Assembly: GCF_020622065.1 (NCBI RefSeq)
Contig: NZ_JAHRYQ010000001.1
Coordinates: 1,736,001 to 1,800,000, forward strand
Direction of reading: 5' to 3'
From: Geothrix sp.
GTDB lineage: Bacteria > Acidobacteriota > Holophagae > Holophagales > Holophagaceae
DNA length: 64,000 nt
The position numbers and the translations under genes were made by a program. This document shows positions 1 through 64,000 of this stretch, in pieces. Each line of letters opens with the position of its first letter. The first letter of the stretch is position 1. The notes below the pieces were generated by a model, which made no database searches, was not told the DNA's origin, and worked only from the letters and a program-made list of their open reading frames with translations.

Positions 1-866
1 GGCTCACGGCCATGGCCTCGAGCCTGGATCAGGTGGGCCCCATCGCCGCCACCGCCGAGGATCTGGCCCTGGCCTTCCAGGTCATGGCCGGCATCGATCC
101 CCAGGACAGCACCTCGGTGGACCTGCCGGGGGCTGAGCGGCTGGCTCCACTCCAGGCCGCCGACCTCAAGGGCCTTCGCATCGGCCTTCCGAAGGAATAT
201 TTCGCCGAGGGGCTGGAGCCCGCAGTCCAGGCCGCCCTCAATGAAGCTCTCCAGGAATTCGAGCGCCTCGGCGCACGGCTGGTGGAGGTGAGCCTGCCCC
301 ACACCCGCTGCGCCATCGACACCTACTACCTGCTCTGCACCAGCGAGGTGTCCAGCAACCTCAGCCGCTTCGATGGCGTGCGATTCGGGCTCCGCGTCCG
401 CCCCGCCGAGGGCGGATTGCCGGAGATGATCGCCGAGACCCGGGACCAGGGCCTGGGATCGGAGGTCAAGCGCCGCATCCTGCTCGGGACCTTCTGCCTG
501 TCCAAGGGCTACTACGACGCCTTCTACCTGAAGGCCCTGAAGGCCCGCACGCTCATCACCGGAGATTTCCGCACCGCCTTCGCCGAGGCCGATATCCTGG
601 CCTCCCCCGTCAGCCCCGGCACGGCCTTTCCGTTCGGCGCCAAGACGGAGGATCCCTTGGCCATGTATCTCGCCGATGCCTTCACTGTTCCCGCCTCCCT
701 GGCCGGGCTTCCCTGCCTTTCCATGCCCGCGGGCTTCACCGGCGGCCTCCCCGTCGGCATCCAACTCATCGGACCTGCCTTGTCGGATGTCCGTCTCCTC
801 GAGACGGCCCACGCCTTCCAGTCCGCCACCCGCCACCACCTCGAAACCCCGACCCTGTCCGCATAG
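1..866 (+). CDS. gatA: Glutamyl/aspartyl-tRNA amidotransferase subunit A, C-terminal part
   Basis: The gene enters from the left edge; the reading frame is open from base 3, so only about the last 287 residues are seen. GatA is the amidase subunit of GatCAB, which converts misacylated Glu-tRNA(Gln) or Asp-tRNA(Asn) to the amidated form in the cytoplasm. Diagnostic GatA blocks are visible: ASSLDQVGPIAATAEDLAL, DPQDSTSVD, RIGLPKEYF, the RRILLGTF..GYYDAFYLKA helix and the terminal LPVGIQLIGP. The Ser-Ser-Lys catalytic residues lie upstream of the window. The stop is followed after 9 bases by the E2 gene, so the two are probably cotranscribed. Confidence 0.95.
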   Translation, partial: LTAMASSLDQVGPIAATAEDLALAFQVMAGIDPQDSTSVDLPGAERLAPLQAADLKGLRIGLPKEYFAEGLEPAVQAALNEALQEFERLGARLVEVSLPHTRCAIDTYYLLCTSEVSSNLSRFDGVRFGLRVRPAEGGLPEMIAETRDQGLGSEVKRRILLGTFCLSKGYYDAFYLKALKARTLITGDFRTAFAEADILASPVSPGTAFPFGAKTEDPLAMYLADAFTVPASLAGLPCLSMPAGFTGGLPVGIQLIGPALSDVRLLETAHAFQSATRHHLETPTLSA

Positions 867-875
867 GAGCGAACC

Positions 876-2216
876 ATGGCCTTTGATGTCGTCATGCCCC
901 AGATGGGCGAGAGCATTGCGGAAGCCACCGTATTGAAGTGGCACAAGAAGGCCGGTGATGTGATCGCCAAGGACGAGACGCTCTACGAGATCAGCACCGA
1001 CAAGGTGGACGCGGAGATCCCCGCCCCCGCCGCCGGCACCCTGCTGGAGATCCTCGTGGAAGTCAACGCCACGGTTCCCGTGGGCACTGTGGTGGCCCGC
1101 ATCGGCGCCGCCTCTGAGAAGCCCGCGGGCGCCGCCGCTCCAACTGCTTCCGCGCCCGTGGCTGCCCCGGTTTCTGCCGCCGCCACGGCGCCCCTGGCCG
1201 ACGAAGATGACAACAGCCTCGAGGGCCGCCTCCGGACCAAGAGCAGCCCCCTCGTCCGCGAAATGGCCAAGCAGCATGGCGTGGATCTCGCCCGGATCCA
1301 GGGCACGGGCCAAGCCGGGCGCGTCACCAAGGAGGACATGGAAGCGCATCTGGCCAAGGGGCCCACAGCGGTCTCCCCGGCCCCCTCCTCACCCGCGACC
1401 ATCGCGCCGGTCCTGCCCGCGGTTCACGATCCTTCCGCGCCCACGCTGGGCATCAGCCCCGCCCTCTCGGTGGCCCCCGCCCCCGCCATGCCGGCCTTCG
1501 CCGCGGGTGAGCGGGTGAAGGTCGAGCCCATGAGCCGCATGCGCAAGATCATCGCCGACAACATGGTGGCCAGCCGCCGCACCTCGGCCCACGCCTACAC
1601 GATCTTCGAGATCGACATGACCCATGTGGCCCAGCTGCGCAACAAGCACAAGAAGGCCTTCGAGGCCCAGTTCGGCACGAAGCTCAGCTTCATGCCGTTC
1701 GTGATGATGGCGGCCTGCAAAGCGCTGCGCGCCTATCCCATCGCCAACGCCTCCGTGGACGGCGACAACATCGTCTACAAGCAGGACATCAACCTCGGCA
1801 TCGCCGTGAGCCTGGACTGGGGCCTCATCGTCCCCGTGGTGAAGAACGCCGACATGATGAACCTGGGCGGCCTGGCCCGCAGCCTCAACGATCTGGCCGA
1901 GCGCGCCCGCACCAAGCAGCTCAAGCCCGATGAGATCAGCGGCGGCACCTTCACCATCACCAATCCGGGCGTCTACGGCGACACCTTCGGCCTGCCCATC
2001 ATCAACCAGCCCCAGGCGGCCATCCAGGGGGTGGGCGCCATCGTGAAGCGCCCCGTGGTCATCACCGGCCCTGACGGCACCGACTTCATCGCCATCCGCC
2101 AGATGATGTTCAGCAGCCTCGGCTTCGACCACCGGATCGTCGACGGAGCCACCGCCGACCTGTTCATGGCCTTCGCCAAAAAGGAGCTGGAGAACTCCAC
2201 CTTCGGGTTGGAATAG
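876..2216 (+). CDS. Dihydrolipoamide acyltransferase (E2 of a 2-oxoacid dehydrogenase complex)
   Basis: This is a 446-residue E2 component that moves an acyl group from a lipoyl arm to CoA in a pyruvate, 2-oxoglutarate or branched-chain 2-oxoacid dehydrogenase. Domains in order: an N-terminal lipoyl domain (about 1-75) with the lipoylated Lys43 in STDKVDAE, an Ala/Pro-rich linker, a peripheral E3-binding domain (about 125-160, SSPLVREMAKQHGVDL), a second linker, and the catalytic domain from about 215 with the active-site motif HRIVDG (His419, Asp423). The start is supported by GGAG five bases upstream of the ATG. No E1 or E3 gene is nearby, so the substrate cannot be assigned from context. 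The last 12 codons are repeated downstream (see repeats at 2180 and 2296). Confidence 0.93.
   Translation: MAFDVVMPQMGESIAEATVLKWHKKAGDVIAKDETLYEISTDKVDAEIPAPAAGTLLEILVEVNATVPVGTVVARIGAASEKPAGAAAPTASAPVAAPVSAAATAPLADEDDNSLEGRLRTKSSPLVREMAKQHGVDLARIQGTGQAGRVTKEDMEAHLAKGPTAVSPAPSSPATIAPVLPAVHDPSAPTLGISPALSVAPAPAMPAFAAGERVKVEPMSRMRKIIADNMVASRRTSAHAYTIFEIDMTHVAQLRNKHKKAFEAQFGTKLSFMPFVMMAACKALRAYPIANASVDGDNIVYKQDINLGIAVSLDWGLIVPVVKNADMMNLGGLARSLNDLAERARTKQLKPDEISGGTFTITNPGVYGDTFGLPIINQPQAAIQGVGAIVKRPVVITGPDGTDFIAIRQMMFSSLGFDHRIVDGATADLFMAFAKKELENSTFGLE
2180..2216 (+). repeat. 37-bp direct repeat, copy 1 (3' end of the E2 gene)
   Basis: These 37 bases are the last 12 codons and stop of the E2 gene plus one base. 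An identical copy lies at 2296-2332. The identity ends exactly at the last base of the stop codon in both copies. Confidence 0.97.
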
Positions 2217-2253
2217 CGGCCGAGCGATCCACCCATTAGGACCAGGAGAGATG

Positions 2254-2294
2254 TCTCGCGTATCGCCCCCGCTTTTTTGGGGGCGATACCGAGA
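2254..2294. other. Long stem-loop between the two repeat copies
   Basis: Bases 2260-2270 and 2279-2289 form a perfect 11-bp inverted repeat (GTATCGCCCCC and its complement) around the loop GCTTTTTT. The stem continues outward for 5 bp (2254-2258 with 2290-2294) past a single bulged C. The right arm ends one base before the second repeat copy. There is no T-run after the stem, so it is not a classical terminator on the plus strand. Confidence 0.8.
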
Positions 2295-2295
2295 G

Positions 2296-2332
2296 AAAGG
2301 AGCTGGAGAACTCCACCTTCGGGTTGGAATAG
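2296..2332 (+). repeat. 37-bp direct repeat, copy 2 (duplicated E2 gene end)
   Basis: Exact second copy of 2180-2216, including the TAG stop at 2330-2332. It has no long reading frame of its own. The copies are separated by 79 bases that carry the stem-loop. Confidence 0.97.
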
Positions 2333-2344
2333 GGCCTGCTCCGT

Positions 2345-2382
2345 GCATGAAAACGGCGGCCTGCGGGCCGCCGTTTTCATGC
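2345..2382. terminator. Bidirectional terminator between the E2 gene and dnaB
   Basis: A perfect 17-bp inverted repeat (2345-2361 with 2366-2382) has a TGCG loop and A4/T4 tracts near the base of the stem, so it can work on both strands. The right arm contains the last codon and stop of dnaB. It serves the convergent E2 and dnaB transcripts. Confidence 0.85.
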
Positions 2383-3750
2383 GTAGGAGGAAGTCTCCCT
2401 GACCATCTCCCGGTACATCGCGTACTCGCCCTGGAAGTGCAGCTGGATGATGGCGGTGGGGCCGTTGCGGTGCTTGGCGACGATCAGCTCGGCGGAGGGA
2501 TCCGGCTCCTCGTTGGCCGAGGGGATCATCTTCCGGTGGATGAAGGCCACCATGTCGGCATCCTGCTCGATGGCGCCTGAATCGCGGAGATCGCTGAGCT
2601 GGGGACGGCCGCCAGTGCGATGTTCCACCTCTCGGTTCAGCTGGGAGAGCACCACCACGGGAATGCCGAAATCCTTCGCCATGAGCTTGAGCCCTCGACT
2701 GATCTCGCCGATGCGGACGGCCTCGTTCTGCTTGGCGCCGCGGCTGCCCTCGGGGCTGCTGAGCAACTGCAGGTAATCAATGATCGCGAACTCCACGCGG
2801 CGGTTGCTCTGGCTGCCCTGCTTCACAATCATGTTCTGGATCTGCGGCACGGTGATGGAGGCCTGATCACAGATGAACAGGGGCATCTGGACCAGCTCGT
2901 CGCGTGCCTGGAGCACATGATCGATCTTTCCGGCCGCCCGGCCGGCCTGGAGATCCTTCATGTTGGTCTGGCTCTTGGCGGCCAGGAGGCGCATGAAGAC
3001 CTCCTCGTGGCTCATCTCCAGGCTGAAGAAGGCTCCGCAGTGCCCCGGGCGGCCGTCGCGTTCCTGCGCGGCCCGCAGGATCCAGTTCAGGGCCAGGGCG
3101 GTCTTGCCGATGCCCGGGCGGGCGGCGAGCACGATGAGGTTGCCGGGCTGGAATCCCTGGGTCAGCTCGTCGAAACGGGTGAACCCCACCCGGACGCCAG
3201 GCGAGAGACGCCCTTCCAGGCGCTCGTGCAGGCGCTCCATGGCGTCATCCGCCACGGCCTGGATGGACAGCAGCCCCCGCGCCTTGGCATCCCCCTGGGC
3301 CAGGTGGAAGAGGCTCTGGGCCGTCTGGTCCACCAGCACTTCGGGCGGCTCGTCCTCCTCGGCGGCTTGGCGCACCAGCTGGGCGCCGAGGTGCACCAGG
3401 CGCCGCAGCTTGGCCTTGCGGCGGATGACATCGGCCAGCACCTGCGGCCGTTCCACATCCTCGCCGGCCAGCAGCTCCACCAGGCCGGGATAGCCGCCCA
3501 CCTTGTTCAGGCTGTCGTCCTGGTCCAGGGCGTCCTTCAGCGTGAGGGAGTTGACCTCGACCTGAGCCTCGATAAGGACCCGCAGCGCCCGGAACACGGC
3601 CCGATGGGCGGGGTGGACGAAGTCCTCCTCGGCCAGGGTGAATACGGCCTCGCTGGCGGCGAAGCCCGCCCCCGGCGCGCAGCAGGTCGCCAGGAACGAC
3701 CGCTCCGCATCAATATCCTCCGGAAGCCGTTCCGGAAGCCAGTCCGCCAT
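2377..3750 (-). CDS. dnaB: Replicative DNA helicase DnaB
   Basis: This 457-residue hexameric helicase unwinds DNA ahead of the replication fork. The N-terminal helical domain (about 1-150) starts LPEDIDAERSFLA and is followed by the RecA-like motor with Walker A ARPGIGKTAL, Walker B AIIDYLQLL and the DnaB motifs SQLNREVE and DSGAIEQDAD. The frame stays open far upstream, but the real start is the ATG at 3750, preceded by AGGAGCGGCG and giving a normal DnaB N terminus. It lies 17 bases downstream of the lipoprotein gene on the same strand. Its stop codon is inside the terminator hairpin. Confidence 0.95.
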   Translation of the reverse strand: MADWLPERLPEDIDAERSFLATCCAPGAGFAASEAVFTLAEEDFVHPAHRAVFRALRVLIEAQVEVNSLTLKDALDQDDSLNKVGGYPGLVELLAGEDVERPQVLADVIRRKAKLRRLVHLGAQLVRQAAEEDEPPEVLVDQTAQSLFHLAQGDAKARGLLSIQAVADDAMERLHERLEGRLSPGVRVGFTRFDELTQGFQPGNLIVLAARPGIGKTALALNWILRAAQERDGRPGHCGAFFSLEMSHEEVFMRLLAAKSQTNMKDLQAGRAAGKIDHVLQARDELVQMPLFICDQASITVPQIQNMIVKQGSQSNRRVEFAIIDYLQLLSSPEGSRGAKQNEAVRIGEISRGLKLMAKDFGIPVVVLSQLNREVEHRTGGRPQLSDLRDSGAIEQDADMVAFIHRKMIPSANEEPDPSAELIVAKHRNGPTAIIQLHFQGEYAMYREMVRETSSYA

Positions 3751-3767
3751 CGCCGCTCCTGCCGATT

Positions 3768-6700
3768 CTAGAGTCCCGGAGGAGTGTATCCGCCGCCGTT
3801 CACATCCACAAAGATGGGGTTGCTGACCGCCACCGGGTAGATGCCCCTCATGATCCGGCTCCAGGGCGTCCCGGCCCGGTAGGCGCCGCTGGTCGCCAGG
3901 GGGACACCGGCCTCGACCACCACCCAGGCATCCTTGCCCGCGGGCATGGCCAGGCCCGATACCGTGGCGGTGCGGAGGCGGAAGTCCGTGGTGGAGGGCG
4001 TGAAGCTGCTCATGGGAATGACCTGCGCCACCCCGTTCACCACCACGCGGACCTCGTCCACCGGAACCCAATCCGGGGCGTAGAGCGAGATGGAGAGATT
4101 GACGGCGGCCGCCGGACCGGACACCAGACCTCCGGGTCCGACGCCGTTGACCGTCACATCGAGCATGGGCCCCGTGGAGGCGACCGCCGCCCCGGTGCGC
4201 AGGGCCTCCACCAGGGGCGTGAGGGTGTTCTGGTCGAGGCTGCCGCCCAGCTTCAGGTAAGTGCGGGCCAGCCCCACGGGGGTGTCGAAGCTGAACCGCG
4301 AGGAGGAGAGCCCGAGCCCCTTGGTGAAGGCCCCGGGTCCCTGCTGCTTCAGCAGCGAGAACCAATCGGCCCGCACGGCCTTGAACTCGGCGAACCAGGC
4401 GCTGGGGTCAGCGGGATCGCAACCCTCGGCCCGAATCAGCTCCAACGCATCGAAATCGCCCTGGCGCTTGCCGAGGGACACGGGGCCCGTCTGGGTCCAC
4501 CAGGCATTGACACCGCTGCCGAGCGCCACCGCGGGATCGAAACCGCGCACCGTAAACAGCCCCTGGGGGCCCCGGGGACGGTGGACCACCGTGAAGCCAC
4601 CTTCGGCCTGGGTGATGAAATCCGCCAGGGTCCATCCCTTGGAGGGCCGGGCCCCGCCGTTGCGATCTCCCGTGGGGGATGGCGTGAAAAGGGCCGTGAC
4701 GAAGCCGTCCGACAGGCGCGAACTGCGGCCGCCCACCACGAAGGGATCCTGGCCGATGGGGGCGCGCTGGGCGTCGGTGACGGCCAGGCTCTCGATTTCC
4801 GCACGGAATTCGGATCGCAGCGCCGCCGGATCCGTGAGCACATCCTCTTCGGTGCGGGTCACCACCTGCACCCCCTCAGCGAGGGCCGAGCTGAGCATCT
4901 CGCCAGGGTTGAGGCCGCCCGTGGTCGCCTGGGTGGGGCCGGGGATGTCGAAGCTGGTCCAGCCCGTGGGCAGGGGGGAAGGCAGGGCCACAAATCCGTG
5001 GGAGATGTCCTGCTGCCCGTCGAACGACTTCACCGGCAGCACATCCAGATAGGACAGCGGTCCCCGGGTGCCATAGGCGAGGTAGTCGCCCGTGGGGAAA
5101 TAGGCCGCCGCGGCTCCGGAGGGATAGCTGAAGGCTGATCCGAAGACCTCGTTTCCGGCGGTGTACTGGTAGGCGGCGATGTTGGCGCTCAGGAGCACCT
5201 TGCCCTTGTAGATTTGGTCGTAGTAGCTGGCCATGCGCCGGACGCGCTGCATGTGGGGATCAGGGACGCCGCCCAGGCCGGCCAAGGTGATCCGGAGCGG
5301 GTTGAGACCCGCGAATTCCAGCGTTCCTGCCTGGCGCACGGAGAATCCGTGAACCATCTGCTTCTGCTTGGTCACATTGCCCGAAGCGTCCACAATCTCG
5401 GCGCGCTCGGGCGTCAGGCTTTCGGCCAAGTGCCAAGACTGGCTTTTGGAGGGCGTGATGGGCGTGGCCAGGTACGGCCGGTTGGCATCCAGGATGTTGG
5501 TACCGAGATAGAGGGTGTGGCTCTGCAGGGCGTTGGTGGCGGTGATCCGGTACGGCTGGTTCTGCCCCGCCACCCGGACATCCGGCACCGCCGGCAGCAG
5601 GATCGCGAGGGGCGGACTGCTGACGGGGATGTCACTGGGCTCCCGCCACTCCACCCGCTCCAGCACCCAATGGGAGGGATCGGCATCCGCGGCCGGATCC
5701 ACGGCGGGGTTCGTGCCGGTGTAGCGCTCGAACCGGAATTCCGTCTGGAGGGGACCGCCGCGCAGGGCGGTGCCGAAAGTGTCGAAGGCCAGGATCCCGA
5801 AATCCCCGCCGCGGAGTCCGCTCCGGGCCTGGGCCATCTCGTTGAAGACCACGGTTCCCTGGCTGGGGTAGAAGGGATGCGGGGCCAAACCCTGGCTGGT
5901 GAGAACCACATCGGGCCCGCCGAGCGCATAGAGGCGCCGCCGGTAGGTCAGCGTCTGGCCCGCCGGCAGGCTCGCCGCCGCGGGGCTGCCCACGACCAGG
6001 CGGCCCGGAAACACAGGGCGAAGTTCGGTCAGGGCGTGCTGAGGATCCGAAGCCACCAGGACCTGGTCCACATCCAGGGGCAGGATGCCCAGGGAGGCAT
6101 GCGAATCCAGGGTGCTGCCGGCCGATTCGGCACCCACAAGGGCCACCATCGGCGCAACGACGCTGCTGGTCAGCGGGGCCGCAAAGTCCGATCCGGGGAT
6201 TTCCGTGCCCCAACTGCTGAGTGGCGCTCCACTGAAAGTGGACACGGCCGGCACCACAAGGCGGAAGCCGCCGCCGCGCTGGGAGAGGAAATCCCCAAGG
6301 CTGCGGACCGGGAGGGCCGAGGTGCCGTTGTTGCTGAGGGTGGTCTCCAGGGTGAAGAAGGTCTCGCCCTGGTTGAGGCGGATGCGGTGAAGAACAGTCA
6401 CGCCCGACACGCGCCCCTGGCCGTCCGTGGGCACGCCGAGCTTGCCTTTGGGATCCAGCAGGTAGCCCTGCATCTCGAGGCTCACGGTGTTCACGCCGGT
6501 GCCCGGGGTATACCGATCGAAGACCAGCGGCAGGTCAGGATCCTGGTTGGCCACCGGCCCAAGGCGCTCCACCAGGTCCGTGGGCATGGACACCCGCTTG
6601 AAGCTCTGGTCGAGGGAGATGGTCCCCACATCGAGGATGGCCCCGCCCGAAGCGGCGCCGAACTGGCCTTCCCGATCCCCGAATGCCGCCCCGTCCACCG

Positions 6701-6947
6701 CGAGCTGGACGGCGTCGTTGCCCAGGTAGAAGTCGCCGGGGCCGGAGGTGGCCTTCAGTCCCTGGATGCGGTCGCCGCCGGAGGCGGGGATCTCCTCCAC
6801 GGCCACCGTGGGACGGGACACGCCGGTCGCCCGGAAACAACCCGTCGCACCCGCGGCCAGGATCAGGGCCAGCGGCGCCAGGATCAGGGGCGCGCGGCGG
6901 GGGGCCCGGCGGGACGGGAAGACAACGGGGGCAAGGCTCATGTTCAT
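3768..6947 (-). CDS. Very large secreted lipoprotein with a CehA/McbA-like C-terminal part
   Basis: About 1059 residues. The N terminus has basic residues (RRAPRRAP), a hydrophobic stretch and a possible lipobox ending AATGATGC-type (AAGATGC, Cys37), so export and lipidation are likely. The rest is Gly/Pro/Ser-rich with beta-type character. Near the C terminus the block GAAVASTGPMLDVTVNG followed by a Gly-Pro-Gly and a VDEVRVVVNG strand resembles the end of CehA/McbA-family PHP-like metallohydrolases. I do not see a convincing set of PHP metal-binding histidines, so enzymatic activity is doubtful. Starts at 6977, 6947 and 6941 are all possible; none has a strong ribosome site. It is upstream of dnaB on the same strand and divergent from the SanA-like gene. 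Confidence 0.7.
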   Translation of the reverse strand: MNMSLAPVVFPSRRAPRRAPLILAPLALILAAGATGCFRATGVSRPTVAVEEIPASGGDRIQGLKATSGPGDFYLGNDAVQLAVDGAAFGDREGQFGAASGGAILDVGTISLDQSFKRVSMPTDLVERLGPVANQDPDLPLVFDRYTPGTGVNTVSLEMQGYLLDPKGKLGVPTDGQGRVSGVTVLHRIRLNQGETFFTLETTLSNNGTSALPVRSLGDFLSQRGGGFRLVVPAVSTFSGAPLSSWGTEIPGSDFAAPLTSSVVAPMVALVGAESAGSTLDSHASLGILPLDVDQVLVASDPQHALTELRPVFPGRLVVGSPAAASLPAGQTLTYRRRLYALGGPDVVLTSQGLAPHPFYPSQGTVVFNEMAQARSGLRGGDFGILAFDTFGTALRGGPLQTEFRFERYTGTNPAVDPAADADPSHWVLERVEWREPSDIPVSSPPLAILLPAVPDVRVAGQNQPYRITATNALQSHTLYLGTNILDANRPYLATPITPSKSQSWHLAESLTPERAEIVDASGNVTKQKQMVHGFSVRQAGTLEFAGLNPLRITLAGLGGVPDPHMQRVRRMASYYDQIYKGKVLLSANIAAYQYTAGNEVFGSAFSYPSGAAAAYFPTGDYLAYGTRGPLSYLDVLPVKSFDGQQDISHGFVALPSPLPTGWTSFDIPGPTQATTGGLNPGEMLSSALAEGVQVVTRTEEDVLTDPAALRSEFRAEIESLAVTDAQRAPIGQDPFVVGGRSSRLSDGFVTALFTPSPTGDRNGGARPSKGWTLADFITQAEGGFTVVHRPRGPQGLFTVRGFDPAVALGSGVNAWWTQTGPVSLGKRQGDFDALELIRAEGCDPADPSAWFAEFKAVRADWFSLLKQQGPGAFTKGLGLSSSRFSFDTPVGLARTYLKLGGSLDQNTLTPLVEALRTGAAVASTGPMLDVTVNGVGPGGLVSGPAAAVNLSISLYAPDWVPVDEVRVVVNGVAQVIPMSSFTPSTTDFRLRTATVSGLAMPAGKDAWVVVEAGVPLATSGAYRAGTPWSRIMRGIYPVAVSNPIFVDVNGGGYTPPGL

Positions 6948-7014
6948 CAAGGCGTCTCGTTCGGGCGGGAGGTCCATGGGTCTAAGGCGGACGAAAGGTC
7001 TATGCTAACTCACG

Positions 7015-7698
7015 ATGCCGATCTCCGCCTTCCTTCATCGCTGCTGGCTGCACCGATGGGCCCTGCTGCTGGCCCTGGCGCTCCCTCTCCTGGGAGACTT
7101 GCTCTGGACCCTCGGAAGGTTCCCGGCCATGCATCACCAGCAGATCTACCGGGCCGAGGCCCTTCCACCCGTGGGGGGCCCCGTTCTGGTGCTGGGGGCC
7201 GGGGTGTACGGGGACGGCGAACCCACCTCGATCCTGGAGGGTCGGCTCCGCACGGCCCTGGAACTCTACCGCTCCGGCAAGATCCGATGGTTCCTGGTCT
7301 CCGGCGACAACCGACACCCCTCCTACAACGAACCCCAGGCCATGCGACGCTGGCTCGTGAAACAGGGCGTCCCCCCGACCCGCATCGTCAGCGACTATGC
7401 CGGGCTCCGGACCTGGGACAGCCTGAGGCGTGCCCAGGTGGTTTTCGGGCAGCCGCAGGTGGTCATCGTCACCTCGGACTTCCACCTGCCCCGGGCTCTC
7501 TATCTGGCGGATCGCATGGGCCTCCAGGCCTGGGGGGTGCCCGCCTCCACAGAGGATCGCCCCGTCGGGAACCGTCTCCGCTACTGGATCCGGGAGTACA
7601 TCGCCCGCCACCGGGCGCTCTGGGACGCCTGGTTCCCCCCCGACGCCCGGCTGGGCCCCCGGGAACCGACGCCCGATGATTGGGATCCGCCCAAGTGA
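7015..7698 (+). CDS. SanA/YdcF-like DUF218 membrane protein
   Basis: This 227-residue protein has one N-terminal membrane segment (about residues 14-33) and then a DUF218 fold: PVLVLGAGVYGDGEPTSILE, the LVSGDNRH loop, TWDSLRRAQVVFG and VVIVTSDFHLPRA. E. coli relatives (SanA, ElyC, YdcF) act in envelope integrity and vancomycin or peptidoglycan-precursor phenotypes; the biochemical role is not settled. The stop overlaps the start of the next gene (GTGA), suggesting coupled translation. Confidence 0.85.
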   Translation: MPISAFLHRCWLHRWALLLALALPLLGDLLWTLGRFPAMHHQQIYRAEALPPVGGPVLVLGAGVYGDGEPTSILEGRLRTALELYRSGKIRWFLVSGDNRHPSYNEPQAMRRWLVKQGVPPTRIVSDYAGLRTWDSLRRAQVVFGQPQVVIVTSDFHLPRALYLADRMGLQAWGVPASTEDRPVGNRLRYWIREYIARHRALWDAWFPPDARLGPREPTPDDWDPPK

Positions 7699-8837
7699 GG
7701 GCACCCCATGACCTTCTGATCCTCGCTGCGGGTCGGCTGCCCCAGGGACGCTACGGCGGCAGCCTGGCGGGCCTGGGCGCCGTGGGGCTCGGCCTGACGG
7801 CCATGGAGGGCTTGTTGGCCCAGGGTCCCCTGCCCCGGCCCGGGAACCTGATCTGGGGCATGGCCCGCAGCCACACCCAGGGGATGAACCCCGCCCGCAC
7901 CCTGGTCCTGAAGGCGGGTCTGCCCCACGACACACCGGCCTTCACGATCAACATGGCCTGCGGCTCCAGCCTCCAGGCCCTCATTCTCGCCGCCCAGCGC
8001 CTGGAGGGCGGGGCCCGAGCCCCCATCCTCGCGGGGGGAAGCGAGGCCATGTCCGACACGCCGCACCTCGTGCCGGGTCTGCGCTGGGGGTTCCGCATGG
8101 GCCACCGCCAGTTGCCCGATGTCATGCATCAGGATGGCCTGCGCTGTCCCGTCACCGGCCTGCTCATGGGCGAGACCATCGAGCGGCTGGCCACGAAGCG
8201 CGGCATCTCCAGATCCGAGGCCGATGCCTGGGCCACCAGCAGCCACCACCGCGCGGCGGCCGCGGACACCCGCACGGAACTCCTACCTCACCCCAACCTG
8301 GATCACGACGAAGCCATCCGGCCAGACATCTCGGTCGAAGCGCTGGCGCGGCTGGCGCCGGTCTTCACCCCCCAGGGCCAGGTCACCGCCGGAAACGCCT
8401 CCACCCTTTCGGACGGCGCCGCGGCCCTGCTTGTGGCCCGGCGGGACCAGGCGGACGGAGCCCTGCCCCTGGCGCGGATCCTGGGCTGGAGCGAGGCCGG
8501 AGTGGACCCTCTCGACATGGGTGAAGCACCCGTCCCAGCCGTCCAGCGGCTGCTCTCGGCCCGGGGGCTGGCCGTCACCGACATCGACCTCTGGGAGCTG
8601 AACGAGGCCTTCTCCGCCCAGCTCCTGGTCTGCCAGCGGCAGCTCGACATCCCCCAGGATCGCCTGAATGTGGCCGGTGGTGGCGTGGCCCTGGGACACC
8701 CCATCGGCGCCACCGGGGCCCGCATCGTCGTCACCCTGATCCACCAGCTGAGAGCCCGCGGCGGCGGCCTGGGCGTGGCGACTCTGGGCATCGGCGGCGG
8801 GCTGGGCCTGGCGTTGCTGCTCGAGGTGGAACGCTAG
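7695..8837 (+). CDS. Thiolase-family protein lacking the second catalytic cysteine
   Basis: About 380 residues with clear thiolase architecture (acetyl-CoA acetyltransferase type). The nucleophile is present (Cys89 in INMACGSSLQ), as are NEAF and the GHPIGATGAR histidine block (His335). The C-terminal motif is normally CxGGG, where the cysteine is the general acid/base; here it reads TLGIGGGLG, so Gly365 replaces it. It may act as a degenerate or SCP-x-like thiolase or bind CoA without Claisen activity. I chose GTG at 7695 because it overlaps the sanA stop by 4 bases; a TTG at 7680 is also in frame. The 3' end overlaps the convergent ligase gene by 4 bases. Confidence 0.85.
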   Translation: MRAPHDLLILAAGRLPQGRYGGSLAGLGAVGLGLTAMEGLLAQGPLPRPGNLIWGMARSHTQGMNPARTLVLKAGLPHDTPAFTINMACGSSLQALILAAQRLEGGARAPILAGGSEAMSDTPHLVPGLRWGFRMGHRQLPDVMHQDGLRCPVTGLLMGETIERLATKRGISRSEADAWATSSHHRAAAADTRTELLPHPNLDHDEAIRPDISVEALARLAPVFTPQGQVTAGNASTLSDGAAALLVARRDQADGALPLARILGWSEAGVDPLDMGEAPVPAVQRLLSARGLAVTDIDLWELNEAFSAQLLVCQRQLDIPQDRLNVAGGGVALGHPIGATGARIVVTLIHQLRARGGGLGVATLGIGGGLGLALLLEVER

Positions 8838-11464
8838 GCTTCGGCCTCGGCCAGCAGGGCCTTCAGCGCCCGGTAATCGGTCTTGCCGGTACCGAGGGTC
8901 GGGATCTGGTCGATCTGGCGGACGGCGCGGATGTTGTGCAGCGACGAAAGGCCCGCGGCCCGGATGGCCGCGTTGGCCTCGTCGCGGGCGATCCCGGCGA
9001 CCGAGAAGAGGACCAGATCGGGGTTGAGTTCCTCCACCCCGGCTTCCACCGCGAGGAGCGGCTCGGTTTCGTCGTCGCCCAGGAAGCGCTGCGAAAGGGC
9101 CTCTTCAATGGCCGGCAGGGAGACCATCTCGCCGCCGAGCTTGACGAATCGCTTGAGGCGCCCCGCGAAGACCAGGACGCCGCGATCCTGGCGGACCAGA
9201 TCCCCCGTCCGGTACCAGTCGCGGCCCTCGAAGCTTTCGAAAGGTGACTCCACATCGGGGTTCAGGTATCCGGAGAAGATGCTGGGGCCGCGCACCAGCA
9301 GCATGCCCGGTTGCCCCGGCTCGGCCCGGCGGCCCGTCTCCAGGTCCACGATGGCCCACTCGACAGAGACCAGCGGCTTGCCGATGCTGCCGTTCCGCGG
9401 ATCGTCCTCCCGGTTCACCGACACCACAGGCGAACATTCGGTGATGCCGTAGCCCTCGAGGACCGTGGTCTTCGGCCAGCGGCGCGCCAGGGTCGCGTAG
9501 ATCTGCTCAGAGCATTTCTCGGCCCCTGAGACCACGATCCGCAGGGATTCCAGGTGCCGGTCCTCCGCCACGCGGATGATGCCCCCGAGGAAGGTGGGCG
9601 TCCCCACCAGCAGCGTGGCGTGGTAGGCCTCGATGATGCGGGCCAGCATCCGCCCCTCGGTGGGGTTGGGGTGGTAGACCACGCGCAGGCCCAGCAGCAG
9701 CGGAAGGATGGTGGTGGTGGTGAGCCCGAAGGCATGAAAGGGCGGCAGGCAGCCCATCACCCGTTCGTCCTGGCGGAAATGGAGGGCCTGCGCGGCATCC
9801 CGAATGTTCGCCAGGATGTTCCCGTGGGTGAGCGGCACGGCCTTGGGATGGCTTTCGCTGCCGCTGGTGAACAGCACGGCCGCGGTTTCCGGGGGCTTGG
9901 CCCCCTGCAGGGAAGTCCAGTTGAAGCGGGCGCGGAAAGCCGCAGCCAGCTTCGTGGCCAGGGAGATCTTCTTCCCGGCTTCGTCGAGCAGCAGCAACCG
10001 GTGTTTCACCGCCGAGAGGTCCACGCCCTGGGCATCCAGGCGACTGACCAGCGTGGAGACGGTGACCACCTGCTTGACCCCCACGAGATCCAGGCCGTAC
10101 CCCATGCTCCGGGCCCCGGCCGTCCAGTTCACCAGCACAGGGGTCTTGCCCGCGAAGAGGAGGGCCAGATACAGGATGCTGGCGCCTCCAGAGGCCGGCA
10201 GCATGAGACCCACATGGCTGCCCTCCAGGCCTTCGAAGATGGGCTTGAGGACCATGACGGCCGTGAGGACATCCCGGTAGGTCTTGACCCCGCCCAGCTG
10301 ATCCGCCAGCGCCACGCGGCCCGGATTGCGACGGGCCTGCTTCAGGAACACCTCGGTGATGGTGTCGCCATCCGGCATGTCGATGGGAAGGTCCGTGGGG
10401 GAGTGGAACCAGGCGTGGGGTACGGCCTTGAGCTCGCCCTGGCGCAGCGACACCGCAGCTCCGGTGGCGGCCAACAGGAGATCCCCCACAGTCTGGAGCG
10501 AGGCGGGATCGCTGCAGGGATAGCCATAGGCGCGCTGGAGCCAAAGCTCCAGCTCCCGGTGGCCCAGGGCGTCGAGGCCCAGGTCCCGCACCAGGTGCTG
10601 GGAGTCCTGAATGTCGGCCTGGCCCGTGACGGCCTGGAGGTGGCGACGCACCGCATCGCGCACCTGGGGGGGCACGGCGCGGGGATTCCCCTCCACTCGG
10701 GGCCGGGGGGGCTCGGGGAGGATGCGGGGTTCGTGGTTCTTCCACACCAGGTAGGGCACGAAGAGCCGCGGCGCGGCCTCGGCATTCAGCCGGGCCTCCA
10801 GGGCGCGATTGATGGCCTGCCTTCCCTCGGCCAGCGGCAGGTCGCGGACCTCCTCGAAGGCCACCTGGACTTCCCGCTTGGGCATGAAGAACAGCGCATT
10901 CGCTGCGAGGTACCCCACCCCCTTCAGCAGTTCCAGACCGATGGAAGGGCGCCGACCCGAGGCTGCACTAAACCGGCTGCCCCAGAGTCCCCGCAAGCGG
11001 ATCACCACCACCCGGGCCCCTGGAGCCTGCTGGAGAATCGACGCCACCGTGCTGTTGTCGGAGAGGTCCTCCACCTTCTGGCGGGCCAGGCGGGCCCCGG
11101 GGAACAGGATGAGGTTGCCGCCCGAGGCCAGGTGCCCGGCCAGGGCGGTCAGCTCCCGGTCCAGAATCTGGCGGGTCCGGTCCCCGTGGTCCGCAGGGTC
11201 CGGCAGGGAGCGGGAACCCAGCAACCGGGCCAGCCAACGCAGGGGAGCCGAGGCCGCATGGTCGCGGCCCGCCACCAGGATCGGCGAGAAACGGCCATGG
11301 AGGGCCGTCGCGAGCAGAAAGGGATCCACCAGGGTCGGATGGGAGGCCAGGAACAGGATGCCCGGCCTCCCGGGTTCAGGAAGGGACCCCGTCCCTTCGA
11401 ACTGGATTCGATAGCGCAGCCGCAACAGCGGCCGACCCAGGGCTCGGATCAAGGGGGCGATCAT
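8834..11464 (-). CDS. Acyltransferase / carrier-like / acyl-ligase fusion (Aas-like)
   Basis: An 876-residue cytoplasmic or membrane-associated fusion. Residues 1-230 are a PlsC-type glycerophospholipid acyltransferase with HPTLVD (His42, Asp47) and FPGAR. Residues 265-335 look like an acyl-carrier domain, but the phosphopantetheine Ser is Ala299 (GLDALG instead of GxDSLx). Residues about 370-876 are an AMP-forming acyl ligase with TSGSESHPKAVPLTHGN, a GYGITE-type motif and the terminal GTGKTDYRAL. E. coli Aas combines acyltransferase and acyl-ACP synthetase domains for lysophospholipid repair; this adds the carrier-like linker. It ends convergently on the thiolase gene with a 4-base overlap. 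Confidence 0.88.
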   Translation of the reverse strand: MIAPLIRALGRPLLRLRYRIQFEGTGSLPEPGRPGILFLASHPTLVDPFLLATALHGRFSPILVAGRDHAASAPLRWLARLLGSRSLPDPADHGDRTRQILDRELTALAGHLASGGNLILFPGARLARQKVEDLSDNSTVASILQQAPGARVVVIRLRGLWGSRFSAASGRRPSIGLELLKGVGYLAANALFFMPKREVQVAFEEVRDLPLAEGRQAINRALEARLNAEAAPRLFVPYLVWKNHEPRILPEPPRPRVEGNPRAVPPQVRDAVRRHLQAVTGQADIQDSQHLVRDLGLDALGHRELELWLQRAYGYPCSDPASLQTVGDLLLAATGAAVSLRQGELKAVPHAWFHSPTDLPIDMPDGDTITEVFLKQARRNPGRVALADQLGGVKTYRDVLTAVMVLKPIFEGLEGSHVGLMLPASGGASILYLALLFAGKTPVLVNWTAGARSMGYGLDLVGVKQVVTVSTLVSRLDAQGVDLSAVKHRLLLLDEAGKKISLATKLAAAFRARFNWTSLQGAKPPETAAVLFTSGSESHPKAVPLTHGNILANIRDAAQALHFRQDERVMGCLPPFHAFGLTTTTILPLLLGLRVVYHPNPTEGRMLARIIEAYHATLLVGTPTFLGGIIRVAEDRHLESLRIVVSGAEKCSEQIYATLARRWPKTTVLEGYGITECSPVVSVNREDDPRNGSIGKPLVSVEWAIVDLETGRRAEPGQPGMLLVRGPSIFSGYLNPDVESPFESFEGRDWYRTGDLVRQDRGVLVFAGRLKRFVKLGGEMVSLPAIEEALSQRFLGDDETEPLLAVEAGVEELNPDLVLFSVAGIARDEANAAIRAAGLSSLHNIRAVRQIDQIPTLGTGKTDYRALKALLAEAEA

Positions 11465-11566
11465 CGTGAATGGAACCTACATGCTAAATGCGGGCGAGTT
11501 CTGGATTGTAGCGGGAATCCCGACGGGACCCTAAACCCCTCCGGGGACATCTGCGAAGATAACGCA

Positions 11567-11582
11567 GGGCCGTCAGCGGCCC
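11567..11582 (+). other. Short stem-loop in the leader of the ABC ATPase gene
   Basis: GGGCCG and CGGCCC are separated by TCAG just before the ribosome site of the gene at 11595. It could affect initiation, but it is short and could be chance in GC-rich DNA. Confidence 0.4.
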
Positions 11583-11594
11583 TTCGAGGATCCC

Positions 11595-12326
11595 ATGACC
11601 GATGCTCCCCTGATCCGGCTCACCGACATCACCAAGGTCTACCAGATGGGAGACATGGAAGTACGCGCCCTGGACGGTGTCTCCATGGAGATCCACCGCG
11701 GCGAGTATGTGGCCATCATGGGGCCCTCCGGTTCCGGCAAGTCCACCATGATGAATGTCATCGGCTGCCTGGACACGCCCACCACCGGCACCTATGAGCT
11801 GAACGGCAAGCTGGCCTCGGCCATGACGGACGACAACCTGGCCCAGATCCGCAACGAGGAGATCGGCTTCGTCTTCCAGACCTTCAACCTGCTGGCCCGC
11901 ACCACCTCGTTGCAGAATGTGGAGCTGCCGCTGATCTACGCCGGCAAGACACCCGTCGAGCGGCACCAGATGGCCCTGAAGGCCTTGGAGAATGTCGGCC
12001 TGGGCACCCGCAGCGACCACATGCCCAACCAACTCTCCGGCGGTCAGCGCCAGCGCGTGGCCATCGCCCGGGCCCTGGTGAACAATCCCTCCATCCTCTT
12101 GGCCGACGAGCCGACGGGTGCCCTCGATTCCAAGACCAGCATCGAGATCATGGCCCTCTTCGAGGACCTGTACCAGAAAGGCAACACCATCATCCTCGTC
12201 ACCCACGAGGAGGACATCGCCCGGCATGCCCACCGGATCGTGAAGCTGCGCGACGGCAAGATCATCCATGATGAGCCGAACACGCCCATCACCTCCGAAG
12301 AGCACATGGCCCACTTGAGCCTCTGA
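11595..12326 (+). CDS. ABC transporter ATP-binding protein, MacB/LolD type
   Basis: This 243-residue nucleotide-binding subunit has Walker [13 protein letters not shown], the Q-loop [10 protein letters not shown], signature [15 protein letters not shown], Walker [14 protein letters not shown] and the switch His (LVTHEED). The [21 protein letters not shown] stretch, given here in two parts ([16 protein letters not shown]), is typical of the MacB/LolD/FtsE group that drives lipoprotein extraction or peptide export. No MacB/FtsX-type permease is adjacent, so its partner must lie elsewhere. Confidence 0.9.
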
Positions 12327-12351
12327 GCCTGACCTCAGGTAGAATGGTCGG

Positions 12352-13020
12352 ATGCAGAAGCTCGTCCAAGGCATCCACCAGTTCCAGACCCAGATCTTCA
12401 GTTCCCACAAGGAGCTCTTCGAGCGGCTGGACAAGGACCAGGCGCCCGAAACGCTCTTCATCACCTGCTCGGACTCGCGCATCAGCCCGAACCTGATCAC
12501 GCAGACCCAGCCAGGCGAGCTGTTCATCCTGCGCAATGTGGGCAACCTCGTGCCCCCGTACGAACACATGGGCGGGATGAGCGCGGGCATCGAATTCGCC
12601 GTCACCGTGCTGCAGGTGAAGGACATCATCGTGTGCGGCCACTCCAACTGCGGCGCCATGAAGGCCCTGCTGGAGCCGGACCAGCTGGGCGAGCTGCCGG
12701 CCACCAAGGCCTGGCTGGCCCACGCCCGGAAGACGGAGCAAATCATGTGGCAGAGCTACGGCCACCTCGAAGGGAACCAGCTCCTCCACGCCACGGTCGA
12801 GGAGAACGCGCTCGTCCAGCTGGAAAACCTCCGCACGCACCCCTCCGTGGCCAAGGCCATGGCCAGCGGGATGCTGCACCTCCACGCGTGGGTCTACAAG
12901 ATCGAGACCGGCGAGGTCTTCGCCTTCGATCCGGAACGGGGTCAATACACCTCTGTCACGGGCACCGCGGGCCTGGAGCCCCTGGCCCCGGAACACCGCG
13001 CCACAGACCTGTCGATCTAG
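12352..13020 (+). CDS. Beta-class carbonic anhydrase
   Basis: A 222-residue beta carbonic anhydrase, which interconverts CO2 and bicarbonate in the cytoplasm. The zinc ligands are all visible: Cys39 with Asp41 and Arg43 in CSDSRI, then His97 and Cys100 in CGHSNCGAMKAL. Length fits the family (about 210-230). It follows the ABC ATPase gene by 25 bases, so a common transcript is possible, although no functional link is obvious. It converges on era with 9 bases between stops. Confidence 0.94.
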   Translation: MQKLVQGIHQFQTQIFSSHKELFERLDKDQAPETLFITCSDSRISPNLITQTQPGELFILRNVGNLVPPYEHMGGMSAGIEFAVTVLQVKDIIVCGHSNCGAMKALLEPDQLGELPATKAWLAHARKTEQIMWQSYGHLEGNQLLHATVEENALVQLENLRTHPSVAKAMASGMLHLHAWVYKIETGEVFAFDPERGQYTSVTGTAGLEPLAPEHRATDLSI

Positions 13021-13029
13021 CCGACCGCT

Positions 13030-13962
13030 TCAGATCGAGAGCCGGTCCAGCCGCTCGGGCCGATCCCGCCAGCCCTCATCGACCTTGACGAAGAGCTCCA
13101 GCCTCACGGGGCGCTGGAGCAGTCTCTTCAGCTCGCGCTGGGCGCTCTGGCGGATGTCCTTGATCATCTCGCCGCCGCTGCCCAGGAGGATCTTGCGGTG
13201 CCCATCGCGGTCCACCAGGATGCGCGCGGCGATGAAGACGCCTTCAGGGCCCAGATCCTCGGGGTAATCCTCCTGGCCCGGCTCCAGCCACTGCTCGATG
13301 AGCACGGCCACGCCATGGGGCACTTCCTCTCGGGTCTTGCGCAGCACCTTCTCCCGGATGAACTCCGAGGCCAGGGACCGTTCGGTCTGGTCTGTGAAGA
13401 CCTCCTCGCCGTAGGGCCAGCCGGGCTGGGTCGCATCCCGCTCCAGGATCGTCCAGAGGGGATCGAGGTTCAGACCCATCTTCGCGCCGATGGGGACGAT
13501 CTCCTTGAAGGGGAGCAGATCCTTGTAGGTGGCGATCTTCTCCAGCAGGCGCCCCTTGGACAGCAGGTCGATCTTGTTCAGCAGCAGGTAGGTCGGCCGG
13601 CCCAGCTTGCGCAGGCGCTTGGCCAGGGCATGCTCCCCGGTGCCGAGGTAGTCGTCCGCATCCACCACCCAGAGGAGCATGTCGGCTTCCTCGAGGGCCT
13701 GGTCCACATGAGCCATCATGCGTTCATTGAGGGCGTGCTTGGGCAGGTGGATGCCCGGCGTGTCGAGGAAGGCCAGCTGCACCTCGCCGCGGTCCATGAC
13801 CCCCAGCACCTTGGTGCGGGTGGTCTGGGGAATCTGGCTGGTGGCGGCCAGCTTCTGGCCCAGCAGGGCGTTCAGCAGGGTGGACTTGCCGGCATTGGGG
13901 AGGCCGATGATGGCGAGGGTCGCGTGGCGCCGGTTCGGGCCCGTGCCGGAATGGTCAGCCAC
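13030..13962 (-). CDS. era: GTPase Era
   Basis: A 310-residue GTPase that binds 16S rRNA and helps mature the small ribosomal subunit. G1 is GLPNAGKSTLLNALLG, G3 is DTPG, G4 is NKIDLL, and a C-terminal KH RNA-binding domain carries KILLGSGGEMIKDI. The start is GTG at 13962, which overlaps the end of lpxA by 8 bases, so translation is probably coupled. It is the last gene of fabZ-lpxA-era. Confidence 0.95.
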   Translation of the reverse strand: MADHSGTGPNRRHATLAIIGLPNAGKSTLLNALLGQKLAATSQIPQTTRTKVLGVMDRGEVQLAFLDTPGIHLPKHALNERMMAHVDQALEEADMLLWVVDADDYLGTGEHALAKRLRKLGRPTYLLLNKIDLLSKGRLLEKIATYKDLLPFKEIVPIGAKMGLNLDPLWTILERDATQPGWPYGEEVFTDQTERSLASEFIREKVLRKTREEVPHGVAVLIEQWLEPGQEDYPEDLGPEGVFIAARILVDRDGHRKILLGSGGEMIKDIRQSAQRELKRLLQRPVRLELFVKVDEGWRDRPERLDRLSI

Positions 13963-14740
13963 GATGCACGCCCCGCTTGGCCTCGCGAATGAACTTCAGG
14001 AGATAGGCCACCTCGGCGATGTGGCCCACTTCCTTCTCCGCCTGGGCCATGGCCTCTTCCCGAAGCAGGCCTGCGTGGAACAGCAGCCGGTGGGCCTTCT
14101 TCAGGCCCTCCACCACCTCGAGGGAGAATCCCTTCCGCTGCAGGCCGATGGTGTTCACGCCATAGCTCTTGGTGTCGCGGGCGCCCGCCGTCTTCATGAA
14201 GGGCAGCACATCCTGGGTGGCCACGGTGAAGCCGCCCATGAAGGCGTGATCGCCCACGCGGCAGAACTGGTGGACAGCGGAGAAGGCGCCGATGTTGCAG
14301 CCGTCGCCCACCTCGACATGACCCGCCAGGGTCGCGGAGTTGGCGAAGATGTTCTTGTGGCCCACATGGCAGTCGTGGGCGATGTGCGCACCGGTCATCA
14401 GGAAGTTGTCATCGGCGAGGGTGGTCAGGCCGCCGCCTCCTTCGGTGCCCCGGTGCAGGGTGCAGCCCTCGCGGATCACATTCCGGTGACCCACCCGCAG
14501 GCGCGTGGGGGCGCCCTTGAACTTCAGGTCCTGGGGACCCATGCCGAGCGTGGCGTGGGGATAGATGTCGTTGTCCTCGCCGATCTCGGTGTGCGGGCCG
14601 ATGACCACATGGCTGCGGAGCTGGGTTCGCGCGCCGATGATGGCGTTGCCTTCGATGACGCAGAAGGGGCCCACGACCACGCCCTCGCCCAGCCGGGCCT
14701 CCGGGCTCACCACGCTGCTCGGATGGATCTGAGCGCTCAT
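13955..14740 (-). CDS. lpxA: UDP-N-acetylglucosamine acyltransferase LpxA
   Basis: This 261-residue left-handed beta-helix enzyme carries out the first step of lipid A synthesis, moving a hydroxyacyl chain from ACP to UDP-GlcNAc. Hexapeptide repeats run from residue 1 to about 190 (for example VGPFCVIEGNAIIG), with the catalytic His in GAHIAHDCHVGH and the LpxA-type helical C terminus. Its ATG overlaps the fabZ stop as ATGA. Its presence indicates an LPS-bearing outer membrane. Confidence 0.95.
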   Translation of the reverse strand: MSAQIHPSSVVSPEARLGEGVVVGPFCVIEGNAIIGARTQLRSHVVIGPHTEIGEDNDIYPHATLGMGPQDLKFKGAPTRLRVGHRNVIREGCTLHRGTEGGGGLTTLADDNFLMTGAHIAHDCHVGHKNIFANSATLAGHVEVGDGCNIGAFSAVHQFCRVGDHAFMGGFTVATQDVLPFMKTAGARDTKSYGVNTIGLQRKGFSLEVVEGLKKAHRLLFHAGLLREEAMAQAEKEVGHIAEVAYLLKFIREAKRGVHRG

Positions 14741-15207
14741 TTACCTTCCCCTTCAGCCAAGTCCATCAGCATGGACATGAATTCAGCCTCGGCCACCTTC
14801 TGGCCGTCCACGAAGGCCTCGCCCCGCATTTTGCAGATGCGACCCTTGAATTGGATCACCTTCACTTCCATGACCATCTGGTCGCCGGGGAGTACCGGCT
14901 TGCGGAACTTCACCGCATCGATGCCCATGAAATAGATCACCTTCCGGGCCCGGTCCTCGAACTCACGCATGAGCAGGCAGCCGCCGGTCTGGGCCATGGC
15001 CTCCACGATGTAGACGCCCGGATAGACCGGCCGGCTGGGAAAGTGCCCCTGGAGGACCCCCTCGTTGAAGCTGATGTTCTTCAGCCCCTTGATCCACTGC
15101 TTGGGCTCGAAGTCGAGAATCCGGTCCACCAGCAGCATCGGGTAGCGGTGGGGCAGCAGGTCCATGATCCCCTGCAGATCGATGGTGCGCGGTTCGTGTT
15201 CGGGCAT
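14737..15207 (-). CDS. fabZ: 3-hydroxyacyl-ACP dehydratase FabZ
   Basis: A 156-residue hot-dog-fold dehydratase that removes water from 3-hydroxyacyl-ACP in fatty acid synthesis and competes with LpxA for the same substrate. The catalytic His is in LLPHRYPMLLVD and the Glu in YPGVYIVEAMAQ. I chose ATG at 15207 because GGAG lies 5 bases upstream; an in-frame GTG at 15213 would put the GGAG too close. It heads the fabZ-lpxA-era operon. Confidence 0.94.
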   Translation of the reverse strand: MPEHEPRTIDLQGIMDLLPHRYPMLLVDRILDFEPKQWIKGLKNISFNEGVLQGHFPSRPVYPGVYIVEAMAQTGGCLLMREFEDRARKVIYFMGIDAVKFRKPVLPGDQMVMEVKVIQFKGRICKMRGEAFVDGQKVAEAEFMSMLMDLAEGEGK

Positions 15208-15256
15208 GGGCACTCCAATCTTCTAGCCTACCGCCTCCGGGCCCGGGCCTCCAGCC

Positions 15257-16960
15257 TCAGGCTTTCCGAGCTGTCCGCTCGAAGATCCGAGCCTCGATGA
15301 AGAGGTCCAGGAGCCCGCGGTCCAGGGCCCCGTCCCGGGCCTCGTCGTCCAGGATCGCCAGGCTGCGCTCCAGGGGCACGGCGCCCTTGTAGGGCCGGTC
15401 CTGGGCCGTGAGGGCGTCGAAGACATCGGCGATGGCCATGGCCCGGCTCTGGACCGGAATATCCGGTTCCGTCAGCTTCCGGGGATAGCCCCGGCCGCTC
15501 AGCCGCTCATGGTGGGCATAGGCGATGTCGGGGATGCCCGCCAGGTCGCGGGTCCAGGGGATGCGCTCCAGGAAGCGGAAGGTGTGGGTGACATGGCTTT
15601 CGATCTCGAGGCGTTCCGCCTCGGACAGGCTGCCCTTGCGGATGCGGAGGCTGGCCACATCCGCCGGGGCCACCACGGTGCGGGACTCACCGCTCCAGTG
15701 GGTGAAGGTGAGGCTTTCCAGCAGGCCCAGCCCCTCGGCCACCTCCTGGTTCAGCACCGTGGGCTCGTTGCTCTGGCGCACCAGGTGGATGAGCTGCTCG
15801 GACTCGGCCTGGCGGTCCTGGAGGGTCCGCTCCCACAACTCGAAGCTCCCCCCGCCTTTCCAGGCCTTGGCCAGGGTCTCGAGAGCCGCTTCCAGTTCCC
15901 GCTGGCGCAGCCGCTGGAGGATGATCTCCAGCTGGCTCGGATCGAGCTTCTTGGCCTTCACCAGGACCTGCTCGCGAACGCCGACCTTCCCGAAATCGTG
16001 CAGGAGGCTCGCATAGCGCAGCTCCCGCAGCTGCCGATCCGAGAACGACAGGCTGCCGAAGGGCCCGTTGGGCGTGGCGTTGACCGCTTCCGCGAGCCCC
16101 ACGGTGAGGTCCGCCACCCGGCCCGAATGGCCGCTGGTGACGGGGTCCCGGGCCTCGATGGCGGTCACGGAAGCGGCCACGAACCCCTCGAAGAGCCGCT
16201 CGATCTCCTCCCGGAGCTGGGCGTTCTTCACGGCCACCGCCGCCTGCCCTGCCAGGCTCTGGGCCAGCCTCTGATCCGCCGTGGAGAAGGCGACTGTCCT
16301 CCCCTCTTCATCCAGGCGGTTGAGGAGCTGCAGGACCCCCAGCACCTGCCCTTCCGTATCGACCATGGGCACCACCAGGGCCGAGGTGGTGTGGTACCCC
16401 GCCTGGCGGTCGAAGCTGTCGTTGAAGCGGTAGGGGGCCTCGGCCGGAATCCGGTAGACATCCGGGAGGTTCAGGCTCTCCTTGCTGAGGGCCACGAACC
16501 CGGCCAGGGTGCCCCGCGAGATGGGCATGGCCACCCGGTGGAAGGGCAGGCTGACGCGGGCGTTCTGGGTGTGGGCGAACAACAGCTCCGGGTCGTCCTC
16601 CGCCCCGGTGAGCAGGTAGATGGAGCCGGCCTCGGCCATCAGCAGTTCCCGGGCCTTGGTCAGGATCAGATCCAGCAGGCGGTCCAGGTTCTGCTCCGAA
16701 GCCAGGGCCCGGCCCACCTCGTGGAGCCGCTCCATGTCTCGCCGGTCCTGCAGACGGGCCCAGGCCGCCCGGACCAGGGCCTCCGCCGCCTCCAGGCCGG
16801 GCCAGGCCTCGCAGTCCGCGAAAATCCCATCGCCCGGCACGCCCAGGACCACATCGGCGGGGCCGGCATCCTGGAAGACCAGCGCACGGCGCATCTCCCC
16901 GCCAGTGCGGTCCAGGAGGGTGTTACGGTGCTCAGGGGGGACGGCCACCGTGAATCGCAA
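15257..16960 (-). CDS. GAF-HD-GYP phosphohydrolase with an enlarged linker
   Basis: About 567 residues. An N-terminal unassigned part and a helical segment lead into a GAF sensor domain (MAEAGSIYLLTG to AVKNAQLREEIERL), then an HD-GYP domain that typically degrades cyclic di-GMP: ARDPVTSGHSGRVA, the HD pair in YASLLHDFGKVGV, and HHERLSGRGYP. Between the HD and GYP parts there are about 100 extra residues compared with typical members (see findings). The start is uncertain: TTG at 16960 is chosen because it leaves 34 bases to the divergent gene; GTG at 16948 is equally possible. Confidence 0.85.
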   Translation of the reverse strand: MRFTVAVPPEHRNTLLDRTGGEMRRALVFQDAGPADVVLGVPGDGIFADCEAWPGLEAAEALVRAAWARLQDRRDMERLHEVGRALASEQNLDRLLDLILTKARELLMAEAGSIYLLTGAEDDPELLFAHTQNARVSLPFHRVAMPISRGTLAGFVALSKESLNLPDVYRIPAEAPYRFNDSFDRQAGYHTTSALVVPMVDTEGQVLGVLQLLNRLDEEGRTVAFSTADQRLAQSLAGQAAVAVKNAQLREEIERLFEGFVAASVTAIEARDPVTSGHSGRVADLTVGLAEAVNATPNGPFGSLSFSDRQLRELRYASLLHDFGKVGVREQVLVKAKKLDPSQLEIILQRLRQRELEAALETLAKAWKGGGSFELWERTLQDRQAESEQLIHLVRQSNEPTVLNQEVAEGLGLLESLTFTHWSGESRTVVAPADVASLRIRKGSLSEAERLEIESHVTHTFRFLERIPWTRDLAGIPDIAYAHHERLSGRGYPRKLTEPDIPVQSRAMAIADVFDALTAQDRPYKGAVPLERSLAILDDEARDGALDRGLLDLFIEARIFERTARKA

Positions 16961-16994
16961 GGCGGAATCAAGCTCCAAAAAAACGAAGACGAAG

Positions 16995-18221
16995 GTGCCG
17001 CCAGCATATCGGAATTCCCCTGCCCCGACTGAAAGCTGGCAAGGCCCCGTCGAACGGCTCGCCTGGGGCGGCAAGGGCGTGGGCCGCGCGGCAGACGGGC
17101 GCCTGCTGCTGCTGGAGGCCCCCCTGGCCCTCTTCCCGGGCGAGGTGGTCGAGGCCACCGTCATCTGGAAGGCCCGCCACGGCGAGGGCCGTGTCACCCG
17201 GTGGATCACCCGGGACCCCCGCCGGACCGTGGCGGCCTGCCCGGTCGCCGGAACCTGTGGCGGTTGCGATCTCTGGGAGGCCGGGCGCCACGCCCCCGAC
17301 CTCAAACGGCAAATGGTGGCCGACCTCCTGCGCCGCCAGCTGGGCGAAGGCGTCGCCTGGGACTGGCGCCCCGCCCCGGAGGAGGCCCGCCGCCACCGCA
17401 TCCAGCTGCACTGGGACGGCACGGAACTCGGCTACTTCCGCCGCCACAGCCACGCGCTCGTGCCGGTGGCCGCCTGCCCCGCCGCCGCCGAGCCCCTGTC
17501 CCTGGCCATTCCACGACTGAAGGAGGCCCTGATCGGCCGCGCCCTCACGACTCGCCCGGGCCGCTGGGAACTGTCCACGGGCACCCCGGCAGGGACGATC
17601 CTCGCGACCGACGAGCGCGGCCGATCCTGGTGCCTCGAGCCCGATGGCTGGCACCGCAGCGAAGAGCCCCTGCGGCACCAGCTGCGCGGGATCGCCCTTC
17701 GGCACGAGCCCGGGGCCTTCTTCCAGGTGAGCCCGCCCTGGGCGGCCGAGGCCTTCGGCGGCCTGCTGGAAACCTGGGGCGTGAATGGTCGCACCCTCTA
17801 CGACCTCTACGGCGGCGTCGGCCTCTTCTCCGCCCTGCTCGGCAAGCAGTTCGACCAGCGCGTACTCGTGGAATCGGGTGAGGCGGCGGTGGCCTGGGCC
17901 CGGCGCAACCTGGAAGCCCTGGGTCTGCCCTCGGACTGCCTGGTCGGCGATGTGGCCGCCTGGGTGCCCGAAGGGCTGGGTCACCCGGAAGATGTGATCC
18001 TGCTCGACCCCCCGCGAGCCGGTCTCGAACCGGAACTCAGCAGCCGCCTCTGCACCGCCGGGGCCGGGACGCTGGTGCTGGTGGGCTGCGATGGCGCCGC
18101 CTTCTGCCGCGATGTGAAGCGCCTCGGAGAGGCCTGGGACCTGGAGAAGGTGGCCGTGCTCGACCTCTTCCCCCTCACCAGCCATGTGGAGTGCGTGGCC
18201 CTGATGACCAAGCGTCCATGA
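16995..18221 (+). CDS. RlmD/TrmA-family 23S rRNA or tRNA m5U methyltransferase
   Basis: About 408 residues. An N-terminal TRAM-like region precedes an iron-sulfur cluster signature (TCGGCDLWEAGRHAPDLKRQ) and a class I SAM domain with LYDLYGGVGLFSALLG and LLDPPRAGLE. The catalytic cysteine region reads VGCDGAAFCRDVKRL. The enzyme family methylates uridine C5 in RNA. The only in-frame conventional start near the TRAM region is GTG at 16995. The stop overlaps the speD start (ATGA). Confidence 0.85.
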   Translation: MPPAYRNSPAPTESWQGPVERLAWGGKGVGRAADGRLLLLEAPLALFPGEVVEATVIWKARHGEGRVTRWITRDPRRTVAACPVAGTCGGCDLWEAGRHAPDLKRQMVADLLRRQLGEGVAWDWRPAPEEARRHRIQLHWDGTELGYFRRHSHALVPVAACPAAAEPLSLAIPRLKEALIGRALTTRPGRWELSTGTPAGTILATDERGRSWCLEPDGWHRSEEPLRHQLRGIALRHEPGAFFQVSPPWAAEAFGGLLETWGVNGRTLYDLYGGVGLFSALLGKQFDQRVLVESGEAAVAWARRNLEALGLPSDCLVGDVAAWVPEGLGHPEDVILLDPPRAGLEPELSSRLCTAGAGTLVLVGCDGAAFCRDVKRLGEAWDLEKVAVLDLFPLTSHVECVALMTKRP

Positions 18222-18577
18222 GCGCGCTGGGCCACCACCTGCTCGTGGAATTCACGGGTTGCGAGGCCGCGGTCCTGGCCGATCTGGACCGAGTCACCGC
18301 CGCCATGCTGGAGGCCGCCCGGGTCTCCGGCGCCACCATCGTCACCCACAGCTTCCACCACTTCAGCCCCCACGGCGTCAGCGGTGCGGTGATCATCGCG
18401 GAAAGCCACTTGGCCATCCACACCTGGCCCGAATACGGCTTCGCCGCCGTGGATTTCTTCAGCTGCGGCGGCGTGGACATGGACCGCGGCCTGGCCTGTC
18501 TGAAGGCGGCCTTCGACGCCCAGGCGGAAACCCGGCTCGAATTGGAACGAGGCCCCCTCCGGACGGTCAGCCCGTAA
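18218..18577 (+). CDS. speD: S-adenosylmethionine decarboxylase proenzyme
   Basis: A 119-residue small SpeD that decarboxylates SAM to supply aminopropyl groups for spermidine. It self-cleaves before Ser63 (AESHLAIHTWPE), creating the pyruvoyl cofactor; His68 and Cys83 (FFSCGG) are the processing and catalytic residues. The ATG overlaps the upstream methyltransferase stop by 4 bases. Its end overlaps the convergent MGMT gene by 11 bases. No spermidine synthase gene is adjacent. Confidence 0.94.
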   Translation: MSALGHHLLVEFTGCEAAVLADLDRVTAAMLEAARVSGATIVTHSFHHFSPHGVSGAVIIAESHLAIHTWPEYGFAAVDFFSCGGVDMDRGLACLKAAFDAQAETRLELERGPLRTVSP

Positions 18578-19070
18578 TCGCCCCCTCCAGCCGCAACAGC
18601 CGCCCCTTCATGGCCAGGCCACCCGCATAACCTGTCAGCGTGCCATTGGCCCCGATCACACGGTGGCATGGGACGAGGATCGACACAGGGTTGGCGCCGT
18701 TGGCCCGCCCCACGGCCCGGCTGAGATTGGCATCTCCGAGGTCCGCGGCCAGCTGTCCGTAGCTGCGGGTCTCGCCGAAGGGGATGCGCTGGAGGGCCGC
18801 CCAGACCCGCTGCTCGAAGGCGCTGCCGTGGAGGCGGAAGGGCACTTCGAAGATCCGCCTCCGCCCGGCAGCGTAGGCTTCCAACTGTTCCCGGAGGCGA
18901 TCCACCGAACTCGCCTCGGGACGCGCGACGGGTTCGAGGCGCGCGAGCTTCGCCAGCAGCGGGGCCCGGAATTCATGCCCGGCAAAGCCCAGGTACAGGA
19001 CGGTGCCCTCGGCATCGAAGGCCGCCTGCACAGGCCCGAGGGAGGTGTCGATCCGGTGAATTCCGTTCAT
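18567..19070 (-). CDS. Methylated-DNA-protein cysteine methyltransferase, copy 1
   Basis: A 167-residue MGMT (Ogt/AGT) that removes alkyl groups from O6-alkylguanine by one suicidal transfer to Cys135 in ILVPCHRVIG. The DNA-binding helix with the arginine finger is intact (RAVGRANGANP). The start ATG overlaps the stop of the Ada/AlkA gene by 4 bases, so the two alkylation-repair proteins are probably made together. Confidence 0.94.
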   Translation of the reverse strand: MNGIHRIDTSLGPVQAAFDAEGTVLYLGFAGHEFRAPLLAKLARLEPVARPEASSVDRLREQLEAYAAGRRRIFEVPFRLHGSAFEQRVWAALQRIPFGETRSYGQLAADLGDANLSRAVGRANGANPVSILVPCHRVIGANGTLTGYAGGLAMKGRLLRLEGAITG

Positions 19071-20482
19071 GCGGGGGTTCCCTTCAGGCTGGACCAGAGG
19101 TGGAAGGTGGCCAGGCTGCGATGCGGCGCGAAGGGCGCCATGAGCCGCTGCGTTTCGGTGGCATCCGGCCGGGTCTCCAGACGGAACCAACGCTGGAGGG
19201 CCAGGGTGAGTCCCGCATCCCCCACGGGCACGCAGTCGCGGAAGCCGAGGCCCCGCATCAGCACATACTGGGCCGTCCAGGGGCCGCAGCCCCGCAGGGC
19301 GAGCAGGTCCCTGGCGGCGCCGGTGGCGGTGGCCCGAGCCTCCAGTCGCAGCCGGCCCGCAGCCACCTCGGCCGCGGCGTGGAGCAGATACTCGGCCTTG
19401 CGCCGGGAGAACCTCAGGGCCAGCAAGTCCTCGGGCTGCAGCTCGGAGATCTGCGCAGCCTCGGGGTGGGCGAAGAGCCCTTCCGCCGCAGGCGTCCCGG
19501 CCCGGCGGATCAGGTCGCGCCGCAGGGCATAGGCGAAGGCCAGGTTCACCTGCTGGCCCAAGATGGCCCACACCAGCGCCTCGAAAGCGTCCAGCGTGAG
19601 CAGCACCCTCAGACCCTCGCGCCCCCGGGCCAGGTCCGGGTGCGCCGCCTCGAAGGCCGCGGGCTCCTCCTGCCACCCCAGCAGCCGGAGTGCGGCGCCG
19701 TGGGCCTGGCTCATGGCCGCAGGTCCCCCGGCGCCCTTGAGCGACACCTCCACGGCGCCCGCCCCGAAGGTCAGGACAAGGACGGAGGCCCGGCCTTGGC
19801 AGAGGAACGCCTTGGCGAGGCGCGGGCCCTCCACCCGCTCGGACACGCTGGCGACATCCCGGCCGTGGAAGCGCAGCACATCCTCTACGCGGAGTCCCGC
19901 GGGTTGCGGCAGTGTGAATCCGTCGGAGCCCAGCATGGTGCGGTAGGCACCAGGACTCAGGCCCGTCTGCCGGCGGAAGGCTTCGTGGAACCCCGAGGCA
20001 CTTTCGTAGCCCGATGCGAAGGCCAAGTCGCCCAGGTCTCCCTGACCTGCCGCGAGCCGGGCACAGGCCGCCTGGATGCGGATCCGCTGCAGAAAGGTCG
20101 CAGGCTGCGCCTGGGCGTGATCCCGGAACAGGGTCTTCAGCTTGGTGAGGCCCACGCCGGCGGCCTCGGCCAGGGCTTCCACCTCCGGAAAGGCCGCCGG
20201 ATCCGCCGCGGCCTGCGCCATGGCGTCTTCCAACCGGGCCAGGTCGGCATCTTCGCCCCGGTAGAAGGCATCAGGCCGGCACCGCTTACAGGGCCGGAGA
20301 CCCGCCGCATGGGCCGCCGCTTCATCCGCGAAGAAGCGCACATTGCGGGCCAGGGGCTTGCGGGCCGGGCAGGAGGGCAGGCAGTAGATCCCGGTGGTGA
20401 GGACGCCCGTGAGCACCCGTCCGTCAAAGGAGGCATCCTTCGCCAGGATCCGTTCGTAGAGGTGCTCATCCGACCAGCGCAT
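19067..20482 (-). CDS. Ada N-terminal / AraC / AlkA 3-methyladenine glycosylase fusion
   Basis: 471 residues in three parts. Residues 1-75 are the Ada zinc domain with four cysteines (Cys34, Cys38, Cys65, Cys68) that takes methyl groups from phosphotriesters. Residues 80-185 are an AraC-type helix-turn-helix (DLAFASGYESASGFHEAFRR). The rest is an AlkA DNA glycosylase with an HhH-GPD motif (LRGCGPWTAQYVLMR) and catalytic Asp422 (VPVGDAGL). It can therefore sense DNA methylation, act on transcription and excise alkylated bases. It probably controls this locus and itself. Confidence 0.92.
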   Translation of the reverse strand: MRWSDEHLYERILAKDASFDGRVLTGVLTTGIYCLPSCPARKPLARNVRFFADEAAAHAAGLRPCKRCRPDAFYRGEDADLARLEDAMAQAAADPAAFPEVEALAEAAGVGLTKLKTLFRDHAQAQPATFLQRIRIQAACARLAAGQGDLGDLAFASGYESASGFHEAFRRQTGLSPGAYRTMLGSDGFTLPQPAGLRVEDVLRFHGRDVASVSERVEGPRLAKAFLCQGRASVLVLTFGAGAVEVSLKGAGGPAAMSQAHGAALRLLGWQEEPAAFEAAHPDLARGREGLRVLLTLDAFEALVWAILGQQVNLAFAYALRRDLIRRAGTPAAEGLFAHPEAAQISELQPEDLLALRFSRRKAEYLLHAAAEVAAGRLRLEARATATGAARDLLALRGCGPWTAQYVLMRGLGFRDCVPVGDAGLTLALQRWFRLETRPDATETQRLMAPFAPHRSLATFHLWSSLKGTPA

Positions 20483-20547
20483 GGCTTCATGCTACGGGTC
20501 CCGGAAAGGGAAGTCCTCCGCTGGACGGCGCCGGAATTCCTGTCCGC

Positions 20548-21060
20548 TCAATCCCAGACCAGCGGCAGGGCCGGCTGGGGTGGAGCCTTGGGCAGCACGC
20601 CTTCCAGGCGGAGCAGGAACTCCTTCATGTCCAGGCCCCCGGCATAGCCCACCAGGGATCCATCCGATCCGATCACGCGGTGGCAGGGGATGAGGATGGC
20701 GATGGGATTGGCGCCGTTGGCGCGGGCCGCGGCGCGGATGCACTTCTCGTCTCCCAGGCGCCGGGCCAGCTCCAGGTACGAGATGGCCTGGCCGTAGGGA
20801 ATCTTCTGCAGTTCCTTCCAGACCCGCCGCTGGAAATCCGTGCCTTCGGCCACCATGGGGATGTTGAAGTCCCGAAGGTTTCCCGAGAAGTAGGCCTCCA
20901 GCTGGCGCTTCAGGTAGGGCAGGCTCCTCGGCGCGGGCCCTTCGGGCTGGAGGGGCGGCCGCCCATGCAGGCGTACCAGGTGGATCAGGCGCCCTTCCCC
21001 ATCGAAGGCCGCGCCCAGATCTCCCAGGGGTGTGGACAGCGGATGGAAGGACCCGTTCAT
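20548..21060 (-). CDS. Methylated-DNA-protein cysteine methyltransferase, copy 2
   Basis: A 170-residue MGMT paralogue with active-site Cys126 (AILIPCHRVIG) and an intact RAAARANGANP helix. N-terminal similarity to copy 1 (TPLGDLGAAFD vs TSLGPVQAAFD) suggests duplication. I use ATG at 21060; GTG at 21066 is in frame. There is no strong ribosome site. It lies 65 bases upstream of the Ada/AlkA gene on the same strand. Confidence 0.92.
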   Translation of the reverse strand: MNGSFHPLSTPLGDLGAAFDGEGRLIHLVRLHGRPPLQPEGPAPRSLPYLKRQLEAYFSGNLRDFNIPMVAEGTDFQRRVWKELQKIPYGQAISYLELARRLGDEKCIRAAARANGANPIAILIPCHRVIGSDGSLVGYAGGLDMKEFLLRLEGVLPKAPPQPALPLVWD

Positions 21061-21120
21061 GGGCACAAGAATGGCAGAATCAGGAGACTTAGGTGCAAAT
21101 CCCGCGCCATCGGTCCCAAG

Positions 21121-21585
21121 CTAGGGCCGCCGCCATCCCATGCCCGTCTCCAGATCCCGCAGCGCCCTGGCCAGGGGGCCCTCCCCCGGCAGCAGCACCC
21201 GGTGCGTGGGCACGAGCAGGGCGATGGGATTGGCGGCGCAGGCCATGATGATCAGATCCTCCTCCAGGCTCAGCCAGGCCGCCAGATCCGAGGGCTGCCT
21301 GGATTGGCCGTAGGGAATCGTCCGGACCGTATCCCAGACGCGGAGCTCCAGGGCCGAGCCCTGGGGATCCACAGGAATGGTGAAGGTCCGCAGGGTGCCG
21401 GCCAGGTAGGCCTCCAGCTGCCGATCCAGGAACCGCTTGGCTTCGCGCTGCTCCTTGGGCGGCAGGGGGCTGGTCTTGCGGGGATCAAGACCTTCCACCG
21501 CCAGCTCCCGCAGCCGTCCCCGGCCGTCGAAAGCGGCTCGCATCGGCCCCATCGGGGTATTCAGCTCGTAATGCCAGAGGACCAT
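21121..21585 (-). CDS. MGMT-like protein with the active cysteine replaced by threonine
   Basis: About 154 residues with the MGMT fold, but the catalytic motif PCHRV reads PTHRV (Thr127) and the arginine-finger helix is also changed (LIIMACAANP). It cannot transfer an alkyl group to cysteine in the usual way. Alkyltransferase-like (ATL) proteins carry Trp at this site and flag lesions for nucleotide excision repair; this could be an analogue or a decaying copy. The start is uncertain: ATG at 21585 fits the paralogues, while ATG at 21621 overlaps the divergent mqnA start within a CCATGG palindrome. Confidence 0.8.
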   Translation of the reverse strand: MVLWHYELNTPMGPMRAAFDGRGRLRELAVEGLDPRKTSPLPPKEQREAKRFLDRQLEAYLAGTLRTFTIPVDPQGSALELRVWDTVRTIPYGQSRQPSDLAAWLSLEEDLIIMACAANPIALLVPTHRVLLPGEGPLARALRDLETGMGWRRP

Positions 21586-21619
21586 CAGGGAATCATCGCA
21601 GGGTCGGTAGACTGTTTCC

Positions 21620-22429
21620 ATGGTCACCGAACCTTTCCGCCTGTCCATCATCGACTACTTGAACGCCGCCCCTCTCAACCACGGATTCAAGCACGGCCTT
21701 GGCTGGGAGCACTTCCACCTGAAGTTCCACTATCCCTCGGCCTGCGCCGACCGCCTGCGATCCGGCGAGGTGGATGCCGGCATCGTCAGCTCCATCGAAT
21801 ACCTGCGGATCCCCGATCTCCTCATCGTGCCGGGCCTCTGCATCGCCTCCCCGAAGCGGGTCCGCAGCGTGGTGATCCTCTCCAAGGTGCCGCCGGAGCA
21901 GATCCGCAGCCTGGCCCTGGATACCTCCAGCCGGACCAGCGTGGTGCTGGGGCAGCTCATCCTCCGGGAGCGCTACGGTGTGAGCCCCGAGATCACGGAC
22001 ATGGGCCCCGACCTGCCTGCCATGCTCGAGGCCCACGATGCCGCCCTGATGATCGGGGACTCCGCCATGCGGGCCCCCCGCCAGGGACTCTTCGTCCTGG
22101 ATCTGGCCGAGGAGTGGCATGCCTGGACCGGCCTGCCCTTCGTCTTCGCCCTGTGGCTGGTCCGGAAGAGCGCCCCGCAGCTGCCCGTGCCCGGCGGCGT
22201 GGCCTCCTTCTTCCACAGGAGCTACGAGATCGGCCAGGCCCAGCTGCCCGCCATCATCGAGGAGGCCCGCCGCACCATCGGCTGGACCAAGATCGAACTG
22301 CACGAGTACCTCACGGAAAACATCAGCTACACCCTGGGCGAAGCCGAACGGGAAAGCCTCGCCCTCTTCTTCGAGAAGGCCGTGCGCCACGGCTTTGCGC
22401 CCGAGGAAAAGCCCCTGCGGTTTCTCTGA
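21620..22429 (+). CDS. mqnA: Chorismate dehydratase, futalosine menaquinone pathway
   Basis: 269 residues of the MqnA/MqnD periplasmic-binding-like fold. MqnA converts chorismate to 3-enolpyruvylbenzoate, the entry to the futalosine route of menaquinone. Family marks are IIDYLNAAPLNHGF, the CADRLRSGEVDAGIVSSIEYLR block and ALDTSSRTSVVL. The ATG lies in CCATGG shared with a possible divergent start. Other mqn genes are not in the window. Menaquinone points to anaerobic or mixed respiration. Confidence 0.92.
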   Translation: MVTEPFRLSIIDYLNAAPLNHGFKHGLGWEHFHLKFHYPSACADRLRSGEVDAGIVSSIEYLRIPDLLIVPGLCIASPKRVRSVVILSKVPPEQIRSLALDTSSRTSVVLGQLILRERYGVSPEITDMGPDLPAMLEAHDAALMIGDSAMRAPRQGLFVLDLAEEWHAWTGLPFVFALWLVRKSAPQLPVPGGVASFFHRSYEIGQAQLPAIIEEARRTIGWTKIELHEYLTENISYTLGEAERESLALFFEKAVRHGFAPEEKPLRFL

Positions 22430-22490
22430 TCGCCAGCCATTCTGATCATCGGGCCACCCCAGCGCCCGATCCCCCACCCCAAGGACTCCC

Positions 22491-23801
22491 ATGACCGATC
22501 TCGCGGCTCTTTACCTCACCCACATCGCCGAGCGCCAGCGCACCACCGCCGAGGCCCTGGCCGAGACGGGCTTCGATGCCCTGGTGATTTCCAGCGGGAA
22601 GGTCTACACGCACTTCGCCGACGATCAGGACGCCCCCTTCCACCCCGTTCCCCACTTCGCCCACTGGTGTCCCGTGGCGGGACCGCACCACCTCCTCGTG
22701 ATTCGTCCCGGCCAGAAGCCACGGCTCATCCGCTACGCTCCCGAGGATTTCTGGTACGAGCAGGCCCCCCTGGGGAATCCCTTCTGGGCGCCGGCCTTCG
22801 AGCTCCAAGAGGCGGGCACAGTCGACGAGGTCTGGAAGCTCCTGGGAAACCCCACCCGGGCGGCCTATATCGGCAATGAGACCGACCGCGCGGAAGCGGC
22901 CGGCCTCGAGGCCAATCCGGCCGGACTCACGGCCCGTCTGGACTGGCACCGCACCACCAAGTCAAGCTATGAGGTCCAGTGCATCGAGGAGGCCACGGTG
23001 CTCGCCGCACGGGGCCACCTGGCCGCCAAGGCCGCCTTCCTGGCCGGAGCCAGCGAGCTCGAGATCCACCACGCGTATGTCCAGGCCGTGGGCATCGTGG
23101 ATCAGGAGCTGCCCTATGGCAGCATCGTGGCCCTCAACGAGAAGGGCGCCACGCTCCACTACGAGGGCAAGCGCACCCTGAAGAACGGCTTCGTCATGCT
23201 CATCGACGCCGGCGCCCAGGTCCGCGGCTATGCCTCCGACATCACCCGCACCGTGGCCGCACCCCACTGCGACGGCCGCTTCGCGGCCCTGGTGGACGGC
23301 ATGGAGAGGATCGAGCTCCAGCTCTGCGACCTGGTGAAGCCGGGGCTGCCCTACGGCGACCTGCATCATCAGGGGCATCTTGCCATCGCGGGTCTGCTGA
23401 AGGATCACGGCCTCCTGAACGCGAGCCCCGAAGAGGCCGTGGAGAAAGGCTACAGCCGCCCCTTCTTCCCCCACGGCCTGGGCCATCACCTGGGCATCCA
23501 GGTGCACGATGTGGCCGGGCGGCAGGGTGGACCGGACGGCACCCTCGCGCCTCCGCCAGCCCAGCACCCCACCCTGCGCACCACCCGTACCATCGATGAG
23601 GGGCAGGTCTTCACCGTGGAACCCGGCCTCTACTTCATTCCCATGTTGCTCCGTCCCTTCCGCGCGGGGGAGGACCGGGCGAAGTTCAACTGGACGCTCA
23701 TCGATGAGCTCACCCCCTGCGGCGGGATCCGCATCGAGGACAACCTGCTGGTGACTCCCGGCGGACATCGCAACCTCACCCGGCCGCACCTGCCCAACTG
23801 A
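22491..23801 (+). CDS. M24-family Xaa-Pro dipeptidase (PepQ-like)
   Basis: A 436-residue cytoplasmic prolidase-type metallopeptidase that cleaves Xaa-Pro dipeptides. The N-terminal creatinase-like domain is followed by a pita-bread domain with metal ligands in LIDAGAQVRGYASDITRTV, FFPHGLGHHLGIQVHD, FTVEPGLYFI and GGIRIEDNLL. Length fits PepQ (about 440). The last 23 codons and stop are repeated downstream (23888-23958). Confidence 0.92.
   Translation: MTDLAALYLTHIAERQRTTAEALAETGFDALVISSGKVYTHFADDQDAPFHPVPHFAHWCPVAGPHHLLVIRPGQKPRLIRYAPEDFWYEQAPLGNPFWAPAFELQEAGTVDEVWKLLGNPTRAAYIGNETDRAEAAGLEANPAGLTARLDWHRTTKSSYEVQCIEEATVLAARGHLAAKAAFLAGASELEIHHAYVQAVGIVDQELPYGSIVALNEKGATLHYEGKRTLKNGFVMLIDAGAQVRGYASDITRTVAAPHCDGRFAALVDGMERIELQLCDLVKPGLPYGDLHHQGHLAIAGLLKDHGLLNASPEEAVEKGYSRPFFPHGLGHHLGIQVHDVAGRQGGPDGTLAPPPAQHPTLRTTRTIDEGQVFTVEPGLYFIPMLLRPFRAGEDRAKFNWTLIDELTPCGGIRIEDNLLVTPGGHRNLTRPHLPN
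23731..23801 (+). repeat. 71-bp direct repeat, copy 1 (3' end of the M24 peptidase gene)
   Basis: The last 23 codons and TGA of the peptidase gene plus two bases. An identical copy lies at 23888-23958. As in the E2 case, identity stops exactly at the last base of the stop codon. Confidence 0.97.
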
Positions 23802-24151
23802 GCTGCGGATCCGGACTACCCCCCGATCGCACAGCGCCCCGCGCTGTGCTCCCACTCAGCCTCCGGCTTCGCGGAGGGGGCCCCGTTGCATCGAGGACAA
23901 CCTGCTGGTGACTCCCGGCGGACATCGCAACCTCACCCGGCCGCACCTGCCCAACTGATCGGGAACCTCCACCCGCCGATCACCGGGACGGATAAAAACG
24001 AGCTCACCTTCGCCAACCGTCCGTCAACAGGGCAGTTCCTGTGGCTTCGATTCCGCAGTTCTGCCTTGTGGCCCGGCCTGCCTTCGGGTCTGATGGGAAG
24101 ACTCCGCCCTTCCATTTCTGGCCCCTCCACCCCGTTTCGAGGAGCGTCTTC
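23802..24151. other. 350-base intergenic region with hairpins and a duplicated gene end
   Basis: It holds two strong stem-loops (23829-23849 and 23860-23877), then the second copy of the peptidase gene end (23888-23958), then about 190 bases in which I see no gene or clear site until the GAGGAG ribosome site of the gene at 24152. The first stem is GCACAGCGC paired with its complement around CCC; the second is CCTCCG/CGGAGG around GCTTCG. Confidence 0.8.
23888..23958 (+). repeat. 71-bp direct repeat, copy 2 (duplicated peptidase gene end)
   Basis: Exact copy of 23731-23801, including the TGA stop. The 86 bases between the copies carry two hairpins. It has no ribosome site or start and is unlikely to be translated alone. 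Confidence 0.97.
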
Positions 24152-24484
24152 GTGTCTTCCGAGGCTTTCGACCCCACCCGCAACCATCGCATCAGCCGAG
24201 AGGAGGCCGCCGGCCTGATCCTGGCTTTCCAGGCCGGAGCCGGCCCAGGAACCCACCACGCCTCCGCCTTCAACCGCAGCGCCTTCGAGCAGCTCCTCGC
24301 CCAGCCCGGGGCCGCAGGCATCCGCATCTACCGGGCCCAGCACGAGGACGGATCACCCACGATGGTGATGGTGGCGGTGGACTCGGAGGGCGTGGACCTC
24401 GACGCGCCGACATGCGTCTTTGCCCAGAACTCCCACGACTGCCCACCCGACTGTGCCGGCTCGCGCCTGTCGAAGTTTCCCTGA
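24152..24484 (+). CDS. Small CPPxC protein of a three-gene signalling module
   Basis: About 110 residues, not recognised by named function. It has an N-terminal helix (ISREEAAGLILAFQAG), the block FEQLLAQPGAAGIRIYRAQ, a strand pair ending TMVMVAVDSEGVDLD and a terminal CPPDC. From memory this pattern (LxQpG..GIRxY, then VxVDxxGxDL, then CPPxC) occurs in small uncharacterised proteins, notably of Bacteroidota; I cannot check that here. GTG at 24152 is chosen because GAGGAG lies 8 bases upstream. The next gene starts 9 bases after its stop. Confidence 0.7.
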   Translation: MSSEAFDPTRNHRISREEAAGLILAFQAGAGPGTHHASAFNRSAFEQLLAQPGAAGIRIYRAQHEDGSPTMVMVAVDSEGVDLDAPTCVFAQNSHDCPPDCAGSRLSKFP

Positions 24485-24493
24485 TCCCGGCCC

Positions 24494-25168
24494 ATGGATG
24501 CCAAAACCGTTCATCGATGGATCCTCCACTACATCATCGATCCATCCATCCTGGCGCCGATGGCCGCCTATGCCTGGAGCCGCTTCCGCGGCGGGTACCA
24601 GCGTCCCCCCTGGCTTCGCCCGTTCCTTCGCGTCCAAGTCCTTGATCTGATCCAGGGCGTGATCTTCATCGCCATCGCCATGGCACACCACAACAACCAG
24701 TGGTTCCGCCACATCGTCCAACCCATCATCTTCACCGGTCTCCTTTGGACGCTCGCCAGGACGGCCGAAGAAGGAACCCGGCGCACGCGCCTCTACCTCA
24801 TCTGCATCGGGGTTGGGCTCGCCGCGGCGGTGACGGGCATCTTCGTGAATGGCCTGCTGTGGCGCAATGCGCTGTTCATGACGACTCAGAGCCTCATCTA
24901 CATGGGCCTGGGAACCTACGAGCTGCGGCGGCTCTTCAACTCCGAGGACGACCGGCCCCTGCCGGACCGGCCCGAGTTCTGGTTGGCCGCCGCGCTCTTG
25001 ATCTACGGATCCTCGGCCCTGATCTTCAGCGCCACTTCCAACTACCTTCTCCGCACCCTCTCGGCCCAGATGGTCCATGTTCCCTGGATCGTGAACGGGA
25101 TCGTGATCGTCTGCTACGAGCTCGCCCTGGCCAAGGTGTTCCTATGCAGGAAGTCCACCTCCTCCTGA
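24494..25168 (+). CDS. Multi-spanning membrane protein next to a histidine kinase
   Basis: 224 residues with about five to six hydrophobic segments (for example VIFIAIAMA, LICIGVGLAAAVTGIFV, LIYMGLGTYEL, WLAAALLIYGSSALIF and IVNGIVIVCYELALA). The arrangement resembles the membrane sensor part of 7TM histidine kinases split off as a separate protein. It overlaps the kinase gene by 25 bases, so they are probably made together and may form one receptor. No function can be assigned from sequence alone. Confidence 0.75.
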   Translation: MDAKTVHRWILHYIIDPSILAPMAAYAWSRFRGGYQRPPWLRPFLRVQVLDLIQGVIFIAIAMAHHNNQWFRHIVQPIIFTGLLWTLARTAEEGTRRTRLYLICIGVGLAAAVTGIFVNGLLWRNALFMTTQSLIYMGLGTYELRRLFNSEDDRPLPDRPEFWLAAALLIYGSSALIFSATSNYLLRTLSAQMVHVPWIVNGIVIVCYELALAKVFLCRKSTSS

Positions 25169-25980
25169 TCTTCGGCCTCGCGACGATCGTCGTGATGCTG
25201 CTCAGCTGGCTCGCGCTCTTCAGCGTGGTCCAGGGGAAGAACCGCGTTCTCCAGGAACAGAGGAAGGCCCTCGAAGGAGAGCGGCGCCTCCGGCGAGCCC
25301 AGGAAGCCTTCACCGACAACGCGCATCACGAGCTGCGCACACCGGTGCAGATCCTGTCTGGTCATCTCCAGATGCTCAGCGACCTGGACCCCACGCCCGA
25401 ACAGACGACCCTTCTCCATCAGGCCCAGCAGACCGCCGCCCACCTGAGCCATCTCGTGCAGAGCCTCCTGGATCTCTCCAGCCTGGGCCAGGGAACCCTT
25501 GCCATTCGTCCGGCCCTCACGGACCTCGGAACCTACCTGGCCAGCTTGGCCCGGCGCGCCGAAGCGGATGCCCACGCCAAGGGGCTGGTGATGCAGGTGG
25601 CGATGGATCCCCTGCCCCACCCCCTGGTCTGCGATGCGGCGCGGCTCATCCAATCCCTGGAGGCTCTGCTGGACAACGCCATCGGCTTCTCGGATCGCGG
25701 AACCATCAGCTTCCGGATGGCAGCCCGATCTCAAGGACGCACCTGGCACCTGCGCTTCGAGATTGAGGATCAGGGCCCCGGCCTGCCCCTCGACTGGGAG
25801 CGGTTGATGAGGCCCTTCGAGCAGGAAGAGCAGAGCCTCCGCCGCCGCCGCGGCGGACTGGGCATCGGGCTGCCTCTGGCCGCGGGCCTCATCGAGCGCC
25901 TGGGCGGACGCATCGGATTCCAGCCCCTCACCGCCGGCACCCTGGCCTGGGTGGACATTCCGCTGAAGGAAGAAGCCTAG
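25144..25980 (+). CDS. Short membrane-anchored sensor histidine kinase
   Basis: 278 residues. One N-terminal membrane helix (about 5-27) leads to a coiled segment and the phospho-acceptor box [16 protein letters not shown], then an ATPase domain with LLDNAIG (N box), DQGPGLP (G1) and [13 protein letters not shown] (G2). It lacks a periplasmic sensor of its own, which fits input from the overlapping membrane protein. No response regulator is adjacent. The ATG at 25144 is inside the end of the upstream gene. It overlaps the convergent chemoreceptor gene by 4 bases. Confidence 0.88.
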
Positions 25981-27566
25981 AGCCGGAAGCTGTCTGCCAG
26001 GGCCCTTAGACCTTCGGCCACCTGGGCGAGGTCCTCGGAGGTCTTGGCGATCTCCTTCACGGTGGCCGCCAGTTCATGCGTGGCGGTGGCATTCTGGGCG
26101 AGGCCGAGACTGGTCTGGTCCATCATCCGCGTGACCTCCGCGCTGGTGCCAGCCTGGCCGCGCGCAAAGGTGCCGATCTGGGAGACGCGACTGGCCACCT
26201 CCTGGATGCGTTGCCGAATGGCCTCTAGGCTCTGCATGGTGCCCTGCACGCTGGCAACACCTCCTGACACGGCTTCCTGGGCGCGCTGGATGAGTTCTTC
26301 GATCTCCTTGGCGGAGGTGCGGCTCCGCTCGGCCAGTTTCCGCACTTCTTCGGCCACCACGGCAAAACCCTTGCCCATGGACCCGGCCTTGGCCGCCTCA
26401 ATGGCGGCGTTCAGCGAAAGCAGATTGGTCTGCCGGGCAATCTCCTGGATGACCCGCACCGCCTGGACGATCTGCGCCGTAGCCCCCTGGATCTCCCCCA
26501 TGCCCTGAACGGCGGCTTCGCCGGTCTCTGCGCTGCGCACCGTTTCCGCCACAGCCGCGGCACCCTCTCTGCCGCCCTCTTCGCTGTGCTTCGCGACCAA
26601 GCCCGATTCCTCGGCCAGCCCGGCCATGGCCCGGGCCACGCGCTCGCCGGCCAACTTCAACTCTTCGCTGACCTTGGCGATCTCGTCCACGGCGCGGGTC
26701 ATCTCTTCGGAACTGGCAGCCAATTCCGTGCTACCCGAGGCCACGCGGCTCGAAAAACCCGAGATCTCCAGCACCCGGCCGCGGAGTTCCGCGTTGTAGG
26801 CGTTGAATGCCTTGGCAGCCTCCCCGATCTCATCGCTGGTATCGATGCGGATCTCCCGGGTGAGATCGCTGTGCCTCAGGCCTTCGACGAGTTCGCCCAA
26901 AGGCCGGGACATGCGACGGGCCAAATTTCGGACCACGAAGAAAAGCACTCCTGAGAGGGCCAGTAGTCCGCCCAGGATGGACCAGGTGAAGCCCCGCACC
27001 TGGGCCTGGAGGTCGTCGATGTAGACGCCGGTGCCGATGTTCCAACCCCATGGTTCAAAGGACTTCACATAATTCAGTTTCGGATAGACCCCTTCCGCGC
27101 CGGGTTTGCCGAACCAGATCTGCAGGAATCCCCCCTGGGGTTGGCGTCCCAGCTGACGCAGTTCCATGTAGATCCGTGTTCCCTGTTTGTCGGTGTAGTC
27201 ATCCACCAGCTTGCCCTCCATCTCGGGACGGATGGGCACGGTGACGATGCGGGGTTCATGGGTGAAGACATAGAAGTAGTTGCCGCCGGCGAAGCGAATG
27301 GTTTTGATCTGGGCGATGGCCCTACGCTGAGCCTCTTCCCGGGAAATGATGCCGGCGACCGCCTCTCCCTCCTGCGCCGCCAGGAGTCCCAGGGCCGTTT
27401 CCGTGAGGCTCCGGAGCTCGGCCTTCCGGGCGTCCAGGATACCCCTCTCCACCGCTGGCACCAGCAACAGCCATGAGGCGAAGAACACGATCACGAGCGG
27501 GCCCAGACCCACCAGCAGGATCTTTCCGGCCAGCGATTGCGGTTTCATCCGATCCAGGAGTGCCAT
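25977..27566 (-). CDS. Methyl-accepting chemotaxis protein with a single-Cache domain
   Basis: 529 residues: a cytoplasmic lead, a first membrane helix ([20 protein letters not shown]), a periplasmic sCache_2-type ligand domain ([32 protein letters not shown]), a second helix ([15 protein letters not shown]), HAMP, and the MCP signalling hairpin with the conserved tip ([20 protein letters not shown], then [18 protein letters not shown]). It senses small ligands and signals to CheA. ATG at 27566 has AAGGGAGG just upstream. No other chemotaxis gene is in the window, so it is an orphan receptor. Confidence 0.93.
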
Positions 27567-27717
27567 GGATTCACCTCCCTTAATCGACTCAGTCCCATTT
27601 CCATCCCTTATCGAAAGGCGGCCACCTCCTCTCAAATCCTGATCCCTTCAGGGATAACCCACCTGGCCCTCCAAAGAGCCTCGCTTTGCGATATACCTAG
27701 GGATCTCCGGAGCCACC

Positions 27718-29916
27718 ATGCCCGTCCGCGCCCTTCTGGCCAGCCTGATCCTCACCGCGTCCCTGTTGGGCCAGACTCCGAGCCGCGTCCCGGGCCAATT
27801 CCCGGAAGGGGCCTCCGGCCAGCTCACATTGGAAGCCATCGCCCACCCCACAAAGAAGGTGACCTACGCCGGCATGCCCACCACGCGCCTGGATTGGTTG
27901 CCGGATGGGGCCCTCGTGCAGACGCGGCGAGAAGGGGACCAGGTGTCCCTCCTGCGGGTGGATCCCGCCACCTGGGCCTCGACACCCCTGCTCGAAGCGG
28001 GCCGCCTCCAGGCCGCCCTGGTCGCCGCCGGAGCTGCCGACATCGCCGCAAGGACCGCCCTCGGACGCGGGGGGTTCATCTGGAATGAGGACCGCAGCAC
28101 CTTCCTGCTCGAGGCCGACGGCGACCTCTTCCAGGTGGAGGTGAAGGCAGCCAGGGCCAAGCGCATCGCGAGCGGGAAGGTCGACGAACCCACCTTCAGC
28201 CCCGATGGCCGGCAGGTGGCCTATCTCCGCGGCAACGACCTCTACCGGGCCGAGGTGGCCACGGGCCGGGAGACCCGGCTCACCACCGGCGGCAGCGAGA
28301 CGGTGTTCAACGGCCGCCTGGACTGGGTGTACCAGGAGGAGGTCTATGGCCGCGGCAGCTTCCGGGCCTTCTGGTGGGCGCCGGATTCCAGGCGCATCGC
28401 CTACCTGCAGCTGGATGAGACCAAGGTGCCGGTCTTCACCCTCATGGATGACCGCCACCAGCCCCAGAAGGCCCAGGCCGCCCGCTATCCCAAGGCCGGG
28501 GATCCCAATCCCATCGCCCGCCTGGGCGTGGTGGAATTGGATGGGCGCACCGCCTGGATGGACGACCCCTACCCCGGCCAGGAGACCCTCATCGTGCAGG
28601 TGGGCTGGGATCCTCAGGGGCACCTGCTCGCCATTCATCAGGACCGCATCCAGAGCTGGCTGGATCTGCGCCGTTACGAAGCGACTGGCTCGAAACGGCT
28701 CCTCCACGAGAACGGCCGCGCCTGGCAGGAGCGGCTGCCCCTGCCCCATTTCCTGCCCGATGGCGGCTTCCTCTGGGAATCGGGCCGCACCGGCCATCAC
28801 CATGTCTATCGCTACGGGAAGGACGGAAGCCTGACCGGCGCCATCACCGCCGGTGACTGGGATGTCAAGCGCGTGCACGGTGTGGATGCCAAGGCCGGCT
28901 GCCTCTACTTCGACGCCACGGAGCGCAGCCCCATCGGCCTGGACGCCTATCGCATCGGCCTCGACGGCAAAGGCCTCACGCGCCTCACGGATCGGCCGGG
29001 CACCCACCGCGCCAGGTTCAACGCGACCTTCACGGCCTTCCTCGATGTCTGGAGCGATGTCCAGACACCGCCCCAGCAGGCCCTGCACGATGGGGCCGGG
29101 AAGCAGCTGCGCCTCATCGACGCCAACCCCAGCGAGGGCTGGAAAGCCCTGAAGCGCGGCAAGGTCAGCTTCCAGCAGGTGAAGACCCGGGATGGCTTCC
29201 CCATGGAAACCATGCTGGTGCTGCCCCCCGGGTTCGATCCTTCCCGACGCTACCCCGTCTTCCAGGAGGTCTACGGGGGGCCGGCAACACCCACGGTGCG
29301 CAATGCCTGGGGCCGGGACATGCTCTGGTACCAGTTCCTCGCCCAGCAGGGCATCGTCGTCTGGGCCTGCGACAACCGCAGCGCCTCGGCCAAGGGGCTG
29401 GCCAGCGCCTACGGCATCCACCGCAACCTCGGGGCCCAGGAACTCCAGGACCAGCTCGACGGCCACGCCTGGCTGAAGCAGCATGGCTGGGCCGACTTGG
29501 ACCGGCTCTGCCTGGATGGCTGGAGCTACGGCGGCTTCATGGTCACCTATGCCCTCACCCACAGCAAAGCCTGGAAGCTGGGCATCGCCGGGGCGCCCGT
29601 GACGGATTGGCGCCTCTACGACAGCATCTACACCGAGCGCTACATGGGCCTGCCCTCTGACAACAAGGCCGGCTACGAAGCCAGCTCCGTGGTGAAGGCC
29701 GCCGGGAACCTGTCGGGCAGGCTGCTGCTGCTGCATGGAACGCTGGATGACAATGTGCACCCCCAGAACAGCGTGATGCTGATCGATGCCCTCCAGAAGG
29801 CGGGCCATCCGGTCCAACTCGTGCTGCTGCCGGGCTCTGACCATGTGCCCCGCGCCCCCCAGCATGCCTGGGCGCGCTTCCAGGCCATGTGGGACTTCAT
29901 CTCGAAGAACCTGTAG
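27718..29916 (+). CDS. Secreted S9 prolyl peptidase, DPP-IV type
   Basis: 732 residues with a signal peptide (ALLASLILTASLLGQ). A beta-propeller domain carries the DPP-IV glutamate motif (DWVYQEEVYGRG) that binds the substrate N terminus, and the alpha/beta hydrolase domain has Ser603 in DGWSYGGFMV, the Asp in HGTLDDNVHPQN and the His in LPGSDHVPRAP. It removes dipeptides, usually Xaa-Pro, from peptides in the periplasm. The following POT transporter can import the products. Confidence 0.94.
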   Translation: MPVRALLASLILTASLLGQTPSRVPGQFPEGASGQLTLEAIAHPTKKVTYAGMPTTRLDWLPDGALVQTRREGDQVSLLRVDPATWASTPLLEAGRLQAALVAAGAADIAARTALGRGGFIWNEDRSTFLLEADGDLFQVEVKAARAKRIASGKVDEPTFSPDGRQVAYLRGNDLYRAEVATGRETRLTTGGSETVFNGRLDWVYQEEVYGRGSFRAFWWAPDSRRIAYLQLDETKVPVFTLMDDRHQPQKAQAARYPKAGDPNPIARLGVVELDGRTAWMDDPYPGQETLIVQVGWDPQGHLLAIHQDRIQSWLDLRRYEATGSKRLLHENGRAWQERLPLPHFLPDGGFLWESGRTGHHHVYRYGKDGSLTGAITAGDWDVKRVHGVDAKAGCLYFDATERSPIGLDAYRIGLDGKGLTRLTDRPGTHRARFNATFTAFLDVWSDVQTPPQQALHDGAGKQLRLIDANPSEGWKALKRGKVSFQQVKTRDGFPMETMLVLPPGFDPSRRYPVFQEVYGGPATPTVRNAWGRDMLWYQFLAQQGIVVWACDNRSASAKGLASAYGIHRNLGAQELQDQLDGHAWLKQHGWADLDRLCLDGWSYGGFMVTYALTHSKAWKLGIAGAPVTDWRLYDSIYTERYMGLPSDNKAGYEASSVVKAAGNLSGRLLLLHGTLDDNVHPQNSVMLIDALQKAGHPVQLVLLPGSDHVPRAPQHAWARFQAMWDFISKNL

Positions 29917-29977
29917 GCTCTTTATAGTCTTCAATATTCTGTATTCAATCTTCAGTCTTCAGCATTAAGTCCGAAGG
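29917..29977. other. AT-rich, TCTTCA-repeat-bearing spacer
   Basis: About 60 bases, clearly richer in A/T than the flanking genes, with irregular repeats of the word (T/A)CTTCA(A/G) and TATTC. It separates the peptidase and transporter genes. It may hold a promoter for the transporter but I see no clear -35/-10 pair. Confidence 0.45.
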
Positions 29978-29983
29978 ATGTTC

Positions 29984-31363
29984 ATGAGCGAAGCCACCCA
30001 GGATCCCCGTCTGCTCGATGACCAGGGCATCGCGGGCCATCCGCGCGGCCTGATGGTCCTCTTCTTCACCGAGATGTGGGAGCGATTCAGCTACTACGGC
30101 ATGCGCGCGTTGTTGATCCTCTTCCTCGTGGCCCCCCCGGACAAGGGGGGGCTCGGGATGAGCGGGGTGAAGGCCGCCAGCATCTACGGCACCTACGAGA
30201 TGTCCGTCTACCTCGCCAGCCTGCCGGGCGGCTGGGTGGCCGACCGGTGGCTGGGCCAGCGGAAGGCGGTGGCCCTCGGCGCCGTGCTCATCGCCCTCGG
30301 GGAATTCATCCTCGCCGCCTCCGGAACGGTCGCCGTCTTCTACGGAGGACTCGCGGTGATCGTGGCCGGCACCGGCCTGCTCAAGACCAACTGCGCGACC
30401 CTCGTGGGCTCGCTCTATGCGGACAACGACGCCCGGCGCGACCCTGGCTTCACCATCTACTACATGGGGGTCAACCTCGGCGCCCTGATCGCCCCCATCA
30501 TCTGCGGCTTCCTGGCGCAGGACCCACGCTTCCTCGGCTTCCTGTCCCGCATCGGCCTGGCCACCACGAGCGGCTGGCGCTGGGGCTTCGGCGCAGCCGG
30601 AGTGGCCATGGTGCTGGGCCTCATCCAGTTCGGGCTGCAGCAGCGGAAGTTCGGCGAGGCCGGCCTGAAGCCGGGCTCCCAGCAGATGGAGCATGGACAC
30701 ACCAGCACACGGGAACCTCTCCGCCCCGAGGAGCGCAAGCGGCTGCTGGTGGTGGCCATCCTCTTCATCTTCTCGGTGATCTTCTGGATGACCTATCAGC
30801 AGGCCGGCTCGAGCCTCAACCTCTTCGCCGACCGCCTCACCCGCTCCGAGGTCTTCGGGTGGCATTTCCCCTCCACCTGGTTTCAGAGCGTCAACTCCGC
30901 CTGGCTGCTGCTCCTGGCCCCTCTCCTCTCCTGGCTCTGGGTGAAGCTCGGCGACCGGGATCCCTCCAGCCCCGCCAAGTTCGCCCTGGGTCTGCTCTTC
31001 GTGGGCCTGGGCATGCTCCTCCTGGTCCCGGCGGCCAGGGTGGCGACCGGGGCGGCCCGCGTGGCGCCGTGGTGGCTGGTGGGCACCTACGGACTCCACA
31101 CGGTCGGGGAGCTGCTGTTGTCCCCCGTCGGCCTGAGCACCACCACCAAGCTGGCTCCAGCCCGGTACCAGGGCCTGATGATGGGGGTCTGGTATGTGTC
31201 CCTCGGCCTGGGCAGCAAGCTCGCCGGCAAGGTGGCAGGCCTCTTCGAGACCATGCCCCTCGCCCGCATCTATGGCAGTCTCTTCCTGGCCACGGCTTCC
31301 GCGGCGGTGATCCTGGCGCTCTTCACCCCCAGGATCAAGCGGCTCATGGGAGGCGTCCGGTAG
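29984..31363 (+). CDS. POT-family proton-dependent di/tripeptide transporter
   Basis: About 459 residues in 12 or so membrane segments. The POT signature is exact (FFTEMWERFSYYGMRALLIL, ExxERFxYYG), with GGWVADRWLG in the loop between helices 2 and 3. It imports di- and tripeptides with protons. Directly after the DPP-IV gene, it completes a peptide scavenging pair. The start is ATG at 29984 (MSEAT); ATG at 29978 is an alternative. Confidence 0.93.
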   Translation: MSEATQDPRLLDDQGIAGHPRGLMVLFFTEMWERFSYYGMRALLILFLVAPPDKGGLGMSGVKAASIYGTYEMSVYLASLPGGWVADRWLGQRKAVALGAVLIALGEFILAASGTVAVFYGGLAVIVAGTGLLKTNCATLVGSLYADNDARRDPGFTIYYMGVNLGALIAPIICGFLAQDPRFLGFLSRIGLATTSGWRWGFGAAGVAMVLGLIQFGLQQRKFGEAGLKPGSQQMEHGHTSTREPLRPEERKRLLVVAILFIFSVIFWMTYQQAGSSLNLFADRLTRSEVFGWHFPSTWFQSVNSAWLLLLAPLLSWLWVKLGDRDPSSPAKFALGLLFVGLGMLLLVPAARVATGAARVAPWWLVGTYGLHTVGELLLSPVGLSTTTKLAPARYQGLMMGVWYVSLGLGSKLAGKVAGLFETMPLARIYGSLFLATASAAVILALFTPRIKRLMGGVR

Positions 31364-31407
31364 TTTCCAGAAGCCGTGCCTGAACCATCCGAATCGAGGA
31401 GCCCGCC

Positions 31408-31812
31408 ATGCCACTTGCCATCTGGAGCGACCGGTTCGCCACCGGGATCGACAGCATCGATCGCCAGCACCAGCAGCTCTTCACGGCGGTCAACCAGCTC
31501 CATGAGGCCTTCCGCCAGGGCCACGGCCAGGAGCAGGTCCGGAAGGCCATCGACTTCCTCCTCGACTACACGGTGGATCACTTCCGCACCGAGGAGGATC
31601 ACATGCGGCGCCACGCCTACCAGGGCTACGCCGCCCATGCCGCCGCCCACGCCCAGCTGGTGGCGCGGGTGGCCAGCCTGAAGGCGGACAGCGATGCCGG
31701 CCGTCCCGTGGCCATGGAAGTGACGGCCCTCCTGGCGGATTGGCTGAAACACCACATCAGCGAAGTGGATCTGGCCTACATCGATTTCCTGAAGGCCAAG
31801 CACATCAAGTAG
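31408..31812 (+). CDS. Bacteriohemerythrin
   Basis: 134 residues, a four-helix protein with a non-heme di-iron site that binds O2. All ligands are in place: His21 (IDRQH), His58 and Glu62 (HFRTE), His77 and His81 (HAAAH), His116 and Asp121 (HISEVD). It may store, deliver or sense oxygen, which fits an organism that meets changing oxygen. It is a separate short gene, followed by a terminator. Confidence 0.95.
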   Translation: MPLAIWSDRFATGIDSIDRQHQQLFTAVNQLHEAFRQGHGQEQVRKAIDFLLDYTVDHFRTEEDHMRRHAYQGYAAHAAAHAQLVARVASLKADSDAGRPVAMEVTALLADWLKHHISEVDLAYIDFLKAKHIK

Positions 31813-31832
31813 GCGGGCCTGGCCTGGACACG

Positions 31833-31862
31833 AAAGGGCGGGCCGACTCCGGCCCGCCTTTT
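31833..31862. terminator. Terminator after bacteriohemerythrin
   Basis: GCGGGCC and GGCCCGC flank GACTCC, with an AAAG run before and CTTTT after. It can end both the hemerythrin transcript and the convergent liv operon. Confidence 0.75.
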
Positions 31863-31876
31863 CGCATGGAGGGGGA

Positions 31877-32296
31877 TCACCGGGCTTTGGCGAACTCCAC
31901 CACGGCCTTGAGCATGTCGCCCACCGACATGATGCCCACCAGCTTGCCCGCGCCATCCACCACGCAGAGCCCATAGAGCTTGTGGTCGAGGATGGCCTGG
32001 GCCGCCGTGGCCAGATCCACATCCGGCGTGACGGTCCGGGGGTTCGGATTCATCACATCCTTCACAGGGGTCTTGGACAGAAGGTAGTGCACTTCCCAGG
32101 TATCCAGGGAGGTTGCCTTGCCCGGGGTGTAGTCCTTGATCATCCGCTCGGTGATGAGCCCGGTGAATTGGCCCTGGGCCATGACGGGCAGGCGGCGAAT
32201 GCCCTTCTCCTTCATGAGGTGGATGGCCTCGATGATCGAGGCGTCCTGCTCGATGGTGATGGGATTCTTCGTCATCCACTTTTCGACGGTGGTCAT
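31877..32296 (-). CDS. Two-CBS-domain protein
   Basis: 139 residues made of two CBS domains (WMTKNPITIEQDASIIEAI and VMNPNPRTVTPDVDLATA) and nothing else. Such proteins bind adenine nucleotides and often regulate enzymes or transporters. It starts 10 bases after livF with GAGGAG upstream, so it is probably the last gene of the liv operon. Control of the transporter by energy state is possible but is inference. Confidence 0.88.
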   Translation of the reverse strand: MTTVEKWMTKNPITIEQDASIIEAIHLMKEKGIRRLPVMAQGQFTGLITERMIKDYTPGKATSLDTWEVHYLLSKTPVKDVMNPNPRTVTPDVDLATAAQAILDHKLYGLCVVDGAGKLVGIMSVGDMLKAVVEFAKAR

Positions 32297-32306
32297 TGGG
32301 ATCTCC

Positions 32307-33011
32307 TCACATGCCCAGGAAGGCTTTCTTGATGTGGTCGTTGTTGAGCAGTTCCTCTCCCGTGCCCGTCAGCACCACCCGCCCCGTCTCCATGACATAG
32401 GCCCGGTGGGCGATGCGGAGGGATTGGTAGACATTCTGCTCCACCAGAAGAATGGTAACGCCCTGCTTGTTGATGCCGGTGATGATGTCGAAGATGTTCT
32501 TCACCAGCAGGGGCGACAGGCCCAGGGAAGGCTCGTCCAGCAGCAGCACCTTCGGGTTGGCCATGAGGCCCCGGGCGATGGCCAGCATCTGCTGCTCGCC
32601 GCCGGACATGGTGCCGCCCAGCTGCTTTTCCCGCTCCTTGAGGCGGGGAAACAGCTCGAACACCCAGTCGATGTTCTTCTGGCGGTCCGGCCGGGTGGCC
32701 TTGACATAGGAGCCCATGCGGAGGTTCTCCATCACCGTCATCTCGGGAAAGATGCGGCGCCCCTCGGGGACCTGGACCAGTCCCGCTTCGACCACATGGT
32801 GCGGCTGCATCTTGCCGAGGTCTCTGCCCTGGAAGGTGATGCTCCCTGAGGTGGGCGTGACCAGGCGGGAAATGTTCTTGAGCGTGGTGGATTTCCCGGC
32901 CCCATTGGCGCCGACCACAGTGACGATCTCGCCCTCGTGGACTTCCAGATCCACATCCCACAGGACTTTCAGATCGCCATAGGCGAAGTTCAGTTTCTCG
33001 ATCTTAAGCAT
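32307..33011 (-). CDS. livF: Branched-chain amino-acid-type ABC transporter ATPase LivF
   Basis: 234 residues with Walker A GANGAGKSTTL, signature MSGGEQQMLAIARGLM, Walker B LLLDEPSLGLSP and the LivF-type end. The start is ATG at 33011 (MLKIEKLNFAYG), overlapping the end of livG by 8 bases; a longer open frame upstream is not part of the protein. It pairs with LivG as ATPase on a LivHM permease. Confidence 0.94.
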   Translation of the reverse strand: MLKIEKLNFAYGDLKVLWDVDLEVHEGEIVTVVGANGAGKSTTLKNISRLVTPTSGSITFQGRDLGKMQPHHVVEAGLVQVPEGRRIFPEMTVMENLRMGSYVKATRPDRQKNIDWVFELFPRLKEREKQLGGTMSGGEQQMLAIARGLMANPKVLLLDEPSLGLSPLLVKNIFDIITGINKQGVTILLVEQNVYQSLRIAHRAYVMETGRVVLTGTGEELLNNDHIKKAFLGM

Positions 33012-33723
33012 GGCTCTCACCCAGGTAGGCATCGATCACGTCCTGGTTGCTCACCACCTCCTGGGGGGTGCCTTCGGTCAGCTTCTCGCCCGAAGTCAGG
33101 ACGACGATCCGGTCGGAAATCCGCATGATGGCCTTCATGTCGTGCTCGATGACCATCTGCGTGAGGCCATGCTGTTTGATGTCGAGGATGAGCTGGATGA
33201 TCTCCTCGCTTTCGGCGGGGTTCAAGCCGCCCATGACTTCGTCCAGCAGCAGGAGCTTCGGCTGGGTGGCGAGGGCGCGGGCCACCTCAAGCTTCTTCCG
33301 CTCCCCGATGGGCAGGCCGCCGGCGAGGAAATCCGCCCGGTGCTCCATGCGGACCACCTTCAGCTGCTCCATGGCCACCTCCCGAGCGGTCCTCAGGGAG
33401 GAGGTCCGCGCCAGGGCACCCACCATCACATTGTCCACCACGGAGAGCTTGGCCAGGGGCCGGACCTTCTGCCAGGTCCGCACCATGCCCAGCTTGCAGA
33501 CCTTGTCGGGCTGGAGCCCGTTCATGCGCCGGCCATCGAACACCACCTCGCCCTTGGACGGGGGATAGTAGCCGGTGATGCAGTTGAAGAGGGTGGTCTT
33601 GCCCGCGCCGTTGGGCCCGATGAGGCCCATGATCATCCCCTCCTCCACCGCGAAGGAGACATTGGAATTGGCCGCCAGGCCGCCGAAGAACTTGCTGACG
33701 CTCTTGATTTCTAAGATGGCCAT
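33004..33723 (-). CDS. livG: Branched-chain amino-acid-type ABC transporter ATPase LivG
   Basis: 239 residues with Walker A GPNGAGKTTLFN, the LivG-typical YYPPSKGEVVFDG, and Walker B LLLDEVMGGLNPAE. The signature stretch reads LPIGERKKLEVARAL rather than a canonical LSGGQ, as is usual in LivG. The ATG at 33723 shares one base with the livM stop (TGATG). The frame is open further upstream but that part overlaps livM. Confidence 0.94.
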   Translation of the reverse strand: MAILEIKSVSKFFGGLAANSNVSFAVEEGMIMGLIGPNGAGKTTLFNCITGYYPPSKGEVVFDGRRMNGLQPDKVCKLGMVRTWQKVRPLAKLSVVDNVMVGALARTSSLRTAREVAMEQLKVVRMEHRADFLAGGLPIGERKKLEVARALATQPKLLLLDEVMGGLNPAESEEIIQLILDIKQHGLTQMVIEHDMKAIMRISDRIVVLTSGEKLTEGTPQEVVSNQDVIDAYLGESHA

Positions 33724-34772
33724 CAGACCGCCTCCCGCTTCCGGCGCACAGCCAGCTTCTTGACGAAGCCCATGAGCCCGTCCGGCATGAAGAGGATCAC
33801 CAGCACCACGAGGATGCCGTAGAGCAGGACATGGGCATGGGAGAGGTTCTCCTTGAGGAAGATCCCGATCCTCGAATCCGCGCTCACGAGGCCGATCTTC
33901 ACCAGGCCCTCGGTGATCAGGTTGCTGCGCAGGGCCTCGGAGAGCGGAACGAGCACCAGGGAGCCGAGCACCGGTCCCCACAGAGTGCCCATGCCCCCGA
34001 TGATGCAGATGAGCATGATCTGGACGGACACATCCAGGCCCAGCACCGTGGGGGGATCCACGAAGCCGACATAGATGCCATAGAAGCTCCCGGCCAGCGA
34101 GGTCAGGATGGCTGAGATGACCAGGCCGATGTTCTTGTAGAGGGCGATGTGGATGCCCAGGGAATGGGCGGCATCCTGGTCCTCCCGGATGGCCTGGAAG
34201 TAGTAGCCCAGCTTGGAGTGCTGCACCAGCCAGGTGATGGCGATGGTGAGCAGGGCCAGGAACAGGCCGATGTAGTAGAAGGGCACCTTGGTGAGGAAGT
34301 CCGTCACCACCCGCTCGCCGATCTTGAAGGCGGGGATCTCGGTGGCCAGGATGCCCTCGGCCCCATTGGTGAGGGTGGTCAGGTTGATGGCCGACAGGCG
34401 GAGGATCTCTGCCACCGCGATGGAGGCCAGCACGAAGTAGGGGCCGCGCAGGCGGAAGCAGATGCTGCCGATGGCCAGCGCCACCACGACCACCAGACCC
34501 ACGCCGGCCCAGACCCCGATCCAGGGCACGATCTGCCAGGTATGCATGAGCATCATGGTGGTGTAGGCCCCCACGCCGAAGTAGGCGGCGTGGCCCACGG
34601 AATGCTGGCCGGCGTACCCGCCGAGGATGTTCCAGCTCTGGCCCTGCGACACGCTCAGGAAGAGCAGGATCATCATGTGCAGGGCGTAGGGACTCTGCAT
34701 GTACCTGGGAAGGGCCAGCAGGAGGACCAGCACGAGCAGGCCGGCGGCGGACTTGAGGATGGTCTTGGTCAT
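33723..34772 (-). CDS. livM: Branched-chain amino-acid-type ABC permease LivM
   Basis: 349 residues, strongly hydrophobic, with the LivM blocks LGGYAGQHSVGHAAYFGVGAY and IIGGMGTLWGPVLGS (shown in part: GGYAGQHSVGHAAYFG). It forms the membrane channel with LivH. It lies 11 bases downstream of livH. Confidence 0.93.
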   Translation of the reverse strand: MTKTILKSAAGLLVLVLLLALPRYMQSPYALHMMILLFLSVSQGQSWNILGGYAGQHSVGHAAYFGVGAYTTMMLMHTWQIVPWIGVWAGVGLVVVVALAIGSICFRLRGPYFVLASIAVAEILRLSAINLTTLTNGAEGILATEIPAFKIGERVVTDFLTKVPFYYIGLFLALLTIAITWLVQHSKLGYYFQAIREDQDAAHSLGIHIALYKNIGLVISAILTSLAGSFYGIYVGFVDPPTVLGLDVSVQIMLICIIGGMGTLWGPVLGSLVLVPLSEALRSNLITEGLVKIGLVSADSRIGIFLKENLSHAHVLLYGILVVLVILFMPDGLMGFVKKLAVRRKREAV

Positions 34773-34783
34773 GGTCGTCCCCC

Positions 34784-35653
34784 TCAGGTCCGCGACTTGC
34801 CCATCAGGCCCGAGGGCTTGAAGAGGAGCACCAGCAGGAAGAGCACGAAGACCACCACATCCTTCCAGCCGGAGGAGATGTAGACCGCGCTCATGGATTC
34901 GGTGATGCCGATCAGCACGCCACCCAGCGTCGCACCGACCACGCTGCCCATGCCGCCGAGCACCGTGATGACGAAGGCCTTCAGCGTGAACACCCCACCC
35001 ACCTGGGGGAAGATGTAGTAGGTCGGGGAGATGAGCGCGCCGGCCGTGCCCGCCAGGGCCGAGCCGAGGCCGAAGGCGATGATGGACATCCGTTTCACAT
35101 TGATGCCCATCAGCTGGGCCGCATCCCGGTCCTGGGAAGTGGCCCGGATGGCCTGGCCCGTGTCCGTCTTCAGCAGGAACCAGCCCAGGGCCGCCGTGAT
35201 GGCCGCCGTGATCAGGAAGGAGATCAGCAGCGGCGTGGAGATCGAGACCCCACCGCCCACCTGGATGGTGGAGGAGGAATAGGAAGTCGTGAGGATCTTG
35301 TAGTCCGAGGTGAAGATCAGCATCACCGTGTTGCTCATGATGAGCCCGAGGCCGATGGTCAGGAGGATCTGGTTCTGGGCGACGGCGCTGAGCACCCGGT
35401 TGATGAAGGTCTTTTGGAGGAAGCCCCCGAAGAGGAACATCAGCGGGAAGCTGATGAGCACGGACACGAAGGGGTCGATGCCCAGGATCGTGAACAGCAG
35501 GTAGGTGAGGTACATCCCCACCATCATGATGTCGCCGTGGGCGAAGTTGACGACCCGCATCACGCCGAAAATGAGCGTGAGACCGATGCCGATGAGCGCG
35601 TACACCCCACCGATCAGGATGCCGCTGATGAGGGACTGAAGAAAGACAGCCAT
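34784..35653 (-). CDS. livH: Branched-chain amino-acid-type ABC permease LivH
   Basis: 289 residues, membrane permease with the LivH N terminus SGILIGGVYALIGIGLTLIF and the EAA-like TVLGGMGSVVGATLGG. It follows livK after 106 bases that form strong hairpins, which suggests separate control of binding protein and permease levels. Confidence 0.94.
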   Translation of the reverse strand: MAVFLQSLISGILIGGVYALIGIGLTLIFGVMRVVNFAHGDIMMVGMYLTYLLFTILGIDPFVSVLISFPLMFLFGGFLQKTFINRVLSAVAQNQILLTIGLGLIMSNTVMLIFTSDYKILTTSYSSSTIQVGGGVSISTPLLISFLITAAITAALGWFLLKTDTGQAIRATSQDRDAAQLMGINVKRMSIIAFGLGSALAGTAGALISPTYYIFPQVGGVFTLKAFVITVLGGMGSVVGATLGGVLIGITESMSAVYISSGWKDVVVFVLFLLVLLFKPSGLMGKSRT

Positions 35654-35678
35654 GGGTGCTCAGATCTCCTGGGAGTAA

Positions 35679-35746
35679 GCCCCAGCCCGGCTTCGCCAGA
35701 CTGGGGCGCGGTGGCCCTGGGGGTGCGCGCGCGGCGCGAACACCCC
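35679..35746 (-). other. Two stem-loops between livK and livH
   Basis: Stem 1 is GCCCCAG (35679-35685) with CTGGGGC (35701-35707), with an inner GGC-TTC-GCC. Stem 2 is GGGGTG (35720-35725) with CACCCC (35741-35746) and inner CGCG pairing. Neither has a T-run. Such structures between a binding-protein gene and its permease genes often stabilise the upstream message; that role here is inference. Confidence 0.65.
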
Positions 35747-35759
35747 GGACGGGGTCAAC

Positions 35760-36905
35760 TCACTTCCACTTGGGGAAGGGATAGACCGCCTTCTTCGTGG
35801 CGAACTGGGAAGGCAGCACCGTCTCGTAGTTCCCGGAGAGGATCTGCTGCACGAGCATCTGGTGATTGTTCTGGTTCGTGAACCCGTCGTAATCGGCGAA
35901 CTTGACCTCGCCCATCACGCCATTCCACTTGCCGTTCTTCAGCCCCTCGCGGGTCTTCGCGCGGTCACCGCCGGCGTTCTTGGCGGTCTCGGCCATGATC
36001 ACCATCGAGGCGTAGGCGCAGGCCGCATGATAGGTGGGTTCCTTGCCGAACTTGGCCTTGTAGCGGGCCCCGAATTCCTTCGCACCCGGCCAGTTCACAT
36101 CATTCGTCCACTGGGTGCAGGAGATGACGCTCTCGGAGATCGCGCGCTCCTTGGCGAACTCCACGGTGGTGAACCCGGCACCGGCGCCCAGGAAGGCCTG
36201 GGGCTGAAGGCCCACTTCCTTCGACTGCCGCATGAGGAGAATGGCGTCGGCCACATAGGACACCATGAACACCAGGTCGGGGTTCTTGGACTTCACCTTG
36301 GCCAGGGTCGAGCGGTAGTCCGCGGCGCCCTTGGGATAGGGCTCATCGGCCACCACCTGGATGCCCTTCTTGCCCACATAGTCCTTGGCGGTCTTGGTGG
36401 TGGAGGTCCCGAAGTCCGTGTTCTCGTAGACGAAGGCGATGGTCTTCGGCTTGCCGAGGCTCACGGCGGCATCGATGAGGCTGGATGCGTACTGATCCGC
36501 GGGGGCGTTCATGCGGAAGACATGCTTCAGGCCCTGGCGGGTGATCTCCTCCTTGGCCGCGGCGGGGATGAGCAGCGGTACCCGGTATTTCTCCGCCAGT
36601 TTGGCGACGGCGTTGGAGCAGGCCGAGGTGTAGGGGCCCACCACGCCCACCACATTGTCCCGGGTGGCCAACTTCTCCATGGCACTCATGGAGATCTGCG
36701 GCTTGCCCGTATCGTCCTCCCACACCAACTGGAGGTTGATGCCCTTCTTCTTGAGATCCTCCTCGGCGAGCTTGATGCCGTTGGTGATGTTCTCTCCGAT
36801 GGGCGCCTCGGGGCCGCTCATCGAATTGATGACGCCGATCTTCTGCGCCAGGAGACAAGGAGAGAGGGCGAGAGTTGCGCCCAGGGCCAAGAGGTGCTTT
36901 CGCAT
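35760..36905 (-). CDS. livK: Branched-chain amino-acid-type ABC substrate-binding protein
   Basis: 381 residues with a signal peptide (LLALGATLALSPCLLAQ) and a type I periplasmic-binding fold: KIGVINSMSGPEAPIGENITNGIKL (in part VINSMSGPEAPIGENI), VVGVVGPYTSACSNAVAKL, and FVYENTDFGTSTTKT. It captures substrate in the periplasm for LivHMGF. The ligand could be leucine/isoleucine/valine or another amino acid or small carboxylate. The start has GGAG upstream (CCGGAGCTGCC). Confidence 0.93.
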   Translation of the reverse strand: MRKHLLALGATLALSPCLLAQKIGVINSMSGPEAPIGENITNGIKLAEEDLKKKGINLQLVWEDDTGKPQISMSAMEKLATRDNVVGVVGPYTSACSNAVAKLAEKYRVPLLIPAAAKEEITRQGLKHVFRMNAPADQYASSLIDAAVSLGKPKTIAFVYENTDFGTSTTKTAKDYVGKKGIQVVADEPYPKGAADYRSTLAKVKSKNPDLVFMVSYVADAILLMRQSKEVGLQPQAFLGAGAGFTTVEFAKERAISESVISCTQWTNDVNWPGAKEFGARYKAKFGKEPTYHAACAYASMVIMAETAKNAGGDRAKTREGLKNGKWNGVMGEVKFADYDGFTNQNNHQMLVQQILSGNYETVLPSQFATKKAVYPFPKWK

Positions 36906-36966
36906 GGCAGCTCCGGTTCAAAAGAGATGTTGGTGGAATGTATGGGAATACTACACTCATCCGGCC

Positions 36967-37011
36967 AAAAAAAACCACGGAACTCGTGGGGGGTACCCAA
37001 AAGTTCCGTGG
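36967..37011 (-). terminator. Rho-independent terminator after porin 1
   Basis: On the minus strand CCACGGAACT pairs with AGTTCCGTGG and is followed by eight T residues (A8 at 36967-36974). It separates the porin transcript from livK, which therefore needs its own promoter in the roughly 60 bases before its ATG. Confidence 0.9.
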
Positions 37012-37046
37012 CTTGGTACTGAGAAGGATCAGCTAGGAATGCTGGC

Positions 37047-38309
37047 TCAGTAGGACAGCATGATCGAGGCGACGATGCTGTTGCCGCCCTGCTCGCCGGT
37101 CTGGCCCGCGCGGGGGGTCAGGAAGTTGTCGCTGCGCTTGACGAAGTCCAGCTTCAGCTTGCCGGCGGCCTGCTTGGTGGGGATGAACACATAGTTGTAG
37201 CCCACGGTGATTTCCGTGTACTTCGGGCTGTAATCGGCCGTGGCCGTCTTGTAGGGGCTGGTCGCGGTGTACCAGTCGTCACCGGAGTTGTAGTTCAGCA
37301 CATCGTAGCGGGCCGTGATCCAGTGGCTGCCCATCTTGTAGGCGCCATCCACCACATAGCCGGCGAACTTCTGGTCGAGGTGCTCGCGGAGCGGAGCGGC
37401 GGCCGCGGTGAAGAGGGTCGGGTAGCGGCGGCCCAGAAGGCCCGTGGCGTACTCGGCGCTGGCCTGCCAGGTGTCGTTCTTGAAGGCGTAGTAGATGCCC
37501 TGGAGGGTGGTCTTGTCCTTGTTGTCCTTGATCTGGGCGGGGGTGGGAGCACCCACGGTCCAGGTGGCGGGAACCGTGGCCGTCACCAGGGTGGAATCCT
37601 TCAGGCCGGTCACGCCTTCGCGGTAGTAGAAGCCGAACTTGTGGGCGGAGCCGTAGCCACCCTCGAAGCGGAAGGTGTAGTCCTTCTGGGCGTTGCCGGA
37701 GCCGGCCAGGGTGTTCTCGTTGTTCTTGCCGCCGCTGCCGTCATCGGTGGTGCCGTTGGAGATGGCGACATTCAGCTTGCCCTGGAAGCCCTTGGGATCG
37801 CCGTAGGCGTAGCTGGCCCAGATGCCGCGATCGCGGGCATCCCCGAACTTGCGGTTGATCTGGTTGCGCTCGAAGAAGAGGATCTCGCGGGCGGCGACCA
37901 TGGTGGCTTCGTAGGTGGTCGGCATCTTGAACTGGCCGGCCTTCAGGGCGAAGCCCTTGATGGGGGCCCAGGTCATGACGAAGTCCTGGAGGACGGCGTT
38001 GGGCACGGCGGTGGTGTTGCTGTTGTTCGGATCGAACATCACATTCCAGCTGATCGTGTCCGTCACGGTGCCGCTCATGTAGATTTCAGCGCGCTTGACG
38101 GCGAAACCGTTCTCCTGGAAGCGGGAATCGAGACCGTAGTACTTGGAGGCACCGGCCGCGGCCGTGGTGTTGAGGCGCAGGTTGCTGTCCATCATCTGGG
38201 TGGCCCAGAACTCCATCAGGAGGCCGTCGATCTTGACGGTGGGGGTCTGGGCCTGGGCGAATCCGGCTGCAAGCAGCGCGGCGACACCGGCGAGGCGGGA
38301 AATCTTCAT
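37047..38309 (-). CDS. OprO/P-type outer-membrane porin, copy 1
   Basis: 420 residues with a signal peptide (RLAGVAALLAAGFAQAQ) and beta-barrel character, ending in an aromatic residue (SIMLSY). The N-terminal blocks VKRAEIYMSGTVTDTISW and VMFDPNN match the phosphate-selective porin O/P family. ATG at 38309 has AGGAG seven bases upstream. It is a paralogue of the divergent gene at 38751, which shares TQMMDSNLR, RRAEI-type, VMFDP, EYATGLLGRR/EYMTGLLGRR and TGEQGGN. Substrate is unknown; its position before liv genes suggests it may admit their substrate. Confidence 0.9.
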   Translation of the reverse strand: MKISRLAGVAALLAAGFAQAQTPTVKIDGLLMEFWATQMMDSNLRLNTTAAAGASKYYGLDSRFQENGFAVKRAEIYMSGTVTDTISWNVMFDPNNSNTTAVPNAVLQDFVMTWAPIKGFALKAGQFKMPTTYEATMVAAREILFFERNQINRKFGDARDRGIWASYAYGDPKGFQGKLNVAISNGTTDDGSGGKNNENTLAGSGNAQKDYTFRFEGGYGSAHKFGFYYREGVTGLKDSTLVTATVPATWTVGAPTPAQIKDNKDKTTLQGIYYAFKNDTWQASAEYATGLLGRRYPTLFTAAAAPLREHLDQKFAGYVVDGAYKMGSHWITARYDVLNYNSGDDWYTATSPYKTATADYSPKYTEITVGYNYVFIPTKQAAGKLKLDFVKRSDNFLTPRAGQTGEQGGNSIVASIMLSY

Positions 38310-38750
38310 GGGTAGGCTCCTATTGGGGAGGGTTGGGAGGGATGGTGGAAGTGGAAGTGGAGGGTGATGACGGCGGGAGGGACTGGTCAGACCACCTGAT
38401 GTCCCAGACACCAGTCGACCAATCTCTGAGAGTGGATCAAACGGATTCAAGCTAAACGCGGGAAATCCCCTCGTCTATCAAAAACGACCGAAAAGTTCCC
38501 CCCCTTGTGATGAAGGACACAAAGCTGTCGGGACTTCCTTGTAATGAACGGGTTGCAGCTCACCGGGAGCGCCGCCGCTTCCCCCCCTGGCCCGTCTCGG
38601 AACCCCTCAGGCTCCGCCGCACGGCCAGTCAAATACCGGCTCCAGGAGGAATTCACCCGCCGGACACAGCTCTTCCGCAGAGCCTTCCTCGGAAAGTCAC
38701 ACCAGGTCGGGAACCTTGCTCCACCAGGCCTCAGGCCTCTAGGAGACCCC
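38310..38750. promoter_or_regulatory. 441-base divergent control region between two porin genes
   Basis: No gene is supported here. The segment holds the ribosome sites of both porins, a 7-bp inverted repeat in the porin 1 leader (38381-38387 with 38410-38416), and a CRP/FNR-like palindrome at 38505-38523. Bases around 38455-38500 are the least GC-rich part and probably hold promoters. Confidence 0.6.
38505..38523. promoter_or_regulatory. CRP/FNR-family-like operator
   Basis: TGTGATGAAGGACACA at 38506-38521 differs from the CRP consensus TGTGA-N6-TCACA by one base, and the flanks extend the symmetry (TTGTG...CACAA). It lies roughly 200-250 bases from both porin starts, in the divergent region. 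A CRP/FNR-family regulator is not in the window. Confidence 0.45.
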
Positions 38751-39998
38751 ATGAAGCGCATCCCCACCCTCGGTCTGGCCGCCCTCGCCGCCCTGCCCCT
38801 CTCGGCCCAGACGGCGAAAATCGGCGGCGACCTCCAGCTCTGGTACACCCAGATGATGGACAGCAACCTCCGGTACAACAGCTCAGCTCCCGGCGGGTAC
38901 TACAACCTCCGCAGCGAGTTCAAGGAGAACACCCTGACGGTCCGCCGCGCGGAGATCAAGGTCTCCGGAAACCTGCTCGAGGGCATCGACTACGAGGTCA
39001 TGTTCGATCCTTCCATCTCGACCGGGACGACCAACCCCATGATCCTCCAGGACGCCTTCCTCATCTGGAAGCCCGCGGCCGGGATCGATGTGAAAGCCGG
39101 ACAGTTCAAGAACCTCCAGACCTATGAGGGCCTGACCAGCTCCACCGAGATCCTCTTCGCCGAGCGCAGCCAGCTGGGCCGCACCTTCGGCGACAAACGG
39201 GACCGCGGCGTGGCCTTCGGCGCCAGCTTCGGCGACCCCAAGGACTTTTCCGGCAAGGCCACGGTGGCCGTGTTCAACGGAATGAACGACGCCATTGCCG
39301 GCAAGGCCAACGATGCCAATGCCGCGAAGGACTTCGTCGTCCGCCTCGACTTTGCCCTCGGCAAGGCCCAGAAATTCGGGGTGTACACCCTGCAGGGCTC
39401 CACCGATGTGCCCGACAAGGGCAATCCTCCCGCCTCCATTGCCGCCAACCCCGGCGGGGCCTGGCCCTCCCAGGCCGCCATCTACGACAGCAAGGACAAG
39501 ACCACCAACCTGGGCGCGTTCTACGCCTACCAGGACGGCACCTGGACGGTCACCGCCGAGTACATGACGGGCCTGCTCGGCCGCCGCTTCGCCACCCTGG
39601 CCGCCAGTGCACCCACCGTGAAGCGCGAGCACCTCGACCAGAAGTTCACCGGCTACTACCTCACCGGTGGCTACACCACCGGGAACCACACCTTCCTGGC
39701 GCGGTACGACCTGATGAACATGAACAGCGGCGATCAGTGGTACACGGCCTACAACCCCTACACCCAGAGCGCCCCCGGGACGCCCCTCCTGGTGAACGGG
39801 GCTCCCGTGGACTACTCCCCCAAGTTCACCGAGGCCACCCTGGGCTACACCTACGCCTGGATCCCCGCAAAGGCCAAGGTCGCCAACTTCAAGCTCAACT
39901 ACATCGCCCGCAGCAAGAACTTCCTGAAGCCCTTCGGCACCCAGACCGGCGAGCAGGGCGGCAACACCCTCGTGGCGGCCTTCCTGGTCGCGTTCTGA
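38751..39998 (+). CDS. OprO/P-type outer-membrane porin, copy 2
   Basis: 415 residues with a signal peptide (LGLAALAALPLSAQ) and the same porin blocks as copy 1 (LWYTQMMDSNLRYNSS, VRRAEIKVSG, VMFDPSI, EYMTGLLGRRFATL, TGEQGGNTLVAAF). It ends in Phe, as outer-membrane barrels do. ATG at 38751 has AGGAG six bases upstream; the longer open frame is leader. It is divergent from copy 1. Confidence 0.9.
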   Translation: MKRIPTLGLAALAALPLSAQTAKIGGDLQLWYTQMMDSNLRYNSSAPGGYYNLRSEFKENTLTVRRAEIKVSGNLLEGIDYEVMFDPSISTGTTNPMILQDAFLIWKPAAGIDVKAGQFKNLQTYEGLTSSTEILFAERSQLGRTFGDKRDRGVAFGASFGDPKDFSGKATVAVFNGMNDAIAGKANDANAAKDFVVRLDFALGKAQKFGVYTLQGSTDVPDKGNPPASIAANPGGAWPSQAAIYDSKDKTTNLGAFYAYQDGTWTVTAEYMTGLLGRRFATLAASAPTVKREHLDQKFTGYYLTGGYTTGNHTFLARYDLMNMNSGDQWYTAYNPYTQSAPGTPLLVNGAPVDYSPKFTEATLGYTYAWIPAKAKVANFKLNYIARSKNFLKPFGTQTGEQGGNTLVAAFLVAF

Positions 39999-40021
39999 CC
40001 TCGACGCCCCTCCTGAAAAGC

Positions 40022-40051
40022 AAAAGGCCCCTGATCAATCAGGGGCCTTTT
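40022..40051. terminator. Bidirectional terminator between porin 2 and the acyl-CoA dehydrogenase gene
   Basis: AAAAGGCCCCTGA and its complement TCAGGGGCCTTTT surround TCAA. The A and T tracts let it act for both convergent genes. Confidence 0.9.
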
Positions 40052-40068
40052 CGTACCGGGAAACCAGC

Positions 40069-41904
40069 CTAGAAGACCGCCTCCATGGGCGCCGTTTCCC
40101 CCGCCTGGAGCGCCACCGCATGGGCCGCCACCAGGGGCAGGCCCCGGTGGGCGAAGTGGATCGCCGCCTGGACCTTGTTCTGGTAGAAGGCCGCGTCGCG
40201 GCTGCTCGCCAGCAGGGCCTGGACCGCGGACCGATCCGCGGGATCCACTCCCCGGGCCTGAAGGAGCTCAAGGCCCTTCTGCTTCGCCAGGGCGGCCTGC
40301 TGGAGCAGAAGGTGGCCCGCCACCACATGGCCGAGCATGTCCAGGATGGGAACGGCATTCAGGACCGTCAGCAGCTGGGCGTTCTCGCGGGCCGGAACGC
40401 CCTGGAGCACCCTGCCCAGGGCCTTCACCGCATCCGCCAGCTGCCGGGCGGACGCGCCGAGGACCGGGTCCGCCGCCATGGTCTGGGCCGTGGTCCCCGC
40501 GAGGCCGAGCAGGTGCTTCACGGGCCGTCCATCCTGCATCCGGAACTTGCGGCCGACGAGATCCAGGGCCTGGATCCCGTTCGTGCCTTCATAGATCGAC
40601 GCGATCTTGCAGTCCCGGAGGTACTGCTCCGCCGGGTAGTCCATGGTGTAGCCGTAGCCCCCAAAGGTCTGCAGCGCCCATTCGGTGACGCGGAAGCCCC
40701 AGTCCGAGCACCAGGCCTTGCAGACCGGCGTGAACAGCTCGACGAGCCCCTGCCAGCGGTCGTGGTCCTCCCCCACTGTGATGTGCGCCATGTCCATGCA
40801 CCAGCCCGTGTAGGACACCATGGCCCGCATGGCCTGCACATAGGCGGCCTGCATGAGGAGCATCCGCCGCACATCCGGGTGCTCGATGATGAGAGATTGG
40901 CTCGCCCCCTTGCCCGCGCTGGGACCGCGACCCTGCAAGCGCTCCTTCGCATAGGCCAGGGCGGCCTGATGCGCGGCGGAGGCATTGCCCAGACCCTGGA
41001 CGCCGACTTCGTACCGCGCGGCGTTCATCATCTGGAACATGTGGGCGAGCCCCTGTTCCTCCTGGCCCAGGAGGAACCCCTGGCAGCCGCCATTGGTCCC
41101 AAATACCAGGCTGCAGGTGGGCGAGCCGTGGATGCCCAGCTTGTGCTCGATCCCGGCGCAGGCGACATCGTTGGCCGCGCCCAGGGAACCGTCCGGGTTC
41201 ACGCGGACCTTCGGCACCACGAACAGGCTGAGCCCCTTGGGCCCGGCCGGGGCGCCCGGCGTCCGGGCCAGCACGGCGTGGATGATGTTCGGCGTCAGTT
41301 CGTGATCGCCGCTGGTGATGAAGATCTTCTCCCCGGTGATGAGGTAGGAGCCGTCGCCCTGCTTCACCGCCTTGGTGGTGAGTGCGCCCAGGTCGCTGCC
41401 GGCCCCGGCCTCGGTGAGGCACATGGTGCCGGTCCACTCCCCGGTGTACATCCGCTCGCAGTAGGTGGCCTTGAGATCGTCGCTCCCGAAGACCTCGATC
41501 AGGTGGGCGGCGCCGCGGGTGAGCAGCGCCTTGAGGCCCAGGGCCGTGTTCGCCCCCATCAGGAACTCGCTGATGCCGGTCCCCACGGATTCAGGGAGTC
41601 CCATGCCGCCGAATTCCGGGCTCATGGTGGCGCTGATCCAGCCGCCCGAAGCCAGATCCTGGAAGGCCCCAGCAAAGCCCTCGGGCAGTTTCACCTTCCC
41701 GTTCTCGAACTGGGCGCCGACCCGGTCCCCCACTTCATTGCAGGCGGCGACGCTGCCCCGGGCCACCTTCAGGGCCTCGTCCAACACCATGCCCAGCTGA
41801 TCCCGATCCACCTCTTCGTAGGGGCCGGCCTTCAACAGGGCATCGAGGTCGAGCCACTCGAAGAGGTTGAACCGGACATCACGGTCATCGTCGAGGTATT
41901 TCAT
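40069..41904 (-). CDS. Long-type acyl-CoA dehydrogenase
   Basis: 611 residues, the longer acyl-CoA dehydrogenase class (about 600 residues, with an extra C-terminal domain). FAD-binding and substrate blocks include MCLTEAGAGSDLGAL, GEKIFITSGDHEL and the catalytic Glu in SIYEGTNGIQAL. It oxidises an acyl-CoA and passes electrons to ETF. The ATG at 41904 has GGGAGG upstream. It lies just after the acyl-CoA synthetase gene on the same strand, so activation and first oxidation of one acid are probably linked. Confidence 0.93.
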   Translation of the reverse strand: MKYLDDDRDVRFNLFEWLDLDALLKAGPYEEVDRDQLGMVLDEALKVARGSVAACNEVGDRVGAQFENGKVKLPEGFAGAFQDLASGGWISATMSPEFGGMGLPESVGTGISEFLMGANTALGLKALLTRGAAHLIEVFGSDDLKATYCERMYTGEWTGTMCLTEAGAGSDLGALTTKAVKQGDGSYLITGEKIFITSGDHELTPNIIHAVLARTPGAPAGPKGLSLFVVPKVRVNPDGSLGAANDVACAGIEHKLGIHGSPTCSLVFGTNGGCQGFLLGQEEQGLAHMFQMMNAARYEVGVQGLGNASAAHQAALAYAKERLQGRGPSAGKGASQSLIIEHPDVRRMLLMQAAYVQAMRAMVSYTGWCMDMAHITVGEDHDRWQGLVELFTPVCKAWCSDWGFRVTEWALQTFGGYGYTMDYPAEQYLRDCKIASIYEGTNGIQALDLVGRKFRMQDGRPVKHLLGLAGTTAQTMAADPVLGASARQLADAVKALGRVLQGVPARENAQLLTVLNAVPILDMLGHVVAGHLLLQQAALAKQKGLELLQARGVDPADRSAVQALLASSRDAAFYQNKVQAAIHFAHRGLPLVAAHAVALQAGETAPMEAVF

Positions 41905-41999
41905 GGGGCCTCCCGAAGGCAATGGATGAGTAGGGACATCATGCGACAAGCCGCCCTCATCAGGCGCACCTACCCCGGGTCACATCGGTTCGGCCCAGG

Positions 42000-43676
42000 T
42001 CACTTCAGTTCCGGGAACTGCTCCTCACGGAATTCCGTGGGTGAATGGGTCTGTTCCGCCGCCCGCTTCCGCAGTTCCACGCGCCGGATCTTGCCCGAGA
42101 TGGTCTTGGGCAGATCGCCGAACTCGAGGATACGGATGCGCTTGTAGGGCGAGAGCCGCTCCCGGATGAACCGGAACAGGGCCAGGGCCGTGGCCCGATC
42201 AGGTTCACAGCCGGACCGGAGGATGATGTAGGCCTTGGGAACGGCCAGCTTCAGGGGATCCGGGCTGGGCACCACGGCGGCCTCGGCCACGAATTCATGC
42301 TCGATGAGGAAAGATTCGAGCTCAAACGGGCTGATCCGATAGTCGGAGCTCTTGAAGACATCGTCCGCCCGCCCCACGAAGAACAGGTAACCGTCCGGAT
42401 CCCGGGTGGCCACATCGCCGGTGCGGTAGAACCCCTCCGCCTCGGCCTTCTGCATCTTGGAGGGATCATCCTTGTACCCGGCCATGAGGCCCAGGGGCCG
42501 GGGATCGAGTTTCAGGGCGATCTCGCCCTCCTCGGCCTCCTTGCCGTCAAGGTCCAGCAGCACTACCGCATAGCCCGGCAGAGGAAGCCCCATGGATCCC
42601 GACTTCACGGGCAGGCCCGGCGAATTCCCCACCAGGGCCGAAGTCTCCGTCTGGCCGTAGCCATCGCGGATGGTGAGGCCCCAGGCCTTCTCCACCTGGC
42701 TGATGACCTCGGGGTTCAGGGGCTCGCCCGCGCCCACCAGGGCCCTCAGGCGGACTTTGTACGAGGCGAGATCCTCCTGGATGAACAGGCGCCACACGGT
42801 GGGGGGCGCGCACAGGGTCGTGACGCCCTTGTCCACGATGACCTTGAGGGTGGCCGCCGCGCTGAACCGGGCGGACCGGTAGACGAAGATGCAGGCCCCG
42901 GCGTTCCAGGGCGCGAAGAGGCTGCTCCAGGCATGCTTCGCCCAGCCGGGGGAGCTGATGTTGTAGTGGATGTCGCCTTCCTTGAGCCCGACCCAGTACA
43001 TCGTGGTGAGGTGGCCCACGGGGTAGGACTGGTGCGTGTGGAGCACCAGCTTGGGCTTGGCCGTCGTCCCCGAGGTGAAGTAGAGCAGCATGGGATCCGT
43101 GGCCCGGGTGGGCGCGTCGGGCGCGTAGGTCTCGGCCCCCTCATACAGCTCCGCGACGCCATGCCAGCCGGGCACCTCGCCTCCCACGCTGATGCGGGTC
43201 AGGCCCGGATCCATGCCCTCGAACTTGGCCGTCTGCGCGGCATCGACCACCAGGTGCCTGATCCCGCCCCGTTCGATGCGGTCCTGCAGGTCCGCCTGGG
43301 AGAGCAGGAGGGTGGACGGGACGAGGACGGCCCCCAGCTTGATGCAGGCCAGCATGATCTCCCAGAGCGGCAGGACATTGTCCAGCATGATGAGCACGCC
43401 GTCGCCGCGTCGGACGCCCATGGCCCGCAGCGCGTTGGCCACCTGGTTGCTGCGCCGGGAGAGGTCCTGGAAGCTGACCTTCACCTCGCTGCCGTTCTCC
43501 TCCACGATCCACAGGGCCGGCTGGTGGTTGCCCTGGGCATAGGCATCGAAGTGGTCCAGTGCCCAGTTGAAGGTCTCCAGGGTCGGCCAGCGGAATGCGC
43601 GGAGGGCCGCAGCCCGGTCGTCCCGGTGCTGGAACAATACATTCCGGGCCTGGAGGAACGCTTCGCGTTCATTCAT
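42000..43676 (-). CDS. AMP-forming acyl-CoA synthetase, medium-chain/benzoate type
   Basis: 558 residues. The AMP-binding core reads LLYFTSGTTAKPKLVLHTHQ, the hinge region YRTGDVATRDPDGYLFFVGRADDVFKSS-type (in part RTGDVATRDPDGYLFFVGR), and the C-terminal lysine lies in LPKTISGKIRRVELR. The block YNISSPGWAKHAWSSLFAPW is like that of medium-chain and aromatic acyl-CoA synthetases. That lysine is the usual target of reversible acetylation, and the gene is divergent from an acetyltransferase/deacetylase operon. ATG at 43676 has AGGAG upstream. Confidence 0.92.
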   Translation of the reverse strand: MNEREAFLQARNVLFQHRDDRAAALRAFRWPTLETFNWALDHFDAYAQGNHQPALWIVEENGSEVKVSFQDLSRRSNQVANALRAMGVRRGDGVLIMLDNVLPLWEIMLACIKLGAVLVPSTLLLSQADLQDRIERGGIRHLVVDAAQTAKFEGMDPGLTRISVGGEVPGWHGVAELYEGAETYAPDAPTRATDPMLLYFTSGTTAKPKLVLHTHQSYPVGHLTTMYWVGLKEGDIHYNISSPGWAKHAWSSLFAPWNAGACIFVYRSARFSAAATLKVIVDKGVTTLCAPPTVWRLFIQEDLASYKVRLRALVGAGEPLNPEVISQVEKAWGLTIRDGYGQTETSALVGNSPGLPVKSGSMGLPLPGYAVVLLDLDGKEAEEGEIALKLDPRPLGLMAGYKDDPSKMQKAEAEGFYRTGDVATRDPDGYLFFVGRADDVFKSSDYRISPFELESFLIEHEFVAEAAVVPSPDPLKLAVPKAYIILRSGCEPDRATALALFRFIRERLSPYKRIRILEFGDLPKTISGKIRRVELRKRAAEQTHSPTEFREEQFPELK

Positions 43677-43768
43677 GGGACTCTCCTGGTGGCTGGGGTG
43701 ATAGGTCAATTTAGAGTGGCGCCGGCCGACCGTCCAGGACCAAACATGACGCGCGGGACAAGAAAGAT

Positions 43769-43793
43769 GGCCCCGGCGCGGGAGTCCGGGGCC
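43769..43793. other. Stem-loop in the divergent synthetase/acetyltransferase control region
   Basis: GGCCCCGG and CCGGGGCC surround CGCGGGAGT, an 8-bp perfect stem. It lies 46 bases before the GTG of the acetyltransferase gene, so it may be in its leader or form a regulator site. No function can be shown from sequence. Confidence 0.5.
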
Positions 43794-43839
43794 GGCCCAT
43801 GGTAGGGTGGTCGCGTCCTAGCGGATCCACGAGGTTCCT

Positions 43840-46284
43840 GTGTTCAGCATCATCTCTGACGGCGCAGGTTACCGGGAGTTCGTCCTCTTGAAGGATGGCC
43901 AGGGGATCCTCCTCAGGACCGCCCTTCCCGAGGATGTGGAACGGGTGGAGGCCTTCATCCGCGGACTCTCCCGAGAGACCCTCGCCATGCGCTTCATGGG
44001 CGGCGTCGCGGGCGTGTCCCGGACCTACATCGAGGAACTGTGCGACGAAAGCCCCCACCAGCGGGCGTGTCTGCTGGCCGTGGAGGGCGACGAGGCCGAT
44101 CAGCGGGTGCTCGGGCTGGGCAACTACATCGGCAAGGGTGGCGCCATCGCCGAAGTCGGCTTCATGGTCGCCGAGCCGCACCAGGGCCGGGGCATCAGCA
44201 CCCTGCTGCTCGAGCGCCTGGCCGGGCTCGCCGCCGGCGCGGGCTATGTGGGCTTCGAGGCGGATGTGCTCTATGGGAATGAGAAGATGACGAATGTGTT
44301 CCGCGACTCGGGCTTCGAGACCCGCCGGGCCATGGAGGGCGGCATCATCCATGTGGAGTTCCCCCTGAGCGCCCCCCAGGCCCAGCGGGAGCGGGCGGAG
44401 ATGCGCGAGCGGGTGGCTGCGGCCAATTCCCTGGTGCCCCTCCTGCGGCCAAGGACGGTGGCCGTGGTGGGCGCCTCCCGCGACCCCGCCTCCATGGGCA
44501 ATGCCATCTTCCGCCACATCCTCCAGAGCCGCTTCAAGGGCACGGTCTATCCCGTGAACCCGAAGGCCCAGGCCATCGAAGGGGTGCAGGCCCATGCCTC
44601 CCTCGAGTCCCTGCCGGACTCGCCGGACCTGGTGGTCCTGGCGGTCCCCGCCACCAAGGTGATCCCGCTGGCCAAGGAGGCCCTCGACAAAGGGGCTCGG
44701 GGCCTGCTGGTCCTGGCCGCAGGTTTCGCCGAGACCGGCCCAGAGGGGGCCCGGCGCCAGGAGCGGCTGGTGCGGCTGGTGCGCAGCCGCGGGGCCCGGC
44801 TGGTGGGGCCCAACTGCCTCGGGCTGCTGAACACGAATGCGACGGTCCAGCTGAATGCCAGCCTGGCCACGGCGATGCCGCCCCGCGGCCGCGTGGGGTT
44901 CTTCAGCCATTCGGCGGCTTTGGGGGTGGTGATCCTGCAGTACGCCGCCGAGCGGGGACTGGGATTCTCCAGCTTCGTGTCGGCCGGAAACCGTGCGGAT
45001 GTCTCGGGAAACGACCTGCTCCAGTACTGGGAGGAGGATCCGGACACCGATGTGGCCCTGCTCTACCTCGAGACCTTCGGGAACCCCCGCCGCTTCGCCC
45101 GGCTGGCCCGCCGGATTTCGCGCCGGAAACCCGTGCTGTGCGTCAAGAGCGCCCGCAGCCACGCCGGGCGGCGCGTGGCCCAGGCGCACATCGCCGCCAG
45201 CCCCCGGAACGATGCCGAGGTGGAAGCCCTGTTCCACCAGGCGGGCGTGATCCGCGCCGACACCCTGGAAGAGCTGTTCGACATCGCCCTGCTGCTCTCG
45301 CATCAACCGCTGCCCCGGGGAAACCGCGTGGCCGTGGTCAGCAATTCCGGGGGAGTGGCGACCATCTGCGCGGACGCCTGCGAATCCCGTGGCATGCGCA
45401 TCTCGGGCCCCGGCGTGGTGGACCTGCACGCCCTGGCCACGGCGGAACACTACGAGCGGGCTTGCCTGGAGGCGCTCGAGCACCCGGAGGTGGATGCCCT
45501 CATCGCCACCTTCGCCTGCGTGGGGGCCTGCGATCCCGCCACCGTGGCTCGGGCCATCCGCCGGGCCGCCGTGCGCGCGGAACGCAGCACCGGCATCGCC
45601 AAGCCGACCCTGCTCTCCCTGATGGGCGTCAGCGGGGCCGTACCCGTGGGCACCGCGTCCCAGAACGGGCATGGCGGCGTACACCGGACCTTCCCCTCGT
45701 ACCGGTTCCCGGAATCGGCCGCGCTGGCGCTTTCCAAGGTGGTGGAATACGCCCATGTCCGCCTGCAGCCCCCCGGCCGGATCCTGGCCTACGACGGCCT
45801 GGAAGCCGGAGAGGCTCGTCAGACCGTTGAGCGCCACCTTGAGGAGTCCCTGCCGCAGGCACCTCCCGCCTTCACAGAGGCACAATCCAGGGACCTCCTG
45901 ACATGCTTCGGCATCACCGTCGCCGAGCCCCTTCCCGCCGATCCCGCCGCCCGGAGCACCCAGGTGGTCCTGAGCCTCTCGGCGGATCCGGATTTCGGCC
46001 CCATCTGGCGGTTCCGGCGCCCCAGCGTGGGTTCCATCCTCCGCATCACGCCCCTTACGGATCTCGACATCGCGGATGTGATCGCCAGGCTCCACCTGCC
46101 TCCGGCCTGCGGGCTGGCCGAGACCCTGGGCCGCCTCACCCAGCTGGTGGAGGAGCTGCCCTGGATCTCCACGCTGGAAGCCCAGGTTGCGGTTCCCCTG
46201 GCCGAGGCCGCACCCCCCGGCGCCCTTCCCCTGCAGCCCGGCCTGACGATGGCGTTCTCGCAGGTCGGTTTCCGCACGCCTTGA
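43840..46284 (+). CDS. GNAT / ADP-forming acyl-CoA-synthetase-like fusion (Pat-type acetyltransferase)
   Basis: 814 residues. Residues 1-175 are a GNAT acetyltransferase (VGFMVAEPHQGRGISTLLLERL, acetyl-CoA binding Q/RxxGxG/A-like). From about 195 on it is like the alpha/beta subunits of ADP-forming acyl-CoA synthetases: PRTVAVVGASRDPASMGN, GPNCLGLLNTNATVQLNAS, VVSNSGGVATICADACESRG. This two-domain build is that of protein acetyltransferases PatZ/Pat, but with GNAT first. The C-terminal ATP-grasp-like part is short and divergent. GTG at 43840 has GAGG upstream. It leads an acuABC-like operon and probably acetylates an acyl-CoA synthetase. Confidence 0.85.
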   Translation: MFSIISDGAGYREFVLLKDGQGILLRTALPEDVERVEAFIRGLSRETLAMRFMGGVAGVSRTYIEELCDESPHQRACLLAVEGDEADQRVLGLGNYIGKGGAIAEVGFMVAEPHQGRGISTLLLERLAGLAAGAGYVGFEADVLYGNEKMTNVFRDSGFETRRAMEGGIIHVEFPLSAPQAQRERAEMRERVAAANSLVPLLRPRTVAVVGASRDPASMGNAIFRHILQSRFKGTVYPVNPKAQAIEGVQAHASLESLPDSPDLVVLAVPATKVIPLAKEALDKGARGLLVLAAGFAETGPEGARRQERLVRLVRSRGARLVGPNCLGLLNTNATVQLNASLATAMPPRGRVGFFSHSAALGVVILQYAAERGLGFSSFVSAGNRADVSGNDLLQYWEEDPDTDVALLYLETFGNPRRFARLARRISRRKPVLCVKSARSHAGRRVAQAHIAASPRNDAEVEALFHQAGVIRADTLEELFDIALLLSHQPLPRGNRVAVVSNSGGVATICADACESRGMRISGPGVVDLHALATAEHYERACLEALEHPEVDALIATFACVGACDPATVARAIRRAAVRAERSTGIAKPTLLSLMGVSGAVPVGTASQNGHGGVHRTFPSYRFPESAALALSKVVEYAHVRLQPPGRILAYDGLEAGEARQTVERHLEESLPQAPPAFTEAQSRDLLTCFGITVAEPLPADPAARSTQVVLSLSADPDFGPIWRFRRPSVGSILRITPLTDLDIADVIARLHLPPACGLAETLGRLTQLVEELPWISTLEAQVAVPLAEAAPPGALPLQPGLTMAFSQVGFRTP

Positions 46285-46299
46285 AACCAGGAGGCAGCC

Positions 46300-46929
46300 T
46301 TGTTCGTGAGCGACATGATGCGGAGTCCGGTGACGGTGATCCCGGCCAGCGCCCCCCTCGGGGAAGCCCATGCGATCTTCCAGGCCCGGGGCTTCCGCCA
46401 CCTGCCGGTGGTGGACCAGGGTCGATTGGTGGGAGTGCTCACGGATCGGGACCTGCGCTTCGCCATGAGCACCCTCTGCCCGACGCCGAGGACCGCTGGG
46501 GATCCCGTGTCCCTCGCCATGAGCAGCCCGGTCCTGACCGCCGACCCTCTGGACCCCGTGGAGGACGCGGCCCGCATCATGCGGGAGCGCAAGATCGGCT
46601 GCCTGCCGGTGGTGGATGGGACAGAGCTGGTGGGAATCCTCACGGGCATGGATCTGCTGGATGCGTTGATGAAGCTCACTGGCGTCACCCGGCCCTCCTC
46701 GCGGCTGGAGGTGGCCCTCGCGGACCGGCCCGGTGAACTGGCCCGCCTCACGGCCTTCCTGGCGGAGCGTCATGTCAACATCCACTCCATCCTCACCTGC
46801 CCCGCTCCGAACGGCATCGTGCGCACCGTGCTGAGGCTGGATTCCAGCCAGGCCCGCCCCCTGGCGGAGGCCCTGCGGGCGGTCGGGTTCCAGATCCTGT
46901 GGCCCCTCCCGAAACCATGGCCACACTGA
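46300..46929 (+). CDS. acuB: CBS-CBS-ACT protein, AcuB-like
   Basis: 209 residues: two CBS domains (MMRSPVTVIPASAPLGEA; MSSPVLTADPLDPVEDAARI) and an ACT domain (LEVALADRPGELARLTAFLA). The B. subtilis AcuB in the acuABC operon has this layout; CBS domains bind adenine nucleotides and ACT domains small ligands. The start is TTG at 46300, supported by AGGAGG five bases upstream. It overlaps the next gene by 13 bases. Confidence 0.88.
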   Translation: MFVSDMMRSPVTVIPASAPLGEAHAIFQARGFRHLPVVDQGRLVGVLTDRDLRFAMSTLCPTPRTAGDPVSLAMSSPVLTADPLDPVEDAARIMRERKIGCLPVVDGTELVGILTGMDLLDALMKLTGVTRPSSRLEVALADRPGELARLTAFLAERHVNIHSILTCPAPNGIVRTVLRLDSSQARPLAEALRAVGFQILWPLPKPWPH

Positions 46930-48089
46930 TCCACCGCCCGGAATATGCCGGGTACGACTTCGGGCCCGAGCACCCCTTCACGCCTGCGCGGCTGGGGATG
47001 CTCCTGGACCTGATCCGGAGCCTGGGGCATGCGGTGGACCCCATCCAGGCGCCGGCCGCCACCCGGGACGAGATCCTGTCCATCCACGATGAGGCCTATG
47101 TGGCGATGGTCGAGGCCCTGGACCGGGGCGAGCCGAGACCCGAGGCCGAACGCTTCGGGTTGGGCACGCCTGACAATCCCGTCTTCCCGGGCATGGACCT
47201 CGCGGCCCGCTGGCTGGTGGGGGGCACCTTGCACGGGGCGCGGTTGCTGATGAGCGGCGTCGAGCATCGCGTGCTCCAGCTGGGAGGCGGCCTCCACCAT
47301 GCCCAGAAGGATCGGGCGGCGGGCTTCTGCCTGTACAACGACCTGGCGGTGGCCATCCAGGCCATGGCGGACCATGGCTGGCGCGTGGCCTATCTGGATC
47401 TCGACCTCCACCACGGAGATGGGGTGCAGAGCCTGTTCTACGACAGCGAGCGGGTGCTGACCCTGAGCCTGCACGAATCCGGGCACTACCTCTATCCCGG
47501 GTCCGGCCACATCCAGGAGCTGGGCCATGGCCCGGCACGGGGCCTGAGTGTGAACATCCCCCTGGAGCCCTTCACCGAATCCGGGGACTACCTGGAAGCC
47601 TTCGAGGCCGTGATCCCCCGGGCGCTCGCCTGGTTCTCGCCGGATGTCCTGGTGGTCCAGGCCGGAGCCGACGCGCACTTCGCCGATCCGCTGGGGGATC
47701 TCGCCCTCACCACCCAGAGCTTCCAGAAGCTCTACCACAGGATTCTCGATCTTGCAGAGATCCATACCCAGGGCCGGTCGCTCTTCACCCTCGGGGGCGG
47801 CTACGAGGCACAGGTCGTGGCCCGCGTCTGGGCCATCCTCTACCTCACGATCATGGAGCTTCCCGTTCCGCAGCGCCTGCCGGAAGCCTGGCTGAACCGC
47901 TGGCATGCGCTGCTGGGGCTGGGAATCGGCTCCGACCTGCAGGATCCCGAACCCGCTTTTGCGGAGCTTGCCGGCCAAGCGGCGCGGACCCGCCGCAACC
48001 GGGATGTCGTCGCGCGGCTGCTGGACGCCCTCGACGCCTGCTGGAATCCAGATGCCCGCGGAGAAGGCGGTCCCCCACTCAGGGCGTGA
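46917..48089 (+). CDS. acuC: AcuC-like HDAC-family deacetylase
   Basis: 390 residues of the class I/II histone-deacetylase fold. Zinc and catalytic residues are visible: GGGLHHAQKDRAAGFCLYND, DLDLHHGDGVQ, QAGADAHFADPLGDLAL and TLGGGYEAQ. AcuC removes acetyl groups from acetyl-CoA synthetase lysines. With the GNAT fusion and AcuB it makes a complete acetylation switch. ATG at 46917 lies within the end of acuB. It overlaps the convergent outer-membrane gene by 11 bases. Confidence 0.92.
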   Translation: MATLIHRPEYAGYDFGPEHPFTPARLGMLLDLIRSLGHAVDPIQAPAATRDEILSIHDEAYVAMVEALDRGEPRPEAERFGLGTPDNPVFPGMDLAARWLVGGTLHGARLLMSGVEHRVLQLGGGLHHAQKDRAAGFCLYNDLAVAIQAMADHGWRVAYLDLDLHHGDGVQSLFYDSERVLTLSLHESGHYLYPGSGHIQELGHGPARGLSVNIPLEPFTESGDYLEAFEAVIPRALAWFSPDVLVVQAGADAHFADPLGDLALTTQSFQKLYHRILDLAEIHTQGRSLFTLGGGYEAQVVARVWAILYLTIMELPVPQRLPEAWLNRWHALLGLGIGSDLQDPEPAFAELAGQAARTRRNRDVVARLLDALDACWNPDARGEGGPPLRA

Positions 48090-49164
48090 CCGTGATCCGC
48101 AAGGCCAATCCCATGTCGGCGGTGTTCTCGTTGTGGGTGATGTTGTTGAGGTAGCTGAAGGTCAGGGCGGAGCGCGGGCCCAGGCGGACATGCACGCCGA
48201 GGTCGTGGATCACGGAGGGTTTGTCCAAGGTGGCTCCCGGTCCCTGGGATGTGAGCGCGTCATGGTAGACGAGGACGAGGAAGGGCCGGACCCGGGGCCA
48301 GCCGTGCCACTCCCAGCCCAGGTGCCCGGCGATCTGGTCCTTGATGAGGAAGGGGTTCGGGCCGGTGCCTCCGGTCATGCCGCGGCGCAGGTAGGCTCCA
48401 CCCCCGTGGATGGCCTGGTGGGGCGTGGGCCGCCACTGGAAGCTCAAGCCGGCACTGGAATCCCAATCGGACCGGAATTCCCCGGCAAAGGTGGTGGCGG
48501 GAATCTGCAAGGCACCGAGAAAGCTGATGGAGAGTTTCGGATCGGCGTAGAAGCGGTGGATGACCGCCACCGCGGGATCCACGGGGCGGGCGCGGACCGC
48601 GGTCTGGGTGAAGTGGACCACCCGGCCCTTCTGGATGATGACGGCGGTGAGCTGGTCCCGGGCGATGGCGGTCCGGCCCGTCTGCTCGAATCCGAATTGG
48701 TGGAAGCCCTCGATGAGCCCATCCATGAAGCCGCCGTCGATGCTCTGCCAGCCCAGGTTCACCGCCACATCGGTATCCGGCGTCAGGCCATAGCGGAAAC
48801 CGAGATCCGTGCGCTGGACTTCCGCGTCGAAGAAGAACAACAGGGGCTCGTCCGGAAGGGAGGCCGCGAACTGGGCCGTCCCCGCCGGCCCCACGGTGAT
48901 GCGCCCCGAGGTGTCGCGGCCGAGGCGGTCCTTGATCAGATCGGAGAACTCGAAGGTATTGGAGCGCGTCACCTGGAACGAGACGCGCCAGCGCCCTTTC
49001 CCGACGGTGTCCGCCCCGAGTGGGCGGTAGGTCAGCGGGACCAGGTTCAGGGGAAAGAGGTCGCGGCTCGAGGGAGGCCCCGGGTCGGGCCAGGGTTCCT
49101 CCGGTCCGGCCAGGAGGGGGAGGGCCAGAAGAAGTCCGAGGGAGGCGATGCAGCTTCGGATCAT
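48079..49164 (-). CDS. Exported beta-rich protein resembling DUF3187
   Basis: 361 residues with a signal peptide (IASLGLLLALPLLAG). The N-terminal part SRDLFPLNLVPLTYRPLG, then repeated beta strands with alternating hydrophobic residues (FRYGLTPDTDVAVNLGW, ALTFSYLNNIT) suggests an outer-membrane barrel. I place it tentatively in DUF3187; the function is unknown. Its 3' end overlaps acuC. Confidence 0.7.
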   Translation of the reverse strand: MIRSCIASLGLLLALPLLAGPEEPWPDPGPPSSRDLFPLNLVPLTYRPLGADTVGKGRWRVSFQVTRSNTFEFSDLIKDRLGRDTSGRITVGPAGTAQFAASLPDEPLLFFFDAEVQRTDLGFRYGLTPDTDVAVNLGWQSIDGGFMDGLIEGFHQFGFEQTGRTAIARDQLTAVIIQKGRVVHFTQTAVRARPVDPAVAVIHRFYADPKLSISFLGALQIPATTFAGEFRSDWDSSAGLSFQWRPTPHQAIHGGGAYLRRGMTGGTGPNPFLIKDQIAGHLGWEWHGWPRVRPFLVLVYHDALTSQGPGATLDKPSVIHDLGVHVRLGPRSALTFSYLNNITHNENTADMGLALRITVTP

Positions 49165-49271
49165 GCCGTGCCCTCAAGGAAGGGGCGTGGAGGCGCGGGG
49201 TGCGCTTCGGCCCATGCTACCCGGCCATTACCCCCGGATTGAATCCAAGTGTTGATATCCTGGAACCCACC

Positions 49272-49928
49272 ATGGAACCCACCCCCCTCGATACGCGCAC
49301 CTCCTTGCTCCAGGCGGCCCTGGTCTGCTTTGCCGACCACGGGTTCGATGGCACGAGCATGCGGATGATCGCAGAGCGGGCCGGGCGCCCCCTTTCGCTG
49401 CTTTCCCACTACTTCGGGAACAAGGAGGGGCTCTACCTGGAAGTGTTCAAGTACATCCTCCAGACCTCGGCCCCCGAGACAGTCGATCCCTCGCTCGTGG
49501 CCAACCTGAACCCGCGGAATGCGCAGGGGGCCGTCCGGCTCTTGCGGGAACAGATCCACTTCATGTACCAGCAGGCGGCGCCGGATGCGGCGGCGGCCAG
49601 GCCCTTCCAAGAGCACCGGGCCCGCCTCTGGGTGCAGGAATTCCGCTCTCCCCGGCCCAGCCTCCACCCGATCATCCGGCAGTACCTCAGCCCCGCGGCC
49701 GAGCTGATCCGGACCTGCATCCAGGTCCTCCGGCCCGAGTTGAATGCAGCGCAGGTGGCCTTCCTCGGCGCTTCGATCACGAGTCAGGTGGCCGGTCATG
49801 GAACGATGCGGGGCCTTCACCAGGTGCTCTGGGGGCAATACCCCCCCTTCGGCAGCCACTTCCAGGAGGCGGAACTGCTCGTGGACTTCTGCCTGCATGG
49901 CCTGGAGGCGACCGCCCCGGGCGACTAG
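49272..49928 (+). CDS. TetR/AcrR-family regulator, copy 1
   Basis: 218 residues. The helix-turn-helix is ALVCFADHGFDGTSMRMIAERAG-type (in part DGTSMRMIAERAG) followed by LSLLSHYFGNKEGLYLEVF. The C-terminal ligand domain resembles the CerR type. It is a paralogue of the regulator at 51961 (shared HYF/YYF.GKEGLY.EVF and LRPELN/RPDLSP.E). It is divergent from the DUF3187-like gene across 107 bases and may control it. ATG at 49272 has no strong ribosome site. Confidence 0.88.
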   Translation: MEPTPLDTRTSLLQAALVCFADHGFDGTSMRMIAERAGRPLSLLSHYFGNKEGLYLEVFKYILQTSAPETVDPSLVANLNPRNAQGAVRLLREQIHFMYQQAAPDAAAARPFQEHRARLWVQEFRSPRPSLHPIIRQYLSPAAELIRTCIQVLRPELNAAQVAFLGASITSQVAGHGTMRGLHQVLWGQYPPFGSHFQEAELLVDFCLHGLEATAPGD

Positions 49929-49999
49929 GCCGCTGGGACCTTCCCGCCGACGGCAAGGCGAAGGGCGGCGCCCGTTGGGGAGAATGGCTCCCATCCGCT

Positions 50000-51031
50000 T
50001 CACCATTGGTAGGTGAGGCCCATCATCAGCACATCGGTGTCGCGGTGATACCGCGTCAGGGTCCGATTCCACTGCAGGCGCGCAGCCCAGTGACCCCAGA
50101 TGTGACGACCGATGACCATCGAATACCGGGTGCTGGTGCGGATGGTGACCGAAGATCCGGCGTTCCGGCGCTCCTCTTCCGGAAAGTCGCGGCTGACATA
50201 GGGACCCGCCCCGAACCCGATCAGCCAGCGACCATCCGCTGACCGCTGCGAGAACCAGACCTGGGCGGCAATCCCATCGCGCCGCACGGAATCGAGCCCA
50301 CCCTCATCGAAATAACCAATCGACAGATCAAAATGGCCTTGCAACCTTCGCCGGTATTCGATGGCCGCGGCACCCAACAGCTCAGTCGCCTCGCTTTCAA
50401 AGCTGTTGAGGATGGTCTGGCCGAGAAAGATGGTCAGTTCGTTATCCGGGTCGGATGGAACCTCCCGGCGGTCCCTAGGGGGCGGTGCGTCCCGCCTTGC
50501 CGCCGGATCGCGGGGCGTGAAGGGAATGCTGATCCCGACCAGGACTGCCTGAGTCTGAGGCAAGCCGGAGCCGAAGGTTCGATTGATCCGGACGAAGGCT
50601 TCCACGGCTCCACCTGGAAGAGGGTACTGGGCCGAAAGGCTGAACAGGGACTTGATTCCGTGGTGATTCTGGAAGACCGAACCGGCTCCCCCTTCCGTCG
50701 TATCAAAGAATCGATACGCGCCCACGCCAAGCCCCAAGCGAAGGTCATTCCCCTTCATCCGATGCAGACGCCAGCCCTGGATGTAGAGACCATCGCGATG
50801 ATGATCGGGGATGTGCCCCTCGTTCAACCAGCCGATGCTTCCGGCCCAACCTTCGCGGACAGGCCGAAGGTACTGGAGCTGCCAGGAATAGGTCATCGAT
50901 TCGTGGCCAAGGCCATGCAGGCGCCCCAGACCGATGGACGCTTCCTGGGATCGACCGGAAGGTGCGCCCAGGCCAGCCAGCAGGATGGCGAAGGCAGCGG
51001 GCCTGACGAATCGGGACCAGATCGAGGCCAA
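50000..51031 (-). CDS. Outer-membrane beta-barrel protein, unknown function
   Basis: About 343 residues with a hydrophobic export segment (AAFAILLAGLGAPSGRSQ) and alternating barrel strands. The end RDTDVLMMGLTYQW has the aromatic-terminal pattern of an outer-membrane barrel. No ATG precedes the signal segment in frame; TTG at 51031 is the best start, without a good ribosome site. It was not recognised by family. It is on the same strand as the small barrel protein upstream, 106 bases away. Confidence 0.65.
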   Translation of the reverse strand: MASIWSRFVRPAAFAILLAGLGAPSGRSQEASIGLGRLHGLGHESMTYSWQLQYLRPVREGWAGSIGWLNEGHIPDHHRDGLYIQGWRLHRMKGNDLRLGLGVGAYRFFDTTEGGAGSVFQNHHGIKSLFSLSAQYPLPGGAVEAFVRINRTFGSGLPQTQAVLVGISIPFTPRDPAARRDAPPPRDRREVPSDPDNELTIFLGQTILNSFESEATELLGAAAIEYRRRLQGHFDLSIGYFDEGGLDSVRRDGIAAQVWFSQRSADGRWLIGFGAGPYVSRDFPEEERRNAGSSVTIRTSTRYSMVIGRHIWGHWAARLQWNRTLTRYHRDTDVLMMGLTYQW

Positions 51032-51137
51032 GGCGTGGTGGAAGGCCCCTGGATGCCCGTGTCGAAAGCCAGGGAGCCGGGCGATCCCGGCCCCCTGGCG
51101 TGGACGAGTCGTGAATGGAGAGCGACGCACTCCCGGT

Positions 51138-51698
51138 TCAGAACCGATAGATGAAAGTGGCGTTGAGGGTCGGCGCCGTGATGTCCGGCTTGGCCCCGAA
51201 GAGCTCGGGCTCGTACTTCGCGTAGGTGTACCGGAGTTCGGCGCCCATGTTCGGCGTGAACATGTAGCCCGCGGAAACCGAGCCGTAGAAAGTGTTCGGC
51301 GTGTCGTCATCGCTCATCCCGGGCAGGTTCATGTCGAACTTGGCCAGGCCGAAGCCGGCGCCCGCGCCCACGAAGCAACCCTTGTTGACCTGCTTCGAGA
51401 AGTAGTAGTTGTAGTCGGCTCCGAGTTGGAGCGTCTGGACCTTGCGGGTGGGGCTGGTCTTCTCGAAATAGATGTAGTCGAGCCGCGGGACGATGGCGTG
51501 GCCACCGGAGAAACCGATCACCATGTGAGCGCCGAGCCCATAGCCGAGGGAGTTGTCCAGCAACCCCTTGTCGCCCAGATCGCTCGTGGGATAGGCGATC
51601 GTGCCCTGGAGGCCGAACTTGAGGTCCTGAGCGAGGAGAGGGCTGCTGGCCAGCGCGAGGCCGGTGAGGCAGAACACCAGACGATGGGGGGATTTCAT
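51138..51698 (-). CDS. Small outer-membrane beta-barrel protein
   Basis: 186 residues with a signal peptide (LVFCLTGLALASSPLLAQ) and eight-strand-type barrel pattern (LQLGADYNYYF, SVSAGYMFTPNMGAELRYTY, ending ATFIYRF). It belongs to the OmpA/OmpW-like outer-membrane barrel group by pattern only. ATG at 51698 has AGGAG upstream. It is divergent from the TetR gene at 51961, with a TetR-like palindrome in its promoter region. Confidence 0.8.
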   Translation of the reverse strand: MKSPHRLVFCLTGLALASSPLLAQDLKFGLQGTIAYPTSDLGDKGLLDNSLGYGLGAHMVIGFSGGHAIVPRLDYIYFEKTSPTRKVQTLQLGADYNYYFSKQVNKGCFVGAGAGFGLAKFDMNLPGMSDDDTPNTFYGSVSAGYMFTPNMGAELRYTYAKYEPELFGAKPDITAPTLNATFIYRF

Positions 51699-51769
51699 GG
51701 GGGACTCCTGGTGCCCAGACGGGCAAGAAGGGAGGCAGTCAAGTGTTTCGACGCCTCAAGATTGAATTC

Positions 51770-51789
51770 CATCGGTCGTTTGACCAATG
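51770..51789. promoter_or_regulatory. Operator-like palindrome 1
   Basis: CATCGGTC-GTTT-GACCAATG: 8-base arms with one mismatch. It shares TCGGTCGT with the palindrome at 51927-51946. It lies about 70 bases before the barrel gene start. Confidence 0.5.
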
Positions 51790-51900
51790 CTTGGTTTAAA
51801 ATTAATTACATAAAATAACCTTGTCAAGAGATTATGATATGATTTTATTTATCATTTTATTAATTTTTAAGTTTAATATTTATTATAAAAAATATCTTGC

Positions 51901-51922
51901 ATCAATTGGTTGATCAATTGAT
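51901..51922. promoter_or_regulatory. Operator-like palindrome 2
   Basis: ATCAATTG-GTTGAT-CAATTGAT: perfect 8-base arms with a 6-base spacer. It sits 38 bases before the TetR ATG. Confidence 0.55.
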
Positions 51923-51926
51923 TATT

Positions 51927-51946
51927 GTGATCGGTCGTACGATCAC
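51927..51946. promoter_or_regulatory. Operator-like palindrome 3
   Basis: GTGATCG-GTCGTA-CGATCAC: perfect 7-base arms with a 6-base spacer, immediately before the TetR gene. Likely a site for autoregulation. Confidence 0.6.
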
Positions 51947-51960
51947 GCCCGAGAGATTTC

Positions 51961-52623
51961 ATGACGAACGCGGCTCCCCTCCCCACGACAGCTCATTTCG
52001 AATCCCGCGACTGCTTGATCCAGGCGGCCCTGCGCTGTTTTGCGAAGTACGGTTACGACGCGACCTCCATCCGCCTCATAGCGTCCATGGCAGGCAAGAA
52101 CTCGTCTCTTATTTCTTATTATTTCAAGGGTAAAGAGGGCCTGTACCGGGAGGTCTTCCGGCATCTGCTGACCCTGTTTGGGGCGAGCCCCGTCGAGACC
52201 CCGATCTCCGGCCAGGTCGCGGCGGAGCCCCTGGAGGGCCGGCCGAGGCTTCACGCCTTGATCCGTCGGATCCTGGTCGAGGTGGAGGCTCATTTCCAAT
52301 CCGCTGATCCCGTGCAGGATGCGGCCATCCGGCTGTTCCTCAGTGAGATCCAGTTCCCCAAGGAAGAGGTGAAGGACCTGATCCGGGAGCGCATGGAGCC
52401 CTCCGTGCAGGAGCTCCGGGCCTGCATCCGGAGCATCCGGCCGGACCTGTCTCCGGCGGAGATCGATTTCTGGGGGATCACCATCCAAGGCAGCTGCGTC
52501 AGCCACGCCCTGAGGTCCGAGTTCAACCGCCTGGTGTGGACCGCCACCGACCCCTCCCTGCCCCTCGAGGACATGGCCACCCACCTGACGAACTTCGTCT
52601 ACCACGGCCTCCAGAACGCCTGA
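51961..52623 (+). CDS. TetR/AcrR-family regulator, copy 2
   Basis: 220 residues with helix-turn-helix ALRCFAKYGYDATSIRLIA followed by LISYYFKGKEGLYREVF, and a CerR-like C-terminal domain. It precedes the RND pump genes by 114 bases and probably represses the pump and itself. Codons near the N terminus (around 52108-52130) are more AT-rich than neighbours, like its promoter. The palindromes just upstream are candidate operators. Confidence 0.9.
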   Translation: MTNAAPLPTTAHFESRDCLIQAALRCFAKYGYDATSIRLIASMAGKNSSLISYYFKGKEGLYREVFRHLLTLFGASPVETPISGQVAAEPLEGRPRLHALIRRILVEVEAHFQSADPVQDAAIRLFLSEIQFPKEEVKDLIRERMEPSVQELRACIRSIRPDLSPAEIDFWGITIQGSCVSHALRSEFNRLVWTATDPSLPLEDMATHLTNFVYHGLQNA

Positions 52624-52737
52624 AACGAGTGGCACGCGGCCAGGCTCCCTGTCATAAAAACTTCTCAGCAGGCATCCCGCTTTGACAATCGAATCCCGTC
52701 ACCGCCCATCAGGACATTCCATTTAAGGAGCACTTCC

Positions 52738-53895
52738 ATGCAGACCCACCATCGAGGCGGAATGATCTCCATCGCCGGAGCCCTCGTGGCCGGCGGATTA
52801 TTGATCGGTTGCGGCAAGAAGGAGCAGGTTAAGGCGACTCCCGAGGTGTCGGTGGTGGCCCTGCAGCCCGAGCGCGTGGCCCTCACCTTCGAGCTGCCCG
52901 GACGGACCTCGGCCTTCCTCATGGCCGAGGTGCATCCCCAGGTGAACGGGATCGTCCAGAAGCGCCTCTTCACGGAGGGCAGCGATGTGAAGGAGGGTGA
53001 ACTCCTCTACCAGATCGATCCCAGACCCTACCAGGCCGCCTACGATACGGCCGCGGCGGCCCTGGCCCGGGCGGAGGCCAACCTGCCCGCCATCCGGAAG
53101 CGCGCCGAGCGGTTCAAGGAACTGCTCACCGTCAATGCCGTGGGGCAACAGGACTACGAAGACGCCGCCGCCGGCGCCAAGCAGGCCGAAGCCGAAGTCC
53201 AGGCCTTGAAGGCCAGCGCGGAATCCGCCCGGATCAACCTCGGCTACACCCGCATCACCGCGCCGATCTCGGGCCGCATCGGCAAGTCCAATGTCACTCC
53301 CGGAGCCCTGGCGACCGCCTATCAGGGCCCCGCCTTCACCACCATCCAGCAGCTGGACCAGGTCTATGTGGATTCTCCGCAGTCCAGCACCACCCTGCTG
53401 GGCATCCAGCGCAATCTGGCCTCGAACCGCATCAAGGGCAGCACGAATCAGACCAAGGTGAAGCTCCTCCTGGAGGACGGTACGCCGTATCCGGCGGCGG
53501 GGATCCTGAAGTTCTCCGATGTCACCGTGGACCCGAGCACGGGCTCCCAGATCCTCCGCATGGTCTTCCCGAACCCCAACCATGTCCTGCTGCCGGGCAT
53601 GTATGTCAGGGCCATCGTCGAGGAAGGCGTGGCCGAGCAGGCCATCCTGGCGCCGCAGCAGGGCGTCACCCGCGATCCGAAGGGCAACGCCATCGCCATG
53701 GTCGTGGATGGCTCCGGCAAGGTCGAGCAGCGCACCCTCAAGCTGGACCGCGCCATCGGCTCCAAGTGGCTGGTGGTCGAAGGCCTCCATGCCGGGGACC
53801 AGGTGATCGTGGAAGGCCTGCAGAAGGTCCGCCCGGGCGTGGCCGTGAAGGTCGTGCCTCTCGGCGCCAAGCCCGCTCCTGCGGCTGCGAAGTAG
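52738..53895 (+). CDS. RND efflux periplasmic adaptor (AcrA/MexA type) lipoprotein
   Basis: 385 residues. A lipoprotein signal ends in LLIGCGKKE. Lipoyl-like (QVNGIVQKRLFTEGSDVKEG), alpha-hairpin (QDYEDAAAGAKQAEAEVQAL) and beta-barrel parts follow, with INLGYTRITAPISGRIGKS. It joins the inner-membrane pump to the outer channel. ATG at 52738 has AGGAG upstream; a TTGACA at 52682 may be a -35 box. First gene of an adaptor-pump-channel operon. Confidence 0.94.
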   Translation: MQTHHRGGMISIAGALVAGGLLIGCGKKEQVKATPEVSVVALQPERVALTFELPGRTSAFLMAEVHPQVNGIVQKRLFTEGSDVKEGELLYQIDPRPYQAAYDTAAAALARAEANLPAIRKRAERFKELLTVNAVGQQDYEDAAAGAKQAEAEVQALKASAESARINLGYTRITAPISGRIGKSNVTPGALATAYQGPAFTTIQQLDQVYVDSPQSSTTLLGIQRNLASNRIKGSTNQTKVKLLLEDGTPYPAAGILKFSDVTVDPSTGSQILRMVFPNPNHVLLPGMYVRAIVEEGVAEQAILAPQQGVTRDPKGNAIAMVVDGSGKVEQRTLKLDRAIGSKWLVVEGLHAGDQVIVEGLQKVRPGVAVKVVPLGAKPAPAAAK

Positions 53896-53907
53896 AGGAG
53901 CCACTCC

Positions 53908-56900
53908 ATGGTCAATTTCTTCATCGATCGACCCATCTTCGCCTGGGTGGTGGCCATCGTCATGATGCTGGCCGGCCTCCTGGCCATCAACACCCTGCCC
54001 ATCTCCCAGTACCCGCCCGTCGCCCCGCCCTCCATCTCCGTGGACGCCTTCTATCCCGGGGCCTCCGCCAAGACCGTGGAGAACACCGTCACCCAGATCA
54101 TCGAGCAGAAGATGACGGGCCTGGACCGGCTGCTCTACATGTCCGCCAGCAGCGACTCTGCCGGCCACGGCAGCGTCACACTCACCTTCCAGCCGGGCAC
54201 CGATCCCGATGCCGCCTGGGCCAAGGTCCAGAACAAGCTGGAGCTGGCCAAGCCCCTGATGCCCCAGGTCGTGCAGCAGATGGGCATCGCGGTCACCAAG
54301 TCCACGAAGAACATCTTCATGATCCTGTCCATCTCCTCGGCGGACGGCAGCATGAATGCCGAGGACCTGCGCGACTACCTGGCCTCGAATGTGGAGAATG
54401 TCATCAGCCGCGTGGAAGGCGTCGGTGAGGTGCTGTCCTTCGGCACCCAGTACGCCATGCGCATCTGGCTCAACCCCGACAAGATGGTGGGCTACCGCAT
54501 CACGCCCGATGACATCCGCCAGGCCGTGAAGGCCTACAACGCGCAGATCTCCGCCGGCCAGGCGGGCGGCCTCCCTGCCGTCCAGGGCCAGCGGCTGAAT
54601 GTGACCGTGAATGTGCAGGAACTCCTCCAGACGCCCGAGCAGTTCGGGGCCATCCCCCTCCGCATCAACGCGGATGGCTCCACGATCCGCCTCCGGGATG
54701 TGGCCCGCACCGAGCTCGGAACCGAGTCCTACGAAAGCGACACGAAGCTCAACGGGCAGCCGGCCGCCGGCATGCTCATCCGCCTGGCCTCGGGCGCCAA
54801 CGCGTTGGACACCTCCAAGCTCGTCAAGGCCAAGCTCAACGAGCTCTCCCCCTATTTCCCCCCGGGGGTCAAGGTCGACTACCCCTACGAGACGACCCCC
54901 TTCGTGACCGTGGCCATCAACGAGGTGGTGAAGACCCTCATTGAGGCCGTGGTCCTCGTCTTCCTGGTCATGCTGCTCTTCCTCGGGAATTTCCGCGCCA
55001 CCCTGATCCCGACCATCGCGGTCCCGGTGGTGCTCCTGGGCACCTTCGCGATCCTCCAATATGTGGGCATGTCCATCAACATGCTCACCATGTTCGCCAT
55101 GGTGCTGGCCATCGGCCTCCTGGTGGATGACGCCATCGTCGTGGTCGAGAATGTCGAACGCATCATGCACGAAGAGGGCCTGTCACCCCTGGAGGCCACC
55201 CGGAAATCCATGGGCCAGATCACCAGCGCCCTGGTCGGCATCGGCCTGGTGCTGTCCGCCGTGTTCGGCCCCATGGCCTTCTTCGGCGGGTCCACGGGCA
55301 TCATCTTCCGGCAGTTCTCCTTCACCCTCATCACCGCCATGATGCTGTCGGTGGTGGTGGCCCTCGTCCTCACGCCCTCCCTCTGCGTCACCTTCCTGAA
55401 GCCCATCGAGAAGGGCCATGAGGCCGCCGAGAAGGGCTGGAAGGTCACGCGTCCCTTCTTCCTGTGGTTCGACCACTTCTACAACAAGATCAACCACATC
55501 TTCGTGGGCCAGCTCGAGCGCGTCCTCTCCAAGTGGGGTCGCTATGCCGTTATCTACGGCGTGATCGTGGTCGGCATGGGCGTCCTGTTCATGCGCCTGC
55601 CCACCGCCTTCCTCCCCGAGGAGGACCAGGGCATCATCATGACCCTCGTTCAGCTCCCCGCCGGATCCACCCTGGAGCAGACCCAGAAGGTCATGTCGGA
55701 GGTCCAGCAGTACTACCAGAACGACGAGAAGGAGGCTGTCGCCTCCTGCCTGACCGTGGGCGGATTCAGCGTGGCCGGTCGTGGTCAGAACAACGGCATG
55801 GCCTTCGTCAAGCTCAAGGACTGGCACCTCCGGGACCGCTCCGACCTGAAGGCGGAAGCCGTCATCCGGCGGGCCATGCGCACCTTCTCCGCGCGCCGGG
55901 ATTCCATGGTCTTCGCCGTGGCGCCCCCCGCCATCCTGGAGCTCGGCAACGCGACGGGCTTCGACTTCCAACTGCAAGATCGCGGCGGCGTCGGCCATGC
56001 CAAGCTCATGGAGGCCCGGAATCAGCTGCTGGGCCTGGCGGCCCAGAACGCCAACCTCAAGGCCGTGCGCCCCAACGGCCTGGATGATCAGCCGGAATAC
56101 AATGTCCGGCTCAACCAGGACCGGGCCGGCACGCTGGGGGTCCCCCTGCCGGCCATCAGCGACACCCTGGCCAGCGCCTGGGGCGGTTCCTATGTGAACG
56201 ACTTCATCAACCGGGGCCGGGTCAAGCGGGTCTACATGCAGGCCGATGCCCCCTTCCGCATGCAGCTGGAGGACCTGAACAAGCTCTATGTCAGGAGCAC
56301 CGCCGGGGCGATGGTGCCCTTCTCCGCCTTCTCTGCCGGCGAATGGAGCTATGGGTCCCCCAACCTCCAGCGCTACAACAGCTTCCCCTCAGTAAACATC
56401 CAGGGTGAACCCGCCGCCGGCAAGAGCACCGGCGACGCCATGCTGGCCATGGAGGACATCGTCAAGAAGCTCCCTGCCGGCATCGGCTTCGAGTGGACGG
56501 GCCTCTCCTACCAGGAACGGCAGGCAGGTTCCCAGGCCCCGGCGCTCTACGCCGTGTCCATCCTGGTGATCTTCCTGTGCCTCGCCGCCCTCTATGAAAG
56601 CTGGACGATCCCCTTCTCGATCCTCCTGGTGCTTCCCGTGGGCGTCTTCGGTGCCGTGCTGGCCACCTGGGGACGGGGCCTCTCCAGCGATGTCTATTTC
56701 CAGATCGGCCTGCTGACGACCCTCGGCCTCACCGCCAAGAACGCCATTCTCATCGTGCAGTTCGCCGAGGAGCAGATGGCCCAAGGCGTGGGCCTTCTCG
56801 AAGCCGCCATGGAAGCCTCCCGCCTCCGTCTCCGCCCCATCCTGATGACCTCGCTGGCCTTCACCTTCGGCGTGCTGCCGATGGCCCTGACCCGGGGGGC

Positions 56901-57078
56901 CGGCGCGGCGGCCCAGAACGCCATCGGCACCGGCGTGGTTGGCGGCATGCTGACGGCCACCTTCATCGCCATCTTCTACATCCCCCTGTCCTTCGTCCTG
57001 GTCAGCCAACTGTTCAGGAAGAAGCGCCAGGAGCCTGTCCCCGCAAGTGCCGGGAATTCCGAGGAGGGGCAGCCATGA
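53908..57078 (+). CDS. RND efflux pump, AcrB/MexB type
   Basis: 1056 residues, the usual length for hydrophobe/amphiphile RND pumps. It begins [20 protein letters not shown], has the proton-relay Asp pair in [17 protein letters not shown], the matching Lys in [17 protein letters not shown], and two large periplasmic domains with [18 protein letters not shown]. It exports drugs, bile-like or lipophilic compounds using protons. It starts 12 bases after the adaptor and overlaps the channel gene by 4 bases. Confidence 0.96.
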
Positions 57079-58565
57079 GGTCGCTCAGAACCTGGTCCGT
57101 CCTTCCCCTCGCCTTCACCATGGTGGGCTGCGTCTCCATGGCCCCGAAGTACCGGGTGCCTGAACCGCCGGTGCCGAAGGCCTGGCCCGAAGGGCCTTCC
57201 TACAAGGCGGCCCCCAATACCACTGGTACCGCCGGGCAACCGGCCGCTGACCTCGCCTGGCAGGACTTCTTCGTCGACCCGCAGCTGCGGAAGGTCCTGG
57301 ACCTCGCCCTCCGCAACAACCGGGATCTCCGGATCGCGGCGTTGAACACCGAGAAGGCGCGGGCCTACTACCGGATCCAGCGGGCCGAGCTGCTGCCCTC
57401 GATCAACGCCGTCGGGGCGGGAACCCGCCAACGGCTCCCTGCCAGCGTCTCGGGGGTCGGGCGATCGGTCGTCGTCGAACAGGACACGGTCAATGTCGGC
57501 ATCAGCGCCTGGGAGTTGGACTTCTTCGGGCGCGTCCGGAGCCTGAAGAACCGGGCTCTGGAGCAGTACCTCGCCACGGAGCAGGCCCGCAACAGCGCGC
57601 AGATCTCGCTGCTGGCGGAAGTCGCCAATGTCTACCTCGCCCTCGGCGCCGACCGCGAAGGTCTGAAGCTCGCCCAGGAAACCCTCGTGAACCAGGAGGC
57701 TTCCTACAAGCTGATCCACCGCCGTTTTGAAGTCGGTGCCTCCTCCGAGATCGATGCCTACCGCGCCCAGGTCAGCGTCGAGACGGCACGGGGAGATGTG
57801 GCCCGGTACACCCGCACCGTGGCCCTGGATGAAAACGCGCTGAGGCTGCTGGTGGGCTCCGCCGTACCTGCGGAATGGCTTCCCGAGGCCCTGGGCAGCG
57901 TGACTGCCCTCAAGGACATCACCCCCGGGCTACCCTCCGAGGTGCTGACGCGCCGGCCCGACATCCTCATGGCCGAAAACCAGCTCAAGGCGGCCAACGC
58001 CAACATCGGCGCGGCGAGGGCGGCCTTCTTCCCCCGCATCTCCCTCACCACGAACATCGGCACCATGGGCAGCGAGCTTTCCGGGCTCTTCAAGACCGGC
58101 TCGGATTCCTGGGCCTTTTCGCCCCAGATCGTCCTGCCGATCTTCAATGCCGGCGCCCGGTGGGCCAACCTCAAGGCAGCCAACGCCGACCGGGATATCA
58201 CCCTGGCCCAGTACGAGAAGGCCATCCAGGTGGCCTTCAAGGAAGTCGCTGATGCGCTGGCCCAGCGCGGCACCCTTGATGACCAGCTGGCCGCCCAGGA
58301 AACGCTCACGCGGGCCCTGGAAGGAACCCACCGCCTGGCCACGGCCCGCTACGCGGCGGGCATCGATGGGTATCTGAGCGTCCTGGACGCCCAGCGCTCC
58401 CTCTATGCCGCCCAGCAGGGGCTTATCGCCCTCCGCCAGGCCAAATACGGCAACCTCGTCAGCCTCTACAAGGTTCTCGGCGGCGGCTGGAATCCCTCCG
58501 AGCGCCCCGCTGCGTCCAAGCCCCCCCAACCTGCTTCGGCGGCAAGCAAACCATCTGCCTCCTGA
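57075..58565 (+). CDS. Outer-membrane efflux channel lipoprotein (OprM/NodT type)
   Basis: 496 residues with lipoprotein signal ([14 protein letters not shown]) and two tandem OEP domains: [20 protein letters not shown] and [30 protein letters not shown] (in part [19 protein letters not shown]). It forms the TolC-like exit duct. Its ATG overlaps the pump stop (ATGA). The C terminus has a Pro/Ala/Ser-rich tail. Confidence 0.94.
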
Positions 58566-58575
58566 GCCAGCCCCT

Positions 58576-58603
58576 GCGACCCGCCGGCCTGCCGGCGGGT
58601 CGC
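58576..58603 (+). terminator. Hairpin after the efflux operon
   Basis: GCGACCCGCCGG and its complement form a 12-bp perfect stem around CCTG, 10 bases after the channel gene stop. There is no T-run, only CTCTTG, so termination may be partial or the stem may protect the 3' end. Confidence 0.7.
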
Positions 58604-58655
58604 CTCTTGCTCCTCCCCTCGGCGAGGTGTCTGAACGCCAGGCGAAGATCGGGCG

Positions 58656-60671
58656 TCAGGGGGCCGCTTTCCCGAGAACCGGCTTCTTCACCGGTTCCGT
58701 GAGGTTGCAGGAGGCGCAGCGATGGAAGAAGTCCCCACGCCGGGTGCTGGGGATGATCCGCATGGGCTGCCCGCAAGTGGGACACGGAGCCCCGTGGACC
58801 TGAGGGGCCGGCGCCTCTTCGAGTTCGGCCACCACGCTGGACACGAACCCCCGGATATCGGTCATGAAGGCGGTTCGGGTTTCCTCCCCGCGCCGCATCC
58901 GCTCCAGGCGGGCCTCCCAGCTGCCCGTCAACTCCGCGCTGCGCAGAGCTTCGGCCGGAAGCCCCTGGATGAGCCGGATGCCCTTGTCCGTGGGCAGCAG
59001 GATGTTGCGCTTACGCTCAATGTAGGCCCGCTTGATGAGCGTCTCGATCATGTTGGCGCGCGTCGCCGGGGTGCCCAGACCGCAATCCCGCATGGCCCCG
59101 CGCAGGGCTTCATCGTCCAGTTCCCTGCCCGCCCCCTGCATGGCGGACAGGAGGTCGCCCTCGCTCATGCGCTTGGGAGGCGTCGTCTTCCCTTCCTTGG
59201 GCTGCAGCGAAGCGACTTCCACCGTTTCGCCCTTCTTCACGACGGGCAGCCCTCCCTCGAGTTCCTCGTCGCCGTCCTCGTCTGCCTCGGCAGGTTCGGT
59301 GGCCTTCTCCACCTTCTTCCGGCGATAGGGAGGATCGATGGCAGACCATCCCTCCTCTTTCACCACAGTGCCATTGGTCTTGAAGGTCTCGCCCTCGACT
59401 TCCGTGATGATCGTGGTCTTGGCCTCCACCCGATCCGGGAAATAGGCCGCCAGGAAGCGCCGGGCGATGAGGTCGTAGATCCGCAGCTCGTCACCCGCGA
59501 GACCCTTCGCAGGCTTCTCTGTGGGCACCAAGGCCGCGTGGTCCTCCACTTCCTGGTCGTTGACGAAGCGCTTGTCCAGCTTCACGGGCCACCGCTGACG
59601 GAGCTGCTCGAGGAAGGGCTGGAGATCCGTGAGCTGCCCCTGAGCCAGCGCCTTGATCCACTGCGGGGCCTTGAGGGCATCGGCTTCCGTCAGGTGGCGG
59701 CTGTTGGTACGGGGGTAGGAGATGAGCTGCTTTTCGTACAGGTTCTGCGCCAAGCCCAGCGTGCCTTCGGCGGTGAAGCCGAAGCGCTTGTTGGCTTCCT
59801 TCTGCAGGTTGGTGAGGTCGTACAGCAGGTCCGGTTTCTTCTTCTCCGTCCTGCCCGTGGCACTTTTGATCCTTCCGGGCCGGCCCTCGAGATTCGCCGC
59901 CAGGGCCCGGGCCTCCGCCTCAGTGCCGAAGCGCTCCTGCGTCTGCCCGTCCTGCTCCTTGAACCACCGCCCCTCGTACTCCCCGTTGGCATGGGCGAAC
60001 CGGGCCCGCAGGGTCCAGAAGGGCTGGGGCTTGAAGTCGCGGATGTCCAGCTCCCGGCGCACCAGCAGAGCCAGGGTCGGCGTCTGTACCCGGCCCACGC
60101 TCCACACGCCCTCCTCGGCCCCCGCGCGGCGCATGCGGAGGGTCTGCGCCCGCGTGGCATTGATGCCCACCAGCCAATCCGCCTCCTGGCGGCTGCGCGC
60201 GGCATCCCGGAGGCCGGTGTAGGCTTCGCCGGGTTTCATGGCGGCGTAGGCGGCCTGGATCGCCTCCGGTGTGAGGCTGGAGGTCCAGAAACGCTGGACC
60301 GGCCGGGTGCACCCCGCCAGACGGTAGACGAGATCAAAGATCAGTTCCCCCTCGCGCCCGGCGTCCGTGGCGTTCACCACCTCGGTGATGTCCGCCCGGT
60401 TCATCAGGCGCGCCACGATCTCGAATTGTTCCTTCGTCTGCTCGATGGGCGTGTAGCGGAAGGGCTCGGGGAAAATGGGAAGTCGGTCCCAGCGCCAAGC
60501 CTTCCAGGCCGGATCATAGCCTTCGGGATTCAGGGCCTCGACCAGGTGCCCGACGCACCAGGTCACCACCAGGCCGTTTCCTTCGATGAGGCTGCGGCCC
60601 CGTCCCGACAGGCCCAGGGCCTCCGCCAAGGCGCGGCCCATGCTCGGTTTCTCGGCGATGATCAGGCGCAG
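58656..60671 (-). CDS. topB: DNA topoisomerase III
   Basis: About 671 residues. Type IA topoisomerase that decatenates single-stranded DNA. The Toprim part has LIIAEKPSMGRALAEAL and ATDAGREGELIF; the catalytic Tyr is in LISYPRTNSRHL; a C-terminal zinc-finger has two Cys pairs (CPTCGQ and CASC). The first ATG (60641) would cut off the Toprim Glu of AEKPS, and no ATG, GTG or TTG precedes it in frame before a stop. CTG at 60671 has GGAG five bases upstream and restores the usual N terminus. Confidence 0.9.
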   Translation of the reverse strand: MRLIIAEKPSMGRALAEALGLSGRGRSLIEGNGLVVTWCVGHLVEALNPEGYDPAWKAWRWDRLPIFPEPFRYTPIEQTKEQFEIVARLMNRADITEVVNATDAGREGELIFDLVYRLAGCTRPVQRFWTSSLTPEAIQAAYAAMKPGEAYTGLRDAARSRQEADWLVGINATRAQTLRMRRAGAEEGVWSVGRVQTPTLALLVRRELDIRDFKPQPFWTLRARFAHANGEYEGRWFKEQDGQTQERFGTEAEARALAANLEGRPGRIKSATGRTEKKKPDLLYDLTNLQKEANKRFGFTAEGTLGLAQNLYEKQLISYPRTNSRHLTEADALKAPQWIKALAQGQLTDLQPFLEQLRQRWPVKLDKRFVNDQEVEDHAALVPTEKPAKGLAGDELRIYDLIARRFLAAYFPDRVEAKTTIITEVEGETFKTNGTVVKEEGWSAIDPPYRRKKVEKATEPAEADEDGDEELEGGLPVVKKGETVEVASLQPKEGKTTPPKRMSEGDLLSAMQGAGRELDDEALRGAMRDCGLGTPATRANMIETLIKRAYIERKRNILLPTDKGIRLIQGLPAEALRSAELTGSWEARLERMRRGEETRTAFMTDIRGFVSSVVAELEEAPAPQVHGAPCPTCGQPMRIIPSTRRGDFFHRCASCNLTEPVKKPVLGKAAP

Positions 60672-60680
60672 GGTGACTCC
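60669..60680 (-). promoter_or_regulatory. Ribosome site and CTG start of topB
   Basis: On the minus strand GGAG (60680-60677), five bases TCACC, then CTG (60671-60669). This site decides the topB start. Confidence 0.65.
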
Positions 60681-60716
60681 AAGGCTCAGCTCCCATTGTA
60701 GGGGAGGACCCGGTTC

Positions 60717-61952
60717 CTAGAGCCCCAGAGCCCTGGGCAGCCGGGGGCTGGAGATCAGATCGATGAAGACCGCCCAGCGCCGGTCCGGGTGTTCGGCGGT
60801 GCCTCCCCGCTTCTCGACCCACTCGCGCACGAGCTGCTCACCGAGGTTGTAGTTGATGACATAGCTGCGATAGGTGTCGATGAAACGCAGGCGCTGGGCC
60901 GCCTGGGCCGGGCTTCGCAAGGAGTAGCGGACCAGGAAGGCCTCGGCTTCCGCCCGGGCGAGGTGGCCATCCAGATAGCCCCGGGCGGCCTCATTGTCGG
61001 CGAAGGCCAGCACCTTCAGCTCCGCCTGCACCTGCGCCCACCGCTCGGCCTCGGCAGGATCAAGACCCGCCAGGGGGAAGAGCACCTCGCGCTCGAAGGC
61101 CTGTTTTTCCGGGCCTGGGAAGGCCACCTCGATGCCGAAGTTGGCGGTGCCTTCGGCGATGAGGGACTGGGGTGAGAACAGCGGATAGACCGTGAACTCC
61201 ACCCAGCCCCGGCCCCCCGGCGGTCCCTGGGCGAAGCGCTGCTCCAGCAGGGCGTTGTAGACATGGTGGCCCGGATAGCCCTCGTGGGCCGCCAGATCCA
61301 GGGCCCGGTCGATGGCGATGGGCAGATCCAGGTTCACCTGGATCACCGAGGTGCCCCTCCCCTGGTACCAGTTGTAGGCTGACCAGGACTTGCCGGTGAC
61401 ATACTCCACGCGGAAGTGATCGGAGGCCGGCAGGACCGCATGGGCTCGCGTGCGCTCCCGGGCCTCCGCAATGGCCGCCTGGAAGACGGCATCGACCCGA
61501 GCACCGGGGATGAGAACCCGCTCTCGCGCCTCCTGGTAACGCTCCTGGACCGTGCCAGGACCCGCCAGGAGATGATCCAGCCGGGCCAGGGCCGACTCGA
61601 AGGCCGCCTCCGGAATGCCGGGAGGACGGACCTGGTAGAGCGCCTCGGCTTCGTCGTCGAAACGGAAGCGATGCCCCCCGAGGCGGTCCAGGTGGGCCGC
61701 CACGGCCTGGAGTTGACCGAGGAGGTAATCACGGCGCAGGTGTTCATCGGCGGGTGCAGCCGCGGCCACCCCATCCTGGATCCGGCACGCCTCGGCCCTC
61801 AGTTCGGGGAGGGCCCGTGGACTCCCGGCCTCAGCGGCGTCCTTCCACGACGGCGGACCGTAGTAGGCATCCACGAAATGGGGGTCGTGGCGCCCCACCG
61901 CCAGCACCAGGTTCACATAGGCGGCCGCCCACCCGGAAAGGTCCCCGCTCAT
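60717..61952 (-). CDS. DUF885-type metalloprotein
   Basis: About 411 residues, mainly helical. The key motif HEGYPGHHVYN matches the HExxPGHH pattern of DUF885 proteins, which look like zinc carboxypeptidases; a later Glu is in LIAEGTANFG. No signal peptide is seen, unlike many DUF885 lipoproteins, so it is probably cytoplasmic. Its substrate is unknown. Start ATG at 61952 has GGGGG upstream; ATG at 61970 is possible. Confidence 0.8.
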   Translation of the reverse strand: MSGDLSGWAAAYVNLVLAVGRHDPHFVDAYYGPPSWKDAAEAGSPRALPELRAEACRIQDGVAAAAPADEHLRRDYLLGQLQAVAAHLDRLGGHRFRFDDEAEALYQVRPPGIPEAAFESALARLDHLLAGPGTVQERYQEARERVLIPGARVDAVFQAAIAEARERTRAHAVLPASDHFRVEYVTGKSWSAYNWYQGRGTSVIQVNLDLPIAIDRALDLAAHEGYPGHHVYNALLEQRFAQGPPGGRGWVEFTVYPLFSPQSLIAEGTANFGIEVAFPGPEKQAFEREVLFPLAGLDPAEAERWAQVQAELKVLAFADNEAARGYLDGHLARAEAEAFLVRYSLRSPAQAAQRLRFIDTYRSYVINYNLGEQLVREWVEKRGGTAEHPDRRWAVFIDLISSPRLPRALGL

Positions 61953-61970
61953 CCGCACCCCCAAGTCCAT

Positions 61971-62366
61971 ACGCCCTGCAAACCCATCCTAAGCTCTCCG
62001 CCCGATGGCTTGGTGGCATGTGGAATAGGCGTTGAATGAGCGGGAGGTTCCTTGCGTAGCCGACATGCGTCGGTCAGCCCTTGCTTATTCCCACCTTCAT
62101 GGATGTTCCATGGGATCCGCTTCATGCCGCCTCGGTGGTGCTTGAATGCGGTACCAGCCAGATCCTCAGCCTCGCAGGCTGGCTCATGTCCTTGAATCAA
62201 TCACCATGCCTGAAGGCCTCTGGGGCCTCGGTCATGAGACGGCCCTCGCCAATTCCCTGGCCTCGATTTTCGGGAGGACATCATCTTCTATCCTCAGCCT
62301 TGATCTTCGGTTTCAAGAATAGAATGGGACATCCCCGCGCCATGCACTCTTCCCGGGAGGTTCCCG
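61971..62366. other. 396-base intergenic region with several stem-loops
   Basis: No gene is supported. It contains CCGAC-ATGC-GTCGG (62060-62073), CAGCCT-CGC-AGGCTG (62167-62181) and a longer imperfect pairing of GTGGAATA (62020-62027) with TATTCCCAC (62086-62094). GGGAGG precedes the next ATG. It may be a structured leader of the molybdenum hydroxylase genes; I could not match it to a known riboswitch. Confidence 0.5.
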
Positions 62367-62843
62367 ATGAACGCCACCGTCTCATTCACGCTGAACGGCA
62401 AGCCAGTCACCGTCGCGAGTCCCCGTGATCGCATGCTGGTATGGGTTCTGCGCGACGAATTGGGGCTCACGGGCACCAAGGTGGGCTGCGAGGCCGGACT
62501 CTGCGGAGCCTGCACCGTGCTCGTCGACTTCGAGGCGGTGCTCTCCTGCTCCACGCCACTGGGAGATGTGGCTGGGAAGTCGGTGCTCACCATCGAGGGC
62601 CTGGCCCATGACGGGAAGCTGAATCCGGTTCAGGAAGCCTTCCAGGAGCACCACGCCTTCCAGTGCGGCTACTGCACCTCCGGGATGATCATGGCCGCCT
62701 GGGCCTTCCTGAAGAAGAAACCCAAGGCCACGAGAACCGAGATCGTCGAGGCCATGGAGGGGAACATCTGCCGCTGCGGGGCCCATGTGAGGATCCTGGA
62801 CGCGGTCGAATCGGCAGGCAAGGCCATGGGAGGTGTGCGATGA
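62367..62843 (+). CDS. Molybdenum hydroxylase [2Fe-2S] subunit (IorA-like)
   Basis: 158 residues with two [2Fe-2S] clusters: the plant-type site GCEAGLCGACTVLVD with a further Cys in LSCSTPLG, and the C-terminal site CGYCTSG with ICRCG. It passes electrons from the molybdopterin subunit. Relatives are the small subunits of isoquinoline 1-oxidoreductase and aldehyde oxidases. ATG at 62367 has GGGAGG upstream; it overlaps the next gene as ATGA. Confidence 0.93.
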   Translation: MNATVSFTLNGKPVTVASPRDRMLVWVLRDELGLTGTKVGCEAGLCGACTVLVDFEAVLSCSTPLGDVAGKSVLTIEGLAHDGKLNPVQEAFQEHHAFQCGYCTSGMIMAAWAFLKKKPKATRTEIVEAMEGNICRCGAHVRILDAVESAGKAMGGVR

Positions 62844-64000
62844 GGCGCCGGGACTTCCTCCAGGGCGTCGCTACTGGCACGCTCACCTTCTTCTTCGCCA
62901 CCCCCGCCGGGGCGGCGCCCATCGTGCCGACCCGACCCGGCACCTACCCCGAGGACTTCAATGCCTACCTGAAGATCTCGGCCGACGGCCGCGTGAGCTG
63001 CCTGGTGGGGAAGGTGGAGCTGGGGCAAGGTGCCATGACCGTTCTGGCGATGCTCGTCGCCGAGGAACTGGAGCTGGATCCCGCCCAGGTGGACATGATC
63101 CTGGGTGACACGGACCTTTGCCCCTGGGACATGCCCACCGGCGGCTCCCTCACCATGTGGCATACGGCCCCGGTCCTGCGGGGCGCCGCGGCAGAGGCGC
63201 GGGCCGTGCTCCTGCGCATGGCCTCCAAAGCCCTGGGCGCCCCGGTCTCAGACCTGGCTCTGAAGGATGGCGCCATCTGGGTGAAGGCGGTCCCCGCGCG
63301 CCGCACCACCTTTGGCGAGCTGGTCAAGGGTCGGAAGATGGAGCGGCACCTGGGCAAGGTCAAGCCCAAGCCCCTCTCGGACTGCACGCTGATCGGGCGC
63401 CGCGTCCCCCGCAAGGACGCCCTCGCCAAGGTCACCGGCGCCGCCAAGTATGCGGGCGATCTGCGCTTTCCCGGAACGCTCCACGCCTGCATCCTGCGGC
63501 CCCCGGCCCACGGCCTGGCCCTGACCACCGCTGACACGGCGGCCGCCGAACGGATTCCTGGCGTCCGCGTCGTGCGGGACAGCACCCTCCTGGCCGTGCT
63601 CCACCCTCAACCCGACACCGCCCGCAAGGCGCTCGCCCTCGTGAAGGGCACCTTCGAGGGGACCGAACCCGATGTGGACGATGTGCGGATCTATCAGCAC
63701 CTCGTGGACAAGGCAGCGCCCGGGCAGCGCGTGGTGATCTCCCGCGGCGACATCGCGGCGGGTGAGAAGCGGGCCGCCACCGTGGTGGAGGGGGAATACC
63801 GCAACGCCTACGAAAGCCACGCCACGCTCGAACCCCACACCTCCGTCGCCAAGTGGGAAGACGGCCGCATGACGGTCTGGGCCTCCACCCAGTCGCCCTT
63901 CGTCTTCCGCGACACCGTGGCCGAGGCTCTCAAGCTGGGCCCGGACAAAGTCCGCATCATCGCCCAGTTCGTGGGGGGCGGTTTCGGCGGCAAGCTCGTG
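62840..64000 (+). CDS. Molybdenum hydroxylase molybdopterin subunit (IorB-like), 5' part
   Basis: The frame runs off the right edge; 387 codons are seen. It starts MRRRDFLQGVATGT, a Tat-type twin-arginine signal, so the holoenzyme is periplasmic and the small subunit probably travels with it. Family blocks are GKVELGQGAMTVLAMLVAEEL, the CTLIGRRVPRKDALAKVTG domain start, AYESHATLEPHTSVA and FVGGGFGGKL, which belongs to the cofactor region. Substrates of relatives are N-heterocycles and aldehydes. Its ATG overlaps the small-subunit stop. Confidence 0.93.
   Translation, partial: MRRRDFLQGVATGTLTFFFATPAGAAPIVPTRPGTYPEDFNAYLKISADGRVSCLVGKVELGQGAMTVLAMLVAEELELDPAQVDMILGDTDLCPWDMPTGGSLTMWHTAPVLRGAAAEARAVLLRMASKALGAPVSDLALKDGAIWVKAVPARRTTFGELVKGRKMERHLGKVKPKPLSDCTLIGRRVPRKDALAKVTGAAKYAGDLRFPGTLHACILRPPAHGLALTTADTAAAERIPGVRVVRDSTLLAVLHPQPDTARKALALVKGTFEGTEPDVDDVRIYQHLVDKAAPGQRVVISRGDIAAGEKRAATVVEGEYRNAYESHATLEPHTSVAKWEDGRMTVWASTQSPFVFRDTVAEALKLGPDKVRIIAQFVGGGFGGKLV

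Follow-up and report, generated by a model that had tools for sequence, protein, structure and literature searches.

The doubled 3′ end of a pepQ-like gene in a 64,000-nt stretch of a Geothrix genome (hereafter, the window) is one example of a pattern widespread in one family of soil and sediment bacteria, in which a short folded element, here called S, lies between two copies of the end of its host gene. Such an arrangement suggests a tiny mobile element that leaves the host gene intact. Short palindromic repeats are common in bacterial genomes, and for the most part there is no explanation of how they enter genes harmlessly; here the survival of the gene can be read from the insertion product, in which the gene end is rebuilt beside the element. 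In the reading that we prefer, to which we give a probability of roughly one half, S is a non-autonomous mobile element that duplicates target DNA when it inserts and leaves the gene functional.

Doubled gene ends in the window

The two copies of the pepQ-like gene end (Table 1) are identical at 71/71 nt, which rules out chance, and are separated by a gap of 86 bp (157 nt from start to start). The first copy, R1, terminates on the TGA codon (23799-23801) of the 436-aa reading frame, and the repeat comprises 23 codons, the stop included, plus two bases on the 5′ side. A sister repeat in the window, exact over 37 nt, ends on the TAG of a gene for the acyltransferase (E2) component of a 2-oxoacid dehydrogenase. 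The preliminary description had reported both repeats and had taken them for one kind of arrangement, and the sequences bear this out, with further cases in the same genome and in many relatives. In the same genome, we listed 11 exact repeat pairs when scanning 464 kb of the genome (the window and 20 stretches of 20 kb, ~14% of the total) for direct pairs of at least 20 nt lying within 500 bp of each other; only the two window cases coincide with the stop of a long frame at offset 0. Seven other local direct-repeat pairs (20-40 nt, spacing 257-499 bp) are found at ~5.2-14.2 kb of one of these stretches (L017, G000:C1:1576001-1596000), with no tie to long-frame stops, and another stretch (L019, 880-1020) contains two identical 40-nt copies in direct orientation, 61 bp apart and not at a stop. 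The additional own-genome cases that the preliminary description had called for are a deletion scar at recR (see below) and two candidates at gene 5′ ends: at mnmG, two copies exact over 40 nt enclose a weak S-like stretch (30.7 bits), and at the biotin carboxylase gene accC, two copies (18 nt exact, 36/38 by eye) enclose another one (28.6 bits).

Table 1. Coordinates of the two doubled gene ends within the window.
Feature	Position	Strand	Basis
Host gene, Xaa-Pro dipeptidase-like (pepQ-like)	22491..23801	+	ORF list; Pfam Peptidase_M24 135.9 bits, PepQ_N 119.2 bits
R1, functional gene end finishing on TGA	23731..23801	+	exact repeat
X, 11 bp separating gene end from S	23802..23812	+	S core starts at 23813 (family comparison, covariance model match)
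S, structured repeat element, three-way junction	23813..23887	+	covariance model 91.4 bits (own genome); 40-copy alignment
R2, outer gene-end copy, adjoining the right end of S	23888..23958	+	exact repeat
Case 1 R1, end of 2-oxoacid dehydrogenase acyltransferase (E2) gene	2180..2216	+	exact repeat; Pfam 2-oxoacid_dh 259.6 bits
Case 1 X	2217..2247	+	read from locus comparison
Case 1 S1, structured element, strong hairpin	2248..2295	+	fold z -3.65 for 2217-2295
Case 1 R2, outer copy adjoining S1	2296..2332	+	exact repeat

The S element and its sites

The 86-bp spacer between the pepQ-like copies, which has one full match in its own genome, contains a hairpin (GCACAGCGC/GCGCTGTGC) and a second, weaker one. 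Comparison among sites delimits a conserved core of ~75 nt preceded by site-specific DNA, which at the pepQ-like gene is the 11-bp stretch X, reading TGCGGATC(C/T) in the window and in three relatives at the same site. On sequence evidence, this core is one copy of a dispersed repeat, S, whose 40 aligned copies measure 70-85 nt and have the conserved ends GGACTAC and CCCCGT. The consensus fold obtained with RNAalifold is a three-way junction, with an outer stem P1 (CCCC(S)/(S)GGGG), a long hairpin and a second hairpin, and at least one compensatory change occurs in 12 of its 20 predicted pairs. The claim of structure therefore derives from this covariation among relatives and not from the single spacer, whose fold barely beats those of shuffled sequences (z -1.28; 18 of 200 shuffles equal or better). 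The preliminary description had proposed looking for a core common to the spacers, and none emerged between the two in the window.

S appears to be confined to one family, Geothrix and other Holophagaceae, among the genomes surveyed. A DNA search with the spacer (E≤0.01) found matches in 44 of 47 genomes of the genus; the covariance model, run over the class with stricter filters, detected S in 62 of the 93 genomes (at most 33 matches in any one), namely 47/47 in the genus, 15/30 in the rest of the family and 0/16 outside it. An exact-pattern scan of named genomes yielded 45 contigs, in 43 of which the model confirmed S; all 43 are titled Geothrix, Holophagaceae or Acidobacteria, and the other two (L268, Cellulomonas; L277, Phycisphaerales), where the model finds nothing, were dropped as chance pattern matches. 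Against Rfam 15, the window had no match over the gathering score and positions 23700-24000 gave only chance-level ones below threshold. Exact matches to a 19-nt S pattern were absent from the IMG/VR viral contigs, degenerate copies being able to escape such a pattern. In another genus, the S hairpin CACAGTCCACTGGACTGTG is nearly identical at unrelated genes (L281, L287, L246, L259, L276, L288, L289 and L245), as if S copies had been homogenised or had recently spread there.

We collected 164 distinct S copies from 134 loci. In 133 of them, a direct repeat of the left-hand sequence (alignment score of at least 18) begins no more than 3 nt from the right end of S, a number that retains a few groups (L168, L339 and L367) in which pieces of S or unassigned DNA, rather than recognised gene ends, are repeated. 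When left and right flanks were paired across different site groups as a control, only 15 of 1441 pairs had such a repeat. Repeat length in these 133 copies ranges from 21 to 221 nt (median 64). The 31 uncounted copies include members of arrays, subtype-E loci with an offset and loci with short repeats just below threshold (L342, L345 and L348), and S copies with no adjoining repeat also occur (L149, L245 and L248, for instance). At L149 (G046:C1:2803364-2803442), S lies within an apparent ORF6N/KilA-N gene devoid of a flanking repeat, where reading continues across S, yet out of frame.

The sites fall into 45 groups, sorted by reading with the help of longest frames and Pfam: 27 sit at the 3′ ends of genes, 13 sit at 5′ ends and 5 are of other kinds, among them the start of a tRNA-Arg gene. 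Pfam supports the gene to the left of S in 34 of the 45 groups, and these hosts are unrelated housekeeping genes. They include recR, miaB-type, pepQ, thioesterase, mannose-6-phosphate isomerase (C-terminal type), GIY-YIG, Fe-superoxide dismutase, GT9, alpha/beta hydrolase, AAA_assoc_C, XerD-type integrase, histidine kinase, RidA-type, FtsX/MacB, FtsK, EF-Tu-type GTPase, S9 peptidase, YggS-type, glutaredoxin, QueE-type radical SAM, DinG-type helicase, ribosomal protein S18, XPB-type helicase, enoyl-CoA hydratase, SDR, thioredoxin, ABC ATPase, CDP-alcohol phosphatidyltransferase and universal stress protein genes. In nearly all groups the gene body lies to the left of S and the outer copy, R2, abuts its right end; an exception is the group L152/L155/L164, with a reversed S subtype. 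In the GIY-YIG gene (L075, L073, L081 and L090), the functional copy has an N-terminal extension of ~16 residues that begins right at S, and the outer copy retains a short native start in L073 and L075.

The proposal that the repeats are aimed at stop codons or at gene 3′ ends did not survive this comparison. The stop codon is not the target, because 13 of the 45 groups are at 5′ ends and because the 57 repeats at 3′ ends, placed relative to the stop of the longest frame, are spread around it: 6 end exactly on the stop and 20 within 3 nt of it, 13 fall short and 24 run past. That the window repeats end on the stop exemplifies the usual situation, in which similarity holds over the coding sequence and is lost in the non-coding DNA beyond it. 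What stands of the site-directed integration at gene 3′ ends put forward in the preliminary description is the resemblance to an attachment-site duplication with a restored gene, but not its specificity for stops or 3′ ends.

The acyltransferase case belongs to another element, S1, whose spacer has matches in 17 of the 47 genomes of the genus. The order R - X - S1 - R recurs at 13 E2-type loci with alignment scores of 13.5 to 43 (L099 and L107 being weak); S1 also occurs at genes other than E2 (L106, L108, L109 and L112) and, at L110, with no repeat. As far as their sequences tell, S and S1 are two unrelated structured families with the same geometry, in which we saw no common sequence by reading. 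A third palindromic element is found at the miaB start codon in three genomes (L177, L178 and L181, in G001, G024 and G014, respectively), with a ~19-nt repeat that reads GGATGTGGAACTTCATCGC in G024 and G014.

Gain, loss and the origin of the duplication

That S has been gained or lost is evident from empty sites, from a deletion scar and from tandem arrays. Second copies of the recR end are present in 6 of 44 genomes; among the 30 recR loci that we read, five contain S and one, in the Geothrix genome of the window (G000), a scar in which a GGCC microhomology marks the junction of R1 and part of X with the final bases of R2. In G005, recR R2 and the DNA downstream of it correspond to the empty-site sequence of the relatives G017 and G045. 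Likewise, 12 of 29 readable miaB loci contain S, 3 the different palindromic element and 14 neither. More than one S is present in 27 of the 134 loci, as in L080, with the order R S R S R S R. Different genera have S at the same point in miaB (L281 and L287) and recR (L279). At these two genes X is unlike both the downstream DNA and the X found elsewhere, and the X of miaB is similar across two genera.

The outer copy follows the gene of its own genome. Over its first 30 nt, R2 differs from the R1 of the same genome by 4.1% of positions, compared with 9.6% after permutation, and none of 5000 permutations gave so low a value (67 copies in 14 groups, each with at least three single-S loci). At the pepQ site of G008, S matches the window copy at 96% identity (84 nt) and the outer copy is identical over 48 nt to the G008 gene end, not to that of the window. 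Mismatch between R1 and R2 is nevertheless uneven, amounting to 3-5% in the 40 nt beside S and 7-16% farther out (from 12 sites whose repeats have a long coding part, with manually entered coding lengths). The codon differences, 104 synonymous to 92 non-synonymous overall (64:36 at 3′ sites, 40:56 at 5′ sites; pepQ 11:6, AAA_assoc_C 18:4, miaB 16:18), lead to no firm conclusion because the frame votes were split in several groups and two counts conflict for L162. Repeat-head distances at miaB (137, 140, 146, 221 and 224) are 2 mod 3 in 19 of 19 values and also keep one frame at the histidine kinase, GT9, pepQ and XerD sites. We considered translation of S through the repeats as a general rule and discarded it, since the frame is lost at five site types (mannose-6-phosphate isomerase, AAA_assoc_C, YebC-like, thioesterase and QueE). 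At several miaB loci (L072, L281 and others), an apparent ORF runs from the start of the outer copy through S and X and seems to end on a TGA overlapping the miaB start, an overlap that looks like translational coupling.

In our preferred reading, S and, separately, S1 would be short non-autonomous mobile elements with a conserved fold. Insertion near a gene boundary would duplicate the stretch from the insertion point within the gene to or past that boundary (~20-220 nt), and the product would be gene body - R1 - X - S - R2 - native flank, where R1 completes the gene and R2 and its flank are the former gene end. The duplication would thus arise from the insertion itself, presumably with the help of an enzyme. 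Later recombination between repeats would delete S cleanly or build tandem arrays, (R X S)n R, from the unit, and probably aids the movement of alleles between species at the same site. As the simplest account, insertion with target duplication followed by recombination would explain why the genes are intact, why empty sites are clean and where the arrays and the scar come from. Several observations speak against it. The recombinase or RAYT that the preliminary description had postulated was not found in our searches for RAYT-type and reverse-transcriptase partners; known DNA transposases make target duplications of fixed length, whereas that of S varies from 21 to 221 nt; reuse of the same point across genera implies either a strong site preference or old insertions held alike by conversion; X at recR and miaB is unaccounted for; in nearly all groups it is the right end of S that adjoins the outer copy, a bias that plain target duplication does not predict; and there are the S copies devoid of an adjoining repeat.

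A different origin, possible though unlikely in our judgement, is that [R - X - S], as a circle or a fragment, moves into the same gene end elsewhere by site-specific or homologous recombination, carrying the gene end as its attachment or homology sequence as integrative elements do at conserved genes. That the sites coincide between species and between genera, with a common X and S at each site and native DNA downstream, fits this, and a carrier with a gene-end homology arm explains the same-point use across genera better than simple insertion does. Direct recombination between repeats would free such a circle, arrays exist, and in G043 the recR R1 and R2 differ solely by synonymous changes near the stop. 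However, a Campbell-type crossover predicts a donor head and a native tail in R2, with heads mismatching as much as tails, while the heads match clearly better, and 150 bp is too small for an integrase gene. The same recurrence could reflect old insertions passed on by vertical descent, with gene conversion keeping R1 and R2 alike, S homogenised within each genome and patchiness due to deletion between repeats, as the similarity of the miaB X in two genera, the genus-specific hairpin over many sites, the clean empty sites and the scar would allow. This is doubtful, as conversion should spare neither end of the repeat and only the S-side end is matched; repeats of 30-70 nt are, moreover, poor substrates for gene conversion. 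The mostly synonymous differences at pepQ and AAA_assoc_C are also unlike those of a long-dead copy, although those at miaB are not so biased and several frames are uncertain.

It is improbable that the repeat is a by-product of replication, with forks stalling at the S palindrome and a template switch into the gene recopying its end. The similar arrangement of two unrelated palindromic families and of the third element at miaB would suit such an error, as would an outer repeat that continues through X into a truncated S in L153, L147, L156 and L346, but in 133 of 164 copies the breakpoint falls at the right end of S, and native DNA, not X and S, follows R2 at recR and miaB. Mobilisation of S as a REP-like repeat by a RAYT transposase is extremely improbable: S is indeed short, structured, dispersed, near gene ends and at times arrayed, but it measures ~75 nt with a three-way junction, and the Y1 transposase domain (PF01797) is present in only 5 of 47 genomes of the genus; G000, G017 and G005, with 2, 24 and 28 S matches, respectively, lack it. 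Homing by reverse transcription with target priming was attractive because the right end of S and the head of the repeat are so precise; the reverse transcriptase domain (PF00078) was detected in 15 of 47 genomes and not in G000, G044, G043, G017, G046 or G055. Both enzymes occur in too few genomes to be general partners, and we rejected them as such.

More speculatively, S may be a minimal integrative element, a folded unit of ~75 nt aimed by the gene-end copy on its right end and rebuilding the gene on entry, an idea that we regard as rather unlikely. The attached gene-end copy would serve as guide, primer site or homology arm towards the same gene end in other genomes. Since at least two unrelated folds share this strategy in one family, such an element would imply an undescribed host or mobile enzyme that recognises the arrangement and not the sequence. 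The better match of R1 and R2 beside S than farther out favours a guide-RNA role for R2, which we keep only within this speculative scheme because the matched length varies by site, unlike that of a guide. If the outer copy does aim the element, this would be a new targeting principle. With ~45 site groups in one bacterial family, and with cultured Geothrix species having both filled and empty alleles, the gain, loss and transfer of S can be tested directly.

Comparison with known systems

Integrative elements such as phages, ICEs and islands integrate at gene ends by means of site-specific recombinases. Like them, S is flanked by two gene-end copies, the gene-side copy keeps the gene whole and conserved genes are used; direct repeats, one of which completes the host gene, are seen in the window and when filled and empty recR and miaB sites are compared. 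Unlike them, the S insert is only ~75-150 bp, gene-free, found at 5′ ends too and bordered by repeats of very variable length, and no integrase is encoded in the 75-bp element or the 86-bp spacer. Rickettsia palindromic elements and other bacterial MITEs are, like S, small, non-autonomous, folded and sometimes translated in frame. MITEs have terminal inverted repeats and short target duplications, whereas the ends of S, GGACTAC and CCCCGT, are not mutual inverted repeats and its long duplications are locus-specific and neither short nor fixed. Diversity-generating retroelements also comprise a gene end followed by a hairpin and a further copy, but the window copies are exact, with no adenine-specific differences, and the own genome has no detectable reverse transcriptase (PF00078).

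Casposons and CRISPR adaptation, with their Cas1 integrases (PMC9939771), resemble S in an integration that duplicates a target stretch at gene ends and in R-S-R arrays; in contrast, the insert is constant in S and it is the repeat that varies by site. In the open-licence literature that we searched, we found no such elements described for Geothrix or Holophagaceae and no gene-end duplication described around palindromic repeats. Among the closest counterparts are the REP, GTAG- and CGTC-tagged repeats, short palindromic sequences dispersed near or inside coding regions, which according to PMC3733652 measure 20-40 bp and have a tag at one end, those of the CGTC type likewise having no associated transposase. 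S differs from them in its length (70-85 nt among copies), its three stems forming a three-way junction instead of a tagged palindrome, the absence of Y1 transposase from G000 and a gene-end duplication that has no counterpart in that text, in which the string "duplicat" does not occur. Dispersed palindromic repeats near genes were already known (PMC3733652); the regular duplication of the host gene end around such an element was not met with in the literature searched.
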